Source: Actinomycetes bacterium
GTDB lineage: Bacteria > Actinomycetota > Coriobacteriia > Anaerosomatales > Anaerosomataceae
DNA length: 37,778 bases
Assembly: GCA_021373175.1 (NCBI GenBank)
Contig: JAJFTE010000019.1
Coordinates: forward strand, 1 to 37,778
Direction of reading: 5' to 3'
Shown here: positions 1-37,778 of the stretch, one piece after another
How positions within the stretch are numbered: the stretch's first letter is position 1
How the letters are laid out: each line of letters begins with the position of its first letter
Made by a program: the position numbers and the translations under genes
The notes under the pieces: model-generated
What the model saw: only the letters and a program-made list of their open reading frames with translations
Told to the model about the DNA's origin: nothing
Databases searched by the model: none

Positions 1-975
1 ACAACGGTCAGCCAGGCCGGCGGCGACAACGTTTTTGGCGACCCAGCGCGCGGCGTACGCGGCCGAGCGGTCGACCTTCGTGCAGTCTTTGCCCGAGAAG
101 GCCCCGCCGCCGTGGCGGCCCATGCCGCCGTACGTGTCGACGATGATCTTGCGCCCGGTCAGACCCGAGTCCCCCATGGGGCCACCGATCACGAAGCGGC
201 CCGTGGGGTTAACGTAGATGTCGGCGTCCTTCCAGTCGACCCCTTCCAGATTGAAGACGGGCGCGATGATATGTTCGATGAAGTCAGGCCTCATGAGGTT
301 CTCGATGTCGACGCCGTCGGCATGCTGGCTCGAGATGAGGATCTTGTCGACCGCCACCGGCTTGCCGTCCACGTAGCGGACGGTGACTTGCGTCTTGCCG
401 TCGGGACGCAGGTAGTCGAGCACCTCGCCTTTGCGGACCGCCGTCAGCCGCTCGGCAAGGCGGTGCGCGAGGTAAATAGGCATGGGCATAAGCTGGGACG
501 TCTCGTTGCAGGCGTAGCCGAACATCATGCCTTGGTCGCCAGCGCCGATGAGATCGAGGGGATCGGTGTCCCCGCGCTTGACCTCGTACGCTTCGTCCAC
601 GCCCATGGCGATGTCCGAGCTCTGCTCGTGGATCGCCGTCACAACGCCGCACGTCTCGTAGTCGAAGCCGTACTTCGCGCGGGTATAGCCGATGTCCCTA
701 ACGGTGTCACGAACGATCGTCGGGATGTCCACGTACGCACGCGTGCGAATCTCCCCCGCTACGATGATCAGGCCGGTCGTGGTCATCGTCTCGCAGGCAA
801 CGCGCACGCCCTCCACGGAGGCTTTGACGCCTTCGGGTGTGGTGTAGTCTTCCGCTTCGAGTTCGGCCTCTTGGCTGATGATCGCATCAAGCACAGCATC
901 GGATATCTGATCGCACATCTTGTCCGGGTGTCCTTCAGTGACCGACTCGGATGTGAACACATACTCTCGGGACAT
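1..975 (-). CDS. metK: S-adenosylmethionine synthetase MetK, C-terminus cut by window edge
   Basis: Cytosolic enzyme that makes S-adenosylmethionine from methionine and ATP. The reading frame starts at ATG 975 with [19 protein letters not shown], the family N-terminus whose GHPDK segment binds ATP. It continues through [28 protein letters not shown] and the phosphate-binding GGGAFSGKD, all MetK hallmarks. The frame is still open at base 1: 325 codons are present against a usual length of about 390, so roughly 65 C-terminal residues lie outside. A GAGGAGG ribosome site sits 4 nt before the ATG. Upstream on the same strand are a promoter, a SAM-binding riboswitch and an intrinsic terminator, so the product's own metabolite should shut the gene off. 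No frameshift is seen. The identification is secure. Confidence 0.97.
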
Positions 976-1034
976 AGAGCCTCCTCGCTAGGGCGGGCCG
1001 GGGTGACCCGCACGCCGTCACAACCTGGAAGGGC

Positions 1035-1068
1035 AAAGAAAAAGCCCCTTGCCGGTTCGAGACAAGGG
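1035..1068 (-). terminator. Intrinsic terminator of the metK riboswitch
   Basis: On the minus strand CCCTTG (1063-1068) pairs with CAAGGG (1046-1051) and is followed by a T-rich run (1035-1043). It lies between the SAM aptamer and the metK ribosome site, the normal place for the expression platform of a transcription-terminating riboswitch. A full antiterminator pairing was not worked out. Confidence 0.8.
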
Positions 1069-1094
1069 ACGGTGGGCGCAAGCGCCGATCTTCC

Positions 1095-1228
1095 CTCATC
1101 TGCCAGGCACGTTTGCCTGCCGCAATGTGGCACCGTGAGTCATATTCGACTTCGGTTGCCGGGGCTTCACTGGGTGCGATCCCTAGGCCCTCTGCAGCTG
1201 CGCTCTCGCCCAGCCGCCTCGTGATGAG
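1095..1228 (-). promoter_or_regulatory. SAM riboswitch (SAM-I clan) leader of metK
   Basis: Read on the minus strand, CTCATC (1223-1228) and GATGAG (1095-1100) form the closing P1 stem. Between them are the conserved SAM-I core pieces GTGAAGCCCCGGCAACC and GGTGCCACATTGCGGCAG, in the right order, followed by a CAGGC/GCCTG hairpin for P4. The P2 arm is long (CTGGG pairs with CCCAG around about 35 nt) and lacks the common GGAGGGA strand, so it could belong to the SAM-I/IV variant. It sits directly upstream of metK, a classic SAM riboswitch target. Binding of SAM is expected to favour the terminator at 1035-1068. Confidence 0.9.
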
Positions 1229-1235
1229 TACCGTG

Positions 1236-1264
1236 ACCATAGCACGCGCACGCACCTGCGGCAA
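1236..1264 (-). promoter_or_regulatory. Sigma70-type promoter of the metK leader
   Basis: On the minus strand the -35 TTGCCG (1259-1264) and -10 TATGGT (1236-1241) are exactly 17 bp apart. The predicted start near 1229 coincides with the first base of riboswitch stem P1, which supports both assignments. The insertion sequence begins 10 bp upstream of the -35 box. Confidence 0.7.
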
Positions 1265-1274
1265 GCACGCGCGT

Positions 1275-1332
1275 TGCCTCATAAAGAATGTACTCGAAAC
1301 CGATTCGATGCCTCAGAAAAGAAGGTACTCGA
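1275..1332 (+). repeat. Left end: two direct copies of the terminal repeat
   Basis: Copy one (1275-1297, 23 bp) reads TGCCTCA, nine bases ending AATG, then TACTCGA. Copy two (1309-1332, 24 bp) reads TGCCTCA, ten bases ending AAGG, then TACTCGA. They repeat with a 34 bp period; the linker between them ends GATTCGA. Two such copies are expected to be two transposase-binding sites. Confidence 0.85.
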
Positions 1333-1384
1333 ACCGGCCCTTGCCGGATCGACCGGCGAAGGGCCAAAGAGGATGCCGTTTTCG

Positions 1385-2617
1385 ATGACCGAGAAGAGCG
1401 CGATCAAGCGTGAGATGCGGCGCCGATACAAGAAGGCGTCCAAGACCGAGAAGGCCCGGATGCTCGATGAACTGGTCGCGCTCACGGGCTGGACACGGAA
1501 CTACGCGGCTCGTGCTTTGAGACGCGAGCCGAAGAAGCGCAAGGGTCCCGAGACGCGCGGCCGCAAGAAGGTCTACACCGCCGAGGTGATGCTGCCGCTG
1601 CGCAAGGTATGGGCCAGCATGGACTTCGCGTGCGGAAAGCGCATGGCTGCCGGCATGGACGACATGCTCGACGCGCTGCTGCGCTTCAACCGGCTCGATT
1701 GCCCCGAGCGCGTGATTGGACTGCTGCGCTCCATGTCCGCGGCCACGATCGACCGCGTGCTGGCGCCCGATCGCGCGAAAGGCTCGCTCAAGGGGCGCGC
1801 GACCACCAAGCCGGGCACGCTGCTGAAGTCCCGCATCCAGGTGCGCACCGGCACGGAGTGGAACGACGCCGTGCCCGGCTTCCTTGAGATCGACCTGGTG
1901 GCGCACTGCGGGGACTCCACGGGAGGCGAGTACTGCAACACACTGGACGCCACCGACATCGCCACGTGCTGGACCGAGACACGCGCTGTGCGCAACAAGG
2001 CGCAGGTCCACGTGTTCGCGGCACTGACAGACATCGTCACGCATCTGCCGTTCCCGCTGCTCGGGATCGATTCTGACAACGGCAGCGAATTCATCAACGA
2101 CGAGCTGTACCGCTACTGCCAGCAGCAGAACATCACCTTCACGCGCTCCCGCCCCTACAAGAAGAACGACGGATGTCACGTCGAGCAGAAGAACTGGTCG
2201 GTGGTGCGCCAGAACGTCGGCTACGCAAGATTCGACACCCCAGAGGAGCTCGAGGTTCTGAACGCGATCCACGCGCTCGTGCGGCTGCACACGAACTTCT
2301 TCATGCCGTCCGCCAAGCTTGTCTCCAAGACACGCGACGGCTCGAAGGTGACCAAGCGCTACGACAGGCCGGCCACCCCGTACCGGCGCGTCTTGGCATC
2401 AGAACACGTCCCTGACACGGTCAAGGCGGCGCTGACCGCCCGGTTCGAGACACTCGACCCGGCCGACCTGAGGTTGCGGATCGGCAAGCTTCAAGACCGG
2501 CTCTACAAGCTCAACGCCCGCAAGAACCCGAGGTGGAAAGAGGAGGTGGAGGCGTCCGGCATCGAGTACATTGATTCTGAGGCAACGAATCAGCCGCTCG
2601 AGTACCTTTTATTCTGA
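1385..2617 (+). CDS. IS transposase, integrase (rve) catalytic core
   Basis: A transposase of about 410 residues. The basic N-terminal part (MTEKSAIKREMRRRYKKASK, then TGWTRNYAARALRR) looks like a helix-turn-helix DNA-binding region. The catalytic core shows a DDE triad: Asp in FLEIDLVAHCG, Asp in GIDSDNGSEFIN and Glu in CHVEQKNWSVVR. The tail is basic. ATG 1385 is preferred because AAAGAGG lies about 12 nt upstream; ATG 1373 abuts that ribosome site, and a TTG at 1274 would fall on the left repeat. The frame has no stops or frameshifts, so the protein may be active. The family assignment (IS481-like or ISNCY) is uncertain. It is transcribed away from metK. Confidence 0.9.
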   Translation: MTEKSAIKREMRRRYKKASKTEKARMLDELVALTGWTRNYAARALRREPKKRKGPETRGRKKVYTAEVMLPLRKVWASMDFACGKRMAAGMDDMLDALLRFNRLDCPERVIGLLRSMSAATIDRVLAPDRAKGSLKGRATTKPGTLLKSRIQVRTGTEWNDAVPGFLEIDLVAHCGDSTGGEYCNTLDATDIATCWTETRAVRNKAQVHVFAALTDIVTHLPFPLLGIDSDNGSEFINDELYRYCQQQNITFTRSRPYKKNDGCHVEQKNWSVVRQNVGYARFDTPEELEVLNAIHALVRLHTNFFMPSAKLVSKTRDGSKVTKRYDRPATPYRRVLASEHVPDTVKAALTARFETLDPADLRLRIGKLQDRLYKLNARKNPRWKEEVEASGIEYIDSEATNQPLEYLLF

Positions 2618-2621
2618 GGCA
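2562..2621 (-). repeat. Right end: two copies of the terminal repeat, inverted
   Basis: Read inward on the minus strand, the outer copy (2598-2621) is the 24 bp AAGG type and the inner copy (2562-2584) is the 23 bp AATG type, 37 bp apart. A GATTCG in the linker matches the left-end linker. The last codons and stop of the transposase (2615-2617) lie within the outer copy, so this end is both coding and a recombination site. Confidence 0.85.
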
Positions 2622-2659
2622 TCACGGCACGCGCTGGAAGTCACCGTGTACCCGGGGGC

Positions 2660-2668
2660 TGGTATACT
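2660..2668 (+). promoter_or_regulatory. Extended -10 promoter of the PsiE-like gene
   Basis: TGG-TATACT (2660-2668) is a TGN-extended -10 box. No good -35 is seen, which is usual for this class. It lies 39 bp beyond the insertion sequence and 34 bp before the next start codon. Confidence 0.55.
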
Positions 2669-2701
2669 GCGTGTGTGCGGTGGCCGAGGGAAGGGACGCG
2701 C

Positions 2702-3130
2702 ATGTTCAATGATTTGATGCACAAGATCGTTGACTTTTTGGAACGCGTCATTTCGGTTCTGCTCGTGGTCATGGCGACCCTTGGCATCGTGGACCTTGTC
2801 GTAGAGATGTACGATGCGGTTACGAAGACCGGCTTTCTCACACCGGAAGCGATCGTCAAGGTTCTGGACTCCGTGCTCATCGTCTTCGTGGTTCTTGAGC
2901 TCTTCAACATCGCGCTTGCCTACCTCCAGCGCCGTGACGTGATCGGAACCGTCATGGAGGCTGGCCTCGTGGCTGTCGTCCGTAAGCTCGTGATCTTCGA
3001 AACGAGCGGCGACGCGGCTTACGTGCTCATGAAGGGTGCCGCACTGGCCCTGTTGATCGTGGCCGTCGGCGTCACCTGGTATCTGTTGCGCCGCTCCGGT
3101 GTCAGCGAGCGCCGGGCCCAGACCGATTAG
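2702..3130 (+). CDS. PsiE-family (phosphate-starvation-inducible type) membrane protein
   Basis: A membrane protein of 142 residues with four hydrophobic segments: about residues 12-36 (VISVLLVVMATLGIVDLVV), 56-80 (VLIVFVVLELFNIALAYL), a weaker one around 90-105 including VRKLVIFE, and 115-135 (ALALLIVAVGVTWYLL). This layout and the LELFNIAL and RKLVIFE motifs match the PsiE family, whose biochemical function is not established. The ATG at 2702 follows GGGAAGGGA. It precedes gltX by 24 bp and may be co-transcribed with it. The family call is by pattern recognition only. Confidence 0.75.
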   Translation: MFNDLMHKIVDFLERVISVLLVVMATLGIVDLVVEMYDAVTKTGFLTPEAIVKVLDSVLIVFVVLELFNIALAYLQRRDVIGTVMEAGLVAVVRKLVIFETSGDAAYVLMKGAALALLIVAVGVTWYLLRRSGVSERRAQTD

Positions 3131-3154
3131 ACCGCACCAATCGGAAGGAAGATC

Positions 3155-4609
3155 GTGTCCGAGCCAGTTCGCGTCCGTTTCGCGCCAAGCCCCACCGGTC
3201 ATCTGCACATCGGCGGAGCCCGCACAGCGATCTACAACTGGGCATACGCCCGCCATCATGGCGGGACGTTCGTTCTGAGGATCGAGGACACGGACCCCGA
3301 GCGCTCTACTGACGAGAACACCCAGGGAATCATCCGCGCTATGGAGTGGCTCGGCCTTGACTACGATGAAGGTCCGGGAGTCGGCGGGCAATACGGTCCC
3401 TACTTCCAGACGCAGCGAAGCGCGAGTTATGCCGAGGCGCTCGACCGCCTGAAGACGGTCGGCGCCGCATACCCGTGCTTCTGCAGCCCTGCGGAGCTTG
3501 ACGAGAAGCGTCGGGCAGCCCGAGGCCGTGGCGGTTTCGCGGGGTACGATCGGACGTGCCGTGCGCTGGCGGCTGCTATTGCCGCTGAGCGCATAGCCGC
3601 CGGTGAGCCCCACGTGTGGCGCCTGAAGGTCCCGGAACTGCGAGGCGACATCGTGTTCCCGGATGCGGTACGCGGCGATGTGACGTTCGCGGCCGATGCG
3701 GTCGACGACTTCGTGCTTGTGCGCACCGACGGGACGCCCACGTACAACTTCGCGGTCACGATCGACGATGCCACGATGGCGATCACGCACGTCGTGCGCG
3801 GCGACGACCATCTGTCCAACACCCCCAAGCAGATTCTCATCTACGAGGCGCTGGGCGTGCCAGTGCCGGTGTTCGCCCACCTCTCCATGATCCTTGGCTC
3901 AGACGGCAAGCGCCTGTCCAAGCGGCACGGTGCCACGTCCGTTGAAGCGTACCGTGACCTGGGCTATCTGCCCGAGGCGCTCATGAACTATCTTGCGCTG
4001 CTCGGTTGGTCGCTCGACGGCGAGACGACCATCGTTTCCCGGCAGATGCTTGTCGAGAACTTCTCGCTGGAGCGAGTGTCACGGAACGCGGCGATCTTCG
4101 ACGAAGAGAAGCTCGAGTGGCTCAACGGCGTGTACATCCGGAACCTGAGCGTTTCGGCGTTCGTGGCGCGCATGACGCCTCTCCTGGCAGCTGCGGGGCT
4201 TATGGTCGAGGGCCGCCAGGAATGGTTGGAGAAGCTCGCTCCGCTTGTCTCAGAGCGTATCAAGCGCATGGACGAGATCGTCCCCATGGTCGCGTTCCTG
4301 TTCAGGGACGTCGAAGTGGACGAATCAGCCCGGCAGAAAGTGCTCGCCAGGCCCGGCGCGGGTTCCGCGCTCGATGCAAGCCGAGAGGCCCTCGCCGCGA
4401 TCACCGACTTCTCGGCGGCATCGATCGAGCAGACGCTTCGAACAGTGGCCGAGGACGTGGGTGTGAAGCCGAAGCTAGCATTGCAGGCCGTGCGGGTCGC
4501 GGTCACCGGGAGCATGGTGAGCCCGCCGCTGTTCGAGTCGCTGGAGCTTCTCGGGCGCGAGCGGACGCTTGAGCGTATCGAGCGTGCGCGGGCCCTTGCC
4601 GCGGACTGA
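3155..4609 (+). CDS. gltX: Glutamyl-tRNA synthetase GltX
   Basis: Class I aminoacyl-tRNA synthetase (484 residues) that attaches glutamate to tRNA-Glu and, in bacteria without GlnRS, also to tRNA-Gln. Seen: the HIGH motif in PSPTGHLHIGG (11-21), the KMSKS-type loop KRLSKR (252-257), and a zinc site C108-x-C110 with Y131 and C135 (CFC...YDRTC) as in E. coli GluRS. The length is normal. The start is GTG 3155 with GGAAG about 5 nt upstream. A consensus promoter begins 10 bp after its stop and drives tRNA-Gln and tRNA-Glu genes, the likely substrates. A non-discriminating enzyme is inferred from that tRNA-Gln; no glnS or gat genes are in the window to test this. Confidence 0.97.
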   Translation: MSEPVRVRFAPSPTGHLHIGGARTAIYNWAYARHHGGTFVLRIEDTDPERSTDENTQGIIRAMEWLGLDYDEGPGVGGQYGPYFQTQRSASYAEALDRLKTVGAAYPCFCSPAELDEKRRAARGRGGFAGYDRTCRALAAAIAAERIAAGEPHVWRLKVPELRGDIVFPDAVRGDVTFAADAVDDFVLVRTDGTPTYNFAVTIDDATMAITHVVRGDDHLSNTPKQILIYEALGVPVPVFAHLSMILGSDGKRLSKRHGATSVEAYRDLGYLPEALMNYLALLGWSLDGETTIVSRQMLVENFSLERVSRNAAIFDEEKLEWLNGVYIRNLSVSAFVARMTPLLAAAGLMVEGRQEWLEKLAPLVSERIKRMDEIVPMVAFLFRDVEVDESARQKVLARPGAGSALDASREALAAITDFSAASIEQTLRTVAEDVGVKPKLALQAVRVAVTGSMVSPPLFESLELLGRERTLERIERARALAAD

Positions 4610-4618
4610 GCGGGCGGG

Positions 4619-4647
4619 TTGACACGCCTTTGAGCCGCAGGTAGCAT
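4619..4647 (+). promoter_or_regulatory. Consensus promoter of the tRNA-Gln/tRNA-Glu pair
   Basis: TTGACA (4619-4624), a 17 bp spacer and TAGCAT (4642-4647). Transcription should begin near 4654, leaving a leader of about 27 nt before the first tRNA. Confidence 0.85.
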
Positions 4648-4680
4648 ACCTACTCGCGCCCAGGCAGCGAATGCGCGAAC

Positions 4681-4756
4681 TGGGGTGTGGTGTAACTGGC
4701 AACACGTCGGATTCTGGTTCCGAAGAGTCTAGGTTCGAGCCCTAGCACCCCAGCCA
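4681..4756 (+). tRNA. tRNA-Gln (anticodon CTG), CCA encoded
   Basis: A full cloverleaf: acceptor TGGGGTG/CACCCCA, anticodon stem TCGGA/TCCGA around loop TTCTGGT (anticodon CTG, reads CAG), T arm CTAGG-TTCGAGC-CCTAG, discriminator G and CCA at 4754-4756. The first acceptor pair is U1-A72, the feature GatCAB uses to recognise tRNA-Gln in organisms that make Gln-tRNA by amidation. Five bases separate it from tRNA-Glu. Confidence 0.95.
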
Positions 4757-4761
4757 AGAAC

Positions 4762-4837
4762 GGCCCGTTCGTCTAGCGGTTAGGACACCGCCCTCTCAAG
4801 GCGGAGATCACCGGTTCGAATCCGGTACGGGCTACCA
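4762..4837 (+). tRNA. tRNA-Glu (anticodon CTC), CCA encoded
   Basis: Acceptor GGCCCGT pairs with ACGGGCT (a G-U first pair). The anticodon stem CCGCC/GGCGG holds loop CTCTCAA (anticodon CTC, reads GAG). The T arm is ACCGG-TTCGAAT-CCGGT, followed by discriminator A and CCA (4835-4837). It is the second gene of the tRNA transcript and is closed by the terminator at 4847. Confidence 0.95.
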
Positions 4838-4846
4838 GCACTTCTC

Positions 4847-4870
4847 GACCGCCTCTCGGGCGGTCGTTTT
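4847..4870 (+). terminator. Terminator of the tRNA operon
   Basis: GACCGCC (4847-4853), loop TCTCG, GGCGGTC (4859-4865), then GTTTT. It ends ten bases before the rnpB extended -10 box, so the two transcription units are packed together. Confidence 0.8.
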
Positions 4871-4880
4871 GCGTCCGGGC

Positions 4881-4889
4881 TGCTACAAT
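4881..4889 (+). promoter_or_regulatory. Extended -10 promoter of rnpB
   Basis: TGC-TACAAT (4881-4889) is a TGN-extended -10. The predicted start near 4896 is the first base of RNase P helix P1. No clear -35 is present; that position is taken by the preceding terminator. Confidence 0.7.
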
Positions 4890-4895
4890 GTTCTC

Positions 4896-5243
4896 GGTGG
4901 AGTGGGCCGGACGGCCGCGCGTCCGCAAGGATGTGAGGAAAGTCCGGACTCCGATGGGCAGGGTGCCTGCTAACGGCAGGGCGCGGCGACGCGACGGAAA
5001 GTGCCACAGAAAAGGAAACTCCCCCGCCTTCGGGCGGGAGAAAAGCTGAAACGGTGCGGTAAGAGCGCACCAGCGTCACGGCAACGTGGCGGCTTGGCAA
5101 ACCCCACCCGGAGCAAGGGCAAATAGGAGCGGCTAAGGCTGGCCCGGCCATCGCTCGGGTATGCCCGCGTGAGGCCGCCGGCGACGGCGGTCCCAGATAG
5201 ATGGTCGTCTACGACAGAATCCGGCTTACAGGCCCACTCCACC
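4896..5243 (+). ncRNA. rnpB: RNase P RNA, bacterial type A
   Basis: Catalytic RNA that trims the 5' leaders of tRNA precursors. Helix P1 is formed by GGTGGAGTGGGCC (4896-4908) and GGCCCACTCCACC (5231-5243). Conserved cores are present in order: GAGGAAAGTCCGGACTCC, GAAACGGTGCGGTAAGAGCG, the ACAGAA-type segments, AGATAGATGG and ACAGAATCCGGCTTACAGG. The length of about 348 nt fits the A type. It lies directly after two tRNA genes whose transcripts it would process. It converges on the chelatase gene with only 3 bp between them. Confidence 0.97.
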
Positions 5244-5246
5244 GCA

Positions 5247-7214
5247 TCATGCGCTGTGCACGCGCTCCCGAACCGCCACGGTGAGCGTGGGCGCGTCGAG
5301 GGTTGTGAGCCGAACGTACTCGGCGCCGGCGGTGCGAGCGATGTCGCGCGCGGCCGATCCCCCGCCGGGCACGCCGGTGGTGTCGATGACGATCGTGTTG
5401 ATGCGCGCCTCGCGAACGCGCGCCGCGGCGGTGATCGCGTCCTCGCTGCCGAGACCGCCGTTGATTCCCACATTGCCGCGTCCGTCGGTGACGAGCACCA
5501 GCCATGGGATGACGTCGTCGTTGCGGCGAGACTCGGTCTCAAGCAGCTGCAGTGCCGAGACAAGCCCGTGCGCCAGCGGCGTGGCGCCGCCGGTGGGCAG
5601 GGAGCGCAACTTCAGCTGTGCCAGCTCGACGCTGGCCGTGGGGGCGAGCACCACCTCGGCAGCGTCACCGCGAAACGCGACAAGCCCCACGCGGTCGCGC
5701 CTTTGATAGGCGTCGACGAGCAGGTCGAGGACCGCGGATTTGGCGGCCTCCATGCGGTTCGACGCGCCCATCGAACCGCTGGCGTCCACACAAAAGACGA
5801 TCGATGCTCCCACACGCCGCCGTCGTACCTTGTTGCGCAGGTCGGACGGCTCGAGGCTGATCGCCATGCCGCTTTCACGCGCAGTCTGGAAAGGCGCCGC
5901 CGCGCGAATTGTCGCATCGAAGGCGATATCGGGCTGAGTTCCCGGCTTGAGAGGCTCGGACCGGACGTATCGTCCTGAGCGGTCGTCCGAGGTTGTCTCC
6001 TGCCGCTTGCCGCCATACGAACGCCGCACCCGATCGATGTCCACTGAGAGCCGCGTCCGGACATCTTCGGACGACTGCGCACAACCGCTCGGCTCAACTG
6101 GCAAACGCATGCGGAGAGCCGGCGTCTCTGCGCCACCGTCACCGTCGCCGTGCTTCGCTCCGCCCGCGGCGGCACCCTCGTCGTCCTGTCCCGCACCCGC
6201 CGCAGTGAGCGCGTTTTGAAGCCGGTTCTCGGAAGAGGACTCATCGTCGAAGGGAGTGCGTCGCATGCGATGCGCGAGCACCATGGGCGCCACTGCCCTG
6301 ATGTGCGCTGGCGTCACCTCACGCCCGCCGTCGAGCAGCGCGAATGCGGCGGCGGCGCGCGCCATGACAAGATCCGCGCGATGCCCGTCGACGCCGATCG
6401 AGGAGCACACCGAGGCGATGAGGAACAGCAGGTCGTCGTCGAGCTCGACATCCGGAAGCATGCGCTGCGCCTTCTCGATGCGGCGAACGAGCGCCATGCC
6501 GTCAGCGTGCCACCGGCGTGCGAAGCCTGTGGGGTCGTCTTCGAACGCGCGGCGTCGGCGCATGACCTCCACGCGCTCGGTCGGCTCGCTGATGCCCTCG
6601 ATATCGACGCACAGCCCGAATCGGTCCAGAAGCTGTGGCCGAAGTTCGCCTTCTTCGGGGTTCATCGTGCCGACGAGCATGAAGCGTGCGGGGTGGATGA
6701 AGCGGACACCTTCGCGCTCCACCACATTCACGCCGCTAGCCGCGGCGTCCAGCAGCGCGTCCACGAGATGGTCCTCGAGCAGGTTCACCTCGTCGACATA
6801 CAAGATCCCGCGATTCGCCTCGGCAAGCAGGCCCGGCTCGTAGCGGCGCTCACCGCTCTTGAGAGCATGCTCGAGGTCGAGCGTGCCGACGAGGCGGTCT
6901 TCTGTGGCCGAGACGGGCAGCTCGACCAGGCGCGGGGGGCGCTGCACTGACGGGAGGCTCTCTCGGACGGAGCACGCGGAGCACAGCGCGCGTGGATCGT
7001 TAGGGTCGCAGCCGAACGCGCAGCCGTCGACCACATCGATCGGCGGCAGGATGCCCGCAAGCGCGCGGACCGCAGTCGATTTCGCGGTCCCCTTCTGCCC
7101 GCGGACCACAACGCCGCCCACCCGCGGGTCGACAGCGTTGATGAGCAACGCCGTCTTGAGCGCATCTTGGCCGACGATGGCACTGAAGGGGAATGTGTGG
7201 CGCTCGGCAGTCAC
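5247..7214 (-). CDS. Fused AAA+/VWA chelatase subunit (ChlI-ChlD / cobaltochelatase type)
   Basis: A 655-residue protein combining the two ATPase subunits of metal chelatases. The N-terminal AAA+ module has Walker A GQKGTAKST (39-47), Walker B ILYVDE (137-142), and a cysteine cluster GCDPNDPRALCSAC (68-81) typical of the cobalt/magnesium chelatase branch. A linker of about residues 325-450 is rich in Gly, Asp and Arg. The C-terminal VWA domain has an intact MIDAS: DASGS (477-481), TGGATPL and TDGRGN. Such proteins drive insertion of Mg or Co into a tetrapyrrole with a large CobN/ChlH subunit, which is not in this window. The start is GTG 7214 with AGGGGG upstream. Whether it serves B12 synthesis or another MoxR-like role is not decided by the sequence. 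Confidence 0.85.
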   Translation of the reverse strand: MTAERHTFPFSAIVGQDALKTALLINAVDPRVGGVVVRGQKGTAKSTAVRALAGILPPIDVVDGCAFGCDPNDPRALCSACSVRESLPSVQRPPRLVELPVSATEDRLVGTLDLEHALKSGERRYEPGLLAEANRGILYVDEVNLLEDHLVDALLDAAASGVNVVEREGVRFIHPARFMLVGTMNPEEGELRPQLLDRFGLCVDIEGISEPTERVEVMRRRRAFEDDPTGFARRWHADGMALVRRIEKAQRMLPDVELDDDLLFLIASVCSSIGVDGHRADLVMARAAAAFALLDGGREVTPAHIRAVAPMVLAHRMRRTPFDDESSSENRLQNALTAAGAGQDDEGAAAGGAKHGDGDGGAETPALRMRLPVEPSGCAQSSEDVRTRLSVDIDRVRRSYGGKRQETTSDDRSGRYVRSEPLKPGTQPDIAFDATIRAAAPFQTARESGMAISLEPSDLRNKVRRRRVGASIVFCVDASGSMGASNRMEAAKSAVLDLLVDAYQRRDRVGLVAFRGDAAEVVLAPTASVELAQLKLRSLPTGGATPLAHGLVSALQLLETESRRNDDVIPWLVLVTDGRGNVGINGGLGSEDAITAAARVREARINTIVIDTTGVPGGGSAARDIARTAGAEYVRLTTLDAPTLTVAVRERVHSA

Positions 7215-7228
7215 CCTGGCCCCCTGAA

Positions 7229-7276
7229 GACGGAAACATCCTGCCTACACTATATGGTAGGCAGGATGTTTCTGTC
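7229..7276. repeat. 20 bp near-perfect inverted repeat between two minus-strand genes
   Basis: Left arm 7229-7248 and right arm 7257-7276 match over 20 bp with one G/T exception, around an 8-base AT-rich centre (ACTATATG). It lies after the stop of the acidic Cys4 protein and just before the ribosome site of the chelatase gene. The arm starts with GAAAC and ends with GTTTC, so it could act as a weak bidirectional terminator, but no U tract follows the stem. A regulator operator, an RNA processing hairpin or a small mobile palindrome are alternatives. Confidence 0.8.
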
Positions 7277-7291
7277 ACCAAGATTTTGTGG

Positions 7292-8362
7292 TCAGACGGC
7301 TTTCCACTGGAACGCACCACACTCCGCGGGGGCGATTTGGTCGACCTTGGGGCACGTGTTCGAGTACACGCAGTCAGCGCACGTGTAGATCTCAAGCGCC
7401 AGGTCTCCGGCGGGTTCATATGCCGAGACTGGCTCTGCGACTTCCCTCAGGGCGACGCCTGTGTCGCTGACGAGCACCGGACCCGCATCCTCGTGAGGCT
7501 CTGGTTCGGTTGTTGTGGCGGCCACGGTCTCGGAGGCATCCGGCGTGATCCGCGGATAGTCACCCATGATGACGGGTGCGACTGCGAAGTCGTCGCCGAT
7601 GATCGGCGCAGCGATCAAGGAGTCCGAATCGTCGAACACCCTCACCTCAGCGACTTCCGCGAAGACCGGCGCTGCGGAGGCGAGATGCGGCACTTCGGCC
7701 GGCGCTTCGATGGCCTCTTCCGATGGTTCCTCGGCAGCGACGTCCGCGACGTTTAACCACGGCCACCCTTCCACCTCCCCTGTCGGCTCCTCCGGCGGCG
7801 CCGGCTCTACCACCAGCGGCGACTCATCCAGCGCGCCAAGTGATGCGATCACGGCCGAGAGGTCCGCAGCGACCGTGTCCTCACCCTCTTCGGACACGAG
7901 GGCCACCACCGCAGGATCGGCAAGAAGCTCGCCTTCGGCGTAGGGGGGCACCTCGAATCCAACCGGCTCAGGTGTCGCGATCCCTTCCGACTCAAGCTGC
8001 GATGCGGCCCGCATAAGCGCCTCGGCGAGGACAACATCGTCCACCTCGGCAAGAGGGATATCGTGGACGACGGCTGAAGCGGGAGCTTCCCAGGCGCCTG
8101 CGGCAACCTCGTCGACTTCCACGGCCTCCTCCGCGTCGGGAACCTTCTCCGCTGTCGGCTGGGCTGGCATGCCCACCACCACGACCGGAACCGCCACGCT
8201 AAGGTCCGAGATGTAGACGTCGATATCGTCCACGGCGATGGTTCCTGCCATCGCGAGCGATTGCACCGCTCTTGCCGCGGCTTCACGCGTGTCGTGTACG
8301 CTACCGTCGAGCAGCCGAAGCAGGCCGTCGGTGCGGCCACGCCCGATCACGAAGAACGCCAT
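7292..8362 (-). CDS. Unknown acidic protein with a C-terminal Cys4 motif
   Basis: 356 residues, not recognised. Residues 1-65 (MAFFVIGRGRTDGLLRLLDG and following) look like a small folded domain. Residues about 70-320 are a long acidic stretch rich in Ala, Glu, Pro, Val and Asp and probably largely disordered. The tail holds Cys328, Cys331, Cys337 and Cys348 (CADC...TCPK...ECGAFQW), spaced CX2C-X5-C-X10-C, which could bind zinc or an iron-sulfur cluster. There is no signal peptide or membrane segment. ATG 8362 follows GGAG at a good distance. It is upstream of the chelatase gene on the same strand, separated by the palindrome. Function is not inferred. Confidence 0.7.
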   Translation of the reverse strand: MAFFVIGRGRTDGLLRLLDGSVHDTREAAARAVQSLAMAGTIAVDDIDVYISDLSVAVPVVVVGMPAQPTAEKVPDAEEAVEVDEVAAGAWEAPASAVVHDIPLAEVDDVVLAEALMRAASQLESEGIATPEPVGFEVPPYAEGELLADPAVVALVSEEGEDTVAADLSAVIASLGALDESPLVVEPAPPEEPTGEVEGWPWLNVADVAAEEPSEEAIEAPAEVPHLASAAPVFAEVAEVRVFDDSDSLIAAPIIGDDFAVAPVIMGDYPRITPDASETVAATTTEPEPHEDAGPVLVSDTGVALREVAEPVSAYEPAGDLALEIYTCADCVYSNTCPKVDQIAPAECGAFQWKAV

Positions 8363-8371
8363 GACGTCTCC

Positions 8372-8575
8372 TTAGCTCGAAGCCCGCACCTGCGAGCGAC
8401 TCTCTCGTATATGCTCCATGCTACGTTCAAGCGCGGTGACGGGCAACACACGGCTGGCGCATAAGCGCTCGACGGTACGATTCATACTATCGGCGAGTGC
8501 GTGCGATCGCCTGAGCGAGAGGCGCTCCCTGAGAATGCGTGAGACTACGTCGCTTAATGCCGACGGCAAGGTCAT
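8372..8575 (-). CDS. Possible small helical protein, 67 residues
   Basis: An open frame from ATG 8575 to TAA 8374, filling most of the gap between nfo and the acidic protein gene. The product (ALSDVVSRILRERLSLRRSH and following) is basic and predicted mostly helical. Codon use is less GC-biased at third positions than in neighbours and no strong ribosome site is seen; GAGGGA lies about 20 nt upstream, better placed for another short frame. It may be a leader or chance frame. Low confidence. Confidence 0.3.
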   Translation of the reverse strand: MTLPSALSDVVSRILRERLSLRRSHALADSMNRTVERLCASRVLPVTALERSMEHIRESRSQVRASS

Positions 8576-8598
8576 CTACATCGGTCGCGCGCATTCCC

Positions 8599-9456
8599 TC
8601 AGCGCTGCGTGCTGCGTGCACGCAGCGCCTTGAGCACCTTCACGTTGATCTCATCCTTCTCGGGTACCTCGCCGGACATCTCGACGATCGCCGCAGCCGC
8701 GCTCAAGCGGGGATCGGCGAACATCGACTCGAAGCCCGCGGTGCCAATGGTCCCGGCACCGACCCAGGCATGTCGATCGCGGTGTTGGCCCGCTGCGTAA
8801 GCCGAATCGTTCGCGTGGACGACGCCGATGCGGTCCGCCCCGCAGCACCGTTCAAGGCCCGTCGTGAAGGCATGCCAGCCCACCGGCGTCGACAGGTCCC
8901 ATCCGGCTGCGTGCGCGTGACAGCTGTCAAGACAGACGCCGAGGCGTTCCTTCCACTGCACGTCAAGTATGCCGAGGACCGCCCCAAGCTCCTCGGGCCC
9001 GGTTCCGAACGTGCTGCCGGCGCCCGCGGTGTTCTCCAGGAGCAAGACGCCGGCCGGCGCCGTCTCCAGCGCAAGGCGGACGCCATCGGCGATCCTCCGT
9101 GCGCCGGCTTCAAGGTCGCCGCTGCGGTTCGTGCCCGTGTGGGTGACGGTCGCGTCGGCTCCCATGAGCGCGGCACGATCGAGCTCGTCAGCGAGCGCCC
9201 GCCACGATCGCTCCCAAAGCGCGTCGTCTTCAGACCCGAGGTTTATGAGATACGCCGTGTGCGTGCAGACGAAGCCGATGCCTGAGCGTTCGCGGCGGTC
9301 GCGAAACGCCGCGCCTGTCTCGGCAGACGTGGGCTTGGCGCGCCACTGTTGCGGCGACTTGGCGAAGACCTGGATAGCCTCGCAGCCGACGGTCTCGGCA
9401 TAGTCGATCGACTGTGGGAAACCCGCGGCGACGCTGACGTGAGCACCGATGAGCAC
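8599..9456 (-). CDS. nfo: Endonuclease IV (abasic-site endonuclease Nfo)
   Basis: Zinc-dependent AP endonuclease of base excision repair: it cuts 5' to abasic sites and trims damaged 3' ends. The protein (285 residues) begins MLIGAHVSVAAGFPQSIDYA, the family start. All segments that supply the three-zinc site are present: THTAYLINLGS, THTGT, LLENTAGAGS, CLDSCHAHAAGWDL, HANDS, DRHAWVGAG and EMSGE. The start chosen is GTG 9456 because GAAAGGAG lies 5 nt before it; an upstream in-frame ATG (9471) would contain that ribosome site. It is divergent from dinB across 76 bp. Its last codons contain a 10 bp inverted repeat (8602-8611/8619-8628). Confidence 0.95.
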   Translation of the reverse strand: MLIGAHVSVAAGFPQSIDYAETVGCEAIQVFAKSPQQWRAKPTSAETGAAFRDRRERSGIGFVCTHTAYLINLGSEDDALWERSWRALADELDRAALMGADATVTHTGTNRSGDLEAGARRIADGVRLALETAPAGVLLLENTAGAGSTFGTGPEELGAVLGILDVQWKERLGVCLDSCHAHAAGWDLSTPVGWHAFTTGLERCCGADRIGVVHANDSAYAAGQHRDRHAWVGAGTIGTAGFESMFADPRLSAAAAIVEMSGEVPEKDEINVKVLKALRARSTQR

Positions 9457-9481
9457 GTGCGCTCCTTTCATGGAGGGTATC

Positions 9482-9510
9482 AGTCTATCAATCACAGGGG
9501 CGCGTGTCGC
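9482..9510 (-). promoter_or_regulatory. Promoter of nfo
   Basis: On the minus strand, TGA-TAGACT gives an extended -10 (9482-9490), with GCGACA (9505-9510) 17 bp upstream as a partial -35. The start would be near 9475. No LexA box is seen in the nfo-dinB gap. Confidence 0.5.
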
Positions 9511-9520
9511 AGCCGCGCAT

Positions 9521-9526
9521 TACACT
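9521..9526 (+). promoter_or_regulatory. Possible -10 box of dinB
   Basis: TACACT ends 7 bp before the ATG at 9533, so the transcript could be leaderless; no convincing ribosome site lies between them. No -35 is evident. Confidence 0.35.
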
Positions 9527-9532
9527 GGGAAC

Positions 9533-10756
9533 ATGACGCAGACACCCGACAGACCGTGGACCGGACGCGCCGTGCTGCATGTGGACATGGACGCGTTTTT
9601 CGCCTCGGTCGAACAACTCGATCACCCCGCGTGGCGCGGCAAACCCGTGATCGTGGGCGGCGACCCGTCACGTCGCGGGGTGGTCTCCACCTGCTCGTAC
9701 GAGGCGCGTGTCTTCGGCGTTCGCTCGGCGATGCCCTCGACGCAGGCTGCGCGGTTGTGCCCGGACGCCGTCTGGGTGTCGTCGAACTTCGGCCGCTACG
9801 CTGAGCTGTCGCGTGCGATACGCGACGTTCTCGAGCGTCAGACGCCGGATGTGGAGCCCACCTCCATCGACGAGGCGTACCTCGATGCGACGCCCGGCGC
9901 CACCGGCGAGCATCCGGTGCTCGTCGCCCATCGCATTCAAGCCGAGGTCGACGCGCTCGGGCTTTCCTGCTCGATCGGCGTTGCATCCTCCAAGACGGTC
10001 GCGAAGATCGCGTCGGACCATGACAAGCCGCACGGTATCACCGTCGTGTGGCCCGGCGAGGAGGCGGCGTTCCTCTCGCCGCTACCGGTGGGAGCGCTTC
10101 CCGGCGTGGGGAAAAGCACGGAAGCGCGATTGGGGCGCATCGGGATCAGGCGTCTGGGCGAGCTTGCGGCGCTCGACGACGCGACCGCGCGTGAGGTGCT
10201 CGGCAACTTCGGGCCGGAGCTGGTGGCGCGAGCGCGGGGCATCGATCCCCGGCCGGTGCGCTACGAGCGCGAGGCGAAGTCGGTCTCCAACGAGCACACG
10301 TTCGCGACCGACGTGCGCCAGCGCGATGAGGTCGAGCGCGCGCTCGCGGGCCTGGCCGCTCACGTAGCCGCGCGACTGCGAGCCGCCGGCCTGTCTGCGC
10401 GCACGTTCACCGTGAAGCTTCGCTATGCCGACTTCACGACGCCGACGATCAGGCGCACCGTGGATGTCCCGACCGATCTCGAGGACGAGATGCTGCCGGT
10501 CGCGCTCTCGCTGCTGCGTTCTGCCTGGACGCCAGGCGCAGGGCTGCGGCTGATCGGCTTCGGGGCGAGCGGCTTCGAGCAGGCCGCAGTGCAGCTCGAC
10601 TTGTTCGCCGAGACCCTCGAGGCCGGTCGCAGGCCGCAGCGCAAGGCGCTTGCCGAGGGGCTCGACGCCGTGAAGAAGCGCTTCGGCGAGGACGCCATCC
10701 ACCGTGGCGTCGCCCGGGCGCCCGAACGCCCGGACCCTGACACTCACCCGTCGTAG
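9533..10756 (+). CDS. dinB: DNA polymerase IV (DinB, Y-family)
   Basis: Error-prone translesion polymerase, 407 residues. Catalytic residues are intact: D18/D20 in HVDMDAFFASVE and D113-E114 in PTSIDEAYLD. The YEARVFGVRSAMP finger motif, the helix-hairpin-helix LPGVGKSTEARL and the little-finger domain follow. A beta-clamp binding motif QLDLF lies near the C-terminus. Intact catalytic acids argue for a true DinB and against the inactive ImuB type. The ATG at 9533 is placed just before the conserved start. Its 3' end overlaps the 3' end of the convergent dnaE2 by 13 bp. It has no LexA box of its own that I can find. Confidence 0.95.
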   Translation: MTQTPDRPWTGRAVLHVDMDAFFASVEQLDHPAWRGKPVIVGGDPSRRGVVSTCSYEARVFGVRSAMPSTQAARLCPDAVWVSSNFGRYAELSRAIRDVLERQTPDVEPTSIDEAYLDATPGATGEHPVLVAHRIQAEVDALGLSCSIGVASSKTVAKIASDHDKPHGITVVWPGEEAAFLSPLPVGALPGVGKSTEARLGRIGIRRLGELAALDDATAREVLGNFGPELVARARGIDPRPVRYEREAKSVSNEHTFATDVRQRDEVERALAGLAAHVAARLRAAGLSARTFTVKLRYADFTTPTIRRTVDVPTDLEDEMLPVALSLLRSAWTPGAGLRLIGFGASGFEQAAVQLDLFAETLEAGRRPQRKALAEGLDAVKKRFGEDAIHRGVARAPERPDPDTHPS

Positions 10757-13700
10757 AGGTCCGCTGCCGCCCACGACTCCTCCTCGGGCGCGCCTGCTCC
10801 GCCGAGGGAGGGTCCCATCGGACCGCTCGGCACACCGCGCCGCATGCGCACGGGCACGCCGCTTGCGGTGCGCACCACATAGGGCTCGACGCGGTCCGCG
10901 ATGATCGCGATGCCGCGTTCCTGATTGTTCTGCAGCACGCCTTCGACCACGTACGCGCGGTGTTTCACGATCGTTTCCCCCGCCCGGTTGAGCGCGTCTT
11001 CGAACACCACGACATCCAGGAGACCGGTCGGGTCCTCGAGCGTGAGGAAGCACGTGCGCTTGCCCGAGCGGGTCCGTGGCGTCTGTGCGCGCTCGCGCAC
11101 GCCGGCCACGCGCACGCGGGTGCGGTCCGCCAGTCTCGGCAGGTCGCGAGCCCATGTGACGCCCCGGCGCTCAAGGTCCGCGCGGGCGAGCGCGAGCGGG
11201 TGGCACTCGAGCGAGAGTCCCACGATCTCGAGTTCCGCCGATAGACGACGCGCGCGCGACCAGCCCGAGACGTGCGTCGGGTCCTCGGGCGTGCGCGCTT
11301 TGGCGGGTGCGAGCACGAGCACGTCGTCGCCGGCCACGCCCTCACGCGCGATGACCGCCTTCATCTCGGGCAGGAGTGCGAGGAGTTCGTCGCGCGTGGG
11401 CGGACGCCCGGCGTCTGTCGAGCCGAGGCCGTCGAGCGCTCCCACGCGGATGAGACTCTCGGCGGCGGGCGCCTCGGCACGCGTACGGCGCAGGAAGTCC
11501 GCGAGGTCACGGAAGGGACGCACGTCCTGCTCGCGTTCGATCGCGGAAAGCAGGCGCTGCGTCATCTCGTGGACGTCGCGCAGCCCGACGCGGATGGAGC
11601 GGCCGTCGTCTTCGACCGTGTAACGGCCGCGCGACGCGTTCACGTGCGGCGGCAGGATGCCGATGCCGTGACGCCGGGCGTCGTTCACCACAAGGCGCGG
11701 CGTATAGAAGCCCATCGGCTCGTTGTTGAGGATCGAGGCGGCGAATTCGGCCGGGTAATAACGCTTGAGCCACGCGCTTGCATACGAGACGACCGCGAAG
11801 CACGCCGCGTGCGCCTTGCAGAAGCCGTACGCCGCGAAGCCCTGCAGCTGGCGAAACGCCTCCTCGGCCGCGTCGCGCGCTACGCCGAGACCCACCGCGC
11901 GCGTCACGAAGTGGCCGTGAATCGCCTCCATCTCCTCGCGGGAGCGGCCCTTGGTCATCGCGCGGCGCAGGCTATCCGCCTCGGCAAGTGAGAAGCCGGC
12001 GATCGCGGAAGCGACGCGGAGCACCTGCTCCTGGTACAGGATGACGCCGTAGCTGTCGCGCAGCACCTCGCCCATGGCAGGATGCGGCACACGCACCGGC
12101 TCGATGCCATGGCGACGGCGGATGAACGGCGTGATCATCTCGGCTTCAAGCGGGCCGGGGCGAAAGAGCGAGATCGCGGCGATGATGTCCTCGAAATCGC
12201 GCTCCTTCAGGCGCATCGCGAGGTTGCGCTGGCCGCTGCTTTCCAGCTGGAACATCCCCACCGTGTCCGCCGAGGCGATGAGCTCGTAGACCGACGGGTC
12301 GTCGGGCACAAGCTCGAACGGCTCGGGCACCGCGTCCGTGCCCACGCGTGAGCGGGCGAGCTCGACGGTATCGCTGATCGCTGAATGCATCCGCAGACCC
12401 AAGATGTCCATCTTCACCAGGCCGAGCGCCTCGATGTCGTCCTTGTCGTACTGCGAGACCACGACGCCTTTGGCCGCCCACTGCAGCGGCATCCAGGTGT
12501 CGATCGGCTCGCGCGTGATGATGAAGCCGCCGAGGTGTGTCCCCAGGTGCATCGGGCAGCCCGAGAGCTCCTCGGCAAGCTCGGTGAGAAGGCCGTAGCG
12601 CGCGGTGTCCTTGAGCGGGTGGCTCGCGCACTCAGGGTACGTGTCGAGCACCTCGCGCAGGCGGTGCGCGCTCACCCATGGCAGGTGGCGCGAGAGCGAG
12701 TTCACCTCGTCCGGCGGCAGCTCGAAGGCACGCGCGACGGTGCGCACGGCACCGCGAGCGGTCATCGTCTGCACGGTCGCCACCATCGCCACGTGCTCGC
12801 TCCCAAACCGCCGGTAGATGTATTCGATGACCTCGTCGCGGCGGCGCGAATCGAAGTCCACGTCGATGTCGGGCATCTGACGACGCTCCGGGTTGAGGAA
12901 GCGCTCGAAGAGCAGGTCGTGCCGGATCGGGTCGGCGTCGGTGATGCCGAGCAAGTAGGTGACGATGCTGTCGCCGGCGCTCCCCCGCCCTGAGCAGCGG
13001 ATGCCGCGGGAGCGGGCGAAATCCACGATGTCTTTCACCACGAGGAAGTATTCCGAAAAGCCAAGGTCCTGGATGACCGAGAGCTCGTGCTGCAGACGCG
13101 CGACCGAGGCCGGCGTCACCGGCCGGTAACGGCGCTCGAGACCCTGCCACGCCGCCTTCGCGAGCGTGGAGTACGGGGTCTCGCCCGGAGGAACCTTGGC
13201 GCCCGGGAAGTGGAACGCGCCAAGGCCGAGGTCCAGGTTGCAGCGCTCGGCGATCGCAAGCGTGGCATCGCACGCCTGCGGCAGGTCGGCGAACAGGCGC
13301 CGCATCTCGCCCGCGGGCTTAAACCAGAGTTCGGCGTTCTGGCGTTCGTACGGCCCGGGTAACCCGCCGCCCGCGCCCGCCGCCGAGAGCACGTCGTGCA
13401 GCCGGAACTGACGACGTTCGACGTAGTGGACGTTGTTGGTGGCGACGACCGGCAGGTGCAGCCGCTGTGCGATGGCCGCAAGGCCGCTCACGTAGCGAGG
13501 GCTTTCCGGCGTGAGCAGCTGCATGAGCTCTACGTAGAAGTCACCGGGCGCGAAACAGCGCGACAGGCGTTTGAGCGTCGCCTCCGCGCGCCACCCCAGA
13601 CCCGCCAGCACGGCCGCGCCAGCTTCGCCGTTCGTGCAGCCCGACAGCCCGATGAGGCCTTCCGAGTGCCTGGCAAGGTCCGCGAGCGGCACGACCGAGG

Positions 13701-14100
13701 GCTCCTCGGCGCTGCGCACATGAGCACGCGCGAGCAGGCCGCACAGGTTGCGGTAGCCGGTCATGTCCTTCACGAGCAGCGTGAGGTGGAAGCCGCGTCC
13801 CGCGGCACGCCCGAAGCCCACCGCCGCCGGGATGTGCAGACGCTCTTCGGGCGGCAGGTCGCCCTCTTCACCGAAGAGCCCGGCCGTCTCGACGACGACC
13901 TCGGCGCCGATGATCGGGCGGATGCCGGCCATGAGCGCTGCGCGATAGAAGCGGATCGCACCGTACAGGCCCTGGTGGTCGGTGAGCGCGAGTGCCGGCA
14001 TGCCGAGCTCGACGGCGCGACCGATGAGCGCATCGAGGTTGGCCGCGCCGTCCATGAAGCTGAACCGCGAATGGACGTGCAGATGCACGAAACCGCTCAT
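10744..14100 (-). CDS. dnaE2: Error-prone DNA polymerase DnaE2 (ImuC)
   Basis: C-family replicative-type polymerase of 1118 residues used in SOS mutagenesis. It starts with a PHP domain (FVHLHVHSRFSFMDGA, LALTDHQGLYG). The core includes IRCSGRGSAGDSIVTYLLG, LFERFLNPERRQ and the catalytic PDIDVDFDSRRRDEV near residue 411. HhH and OB-fold regions follow, including CFLTLEDPTGLLDVVVFED. The GRGSAGDS and FLNPERRQMPDIDVDFD context and the SOS-controlled setting point to DnaE2 over DnaE1. It begins 9 bp after the DUF6504-like gene and shares its LexA-controlled promoter. No imuA or imuB is adjacent. It is convergent with dinB. Confidence 0.93.
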   Translation of the reverse strand: MSGFVHLHVHSRFSFMDGAANLDALIGRAVELGMPALALTDHQGLYGAIRFYRAALMAGIRPIIGAEVVVETAGLFGEEGDLPPEERLHIPAAVGFGRAAGRGFHLTLLVKDMTGYRNLCGLLARAHVRSAEEPSVVPLADLARHSEGLIGLSGCTNGEAGAAVLAGLGWRAEATLKRLSRCFAPGDFYVELMQLLTPESPRYVSGLAAIAQRLHLPVVATNNVHYVERRQFRLHDVLSAAGAGGGLPGPYERQNAELWFKPAGEMRRLFADLPQACDATLAIAERCNLDLGLGAFHFPGAKVPPGETPYSTLAKAAWQGLERRYRPVTPASVARLQHELSVIQDLGFSEYFLVVKDIVDFARSRGIRCSGRGSAGDSIVTYLLGITDADPIRHDLLFERFLNPERRQMPDIDVDFDSRRRDEVIEYIYRRFGSEHVAMVATVQTMTARGAVRTVARAFELPPDEVNSLSRHLPWVSAHRLREVLDTYPECASHPLKDTARYGLLTELAEELSGCPMHLGTHLGGFIITREPIDTWMPLQWAAKGVVVSQYDKDDIEALGLVKMDILGLRMHSAISDTVELARSRVGTDAVPEPFELVPDDPSVYELIASADTVGMFQLESSGQRNLAMRLKERDFEDIIAAISLFRPGPLEAEMITPFIRRRHGIEPVRVPHPAMGEVLRDSYGVILYQEQVLRVASAIAGFSLAEADSLRRAMTKGRSREEMEAIHGHFVTRAVGLGVARDAAEEAFRQLQGFAAYGFCKAHAACFAVVSYASAWLKRYYPAEFAASILNNEPMGFYTPRLVVNDARRHGIGILPPHVNASRGRYTVEDDGRSIRVGLRDVHEMTQRLLSAIEREQDVRPFRDLADFLRRTRAEAPAAESLIRVGALDGLGSTDAGRPPTRDELLALLPEMKAVIAREGVAGDDVLVLAPAKARTPEDPTHVSGWSRARRLSAELEIVGLSLECHPLALARADLERRGVTWARDLPRLADRTRVRVAGVRERAQTPRTRSGKRTCFLTLEDPTGLLDVVVFEDALNRAGETIVKHRAYVVEGVLQNNQERGIAIIADRVEPYVVRTASGVPVRMRRGVPSGPMGPSLGGAGAPEEESWAAADLYDG

Positions 14101-14109
14101 AGCCGCCGG

Positions 14110-14529
14110 CTAGTCGACGACGCCGACAAGAAGCCACCGGCCCGTCAGACAGTCGTAGGCGAGATCGTAAAGGCCGCCTCGGGCAAGCACCCGGAAGCAT
14201 CGCCGGCTCAGACGGGTCCGCGGGTCCCACCATGCACGCTCGATCGTCCACGTCTGCACGAGCGCATCGACGGTATATCGTTTTCCGTTCATCTGAAACG
14301 TCGCCGGTGCCCGTCGCGCGCCGTTCCAGATGACCTCCACCTCCATCTCGCGCCGCTTGCCACTATGCCCCGACGTCCCAGAAGCGATCTGGGATCCGCG
14401 CACGATCCACGGGCTACGGAGCAGCTCGACGATGACCGGCCTGCGCGCGTCTCGGCCACTGAACAAATCGAGCGGCTGACCGGCCTCTTTCGCGGGATCG
14501 AACCTTTTGATAGCGCTGTTGCGGCCCAT
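14110..14529 (-). CDS. DUF6504-like protein, first gene of the SOS operon
   Basis: 139 residues, cytosolic, no known activity. The N-terminus (MGRNSAIKRFDPAKEAGQPL) is basic and polar. The C-terminal half (FQMNGKRYTVDALVQTWTIE, AWWDP, CFRVLARGGLYDLAYD, GRWLLVGVVD) resembles the DUF6504 family of actinobacteria, which I recall as neighbouring translesion polymerase genes. ATG 14529 lies about 73 nt after the LexA-box promoter; a weak AAAGAGAG ribosome site precedes it. It is 9 bp upstream of dnaE2 on the same strand, so it should be damage-induced with it. An accessory role for DnaE2/DinB is inference. Confidence 0.75.
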   Translation of the reverse strand: MGRNSAIKRFDPAKEAGQPLDLFSGRDARRPVIVELLRSPWIVRGSQIASGTSGHSGKRREMEVEVIWNGARRAPATFQMNGKRYTVDALVQTWTIERAWWDPRTRLSRRCFRVLARGGLYDLAYDCLTGRWLLVGVVD

Positions 14530-14601
14530 GGGAGACTCTCTTTCGGGGAAGGAGCCGGGCGTGGATTAGGAGCTTTCAGGGGTCCACGCCCGGCACGTCA
14601 A

Positions 14602-14630
14602 AGTATATCGAACGTATGTTCGATATACAA
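14602..14630 (-). promoter_or_regulatory. SOS promoter with LexA box in the spacer
   Basis: Minus strand: -35 TTGTAT (14625-14630), 17 bp spacer, -10 TATACT (14602-14607). The spacer holds CGAACATACGTTCG (14609-14622), a perfect match to the Gram-positive/actinobacterial LexA consensus CGAAC-RNRY-GTTCG. The symmetry extends to 11 bp per arm (14603-14628). A repressor here would block polymerase directly. It controls the DUF6504-like gene and dnaE2. Confidence 0.92.
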
Positions 14631-14681
14631 GACGGCTCTGACATGAATCCGCACATGGAGCCGGGACGGGCAGCGCCTGCC

Positions 14682-16712
14682 CTACGCCCAACCGAGCGCG
14701 GGCAGGACGCGCGCGAAGACGCCACCGGCCAGCAGCGCCACGGCAACGGTGAACCCGACGATGGCCGCCGTCCTCGCCCACCCGTGCTGACGCACGAGCA
14801 CGGTGATGGTGGAGACGCACGGTACCGCGAGCGTGTTCACGAGCGCGTACACGAACAGGTTCGTGGGCGTCATGAACGACGAGAGGTCGCTCGCTCCCGC
14901 ACCAAGCGTCACGACCGCCATCGTCACCAGCAGCTGCAGCGCGAGTTCCTTGCGCAGCGTGCCGAGCACAAGCGTGAGCCCCGCGATCGCGGGCAAGCCA
15001 AGCCAGCCGACGACGACCGGACTGAGCGGCCCGGCGAGCTTCCAGAGCCAGCCCGTTTCGTAGAGCGTGCCAACGACCAGACTGCCCACGATGACGATCG
15101 GTGTCGCCACGAACAAGAACTCCCTGAACTGCGCCCACGCCTTCGTGAGGATCCCCCGCAGCCGCGGACGCCGGAACCGGAACATCTCCATCACCAGGCC
15201 ACCGGTGTGCCCCGGGAACAGGCGGTTCATCCCCAGGCCCGTCGCGATGTCGATGGCGAAGACCACCGCGAACACGCCCAGCGCGGGCTGCCAGCCGATG
15301 TAGTGCCCCACCGCGCCCAGGATCACCGCCGTCCGCGCGCTGCACGGCACCATCGCGATGAGCGTCGAGGCGATCAGCCGCTCGCGTTTACTCGGCAGAT
15401 CGCGTACCGAGAGGATCGCCGGGACACTGCACCCCGCGGCCGCCACCAGCGGCAAGAGCGTCCGCCCATGGAGACCCAGGCGATGCATCACGCGGTCGGT
15501 GAGAAACGCAAGCGAGTTGAGATATCCCGAGTCTTCAAGGACGGCCAACAGCACATAGAAGGTGAGGATGTACGGCAGGCCGATGGAAAGCGATGCCTCG
15601 ATCCCCGCGTCGAGTCCCCATCGCAGAATCGCCGCGAGCGTCCCGGTGCCTGCAACGGCATGGATCAGGCCCCCGATCGCAGGCGATGCGAAGGCGGCCC
15701 ATAGCCGGGAGAAGCCGGTGGAAAGAGCATCACCCACCACGAACAGAAATCCGAAGACCAGCGCCATCACGGCGACCACGAGCGGCACGCCGGTCTTGGG
15801 CGATGTGGTGAACGACCACAGGTCGCGGGGGCCCCTTCTCGGCCCGCCCTCACGGACGCGCGTCACCTCCTCGGCTATGCTGCCAGCCACGCCGTGGCGC
15901 TCGCGCGCAAGCGTCACGTGCGGCGGCTCACCGAAGGCCGCTTCGCTCGCTGACCGCGCCCGAGCTGCCGCACCCGCGACAGACGCGATGCCCGCAGCGG
16001 TGCCAAGAAGGTCCGGCGCGCCTTCGAAGAGCAGAAGCGCCAACGCGCGCGGCGTGAACTCGGCGGGGCGCTCGGCAAGACCCGCCGCAGCGGCGACGAC
16101 CGGCCCCAACACAGACTCGAATGGCGGCTCATATGCGAAGGCGTCCGGCGTCCGGCGCTCGTCGGCCACATCGAGGGCCTCTCGGAGAACAGCGTCCACT
16201 CCTTCGCCCACGTTCGCGATGATCGGAACGACTGGGGCCCCGATGCGTGCGGCAAGCGCCACGGCATCGATGTCGATGCCGTGGCGCTCGGCCTCGTCCA
16301 CAAGGTTGAGCGCTACGACAAGCGGCGCGCCCAGGTCGACCACCTGCAGTACGAGATACAGGTTGCGTGCCAGATTCGTGGCGTCAACGACCACGATCGC
16401 GACGTCAGGACGCAAATCGACAAGCGCGCGGCGCGTGACCGTCGACTCGGCCGCGTGATCGCTCAGGCTATACGTCCCCGGCAAATCGACGATGATCGCC
16501 GTGCGCGATGCGACAAGCGTCTCTCCCAGATTCATCGTGACGGTCGTTCCCGGGTAGTGAGCGGTCTCGACTCCAAGGCCGGTCAGCCGATTGAACAGGC
16601 TCGACTTGCCCACGTTCGGGTTGCCGAGCAGCGCGACCACGGGCGCGCCGTCGCGCAGTGCCGCGATCGCGGCGACAGGGTCATCGTCGGGGCCCAGGGC
16701 GATCCGGCTCAC
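14682..16712 (-). CDS. feoB: Ferrous iron transporter FeoB
   Basis: Inner-membrane Fe(II) uptake protein, 676 residues. The cytosolic G domain carries G1 GNPNVGKS (30-37), G3 DLPG (76-79) and the FeoB-style G4 NLVD (136-139). A helical spacer follows, then the membrane domain with two Gate regions; the conserved GCSVPAILSVRDLPSKRERL and MVPCSAR motifs are present. Several hydrophobic helices run to the C-terminus (VGFTVAVALLAGGVFARVLP). Its start overlaps the stop of the DtxR-family gene by 4 bp (ATGA), so the two are translationally coupled. No separate feoA is visible. Confidence 0.95.
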   Translation of the reverse strand: MSRIALGPDDDPVAAIAALRDGAPVVALLGNPNVGKSSLFNRLTGLGVETAHYPGTTVTMNLGETLVASRTAIIVDLPGTYSLSDHAAESTVTRRALVDLRPDVAIVVVDATNLARNLYLVLQVVDLGAPLVVALNLVDEAERHGIDIDAVALAARIGAPVVPIIANVGEGVDAVLREALDVADERRTPDAFAYEPPFESVLGPVVAAAAGLAERPAEFTPRALALLLFEGAPDLLGTAAGIASVAGAAARARSASEAAFGEPPHVTLARERHGVAGSIAEEVTRVREGGPRRGPRDLWSFTTSPKTGVPLVVAVMALVFGFLFVVGDALSTGFSRLWAAFASPAIGGLIHAVAGTGTLAAILRWGLDAGIEASLSIGLPYILTFYVLLAVLEDSGYLNSLAFLTDRVMHRLGLHGRTLLPLVAAAGCSVPAILSVRDLPSKRERLIASTLIAMVPCSARTAVILGAVGHYIGWQPALGVFAVVFAIDIATGLGMNRLFPGHTGGLVMEMFRFRRPRLRGILTKAWAQFREFLFVATPIVIVGSLVVGTLYETGWLWKLAGPLSPVVVGWLGLPAIAGLTLVLGTLRKELALQLLVTMAVVTLGAGASDLSSFMTPTNLFVYALVNTLAVPCVSTITVLVRQHGWARTAAIVGFTVAVALLAGGVFARVLPALGWA

Positions 16713-17392
16713 TGCTTGCGACGTCCCCTTCCGCGGCCCGCCATGGCGGGCGCGTCAACGACGATCTTCCTCGCGATGTCGCGGCCAAGCGCATACCGGG
16801 AACCGCCGACCTCCACCATAAGCGGCCCCTGGAACGGAGCGACATCGCACACTTTCACGCGCGTCCCGGGATACATGCCCAGCGACGCCAGATAGGTGAG
16901 CAGCCCCTCGGCCTCTTCATCGATGCGTACGATCTCGACATCAGCTCCGGCACCGAAGTCGCAGAGCGGCTCGCCTGTTGGCGCCGCCACCGTTCCTTCC
17001 GCCGAGGGGATCGGATGCCCGTGCGGGCAGACCTCCGGGTTCTCCAGGTAGGTCTCCAGTGCGGCCTGAACCTTTGGCGACAGCGCATGTTCGAGCCTGC
17101 ACGCCTCTTCATGCACGTCTTCCCAGGGTATGCCGAGCACGTCGACCAACAGGCGTTCCGCCAGCCGATGTCTGCGGATGATGCTGAGGGCCTCAGTCCG
17201 TCCGGCGGGCGTGAGCTCGACACCACCTGCCGGACGTGTGATGAGGCCGCGAGCCTTCAGACGCTTCAGCGCGGAGGTGACCGTCGGCGCCGAGACAGCC
17301 ATCGCGTCCGCAAGGCGTGAGGGACGCACGTCGTCGTGCTCGGCGAGCTTGTAGATCGCTTCGAGGTACTCCTCAAGGGTTTCGCTCGGCAT
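16709..17392 (-). CDS. DtxR/IdeR-family iron-dependent repressor with SH3-like (FeoA) domain
   Basis: 227 residues, the DtxR length, with three domains: a winged helix (about 1-65, SRLADAMAVSAPTVTSALKR), a dimerisation and metal domain (66-140), and a C-terminal SH3/FeoA-like domain (about 150-215). Metal ligands match the DtxR pattern: H75, E79, H94, C98, E101 and H102 (HEEACRLEH). The cysteine favours iron over manganese sensing. ATG 17392 follows GGAGG by 7 nt. It is the first gene of an operon with feoB, so it probably represses iron uptake, and itself, when iron is plentiful. Confidence 0.88.
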   Translation of the reverse strand: MPSETLEEYLEAIYKLAEHDDVRPSRLADAMAVSAPTVTSALKRLKARGLITRPAGGVELTPAGRTEALSIIRRHRLAERLLVDVLGIPWEDVHEEACRLEHALSPKVQAALETYLENPEVCPHGHPIPSAEGTVAAPTGEPLCDFGAGADVEIVRIDEEAEGLLTYLASLGMYPGTRVKVCDVAPFQGPLMVEVGGSRYALGRDIARKIVVDAPAMAGRGRGRRKQ

Positions 17393-17439
17393 GTCTAGGC
17401 CTCCGCGTTCGTGTCATACCAGCCGGCACACCTGCCAGC

Positions 17440-17484
17440 ACTAAGGTTCGTAGTTCGATTAGTCTAGCACGAACGTGGCGTTCG
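17440..17484 (-). promoter_or_regulatory. Candidate operator/promoter of the dtxR-feoB operon
   Basis: Two inverted repeats lie 48-92 bp before the regulator's start: ACTAA (17440-17444) with TTAGT (17459-17463), spaced 14, and CGAACG (17470-17475) with CGTTCG (17479-17484), spaced 3. A -10 like TAGACT (minus strand, 17461-17466) overlaps the first. Either repeat could bind the DtxR-type repressor. They do not match the IdeR box closely. Confidence 0.4.
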
Positions 17485-17629
17485 CGAGGCACCCCGGAGG
17501 CTACGTGGCCGGGTGGTTCCATCGGGCAAGGATTCTCAACCGCCCACAGCCTTTCGCCCGGCCAGTACGCCCGAGCGGAGACATGACACGACCGTTCATC
17601 CGGAATCCGCGCTTTTTCGCTCGTACCTG

Positions 17630-17658
17630 TTGACGCCGTCTACCGCCAGCCGTAGGAT
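17630..17658 (+). promoter_or_regulatory. Consensus promoter of the structured RNA
   Basis: TTGACG (17630-17635), spacer of exactly 17 bp, TAGGAT (17653-17658). The predicted start at about 17665 is the first base of the closing stem of the RNA downstream. No open reading frame of note follows on this strand. Confidence 0.8.
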
Positions 17659-17664
17659 GAATCT

Positions 17665-17838
17665 TGTCCCGAGAAGTCGGAGCGAGCGAGTCTTGAAAGC
17701 CAGCGTACCAGTAGCTGCCGGAGGGTCCGGTGTCCGCGAGGGGTTAGCGCAAGCGTCCTAAGCGTCAGCGGTTCTCGAGGGTAAGAAACGGGAAGCTTGG
17801 GGAGTAGAGACGAACGCAGCCGAGGTCTCTCGGGACAC
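17665..17838 (+). ncRNA. Structured non-coding RNA, possibly 6S RNA
   Basis: About 174 nt closed by a perfect 10 bp stem, TGTCCCGAGA (17665-17674) with TCTCGGGACA (17828-17837). Moving inward, TCGG/CCGA, GCG/CGC, CG/CG and TCT/AGA continue as a rod with small internal loops. Inner hairpins include CCGGA-GGG-TCCGG (17718-17730) and TTAG/CTAA around a GCAA-containing loop. The length, 5' end position and rod shape resemble 6S RNA, the decoy that binds RNA polymerase holoenzyme. It is not tmRNA, SRP RNA or RNase P by motif. It lies between two minus-strand operons. The class is not proven. Confidence 0.55.
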
Positions 17839-17849
17839 CTGTATTCAAC

Positions 17850-17869
17850 GGGCGGCCATGTGGTCGCCC
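17850..17869. terminator. Hairpin between the structured RNA and queD
   Basis: GGGCGGCC (17850-17857), loop ATGT, GGTCGCCC (17862-17869), with one G-U pair. The T tract on either strand is poor, so it may terminate both converging transcripts weakly. Confidence 0.45.
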
Positions 17870-17887
17870 TTCGCGTGTCAGCGGTTC

Positions 17888-18253
17888 CTACGGCCGGTAC
17901 GTGATCCGCGCGACCGGCGATTCCCACACGGTGACGTCCTTCACGCGCACTACCCTGCCCACGCGTGACGCAAGCTGCTCGTAGACAACGCGCGCCATGT
18001 TCTCGGCCGTCGGGCTGAGCACGTCGAAGGGCGGGACTTCGTTCAGGAAGCCATGATCGAGCGGTTGGAGCACCTCGGCCAGATCTGCCTTGAGCTGCTT
18101 GAAGTCATACAGGATCTCGATGTCATCGAGTACGTCGCCTTCAACCGTGACCTCGATGTCCCAGGTGTGACCGTGCAGCTTCGCGCACTCGCCCGGGTAA
18201 CCGCGCAGTGCGTGTGCGGCGTCGAAGTGGTCCTTCACACTGAGCTCGTACAT
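17888..18253 (-). CDS. queD: 6-carboxytetrahydropterin synthase QueD (PTPS family)
   Basis: Zinc enzyme of about 121 residues that converts dihydroneopterin triphosphate to 6-carboxytetrahydropterin, an early step to queuosine and other deazapurines. Visible: zinc histidines in FDAAH and KLHGH, the catalytic Cys in GECAKLHGH, the Asp-His pair in LDHGFLNE, SPTAENMAR, and the substrate Glu in VWESP. ATG 18253 is preferred over ATG 18256 because GGAGG is 5 nt, not 2 nt, upstream. It is the last gene of the mnmA operon; no other que genes are in the window. A folate-type PTPS role is less likely given the Cys and Glu motifs. Confidence 0.9.
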   Translation of the reverse strand: MYELSVKDHFDAAHALRGYPGECAKLHGHTWDIEVTVEGDVLDDIEILYDFKQLKADLAEVLQPLDHGFLNEVPPFDVLSPTAENMARVVYEQLASRVGRVVRVKDVTVWESPVARITYRP

Positions 18254-18264
18254 CATGGCCTCCC

Positions 18265-18726
18265 TCAGAAGAGCGTGCGCTGGTCACGTGCGGATCCGGC
18301 CACGGACACGTCGCCAACATCGCGCCGAGCGTCCATGGCAGCGTTCGCCAGCGCGTCCGCACGCTTGTTCTGCTCGCGCGGCACGTGCTCGTAGCGCACC
18401 GAGGACAACGCGCGCGCCGCCTCCTTCGCCCGGGCATGCAGCGGCTGCAGACCGGCGTTCTTCACTCGATACTCGCCTCGCATCTGTTTGACGATAAGCT
18501 CGCTGTCACAGCGCACGACAAGATCCGTCACATCGCAGGCGAGCGCGGTCTGAAGTCCCCAGATGAGCGCCTGATACTCGGCGATGTTGTTCGTACACTC
18601 CCCCAGGTAGCGCCCGCCCGAGCAACAGATGTCCCCGCTCTCGCGCAAAAGCACGATGCCGATGCCGGCAGGGCCAGGGTTCCCACGCGACCCGCCATCG
18701 GTGTAGAGCGTGCCGCGGACGGTCAC
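18265..18726 (-). CDS. rnhA: Ribonuclease HI family protein
   Basis: 153 residues; cleaves RNA in RNA-DNA hybrids. The DEDD active site is visible: D10 (LYTDGGSRGNPGPAG), E50 (NNIAEYQAL), D74 (VRCDSELIVKQMRGEYRVKN) and D124 (NKRADALANAAM). This short form without a basic protrusion is the type often annotated as a reverse-transcriptase-like/RNase HI domain in actinobacteria. GTG 18726 has GGGAG 5 nt upstream and overlaps the stop of the zinc-ribbon gene as GTGA, so translation is coupled. Confidence 0.88.
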   Translation of the reverse strand: MTVRGTLYTDGGSRGNPGPAGIGIVLLRESGDICCSGGRYLGECTNNIAEYQALIWGLQTALACDVTDLVVRCDSELIVKQMRGEYRVKNAGLQPLHARAKEAARALSSVRYEHVPREQNKRADALANAAMDARRDVGDVSVAGSARDQRTLF

Positions 18727-19448
18727 GAATGCTCCCGGTGGAGCACGACCAGCAGCCGGTGGCACGACGGGCATTCGCCGATCGGATCGCCTTCGTTCAA
18801 GGCCTGAATGCGTCCCGCGGGCAAGTCGATCCGGCAGGCGCCGCACATCGAACCTTGAAGAACTCCGACGGCTAATCCGTGCTTGGAGGCCCGAAGCGCC
18901 TCGTATCGAGCCAAAAGCGCCGGATCCAGAGCGCCGGCAAGCGAGATCCGCTCTCGCTGCATGCGATCGATGTCGCGCTGCAACTCGCTTCCTACCTCTT
19001 GGAACCGGGCGATGAGCTGCTGCTCTTTCACGCGGCCCTTGGCGATGGTCTCCGCGATCTTCTCGGCTTGCGCCTTGCCGGCTTCAAGCTTCTCCATCAC
19101 GGCGAGGACCTCGTTCTCTTTCTTATCCTTCTGCCGCGATAGTGAGTCGATCTCGCGGGAAAGGCCTTGCAGCTCCTTGTGGTTGTCGATGGCGCCCGAG
19201 TCGACCTTGGCCTGCTCGGCGACGATCTTCGCCGAGATCATCGCCGCCTCATCCTCGGCGCGCCGAATGGCGGCTTCAAGCCCGCCCACGTACTGCGCGG
19301 CCTTCTCGGCGAGGCCCTCGACCTCGCGGAGCTTGTGTCGCAGTTCCAAGATGGCATGCTTCTCGGGCAGTTCGTCGAGCCGCTTCGTGGCGCGCGTGAT
19401 CTCCAGGTCCTTATCGGACAGTGCTACGAGCGCTGTCGGCTGATCCAC
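18723..19448 (-). CDS. Coiled-coil protein with C4 zinc ribbon (DUF164/CdsZ-like)
   Basis: 241 residues. Residues about 1-180 are a long charged helical hairpin (for example IDSLSRQKDKKENEVLAVME), and the C-terminus has a zinc ribbon with CGAC and CPSC pairs (MCGACRIDLPAGRIQ...GECPSCHRLL). This is the widespread zf-RING_7/DUF164 family, whose members sit beside NIF3-like proteins in many bacteria, as here. Its role is poorly defined; chaperone-like or nucleic-acid functions have been suggested for relatives. GTG 19448 follows AGGGGAG. It is 1 bp after the NIF3 stop and overlaps RNase HI. Confidence 0.85.
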   Translation of the reverse strand: MDQPTALVALSDKDLEITRATKRLDELPEKHAILELRHKLREVEGLAEKAAQYVGGLEAAIRRAEDEAAMISAKIVAEQAKVDSGAIDNHKELQGLSREIDSLSRQKDKKENEVLAVMEKLEAGKAQAEKIAETIAKGRVKEQQLIARFQEVGSELQRDIDRMQRERISLAGALDPALLARYEALRASKHGLAVGVLQGSMCGACRIDLPAGRIQALNEGDPIGECPSCHRLLVVLHREHS

Positions 19449-19449
19449 G

Positions 19450-20247
19450 TCACTCCCCTTTCGCGGTCCACCAGCCAACGCTGGCGGGCTCTTCGACGAC
19501 TGCGTGATCGCCGAGCACACTGCGCACGACGGCCGCGAGCAGCGCGACCATCGGCCACTCCGTGGCGTCGTGGCCGGCCTCGATGATCGCCAGGCCGCTT
19601 CCCACGGCGTCCAACGCGTCATGATACCGTACCTCGCCGCCCAATAGGACATCGGCGCCCGCAGCCAGCGCAGCCGGAATGAGCGAGCGCACCGAGCCGT
19701 TGCCCACCGCGATGGTCGAGACGCGAGTGACCGCAGCACCCCAGACCCGCGGCTGGACCCCGAGCGTCGAGCCGACAGACGCCGCGAAGGCGGCAAGCGA
19801 CGTTGGCGGGACCTGACAGAGGCGACCCATGCGCACGTCCGCGGGCAGGCCCGCCACAGGTGACTCGAGCGCCCCGACGATTCGCAGCCCGAGACGTCGG
19901 GGCAGCGCCTCGGCACCAGCGGGAGACCGGTCCAGGTTGGTATGCATGCTCACGATCGCCACGCCCGAGCGCGCCGCGGCAAGCGCGAGGGCGCCCGACG
20001 CCGAATCCGGTGTGACCGTAGCGAGCGGTTCCAGGAAGGGCGGATGGTGCGTCACGATGAGGTCGCATCGGGCGGCAACAGCGCGCGCCAGGGCGCCCGC
20101 GTTCGCGTCGAGCGTCACGAGCGCTCTGGACGAGGGCCAGGTCGGGTCGCCGACCCGCAGGCCCACGGCGTCCCACTCCTCGGCCCACGCAAGCGGGAAC
20201 GCGTCGCACAGCGCGCGGTAGACATCGGCTATGCTGGCTGCGCTCAC
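19450..20247 (-). CDS. NIF3-family (YbgI-like) dinuclear metal protein
   Basis: 265 residues. NIF3 proteins form toroidal hexamers with a two-metal site; their physiological reaction remains unclear, with GTP cyclohydrolase I-like claims for some. Metal-binding segments seen are DLIVTHHPPF, SMHTNLD and IEAGHDATEWP. The usual internal inserted domain of long NIF3 forms is absent, so this is the short type. GTG 20247 has GAGGAGG 7 nt upstream and overlaps the PHP gene stop as GTGA. The family is clear and the function open. Confidence 0.88.
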   Translation of the reverse strand: MSAASIADVYRALCDAFPLAWAEEWDAVGLRVGDPTWPSSRALVTLDANAGALARAVAARCDLIVTHHPPFLEPLATVTPDSASGALALAAARSGVAIVSMHTNLDRSPAGAEALPRRLGLRIVGALESPVAGLPADVRMGRLCQVPPTSLAAFAASVGSTLGVQPRVWGAAVTRVSTIAVGNGSVRSLIPAALAAGADVLLGGEVRYHDALDAVGSGLAIIEAGHDATEWPMVALLAAVVRSVLGDHAVVEEPASVGWWTAKGE

Positions 20248-21059
20248 AGCGGGACCTCCTCGGCACGGCGGGAACGGAAGACCACGGCTGAGGAATACCC
20301 GGCCTCGATGAGCGCTGCGCGCGCCTCGCCGTACGCCGAGCCCACCTCGGCGGGGGCATGTGCGTCGGAGCCGATCGTGACCGGCACGCCGGCGCGCCTG
20401 AGCGCCCCCAGAAAGGGTGCCGAGGGGTAGAGCTCCGCGCACGGCTTGCGCAGCCCGGCGGTGTTGACCTCGACCGCCACAGCCGCTTCAGCGAAGGCCG
20501 CGGCGGCGGCCTCGTAAAGCGGTGCGAGGTCGCCTTCTGGGACGCAGCCGAACTTCTTCACGAGGTCCGCGTGGCCGACGACATCGGCAAGGCCGCTCGC
20601 GGACGCGGCGATAAGGTCGTCGAAGTAGCGCTCCCACAGCTCACGAACGTCCCATGACGCGTAGCCCGCGCGACGGTCCGGGTCGTCGAACGCCCAGCCG
20701 TCCACGAAGTGCACCGAGCCGATCACGACGTCGAACGCACAGCGCTTGAGCACGCTACCGGCGAACGCCTCGTTGCCCGGGTACAAATCGGCCTCGACGC
20801 CAAGCAAAACCTCGGGACCACCGGCGGCTGCCGCCTCGTCGCGAGCGGCGGTCACCTCGGCCACGTACGCGCCGAGCTCCGCCTCGGGCATGGCGTACGC
20901 AGCCACCGAAGGATCGCGGGCGATGAGCTCGGGCGAGAGCGGCAGATGGTCGGTGATGGCGATCGTGCCGATTCCGCGCGCGGATGCCGCCGCCACGTAC
21001 TCCGCGACCGTCCCTGTCGCGTGGCGGCAACGCCACGTGTGCACGTGCAGGTCGATCAC
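20244..21059 (-). CDS. PHP-domain phosphatase, histidinol-phosphatase-like
   Basis: 271 residues of the polymerase-and-histidinol-phosphatase (PHP) fold with the metal motifs MIDLHVHTWRCRHATG, AITDHLPLS, LGVEADLYPG, VIGSVHF, VGHADL, VEVNTAG and TIGSDAHAP. This arrangement matches HisK-type histidinol-phosphatases, which would give histidinol for histidine synthesis. No other his genes adjoin it except a partial hisC far away, so another phosphoester substrate is possible. It overlaps mnmA by 4 bp (ATGA) and the NIF3 gene by 4 bp (GTGA), inside one operon. Confidence 0.82.
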   Translation of the reverse strand: MIDLHVHTWRCRHATGTVAEYVAAASARGIGTIAITDHLPLSPELIARDPSVAAYAMPEAELGAYVAEVTAARDEAAAAGGPEVLLGVEADLYPGNEAFAGSVLKRCAFDVVIGSVHFVDGWAFDDPDRRAGYASWDVRELWERYFDDLIAASASGLADVVGHADLVKKFGCVPEGDLAPLYEAAAAAFAEAAVAVEVNTAGLRKPCAELYPSAPFLGALRRAGVPVTIGSDAHAPAEVGSAYGEARAALIEAGYSSAVVFRSRRAEEVPL

Positions 21060-22087
21060 GTCGCCTCCTCGATGGTGCCGCCGCCAATCACGACCTCACC
21101 GTTGTAGCACACGAGCGCCTGTCCCGGAGCCACTCCCACGAGAGGCTCATCGGCGACCACGATGAGCGTGTCGCCGTTGCGGCGCACTGCGGCGGGCACG
21201 GGAACGGCGTTGTAGCGCACCATCACCTCTGCACGAAGCGGCACGCCGGCGGCGAACCACACGGCGTCGCTTGCGACCACGCGCGTGACCTCAAGGTCGC
21301 GTCTGCCACCGACGATGATCGCGTTGCGCGCCGCGTCCAGACCGACGACGTACAGCGGTTCGGCACTGGCGATGCCGATCCCCCGACGCTGTCCCACTGT
21401 GTAGCGGCAGAGCCCTGCGTGTGTGCCGAGAACCGCGCCTCCGGTGCTGTAGATGGGCCCCGGCTGGCACGCCTCGGGGTGGCTGGCCGAAACAAGCGCT
21501 GCATAGCCGCCGGCATCCAGGAAGCACGCGTCCTGGCTCTCGCGGCCGTGCGTGCCTGCAAGGCCGCGAGCAGCGGCCATCGCACGGACGGTCGTCTTCG
21601 TGAGCTGTCCGAGCGGGAATATCACGTATTCCAGATCCTCAGGGCCCAGGCGGTACAGGAAGTAGGTCTGGTCCTTACACGCGTCCAGCGCACGCGCCAG
21701 GCGCAGGCCGCCCGGCACTGCGACGATGCGCGCATAATGCCCTGTCGCAAGCCTGGCGCCGGCCTCGCGTGCGCTCTGGAGCAAGATGCCGAACTTGACC
21801 GCGGCGTTGCACAGCACGCACGGGTTCGGCGTGCGGCCCGCGGCGTACGCCTCGGCGGTCGCCTCCACGACCGAGCGTCGGAACTCAGCCGACAGATCGA
21901 CGACGCGGTGCGGGATGCCAAGATGCTCACAGACAGCCCGGGCGTCGGCCACGGCCGCCTCGTCCGCGGCTCCCCTGCCGAGCGTCATCGTCACGCCGGT
22001 GCAGTCGTGGCCCTGCTCGGCCATGAGCGCAGCGGCGATCGAACTGTCGACGCCGCCGCTCATCGCGATCCACATACGCTCGCTCAT
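21056..22087 (-). CDS. mnmA: tRNA-specific 2-thiouridylase MnmA
   Basis: 343 residues; adds sulfur to uridine 34 of tRNA-Lys, -Glu and -Gln. Seen: the PP-loop SGGVDSS (10-16), the catalytic cysteine C93 in NPCVLCN, the second cysteine C188 in GRESQDACFLD, GHYAR, and KDQTYFLYRL. The C-terminal beta-barrel follows YTVGQRRGIGI. The length is normal. It starts 3 bp after the stop of an unknown gene and overlaps the PHP gene. Its U34-bearing Gln and Glu targets would not be the two C34 tRNAs found at 4681-4837, so U34 isoacceptors must lie elsewhere. Confidence 0.96.
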   Translation of the reverse strand: MSERMWIAMSGGVDSSIAAALMAEQGHDCTGVTMTLGRGAADEAAVADARAVCEHLGIPHRVVDLSAEFRRSVVEATAEAYAAGRTPNPCVLCNAAVKFGILLQSAREAGARLATGHYARIVAVPGGLRLARALDACKDQTYFLYRLGPEDLEYVIFPLGQLTKTTVRAMAAARGLAGTHGRESQDACFLDAGGYAALVSASHPEACQPGPIYSTGGAVLGTHAGLCRYTVGQRRGIGIASAEPLYVVGLDAARNAIIVGGRRDLEVTRVVASDAVWFAAGVPLRAEVMVRYNAVPVPAAVRRNGDTLIVVADEPLVGVAPGQALVCYNGEVVIGGGTIEEAT

Positions 22088-22090
22088 GTC

Positions 22091-22807
22091 CTAGAAGCCC
22101 TCAGAAGAGCGCTCGGGACTCGCGTTGTGCGCACGCAGAAGATCGACCATCTCACCGGCGTCGATGTTCGCCGCCGGCACGAGCACTGCAGTGGCATCTC
22201 GATGCATGAGGTCGTTGCCGGGCAGAATCGCACGCAACTCCTCCAGACTCTTAATGGTGGCCGTTCTCATGATGCCATGCAAAGCGCGCTGTCGTATCGC
22301 CACTTTGAAGACGTCAGCCGTCTGCTGGTCACAGACCACGAAGAGCACCGAGCACTCCGCAGCGTCTTCACGCTTCTTGTGCAGGAGTTTCATCTCGTCC
22401 ACGAAATGCGCCGCGGCGGCAAGCGACAGGGGACGCTCAACAGTCCGCATGAGTATGCAAAGGCCGGCGGGCGAGACCCACAAGCCGTCGGCGTGCGTCT
22501 CGAAGCCAAGCGTCCTTCCGGCTGTTGCTGCCCGCTCCCTTAATGCTCTGCGCGCCCTCGTGATCTCCTCGTCGTGCGGTGAGGTCGCCGTCAGAATGAC
22601 GTCGGGGGTAGCCTGCGCGATCTCGTCAGGGCGCAGGCGCTCGCCGGCGCCACGCGACGCCAAACCGCGGATGTCGGTGGTGAGCGCTTCCTTGGCGTCC
22701 ATCGTGAGGAGTTCCGCGAGGCGCGGGTTGCTCACCTCGAGCTTCAGTCCAAAAACGTCAACCACGGTTCGACGCTTCGCACTCGATTCGTCCGGTTGCC
22801 CGCCCAT
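22091..22807 (-). CDS. Protein of unknown function, first gene of the mnmA operon
   Basis: 238 residues, not recognised. It is soluble, with no signal or membrane segment. Features: a polar N-terminus (MGGQPDESSAKRRTVVDVFG), a possible alpha/beta middle (ILTATSPHDEEITRARR; THADGLWVSPAGLCILMRTV), a CSVLFVVCDQQTADVFKVAI strand-helix unit and a C-terminal IKSLEELRAILPG helix. Only three cysteines are present, in no metal-site pattern. ATG 22807 has AGAGAGG 5 nt upstream; longer starts lack one. The TAG stop is 3 bp before mnmA, so the two are very likely co-transcribed. Function is left open. Confidence 0.75.
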   Translation of the reverse strand: MGGQPDESSAKRRTVVDVFGLKLEVSNPRLAELLTMDAKEALTTDIRGLASRGAGERLRPDEIAQATPDVILTATSPHDEEITRARRALRERAATAGRTLGFETHADGLWVSPAGLCILMRTVERPLSLAAAAHFVDEMKLLHKKREDAAECSVLFVVCDQQTADVFKVAIRQRALHGIMRTATIKSLEELRAILPGNDLMHRDATAVLVPAANIDAGEMVDLLRAHNASPERSSEGF

Positions 22808-23074
22808 GGACGCCTCTCTTGTTCTGCGCACGGGTTGCCTGCCCACATTGCCAGGGTAGCGTATAGACCGTCCAGTCGGAACCCGCAGCCTCCGGCAATC
22901 CTCAGGGCTCCACATGCCGTCGCACACCGACCGTTCATCGAATCGAACACAGCGTCGCTTGTGCGCGCCCGTAGGGTTTGCTAGGTTGTACTCCCGCTCA
23001 TTGAGCGGCACACACGACCGGACGTCCACGGTTGACAGCCACAGGGTGGCGAGAGCCCACTGGATTGCCCAGAA
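22808..23074. other. Intergenic region with no gene seen
   Basis: Together with the terminator at 23075-23110 this is a gap of about 320 bp upstream of the mnmA operon. It contains a small palindrome CCGCTCA-T-TGAGCGG (22994-23008). A TTGACA at 23032 has no -10 at the right distance. The mnmA-operon promoter should be here but I cannot place it with confidence. Confidence 0.5.
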
Positions 23075-23110
23075 GAAAGGCCCGAAACGCTTGCGCGCTG
23101 CGGGCCTTTC
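23075..23110 (-). terminator. Terminator of the riboflavin operon
   Basis: GAAAGGCCCG (23075-23084) and CGGGCCTTTC (23101-23110) form a perfect 10 bp stem with a 16-base loop. On the minus strand it ends in CTTTCTTC, 18 bp after the ribH stop. On the plus strand it is followed by a looser GTTTT, so it may be bidirectional. Confidence 0.75.
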
Positions 23111-23128
23111 GGCTTGTTTTCAGCTCCC

Positions 23129-23593
23129 TTACGACACGTCTCGCAGCAGGTTCGCCATCTCGATTCCCGCCAGCGCTGCGTCCCAGCCTTTGTTCCCGGA
23201 TTTCGTGCCGGCACGCTCTACGGCCTGCTCGATGCTGTCAGCGGTGATCACACCGAACATGACGGGCACGCCTGTGGAAAGCGATACCGAGGCGACGCCT
23301 TTGGAGACTTCCGCCGAGATGTATTCGAAGTGCGGTGTCGCACCACGGATGACCACGCCAAGCGCGAGCACGACGTCGTACTTCGCGGATGCGGCGAGCT
23401 TCTTTGCAACAAGCGGGATCTCGAATGCGCCGGGGACCCACGCGACGTCAACGTCGTCCAGGGCCACGCCGTGGCGCGCCAGGGCGTCGTTCGCCCCCGA
23501 AAGCAGGCGTGAGGACAGCAGCTCGTTGAAGCGGCTGATGACGATGCCAACCTTCAATCCAACACCAATCAGATTCCCTTCATACACGCTCAT
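23129..23593 (-). CDS. ribH: 6,7-dimethyl-8-ribityllumazine synthase RibH
   Basis: 154 residues; condenses the aminopyrimidine with 3,4-dihydroxy-2-butanone 4-phosphate to lumazine, usually as an icosahedral shell. Family motifs: [48 protein letters not shown] (catalytic H88) and [15 protein letters not shown] with [10 protein letters not shown]. It is the last gene of the rib operon, 18 bp after ribBA, and is followed by a terminator. Confidence 0.97.
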
Positions 23594-23611
23594 GTGCGCT
23601 CCTCCCTGTCT

Positions 23612-24826
23612 CTACTCCGGCAGGTCCAGCCGATGGAACATCTTCTCCTTCTTGGTGCGCAAGTACCCGATGTTCTCCTTCCCGCAACCCACCTGAAGCG
23701 GCACCTGTTCGGTTACCGTGAGACCGTAGCCTTCCAGGCCGACGATCTTGGTGGGGTTGTTCGTCAGCAATCGCATGCTCGTAAGCCCGAGGTCCGAGAG
23801 GATCTGCGCCCCGATGCCGTAGTCGCGCAGATCGGCAGGGAACCCGAGCGCCTCGTTCGCCTCGACGGTGTCGGCGCCGTGCTCCTGCAACTCGTAGGCC
23901 TTGAGCTTGTTCGCGAGTCCGATCCCGCGACCTTCATGGCCCACAATGTAGAGCACCACACCGCGTCCCTCGGCCTGCACCAGGCGCATGGCTTCTTCGA
24001 GCTGATCGCCGCAGTCACAGCGAAGCGAGTGGAAGACGTCGCCCGTGAGGCACTCCGAGTGGACGCGTACGAGCACGTCGGAGGCTCCGTCAACGTCACC
24101 GGCGACGAGCGCCACGTGTGTGGCGTCGTCCACAAGTGAGCGATAGCCATAGGCCATGAACTCGCCCTGGCGAGTCGGCAACCGGACGCTCGCCACGCGC
24201 TCCACGAGACGTTCGGTCCGGCGGCGGTAGCGGATGAGGTCCTCCACGGTGACGATGCGCAGCCCATGCTCGGCGGCAACCACTTCAAGTTGCGGGCGGC
24301 GCGCCATGGTGCCGTCTTCGTTCATGATCTCGCAGATAACACCGGCCGGCGCGAGCCCTGCCAGCCTGGCAAGATCGACCGCGGCCTCGGTGTGCCCGGC
24401 CCGCTCAAGCACACCACCCGGCTTGGCCCGGAGCGGGAAGACATGGCCGGGCATAGCGATATCGTCGGACGTGGCCGCCGGATCGATCGCGGTCGTGATC
24501 GTGACCGCGCGATCGGCTGCCGAGATGCCGGTGGTGATCTTGTTCTTCGCGCCGATCGACACGTGGAACGCAGTGCCCTGCGTGGAGGTGTTGTATTCCG
24601 TCATCGGCGGGATGCGAAGGGCGTCGAGCCGCTCCCCCGTCATGGGCAGGCAGATGAGGCCGCGGCCGTGCCGTGCCATGAAGTTGACCGCCTCGGGCGT
24701 CACCTTCTCGGCAGCCATGACGAAGTCTCCCTCATTCTCGCGGCCTTCGTCATCGACGACGATGAGCATGCCTCCGTTGCGGATGACGTCGATGCCGGCT
24801 TCGATAGACTCAAACGGCGTGGTCAT
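23612..24826 (-). CDS. ribBA: Bifunctional DHBP synthase / GTP cyclohydrolase II RibBA
   Basis: 404 residues with both entry activities of riboflavin synthesis. The RibB half (1-200) makes 3,4-dihydroxy-2-butanone 4-phosphate from ribulose 5-phosphate: DDEGRENEGD, GTAFHVSIGA, and ERAGHTEAAVDLARLAG with H145. The RibA half (about 205-404) opens GTP: zinc cysteines C259, C270 and C272 (SECLTGDVFHSLRCDCGDQL), GRGIGLANKL, LGFPADLRDYGIGAQIL and LLTNNPTKI. Both active sites look intact. ATG 24826 overlaps the ribE stop by 4 bp (ATGA). Confidence 0.97.
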   Translation of the reverse strand: MTTPFESIEAGIDVIRNGGMLIVVDDEGRENEGDFVMAAEKVTPEAVNFMARHGRGLICLPMTGERLDALRIPPMTEYNTSTQGTAFHVSIGAKNKITTGISAADRAVTITTAIDPAATSDDIAMPGHVFPLRAKPGGVLERAGHTEAAVDLARLAGLAPAGVICEIMNEDGTMARRPQLEVVAAEHGLRIVTVEDLIRYRRRTERLVERVASVRLPTRQGEFMAYGYRSLVDDATHVALVAGDVDGASDVLVRVHSECLTGDVFHSLRCDCGDQLEEAMRLVQAEGRGVVLYIVGHEGRGIGLANKLKAYELQEHGADTVEANEALGFPADLRDYGIGAQILSDLGLTSMRLLTNNPTKIVGLEGYGLTVTEQVPLQVGCGKENIGYLRTKKEKMFHRLDLPE

Positions 24827-25497
24827 CGGTCGCGTCCTTCCGTGAACTCGCGGAGCATGTCCCCCAGGCCACGCCTGCCCGCGGCGGGCGCATCGTCTTC
24901 AACGCCGGAGTACAGCGCGACGAATCGCTTCACATACTTGCCGAGCATGTCAGCCTCGAGATTCACAGCAGCCCCGATCGGCTTGTCCTTGAGCGTCGTT
25001 ATCGCTTCGGTCTGCGGGATCACCGCGACAGTGAACCCGCCCCCGCCCACACGGGCGACCGTGAGGGAGATCCCGTCCACGGCGATCGAGCCCTTCTCGA
25101 CGACGTAGGTCATCACCTCGGGGGGAGCCTGGATCTGATAGACCGTGAACCGGCCGTTCGGCTGCTTGATCTGGATCGTGCCGACTCCGTCGATGTGCCC
25201 GGAGACGAGATGGCCGCCCAGTCTGTCCGAGAGGCGCAATGCCCGCTCCAGGTTCACCTTCGAGCCCTGTCGCAGAGAGCCGACCGTCGTGCGTTCAAGG
25301 GTCTCACCGCTCACGTCGGTGAGAAACGCGCCGCGGATGAACTTCACCACGGTGAGACACACGCCATCCACGGCGATCGAGTCGCCGATAGCCATGTCAC
25401 GGCCGAACTCCGGAGCATAGACCTCCAGGCGCATGCCGCCTGAAACTCGTTCGGCGCGCGTGATGATGCCCTCACATTCGATGATACCGGTGAACAT
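24823..25497 (-). CDS. ribE: Riboflavin synthase RibE (alpha chain)
   Basis: 224 residues; dismutates two lumazines to riboflavin. Two tandem barrel repeats are visible: MFTGIIECEGIITRAERVSG with LTVV...FLTDVSGETL, and SGHIDGVGTIQIKQ with SIAVDGISLTVARVGG. The end NLEADMLGKYVKRF is typical. The start is ATG 25497, sharing one base with the ribD stop (TGATG) and preceded by GGAAGGAG at 6 nt. Between ribD and ribBA in one operon. Confidence 0.96.
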   Translation of the reverse strand: MFTGIIECEGIITRAERVSGGMRLEVYAPEFGRDMAIGDSIAVDGVCLTVVKFIRGAFLTDVSGETLERTTVGSLRQGSKVNLERALRLSDRLGGHLVSGHIDGVGTIQIKQPNGRFTVYQIQAPPEVMTYVVEKGSIAVDGISLTVARVGGGGFTVAVIPQTEAITTLKDKPIGAAVNLEADMLGKYVKRFVALYSGVEDDAPAAGRRGLGDMLREFTEGRDR

Positions 25498-26651
25498 CAA
25501 ACACTCCTTCCCGACTCAAGCGTGCCCCCCGCTTGCGCGCGCGGGCGCCACACTGTTATGGCATCATCGCTGCGGACGGCGGCCTCAACCGCCCGCATGA
25601 GCGGCACAAGGTCCCCGTCTGGTGCGTCTGATCCTCCCATGAAAAGCGGAGGCGCCGCATTCCCGCCCATACCGCCGGCGTGGATCACCACAAGCTCGTC
25701 GATCAGCCGAGACGACCACAGCGCACTTGCCAGGGTAGGTCCCGCCTCTATGAGGATATCGTCCACGTCGCGTTCCGCAAGCGCCCGCAGCGCTCCCCCG
25801 ATCCCGTCGGCATAACGATAGGTGAGCACCTCGGCACCCGCGTGCTCCACGGCACCGAGCGCTCTGCGATCGGCTCCGTCGCTCGTGACCACAAGGGTCG
25901 GCGTGCCGCCAGCCGAGAAGACGCGCGCCGAAGGGGACGGGACCGACGTGCGGCTCAGCACGACGCGCAGCGGTTGCCGGATCGCGGTGCGGTTCTCGGC
26001 ATCGCGTACAGTGAGAAGCGGGTCGTCGATCCTGAGCGTCGCGGCGCCCACTCCCACAGCGGTGGCGGCCGTGCGCAGGCCCATCGTCACCGACAAACCT
26101 CCGGCGCCGGTGATGCGAGCGCGCCGGCTGGCGTGCAAGGCGGGCCGTCCGTCGAGTGTGACCGCGAGTTTCACTCGAACCCACGGACGTCCGGTCGCAA
26201 GCCGGTGGAGCCACGCCTCGTTGAGTCTGACGAAGGGTGCTTCGTACGCCGCGAACGCCACGCTGATGCCCGCCGCCTCAAGCGCCTTCGCACCGCCGCC
26301 CGACACGCTCATGTTGGGGTCGCGCATGCCGATGACCACCGCAGCCACACCGGACTTGATGAGCGCCGTCGAGCATGGTGGCGTGCGACCGTAGTGCGTG
26401 CATGGCTCGAGCGTCACGTAGACCGTCGCGCCACGTGCCTGCTCGCCTGCGGCGGCGAGCGCGCTTGCCTCGGCATGCGGCGCTCCAGCGCGCTCGTGAT
26501 AGCCCTCGCCGACGACAACGCCATCCCGTACGATGACGCACCCGACCATGGGATTGGGACTCACCGACCCGCGTGCGCGTGCGGCAAGCGCATAGGCGCG
26601 CCGCAGGAACGGGTCGGAAATCGCCGACGCATCGTCGGAGAACAGGCTCAC
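25497..26651 (-). CDS. ribD: Bifunctional pyrimidine deaminase/reductase RibD
   Basis: 384 residues. The N-terminal deaminase has the zinc site H59-A-E61 (APHAEASAL) and C84...C93 (LEPCTHYGRTPPC). The C-terminal reductase carries RPWVRVKLAVTLDG and a VDDILIEAGPTLASALW substrate/NADPH segment. Together they perform two consecutive steps after RibA. It is the first gene of the operon. GTG 26651 lies 7 nt after GAAGGAAGG, which is at the 3' edge of the FMN riboswitch. Confidence 0.96.
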   Translation of the reverse strand: MSLFSDDASAISDPFLRRAYALAARARGSVSPNPMVGCVIVRDGVVVGEGYHERAGAPHAEASALAAAGEQARGATVYVTLEPCTHYGRTPPCSTALIKSGVAAVVIGMRDPNMSVSGGGAKALEAAGISVAFAAYEAPFVRLNEAWLHRLATGRPWVRVKLAVTLDGRPALHASRRARITGAGGLSVTMGLRTAATAVGVGAATLRIDDPLLTVRDAENRTAIRQPLRVVLSRTSVPSPSARVFSAGGTPTLVVTSDGADRRALGAVEHAGAEVLTYRYADGIGGALRALAERDVDDILIEAGPTLASALWSSRLIDELVVIHAGGMGGNAAPPLFMGGSDAPDGDLVPLMRAVEAAVRSDDAITVWRPRAQAGGTLESGRSV

Positions 26652-26660
26652 GCCCAGACC

Positions 26661-26773
26661 TTCCTTCTCTCATCCGGACTGTACCGTCGGCTCCGGGAAT
26701 GCTCCGGATCTGTCCTTTGGGGACTCGCGGGCTGTCACCGCCGGTGGGGAATCTCACCCCGCCCTGAAGAAAG
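26661..26773 (-). promoter_or_regulatory. FMN riboswitch (RFN element) upstream of ribD
   Basis: Minus-strand conserved blocks appear in order: CTTCAGGGCGGGGTGAGATT, CCCCACCGGCGGTGACAGCC, CGCGAG, GATCCGG, GAGCCGACGGTACAGTCCGG and ATGAGAGAAGG. This is the complete RFN pattern. P1 is formed by TTTCTTC and GAGAAGGA; the latter runs into the ribD ribosome site GAAGGAAGG. With no terminator between aptamer and start codon, translational control is inferred: FMN-bound P1 would hide the ribosome site. It begins about 13 bp after the rpe stop. Confidence 0.95.
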
Positions 26774-26785
26774 TGCTCCGCTATG

Positions 26786-27460
26786 TTACACCAACGTGGC
26801 GCTCGCCGCAGTCCGGAGCGCTTGCACTGCGGCAGCCGGGTCTTCACCGCAGAAGACGGCGCTTCCCGCGATCAGCATGTCGGCGCCGGCATCGACCACC
26901 TGCGACGCTGTGTGCTCGTCGATGCCGCCATCGACCGCGATGCGCGGCTGCACGCCTTTGGCACGGGCCATCGCGGTGATATCCCTGATCCTGCCAAGCG
27001 TGGAGGCGATGAACGCCTGTCCGCCAAAGCCCGGGTCCACGCTCATCACCAGCACGACGTCCACATCGCCGATGATCCCTTGGATCGCCGAGACCGCCGT
27101 GCCCGGATTGAGAGCAACACCGGCCTTGGCGCCGGCTTCGTGGATCGTCTGGACGATGCGATGCAGATGGTGACACGCTTCCACATGCACCACGACCATA
27201 TCCGCGCCCGCGGCAAGATACCAGCCGACCGTCGCCTCGGCGTTATCAATCATCAGATGGACGTCGAGCGGTACCGTGGCGACGCGCTTGAGCGCCTTCA
27301 CCACGGGCGGGCCGATGGTGAGGTTGGGAACGAAATGACCGTCCATCACGTCGACGTGGATGAGGTCGGCCCCGCCGGCCTCCACGAGCGCGACCGCTTC
27401 CCCAAGACGCGTGAAGTTAGCCGAGAGGACGGACGGAGCGATAAGCAACGGCCGATGCAT
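26786..27460 (-). CDS. rpe: Ribulose-phosphate 3-epimerase Rpe
   Basis: 224-residue TIM barrel interconverting ribulose 5-phosphate and xylulose 5-phosphate in the pentose phosphate pathway. Seen: IAPSVLSANFTRLGEAV, metal/acid residues in HVDVMDGHFVPNLTIGP, DVHLMI, MSVDPGFGGQAF and AVDGGIDEHT. ATG 27460 shares one base with the gpsA stop (TGATG). The stop lies just ahead of the rib operon riboswitch; its product pool includes the RibB substrate ribulose 5-phosphate. Confidence 0.97.
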   Translation of the reverse strand: MHRPLLIAPSVLSANFTRLGEAVALVEAGGADLIHVDVMDGHFVPNLTIGPPVVKALKRVATVPLDVHLMIDNAEATVGWYLAAGADMVVVHVEACHHLHRIVQTIHEAGAKAGVALNPGTAVSAIQGIIGDVDVVLVMSVDPGFGGQAFIASTLGRIRDITAMARAKGVQPRIAVDGGIDEHTASQVVDAGADMLIAGSAVFCGEDPAAAVQALRTAASATLV

Positions 27461-28485
27461 CAGCCCTCCTCGTCAACGATGAGGCCCATGCCGTGCAGTT
27501 CGTCTTTCGCACTGCGTCCCATGAGCAGCTCCCCCGCAGTCATCGGCGACGCGCCTTCGTAGAGAATGGCCCGCACCTGATGTGTTATGGGCAGTTCCAT
27601 GTTCTCGCGATGCGCGAGCTCGTCAACAGACACGCAGGAGGTCGCTCCTTCGGCTACCATGTGCGTTTCGGCCGCATACGATTCAACGGTTCCACCGCGC
27701 GCGAGGTGCTCGCCGAGCCCTCGATTGCGGCTGTGCCGGCTCGTGCAGGTCGCGATCAGGTCGCCGACTCCCGCGAGACCCATGAACGTGAGCGGGTTCG
27801 CGCCGCGACGCGTGCCCAGCCTGGCCATCTCGGCCAGGCCGCGCGTCATGAGCGTGGCTTTGGTGTTGTCGCCGTAGCCGAGCCCGTCAGCCATCCCGGC
27901 GGCCACAGCGATCACGTTCTTGCAGGCGGCGCAGAGTTCCACACCGATGACATCGGGGTTCGTGTAGACGCGAAACGTCGGCGTCATGAACAGATCCTGG
28001 AACATGCGGCCGATGCCTTCATCGTATGCGGCGATAACGGTCGCCGAGGGCACCTGCTTGCTCACTTCCTCGGCATGGTTGGGACCTGAGAGCGCCGCGA
28101 GACGAGACCTGCCGCCCAGAACATCTTCGAGCACCTCGGTCATGCGCATATCGGTGCCGCGCTCCACGCCTTTCGACAGGCTCACGATTGGTGTGACTGC
28201 GCTCAGGTACGGGCCCATAGACTCAGCCGTGGCGCGAACGCCGTGACTCGGCGTGACCAGCACGACCGCCTCGGCACCGCCGAGCGCGGCTTCGATGTCG
28301 GCGGTCGCGACCACGCTCTGGGGAAGCAGGACATCGCTCAGATAGCGTGGATTGTGATGTGCTTCGTTGATGCGCTGGGCCATGACCGGGTCACGCGCCC
28401 ACAGCTTGACTTCGACGCCCTTCCTGCCGAGAAGTGCCGAGACCGCTGTTCCCCACGATCCCGCTCCGATCACCGCAACCCGCAT
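27460..28485 (-). CDS. gpsA: Glycerol-3-phosphate dehydrogenase GpsA
   Basis: 341 residues; reduces dihydroxyacetone phosphate to sn-glycerol 3-phosphate for phospholipids. The NAD(P) site is IGAGSWGTA (6-14). The catalytic lysine lies in CAACKNVIAVAAGMADGLG, with NTKATLMTRGLAEMARLG and GLAGVGDL following. ATG 28485 is chosen because GGAAGG is 9 nt upstream, whereas ATG 28494 abuts that site. It follows plsY, whose product uses its glycerol phosphate, by 19 bp. Confidence 0.96.
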   Translation of the reverse strand: MRVAVIGAGSWGTAVSALLGRKGVEVKLWARDPVMAQRINEAHHNPRYLSDVLLPQSVVATADIEAALGGAEAVVLVTPSHGVRATAESMGPYLSAVTPIVSLSKGVERGTDMRMTEVLEDVLGGRSRLAALSGPNHAEEVSKQVPSATVIAAYDEGIGRMFQDLFMTPTFRVYTNPDVIGVELCAACKNVIAVAAGMADGLGYGDNTKATLMTRGLAEMARLGTRRGANPLTFMGLAGVGDLIATCTSRHSRNRGLGEHLARGGTVESYAAETHMVAEGATSCVSVDELAHRENMELPITHQVRAILYEGASPMTAGELLMGRSAKDELHGMGLIVDEEG

Positions 28486-28504
28486 CACACGCATCCTTCC
28501 GACA

Positions 28505-29131
28505 TCAGACGGCCGTCCCTATCTTATGCTCTTCGCCGCGGAAGATGCGCCTCAGATTCGAGCGATGGAGGGCGACGATGATCGCTCCGACGAGCACGCC
28601 GAAAATCATGATCGGCGTGCGGTCGCCGTACAAAACGACGCAGAGCACGGGCAACTCGAGCGCGATCATGATCGAACCGAGCGACACCATTCGCGTGAGA
28701 AGCACGATCACCAGGAACATCGAAAACAGGACGAAAAACGCGACAGGCGCAAGCACCACGATCGCTCCGGCGGCGGTTGCGACGCCTTTGCCCCCTTTGA
28801 AACCGATGAACGGTGAGAACGCGTGTCCCGCGATAGCCGCGATCGCGGCCGCAATCATGAGCCAGTCCCGGCCATCAACGGGCCACTGGGCCGGACTAAG
28901 CCACCGCGCGAGGGACACGGCAGCGGCACCTTTGAGGATGTCGAGCGCGAAGGTAGCCAGGCCGGCGGGCGGACCGAACGTCCGCAGCACGTTCGTGGTG
29001 CCGGGATTGCCGGAGCCGAAGGAACGAATGTCGCTATGGAAGAACAGCCGGCTCACGATGACTGCGAATGGAATGCTTCCCAGACAAAACGCGCCGACGA
29101 GCGTCAACGCGACGGGCAGGACCACGCCCAC
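28505..29131 (-). CDS. plsY: Acyl-phosphate:glycerol-3-phosphate acyltransferase PlsY
   Basis: 208-residue inner-membrane enzyme that makes lysophosphatidic acid from acyl-phosphate. The three PlsY loop motifs are present: LGSIPFA, GSGNPGTTNVLR and HAFSPFIGFKGGKGVATAAG. About five to seven hydrophobic helices are seen. GTG 29131 follows AGAAGG by 8 nt and begins 3 bp after the der stop. plsX, which would supply acyl-phosphate, is not in the window. Confidence 0.95.
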   Translation of the reverse strand: MGVVLPVALTLVGAFCLGSIPFAVIVSRLFFHSDIRSFGSGNPGTTNVLRTFGPPAGLATFALDILKGAAAVSLARWLSPAQWPVDGRDWLMIAAAIAAIAGHAFSPFIGFKGGKGVATAAGAIVVLAPVAFFVLFSMFLVIVLLTRMVSLGSIMIALELPVLCVVLYGDRTPIMIFGVLVGAIIVALHRSNLRRIFRGEEHKIGTAV

Positions 29132-29134
29132 TTC

Positions 29135-30442
29135 TTAGACCTTCTTCCTGAAACGGAGCCGAACCGGCGTGCCGGTGAGATCGAAGTTCTCGCGAAGCCT
29201 GTTCTCCAGATACCGCTCGAAGCTGTCGTCGACAAGCTGTGGGTGGTTCGCGAAGAACGTGAACACCGGCGGCTTGACGCCCGTCTGCGTGACGTAGTTG
29301 AGGCGCAACGCCTTTCCCTGGTGCGAGATCGTGTGGCCGGTGGCCCTGATGCCGGTGAGGAACTTGTTCAACGCGCTCGTCGTGATGGTCTGGGTGAAGG
29401 AATCGTACGCCTGCTTGACCGCTGGCAGCACCTTCCCCATCGCGGTGCCGGTGAGCGCGCTCACGCGAAGCACGGGAGCGAACCCGATAAAGCCGAGCTT
29501 TTCGGGAACCGTGGCCGAGATCTCGAGCTTGCCTTCGGGCCCCGGTACGATGTCCCACTTGTTAAGGACGACCACGATCGCGCATCCACGCTCAGCGGCG
29601 AACCGTGCGACACGTTGGTCCTGGTCCGTCACACCAAGCGGTGAGTCGACCACCAGTATCGCCACATCCGCGCGGTCGATCGCACGCATCGCCCGGACGA
29701 AGCTGTAGTACTCGACCTCCTCATCGATCTGCGACTTACGACGCAAGCCGGCGGTATCGACCAGGCGGTACGCGACGCCGTCCTGCTCAAGAAGCGTATC
29801 CAGGGTGTCGCGCGTCGTGCCGGACACGTCCGAGACGATGGCGCGTTCGAAGCCCAAAAGACGGTTGAAGATGGACGACTTGCCCGCATTCGGGCGGCCG
29901 ATGATGGCGACGTTGATGGCATCGACCTCTGCTTCAGGTTGAGACTCCGGCAGAATGGCCACGATCGCGTCCAACAGATCGCCTGTGCCGTGCCCGTGCA
30001 GCGCCGAGACGGCCCACGGCTCCCCGAGGCCGAGCGCCCAGAACTGATGGATCATGTCGATGGTACCGGGGTTGTCGGCCTTGTTCACCACGAGGAAGAC
30101 CGGGCGTCCCGATCGCTTGAGAAGTCTGGCGACGTCGTCGTCGCCCGGTGCGATGCCAGCCTTCCCATCAACCAGGAAAACGACCCCATCGGCCTGCTCG
30201 GCGGCTGTGACAGCCTGCGCGCGGATCGAGGGACCGAAGGCGTCATCGGCGGCGAACTCGATGCCACCGGTGTCGACGAGCATGAACTCGACACCGTTCC
30301 AGTCGGCCTTGTGGTAGCTGCGATCGCGCGTGACCCCACTTGAAGCGTGTACGATCGCATCCTGGCCTTGCACGATACGGTTGACGAACGTGGACTTGCC
30401 GACATTCGGTCGGCCGACCACGGCGATGAGCGGTAAGCTCAC
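29135..30442 (-). CDS. der: Ribosome biogenesis GTPase Der (EngA)
   Basis: 435 residues with two tandem GTPase domains and a C-terminal KH-like domain, acting in 50S subunit assembly. First G domain: GRPNVGKS (10-17), DTGG, NKAD. Second, from about residue 175: GRPNAGKSS, DTAG and NKWD. The end (RLRENFDLTGTPVRLRFRKK) is the usual basic KH tail. GTG 30442 is 6 nt after AAGGAGG, and that ribosome site overlaps the stop of the DUF512 gene upstream. Confidence 0.97.
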   Translation of the reverse strand: MSLPLIAVVGRPNVGKSTFVNRIVQGQDAIVHASSGVTRDRSYHKADWNGVEFMLVDTGGIEFAADDAFGPSIRAQAVTAAEQADGVVFLVDGKAGIAPGDDDVARLLKRSGRPVFLVVNKADNPGTIDMIHQFWALGLGEPWAVSALHGHGTGDLLDAIVAILPESQPEAEVDAINVAIIGRPNAGKSSIFNRLLGFERAIVSDVSGTTRDTLDTLLEQDGVAYRLVDTAGLRRKSQIDEEVEYYSFVRAMRAIDRADVAILVVDSPLGVTDQDQRVARFAAERGCAIVVVLNKWDIVPGPEGKLEISATVPEKLGFIGFAPVLRVSALTGTAMGKVLPAVKQAYDSFTQTITTSALNKFLTGIRATGHTISHQGKALRLNYVTQTGVKPPVFTFFANHPQLVDDSFERYLENRLRENFDLTGTPVRLRFRKKV

Positions 30443-30453
30443 GAAAGCCCTCC

Positions 30454-31770
30454 TTACCCGGACGCGCGAAGCGCGCCCACAAGTGCTTGCGCGCTGGAGC
30501 CGATGACGTGCACACGGGCTCCCGCACGTCTGGCGAGTTCCCCTGCGGGGACGTCGTCGAGCAACAGACCGTCGGAGTTTACCACGATGTCCGGCACCAG
30601 GTACCGCGCGCCGGACCCGTCGTTGCGGATCGCTGCGACAAGATCGCTCGCTGTGAGCAACCCGGTCACGGACACATTGCCGCCGAAGAAGCGGTTCTCG
30701 ACGCTCAGGACGCGGACGCGTTCCGAGACGCCGGCATCCTCAAGCAGTCCCACGAGAACCGGCGCGAACAGCGTCCCTGTGAGTACCGTCGTCTCGGGCA
30801 CGCAAGCGCCAGGCGCAAGCGCGGTGCTGTGGAACTCGTCGATGAACGTGCGCACCAGCCCGATGCCGTTCTCGTACTGCGGGAACTCATCGTACGCCTC
30901 ACTGGAGGGCAGCTCCTGCCCGGCGGCAAGGTAGAACTCATCAGCCGCATAGACCCAACCAGCCCCGCGCTCCGCACGCATCCGCTCTTGCCACGGCGAT
31001 ACCCGCTCAAGGACCGTGCGTGACTCCTCGGGCGTGAACGAACGCTCGTAACGGCGTTGGTGAGCGGTGTAGCCGAGCGGGACCACGCCAACCGACAGGA
31101 TCCCCTCGCGCGGCGCAAGCCACTCCAGGGTGCCCTCGAGAACGTCGCGGTCGTTGACGCCGGGCACAAGCACGATCTGCACGTGCAGCTGGATGCCAGC
31201 CGCGAGCAGCTCGTCGATACGCTGGAGAGTGCTGTCGCCGGCTGTCGGGCGGACCAGCCGCGCCCGCACGTCCTTGTCGACCGCATGGAGCGAGACATAC
31301 AGCGGCGACAAGTGTTGGCGCACGATACGTTCGACGTCCGCGTCGTCAAGGTTGGTGAGCGTGATGAAGTTGCCGTACAGAAACGACAGACGGAAGTCAT
31401 CGTCTCGAACGTAGAGCGCGGGGCGCAAGCCGGCGGGAAGCTGTGAGATGAAGCAGAAGGCGCAGGAATTCACGCACTGTCTCACGCCATCGAACACCAC
31501 GCCTTCGAACTCGACCCCAAGCCCCTGTCCCGGGACGCGTTCGACCTCCGCTTCCAAGCGTTGGTCGCGACGTTCCGCGGTTATCGTGAACCGGTCGTCG
31601 GCGGTGAGCCACTGCCAATCGAGGATGTCGTGGAGCGGCTCGCGGTCGATCTCCACGACGACATCTCCTACCTCGAAACCGGATGCCGCAACGACACTGC
31701 CGGGTGCGAGCGCCGCGATCCGGCCGGCGAAGGGGTGAGCGTCGCCATACCGCAGTCGGCCCTGCGTCAC
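30454..31770 (-). CDS. DUF512-family protein with PDZ-like and radical-SAM-type iron-sulfur motif
   Basis: 438 residues. An N-terminal PDZ-like module (about 15-75, GSVVAASGFEVGDVVVEIDR) is followed by CX3CX2C (C99, C103, C106 in CVNSCAFCF), the radical SAM signature, and a barrel-like region. The C-terminal DUF512 part includes VLTGTLFAPVLVGLL and VLSVENRFFGGNVSVTGLL. The family is often found beside der, as here, but its reaction is not known to me. GTG 31770 overlaps the ispH stop as GTGA. Interest lies in its conserved link to ribosome-assembly genes. Confidence 0.88.
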   Translation of the reverse strand: MTQGRLRYGDAHPFAGRIAALAPGSVVAASGFEVGDVVVEIDREPLHDILDWQWLTADDRFTITAERRDQRLEAEVERVPGQGLGVEFEGVVFDGVRQCVNSCAFCFISQLPAGLRPALYVRDDDFRLSFLYGNFITLTNLDDADVERIVRQHLSPLYVSLHAVDKDVRARLVRPTAGDSTLQRIDELLAAGIQLHVQIVLVPGVNDRDVLEGTLEWLAPREGILSVGVVPLGYTAHQRRYERSFTPEESRTVLERVSPWQERMRAERGAGWVYAADEFYLAAGQELPSSEAYDEFPQYENGIGLVRTFIDEFHSTALAPGACVPETTVLTGTLFAPVLVGLLEDAGVSERVRVLSVENRFFGGNVSVTGLLTASDLVAAIRNDGSGARYLVPDIVVNSDGLLLDDVPAGELARRAGARVHVIGSSAQALVGALRASG

Positions 31771-32600
31771 GAGAGCGCCTCGATAGCGGCGATGACGCCC
31801 GCGATCTGCTCGTCAGGCGTTGACGCCCCGGCCGTCACGCCGACGACATGGGCGCCTTCGAACCACGCGGGGTCCAGTTCCTCGGCAGTCTCAACATGAT
31901 GGACGCGTGGATTGACTGCCCGGCAAATCTCCGCGAGACGCGTGGTATTGCCGGAGTTCCGGCCACCCACGACGACCATCACGTCCACGGTTCGGGCGAG
32001 CTCATCGGCAGCCTTCTGCCGATGAGCGGTCGCGCTGCAGATGGTGTTGAAGACGCGCAGCTCGTTCACCCTGCCAAGAAGCGCCGAGACGACTTCCTGG
32101 AGACGCGACGGCGACTGGGTCGTCTGGACGACGACGCCCACACGCTTACACGGCAGGCGTTCCGGCAGATCGCTTGCGCGCTGAACGATAAGCGCGCTGC
32201 CGCCGGCATGCGCAAGAATGCCTTCGACCTCGGGATGCTCGGCGTCTCCCACGATCACGACCGTGTAGCCTTCAGCGGCGAGATCGGCTGCGTCCCGCTG
32301 GGCGGTCGACACGAACGGGCAGGTTGCGTCGACCACAGCAAGCCCGGCTTCATCGGCGCGCTCGATCACGGCCGGATCCACACCGTGCGAGCGGATCACC
32401 AGCGTGCCACTCGGCACCTCGGCCACGTCAGAGGCGACCGCCACGCCGCGGTCGCGCAGCGCTTGCACCGCCTGCGGGTTGTGGATGAGCGGGCCGAGCG
32501 TATGCACCGGCCCACCGGCGTCGGCGGCCTCTCCGGCCAGCCTGAGCGCCCGCTCCACGCCGTAGCAGATGCCAGCATGCTCGGCGACGATGACCTTCAT
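31767..32600 (-). CDS. ispH: 4-hydroxy-3-methylbut-2-enyl diphosphate reductase IspH
   Basis: 277 residues; last step of the non-mevalonate (MEP) isoprenoid pathway, an iron-sulfur enzyme giving IPP and DMAPP. Cluster cysteines are C12 (AGICYGVERAL), C94 (DATCPFV) and C188 (NTICSATAHRQ). Substrate motifs VIRSHGV, GDAEHPEVEG and VVGGRNSGNTTRL are present. It overlaps plsC by 4 bp (ATGA) and the DUF512 gene by 4 bp (GTGA). It shows that the organism uses the MEP route. Confidence 0.97.
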   Translation of the reverse strand: MKVIVAEHAGICYGVERALRLAGEAADAGGPVHTLGPLIHNPQAVQALRDRGVAVASDVAEVPSGTLVIRSHGVDPAVIERADEAGLAVVDATCPFVSTAQRDAADLAAEGYTVVIVGDAEHPEVEGILAHAGGSALIVQRASDLPERLPCKRVGVVVQTTQSPSRLQEVVSALLGRVNELRVFNTICSATAHRQKAADELARTVDVMVVVGGRNSGNTTRLAEICRAVNPRVHHVETAEELDPAWFEGAHVVGVTAGASTPDEQIAGVIAAIEALS

Positions 32601-33220
32601 CTCTCAAGCCTCCTGGCTTCTTCGAGCTCCTCGGCGATCCTGCGCATGATTTCGGCTGTCAGCGCCTGGACGCGCTCCTTCCGGGGGCCGTCGCCCACGC
32701 TCTGTGGATCGATCGGCGTACCGATCTTAACGACGACGCGCACGAAGCGCGGAAAGCGTTGTCCTCTGGGCAGGACACGCTCCGTTCCGGCGAACGCGAC
32801 GGGAACGACGGGCACGCCAGCGCGCATCGCGATGAACGCTGCACCGCCGTGTGCTTCGGCGGGGCCTTCAGCGCCAGCGCGCGTGCCCTCGGGGAACATC
32901 CCTAGAAGCTCGCCTTCGCGCAGGAACTCCGTGGCCGCTCCGATCGCGGCGCGGTCGGCCGTGTCTCGCGCCACCGGAAACGCATACAGGTGGTTGAGCG
33001 CCCAGCCGAGAAACCCGTGGAAGAGCTCCCGCTTCGCCATGAAGTGGACCCAACGCGGCGAATACGTCCACAGCAGCACCGGATCCATGTACGACACGTG
33101 GTTTCCCGCAAGAATCGCGCCACCCGCGTCAGGGACGTTCTCGCGTCCCACGACCTTCACACGAAACGCAAGCTTGAAGGCAATCCGGCCGAACGGGCGC
33201 AGGACCCAGGCGAGCATCAC
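32597..33220 (-). CDS. plsC: 1-acyl-sn-glycerol-3-phosphate acyltransferase PlsC
   Basis: 207 residues; acylates lysophosphatidic acid to phosphatidic acid at the membrane. Catalytic HX4D is H41-D46 (NHVSYMD), and FPEGTR is at 109-114. A short hydrophobic N-terminus may anchor it. GTG 33220 has GGGAGG 7 nt upstream and overlaps the cmk stop; ATG 33217 is an alternative start. cmk-plsC-ispH adjacency is common in Gram-positive bacteria. Confidence 0.93.
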   Translation of the reverse strand: MMLAWVLRPFGRIAFKLAFRVKVVGRENVPDAGGAILAGNHVSYMDPVLLWTYSPRWVHFMAKRELFHGFLGWALNHLYAFPVARDTADRAAIGAATEFLREGELLGMFPEGTRAGAEGPAEAHGGAAFIAMRAGVPVVPVAFAGTERVLPRGQRFPRFVRVVVKIGTPIDPQSVGDGPRKERVQALTAEIMRRIAEELEEARRLER

Positions 33221-33888
33221 GCCACCGCCTCCCGCACGAGCGCCTCGATGCGGTCGACCACCTCGTCGACGCTCGCTCCTGTGGTGTCGATATGGCGCGC
33301 ACCCGCCGCCGCAACAAGCGGGCTTGCCTCGCGCGTGCTATCGATCGTGTCGCGGCGCGCGATATCCGTCGCCACCGCGGCGACCGCGGCTTCGTGCCCG
33401 GCCGCCGCGCGGTCACCCACACGCCGACGTGCCCGTTCCTCCGGTGAAGCCGTGAGGAACACCTTCACGGCGGCGTCCGGGAATACGACGCTCCCGATGT
33501 CACGGCCTTCCACGACGGTATCCGTTCCGCCGGCGAACTCACGCTGCAGCGGCACCATCGCGCGGCGAACGCCCGGGATGCGCGCCACGAGACTGACAGC
33601 GGCGTCAACGGCGGGCGTCCGGATCTCCCGCGTGACGTCGCGCGAGCCAACGAAGACGCCGTACGGTACCGGATCGCCGCTGTCGTACGCGAAGCTCACG
33701 CGGATCGTCTCGGCAAGGCCCGTCATCGCCGTGGCGTCCTCGAGCGGCCGGCCGAGACGGATCGCCTCGGCAGCGACAGCGCGGTACATCGCACCGGTAT
33801 CGAGATAGCGGAAGCCGAGGCGTCGCGCCACAGCGCGCGCGACGGTGGACTTTCCGGACGCGGCGGGTCCGTCGATAGCGATGATCAT
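33217..33888 (-). CDS. cmk: Cytidylate kinase Cmk
   Basis: 223 residues; phosphorylates CMP and dCMP. P-loop GPAASGKST (7-15), then YLDTGAMYRAVA, the family insert region, VEGRDIGSVVFPDA and FLTASPEERARRR. ATG 33888 follows AGGAG by 8 nt. It is the first gene after an extended -10 promoter and heads the run cmk-plsC-ispH-DUF512-der-plsY-gpsA-rpe. Confidence 0.96.
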   Translation of the reverse strand: MIIAIDGPAASGKSTVARAVARRLGFRYLDTGAMYRAVAAEAIRLGRPLEDATAMTGLAETIRVSFAYDSGDPVPYGVFVGSRDVTREIRTPAVDAAVSLVARIPGVRRAMVPLQREFAGGTDTVVEGRDIGSVVFPDAAVKVFLTASPEERARRRVGDRAAAGHEAAVAAVATDIARRDTIDSTREASPLVAAAGARHIDTTGASVDEVVDRIEALVREAVA

Positions 33889-33926
33889 GCGCAAGACTCC
33901 TGCAGGTCGCGGGGCCGAGCACTTGG

Positions 33927-33935
33927 ATTCTACCA
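33927..33935 (-). promoter_or_regulatory. Extended -10 promoter ahead of cmk
   Basis: Minus strand TGG-TAGAAT, 39 bp before the cmk start codon. No good -35 is seen. It could start the long cmk-to-rpe operon, although read-through from aroA is also possible. Confidence 0.5.
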
Positions 33936-33986
33936 TGCGAGCGGGCTCCACACAGACGGTGCACGGCGCCGCCCGGCCGGGCAGGG

Positions 33987-35291
33987 TCACGCTCTCAGCA
34001 GCGTCGCCAGGTCCCCGGCGAACCCCGGGTATGACACGTCCACCGCTTCGAACCGGTCGATCACCGTCTCGCCTGCTGCCGTCAGTCCCGCGACCGCATA
34101 CGCCATCGCAAGGCGGTGGTCTCCCAAAGCGTCGAGCGCCGTGCCGGTCAGGGGGCGCCCGCCGGTGACCGTCAGCGTGTCGTCGGTGACCGCAGCCGCT
34201 CCCTTGAGTGCGTTGATAGCCCCGGCCATGGCGCCGAGCCGGTCGGACTCCTTCAGCCGCAGCTCTCCCACGCCCTCGAACCGCGTCGTACCTGAAGCCG
34301 CGGTCGCGACGATCGCCAGGAGCGGAACCTCGTCGATGAGCGACGGGACCTCCTCGGCCTTGACTGTTGTGCCTTCGAGTCGTTCGGTGTACCGCACGCG
34401 CACCTGGCCCGCAGGCTCGCCGCAGACGTCCGGACCCGGCGTTACCTGCAGGTCCGCGCCCATGCGGCTGAGGACGCGCAGGAAGCCGGCGCGCGTGGGA
34501 TTGAGCGAGATGCCGGGCAGTGTCACGTCGCTCCCGGGCACCAGCAGCGCCGCTCCCACCAGGAATGCTGCCGAGGAAGCATCCGCAGGCACCGACACGT
34601 CGGCGGCGTGCGGCAGGACCGGTCCCGTCACGCTCGCGCAGAGGCCGTCACGCACGATCGGCACGCCGAATCCTGGCAGCATGCGCTCGGTATGGTCCCT
34701 ACTCGGCGCGGGCTCGCAGACCGTGGTGCGCCCCGTCGCGCGGATCCCGGCCAAGAGCAGCGCCGTCTTCACCTGCGCGCTGCCGACCGGAAGATCGAAC
34801 GAGCCGGGCAGCAGTCCGCCGCCGCGGACACCGATGGGCGCCACGCCATCCTCGGCGGTCTCGAAGCGGGCGCCCATCTCGGCAAGTGGGGCCGTCACGC
34901 GCCGCATAGGGCGACGCGAGAGCGACTCGTCGCCCGTGAGCACCACGTGGACCGGCCACCCTGCAAGCACTCCCATGAGAAGGCGGATCGTCGTACCGCT
35001 GTTGGCGCAGTCGATCGGCCCGAGCGGCTCGATCGGCCCATCCGCGCCCCAGCCGCGCACGACGATCTCCAGGCCCTCGGCTGTCTCCTCGACGATCTCG
35101 AGTGAGGCGCCAAGCGCCTCGACCGCGGCCATCGTCGCACGGACGTCGGCGCTGTCGAGCACGCCTGAAAGCCGCGACGTGCCATCCGCCATGGCCGAGA
35201 AGAGCACGGCGCGATGTGAGATGGACTTGTCACCGGGCACGCGCACGCTGCCACACAGCGGCGATGTTGCGGGGCGAACGTGGTACCGCAT
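33987..35291 (-). CDS. aroA: EPSP synthase AroA (3-phosphoshikimate 1-carboxyvinyltransferase)
   Basis: 434 residues; joins shikimate 3-phosphate and PEP in the shikimate pathway. Seen: [12 protein letters not shown] (19-30, catalytic K22), [47 protein letters not shown] and [11 protein letters not shown], with [11 protein letters not shown] near the end. Six-fold inside-out repeats are implied by length. It begins about 10 bp after tyrA on the same strand. Confidence 0.97.
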
Positions 35292-35300
35292 CCGCGCTCC

Positions 35301-36425
35301 CTACTCCAGAGGTTTGAGGACCGCATGGAAGCCCGCGGCATCGAGTTCACGGAGCAGCCGCGAGCGGTCGCCTTCGTCGGTGAGCACCAGACGCAGTACC
35401 GCGCTGTCCTCCGACTGGTGGTCGATCTCGATATCCTCGATATTGCAGCCCGCCCTGCCCACGGCGGTGGTGATCTCGCTCACTACGCCCGGACGGTCGG
35501 ACATGGGCAGCGAGAGCTCAAAGAGCGCGGACGTGTCCGGCACCCACTGCGCCGGAAGTTCGCGGCGCACCGCGGCAGGCTCCGCAAGCCACGCGCGCAC
35601 GGCACTGGCATCGCCTTCGGTGACCGCCTCGGCGAATTCGCCCAGAACCGCCTGGAGCTCCTCGATGCCCGCTACGAGCGGGCCGGCGTTGTCCAGACAG
35701 ATACCCGTCCACAGCTCCGGGCTTCCAGCCGCGATGCGTGTCATGTCCTTGAAACCGCCTGCGGCAAGCCGCAGCACGTCTGGCCCGCCCCGCTCGGAGC
35801 GTCGCGACGCCAATGCCACCAGTGCGGCAGCCGCGACGTGCGGAACGTGGCTCACCACCGCGACCGCCTCGTCATGCGCTTCGGCGGGAACGGATATGAC
35901 CCGCGCACCGATGGCCGAGACGAACTCGTGGACCTGCCGGTACGCCTCCAGGTTGGTGTCGCCGGTGGGCGTGAGCACGTAGTACGCGCCGCGGAAGAGC
36001 CCGGGATCGGCGGCCGAGATGCCGCTTCGCTCGGAGCCGGCCATCGGATGGCCGCCGACGAACGCGTAGGTGGAATCCACGTAGCGCTCGGCGGCCTGGA
36101 TCACGCCGTGCTTGGTGGACGCGACATCCGTGACGACGCCCGCGTACCCGGCGTCACGCAGCCTGGAGAGCCACGCCGCGATATGGCGCACCGGCATCGC
36201 CAGCACAACGGCCTCGACGACCCCGGGTGCAAGCCAGCCCGCCGAGAATGCCTCGTCCGGCTGGGCCGCAGCATCAGCAAGCCCGGTCTCGATAGCGTAC
36301 GCAAGCGTCTGTTGGTCGGTGTCCACAGCATAGATGACCGGCGCGTCATCGAGTTCCTTGGCCGCCGCGGCGATCGATCCGCCGATGAGCCCCATCCCGA
36401 CGATCATCATCGAGTGGAACATCAT
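35301..36425 (-). CDS. tyrA: Prephenate dehydrogenase TyrA with C-terminal ACT domain
   Basis: 374 residues; oxidatively decarboxylates prephenate to 4-hydroxyphenylpyruvate for tyrosine. The NAD-binding [12 protein letters not shown] is at about 8-19. [21 protein letters not shown] and [13 protein letters not shown] carry active-site residues. Residues about 300-374 form an ACT domain ([20 protein letters not shown]), suggesting feedback control by tyrosine. ATG 36425 overlaps the aroF stop as ATGA; ATG 36422 is equally placed. Confidence 0.94.
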
Positions 36426-37444
36426 GCTCTCCCGAACGTGCGGCCTTCGAGCGTCACAAGCGGCGTTATGTCATCCACGAGCGCTTCGAACTCGTCCGGA
36501 CGCAGTGACTGCGGGCCGTCACAACGCGCGTGCTCGGGGTCGATATGCACCTCGACCATCACGCCATCCGCGCCGGTGGCCACGGCGGCGCGGCACATCG
36601 GCGCGATGAGCTCGCGTCGTCCTGTGGCGTGCGACGGGTCCACGATGATCGGCAGGTGCGTGAGCGTCTTGAGCGCCGCCACCGCGGCAAGATCGAGCGT
36701 GTTGCGTGTGTAGGTCTCAAAGGTCCGGATACCGCGCTCGCAAAGCATCACGTCGCGGTTACCGCCCTTGAGCACGTACTCTGCGGCAGACAGCACCTCC
36801 TCGATGGTGGCCGAGAGCCCGCGCTTGAGCAGGATCGGCCTCCGAAGCGTGCCGAGCTCGTCGAGCATCATGAAGTTCTGCATGTTGCGGGCGCCCACCT
36901 GGAGCACGTCTGCCCACTCGGCTACCGTTTCGGCGTCGCGGACGTCAAGGACCTCGGTCACCACAGGGAGGCCGACGTCGTCGCCGGCCGCCCGTAGGAG
37001 TTTCAGGCCCTGGAGGCCCATCCCCTGGAACGCGTAGGGGCTCGTTCGCGGTTTGTAGGCGCCACCCCGGAGCATCGTGGCGCCGGCAGCCTTCACCGCC
37101 CGCGCAGTGGCCATCATCTGCTCCTCGGACTCGATGGAGCACGGGCCCGCGATCACAGCGAACGCGCCCCCGCCGACCGTGGCGGTGCCGACAGTGATGA
37201 CCGTGTCATGGGCCTGGAAGTCGCGCGAAACGAGCTTGTACGGCTTGAGCACGCGAACGACGTGCTCAACGCCCTCAAGACCTTCAAGGTCGAGCGCGTA
37301 CATGACCTCGCGCTCGCCGATGACACCGATGATGGTCTTCACTTCGCCGTGCGACAGGTGCGCCTCGGCGCCTGCTTCGTGCAGCAAGCTGACGACGTGG
37401 TCGATCTCCGCCTGGCTCGCGTGGTCGCGCATGATGACGAGCAT
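36422..37444 (-). CDS. aroF: 3-deoxy-7-phosphoheptulonate (DAHP) synthase, type I-beta with regulatory domain
   Basis: 340 residues; first step of the shikimate pathway from PEP and erythrose 4-phosphate. Residues 1-70 ([20 protein letters not shown]) are the ferredoxin-like regulatory domain known from Thermotoga-type enzymes. The barrel carries [28 protein letters not shown] and [10 protein letters not shown], including metal and PEP ligands. It starts 70 bp after the hisC stop. Feedback inhibition by tyrosine or phenylalanine is inferred from the domain. Confidence 0.95.
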
Positions 37445-37513
37445 GCTCTCTCACCCTTCCGGCACGCAGCGCGTGCGTCGCATGTCCTGACCGCTCCCGC
37501 AGTCGCGCGCGAC

Positions 37514-37778
37514 GCTAGAATCTGCCGAGTCGCGCAGCGACCGCTTCAAACGCCGTGATCGTCATCTGCGTGTCTTCGGGAGTGCCGATTCCCACCCTCA
37601 GCGTCTCTGAGGTCCCGAAGTCACGGACGATCACGCCCTCCTGGAGAAGGGCCTCGAAGACTTCGACCGCACGGAATGTGTGAACGTACACGAAGTTCGC
37701 TTCCGACCGCGCATACCCGATCCCGAGACGGTCGAAGCACGAATAGAGGTAGACCTTCTGTTCCTGGTTCTCTTTGCG
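37514..37778 (-). CDS. hisC: Histidinol-phosphate/aromatic aminotransferase, C-terminal end only
   Basis: The frame runs in from the right edge and ends at TAG 37514-37516, giving about 87 C-terminal residues. These include QKVYLYSCFDRLGIGYARSE, ANFVYVHTF, LLQEGVIVRDFG and LRVGIGTPEDTQMTITAFEA, the small-domain end of HisC-like PLP aminotransferases (substrate-binding Arg in LRVGIGT). In front of aroF-tyrA-aroA it could serve both histidine and tyrosine/phenylalanine synthesis, as in Bacillus. The rest of the gene lies outside. Confidence 0.85.

Follow-up and report, generated by a model that had tools for sequence, protein, structure and literature searches.

The DUF6504-dnaE2 operon described here probably encodes a LexA-induced mutasome in which a small protein acts as a tether between the polymerase DnaE2, which it binds, and the beta clamp, both contacts being predicted. 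The operon lies in the window (the whole stretch of 37,778 nucleotides of contig JAJFTE010000019.1 that was analysed), and the features concerned are the following:

14602 to 14630, minus strand: promoter with a -35 element TTGTAT (14630-14625), a 17-bp spacer (14624-14608) and a -10 element TATACT (14607-14602), read directly from the sequence.
14609 to 14622, minus strand: LexA operator CGAACATACGTTCG, an exact match within the promoter spacer.
14110 to 14529, minus strand: DUF6504 gene, 139 residues, a stand-alone ImuB-C domain at about residues 61-139 and a conserved N-terminal tail (PF20114, AlphaFold).
14461 to 14478, minus strand: QPLDLF, codons 18-23 of the DUF6504 gene, candidate beta-clamp-binding motif in the disordered tail (order alignment, AlphaFold).
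10744 to 14100, minus strand: dnaE2, a C-family polymerase of 1118 residues with catalytic PDIDVDF and KMDILG kept, a D to N change in the PHP site and the clamp loop motif absent (alignment with DnaE1 of the same genome).
9449 to 10756, plus strand: dinB, convergent to dnaE2, a predicted active Y-family polymerase that contains QLDLF and a RecA-NT-like motif; the sole Y-family gene in the genome and a neighbour outside the LexA operon.

The promoter reads exactly as the preliminary description had it, TTGTAT-N17-TATACT with a LexA box in the spacer. The palindrome GTATATCGAAC-ATAC-GTTCGATATAC at 14628-14603 has arms of 11 bp. The window contains a single exact CGAACRNNYGTTCG, and the whole genome (2.15 Mb) a single copy of the 20-nt core TATCGAACN4GTTCGATA. 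The LexA core is CGAACN4GTTCG. Since the outer portions of the arms coincide with the -35 and -10 elements and are missing from the recA and lexA boxes, they are probably promoter sequence rather than operator. The shorter pattern is found nine times in the genome and a reversed control pattern 12 times. This genome-wide count is close to chance, and the evidence therefore consists of the position of the site and its conservation. CGAACN4GTTCG boxes are present directly 5' of lexA (a single-copy gene), recA, uvrA, and a UvrD-like helicase gene, and at least one of the nine lies inside a coding sequence (C59:2889). Of 56 loci in the order, 55 have an exact box at a distance of 47 to 116 bp upstream of the DUF6504 start, usually flanked by TTGTAT and TATACT; in a background set of 2,240 windows of 150 bp, drawn at random from these loci with the true sites included, 35 contained one. 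Chance origin of the palindrome is ruled out by this order-wide conservation. The operator overlaps the promoter and matches the lexA and recA operators of the same genome, as in a LexA regulon of the CGAACN4GTTCG type. LexA control of the operon is thus supported at the level of sequence, as is the earlier reading of the box as an SOS operator.

Several other observations were made around these boxes. The upstream neighbours on this strand (14682-17392, minus strand) are iron genes of FeoB-like and DtxR-like type, with the SOS promoter between them and DUF6504. The lexA operator (L011, C74:34523-37536) is situated between lexA and a divergent gene whose small product combines a membrane segment with a LysM-like domain and resembles SOS division inhibitors of the YneA type. 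A LexA-like box, CGAACAGATGTTCG (L013, C112:892-3905, site 1501-1514), overlaps the start region of an unknown gene of 131 codons, a candidate new SOS gene. Another, CGAACACAAGTTCG (L006, C26:30398-33411, site 1501-1514), is found about 50 bp 5' of the gene for a secreted M23-like protein.

Order-wide searches covered 67 genomes of Anaerosomatales (Coriobacteriia). The gene order of the window, DUF6504 followed by dnaE2 on the minus strand with dinB convergent, was compared with the other loci, and DUF6504 was immediately 5' of dnaE2 in all 53 (gap of 1-32 nt in 50). In three genomes (L157, L161, L162) the gap is 1.1 to 3.9 kb, with other sequence intervening. Both genes are present in 56 genomes and neither in seven. 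Of the four discordant genomes, one is 70% complete; in the other three the contig ends at DUF6504 and thereby excludes dnaE2. By this distribution, DUF6504 and DnaE2 are gained or lost together. Gene order and box conservation agree with the predicted operon of the two genes under the LexA box, and the survey for such pairs that the preliminary description proposed found them in most genomes of the order, with no ImuB among the 67 genomes.

The genome encodes two DnaE proteins, and the replicative DnaE1 is separate, on contig C70. The window protein scored below the cut-offs of both the error-prone DnaE model (NF004225: 879.9 bits against 939) and the replicative model (NF004226: 921.7 bits against 1002), which are no part of the published DnaE2 definition; with neither NCBIfam model exceeded, the DnaE2 assignment rests on the tree and on the separate DnaE1. 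In the tree, DnaE2 proteins of the order group with one other member of the phylum (support 1.0) and with Rubrobacteria (0.998), apart from proteobacterial DnaE2 linked to ImuAB. The window protein is thus a second DnaE distinct from DnaE1, with polymerase active-site motifs recognisable by alignment, as expected of a DnaE2. The residue changed from D to N in its PHP site is N in 28 and D in 20 of the order's proteins.

The identity of the small protein follows from PF20114, which matches residues 65-138 (E=1.4e-5, 25.7 bits against a cut-off of 24.2). AlphaFold predicts a beta-barrel at residues 61-139, with pLDDT mostly >90, and an N-terminal part of largely low confidence with a helix at 26-37. 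PF20114 also extends to ImuB of Sinorhizobium, where it matches the C-terminus (residues 426-500, E=1.2e-4, slightly below the cut-off), and it exceeds the cut-off in the Caulobacter control genome, a match at the level of the genome. Because of these matches DUF6504 is assigned as a stand-alone form of the ImuB-C domain, a homology that is based on the PF20114 model and the published family. A profile HMM built from the DUF6504 proteins gave no significant match to single ImuB sequences. No solved structure resembling DUF6504 was found by sequence or by fold, which agrees with the description of ImuB-C as a new fold in the main text of PMC12926913. ImuB-C was already known to occur alone (Aravind 2013, PMC3765255). 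The name DUF6504 is not mentioned in the literature searched. Ahead of the clamp-like motif lies another conserved block, MGRNxAIKxF (residues 1-10; 14500-14529, minus strand); its partner is perhaps a Y-family polymerase, compare the YolD/YqjX arms.

ImuA and ImuB were detected neither in the genome of the window nor in the 67 genomes of the order, as the preliminary description had anticipated for this dnaE2. Exactly one Y-family gene is present in 62 of the 67 genomes and a second one in none, hence the absence of ImuB; in the genome of the window the sole Y-family gene is the putatively active dinB, and no imuB was found. No match to the ImuA model exceeded the cut-off in any genome of the order and all were far below it, a negative limited by the unproven sensitivity of the model, which is also under its cut-off in Caulobacter. 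The two matches in the genome of the window are recA and a RadA-sized (RadA-like) open reading frame. The suggestion that the small protein stands in for ImuA and ImuB holds in part. A role as accessory factor fits the ImuB-C homology and the DnaE2-[ImuB-C] modules described in the main text of PMC12926913, but the protein is no substitute for ImuA in its capacity as a RecA paralogue, a place that RecA itself would have to fill.

The N-terminal tail of DUF6504 follows the pattern xxx[DEGT]L[FL] in all 55 proteins of the order. L22 is invariant in the 41 aligned sequences and F23 is present in 38, with a mean entropy of 0.19 bits at positions 22-23 against 2.1 at the variable flank 24-30. The motif region is predicted to be disordered (pLDDT < 50 at 18-20). 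E. coli delta (QAMSLF) and UmuD (TFPLF) contain similar clamp-binding peptides. The tail motif is one residue longer than the canonical QxxLF, and its initial Q is found in 35/55 tails, compared with 39/39 DinB proteins of the same order. A chance resemblance is an unlikely explanation, under which DnaE2 simply lost its internal clamp motif and works distributively: it would account for the incomplete conservation of the Q, but L and F are strongly conserved within an otherwise variable disordered tail. In mycobacteria the clamp motif of ImuB is essential for mutagenesis (PMC10421592).

The polymerase shows the reciprocal pattern. The clamp loop of DnaE1 reads QGSIF, which is lacking in DnaE2 of the same genome by alignment, and all DnaE2 proteins of the order with an intact post-HhH loop have EGVAGDDVLVLAP or a similar sequence there. 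QISLF, QEQVLL, and QLALL in DnaE2 proteins of the order were considered as clamp motifs and rejected, being situated in the polymerase core or in the helix before the loop. In the wider phylum, DUF6504 proteins encoded beside DnaE2 mostly start at the barrel, and a QLxLxL-type motif is present in the post-HhH loop of 27 of the 29 DnaE2 proteins adjoining a tail-less DUF6504. Rubrobacteria have a tail (EEPLF) together with a partial loop motif (QAELPL) and look intermediate between the loop and tail forms. On the tree, loop loss and tail gain appear as one or two events. The sequences that show the reciprocal pattern are therefore far from independent in a statistical sense, and a Fisher test of loop against tail was set aside on that ground. 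The simplest reading is a transfer of the clamp handle from polymerase to small partner. That this happened in Anaerosomatales and a sister lineage, leaving a minimal mutasome of two proteins whose small subunit would by itself govern the access of DnaE2 to the clamp, is a tentative proposal with slightly less than an even chance of being correct.

In the proposed mechanism, DNA damage would lead to LexA cleavage and derepression of the two-gene mutagenesis cassette. The stand-alone ImuB-C barrel would bind DnaE2, probably at the PHP domain, as modelled for ImuB, and the flexible N-terminal tail, (Q)PLDLF, would insert into the pocket of the beta clamp. In this way the small protein would do the job of the C-terminal half of ImuB (contact with both the clamp and DnaE2) for a DnaE2 without its own clamp motif. 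ImuA would be replaced by RecA. DinB has clamp and RecA-NT-like motifs of its own and may either be part of the complex or work independently.

A larger role for DinB would make this a four-part mutasome of the published DnaE2-[ImuB-C]-PolY-RecA type, in which active DinB serves as the scaffold and as the contact to the clamp and RecA, and ImuB-C links DinB to DnaE2. Such modules (DnaE2, ImuB-C, active PolY and RecA), including one in Tessaracoccus lapidicaptus, were reported from Actinobacteria in February 2026 in the main text of PMC12926913. The motifs and the neighbourhood are present here: dinB is convergent in 39 of the 41 order loci with room for it, and clamp-like and RecA-NT-like motifs are found in all 39 DinB proteins (both catalytic-site patterns in 37). 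However, LexA control and co-retention of dinB were not found. No LexA box above background was found at dinB (a one-mismatch match in 3/39 loci), DinB is kept in at least six genomes that lost both DUF6504 and DnaE2, and its co-occurrence with DnaE2 is weak (Fisher p 0.16). By its distribution DinB is not tied to the pair, and the four-part arrangement is considered somewhat unlikely. The idea in the preliminary description that DinB supplies the clamp contact is, for the same reasons, less supported, and the small protein has a clamp-like motif of its own.

It is improbable that DUF6504 mainly acts as a DNA- or lesion-recognition domain guiding DnaE2 to damage, with another partner for the tail motif. 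This function was proposed for ImuB-C from gene context and charged residues (Aravind 2013, PMC3765255), but the 2026 models place ImuB-C on the PHP domain of DnaE2 (main text of PMC12926913), and the tail is conserved in a clamp-motif pattern.

The reading preferred here, a small protein that binds and tethers DnaE2, was compared with known systems. The central idea of the preliminary description is already published in general form, as seen in the main text of PMC12926913 (February 2026), which describes DnaE2-[ImuB-C] modules of Actinobacteria with DnaE2 and a stand-alone ImuB-C in genomes without ImuA and ImuB, as here. Unlike in those modules, a whole order of Coriobacteriia is concerned, dinB is convergent rather than in the operon, and the clamp-like motif is carried by the tail of ImuB-C instead of by DnaE2; a tail motif of ImuB-C is not mentioned in that main text. 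The ImuA-ImuB-DnaE2 mutasome of Mycobacterium and Caulobacter likewise has a LexA-controlled DnaE2 with an ImuB-C domain, and its ImuB also combines a clamp motif with ImuB-C. In the present case, however, there is no Y-family body and no ImuA, and the small protein corresponds to approximately the C-terminal half of ImuB only. The Kyrpidia-type operon (inactive PolY, ImuB-C, DnaE2; PMC6511836) shares the separate ImuB-C gene with DnaE2, whereas here the Y-family protein is predicted to be active and is encoded outside the operon. The Geobacter lexA-ImuB-C-PolY operon (PMC6511836, PMC3765255) also has an SOS-linked stand-alone ImuB-C, but it lacks DnaE2. Order-wide LexA control, joint retention, and the exchange between tail and loop were not found in the main texts of the earlier reports. 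The location of the clamp contact may be new.

DnaE2 mutasomes drive damage-induced mutagenesis. The cassette consists of two genes under an evident LexA switch, and a protein of 139 residues carries the candidate clamp tether; this would be a very simple form of DnaE2 mutasome. The prediction is that the polymerase is recruited to the clamp by the LDLF tail rather than by DnaE2 or DinB. If the relocation of the handle is true, it would suggest how a clamp motif and ImuB-C came together in ImuB.
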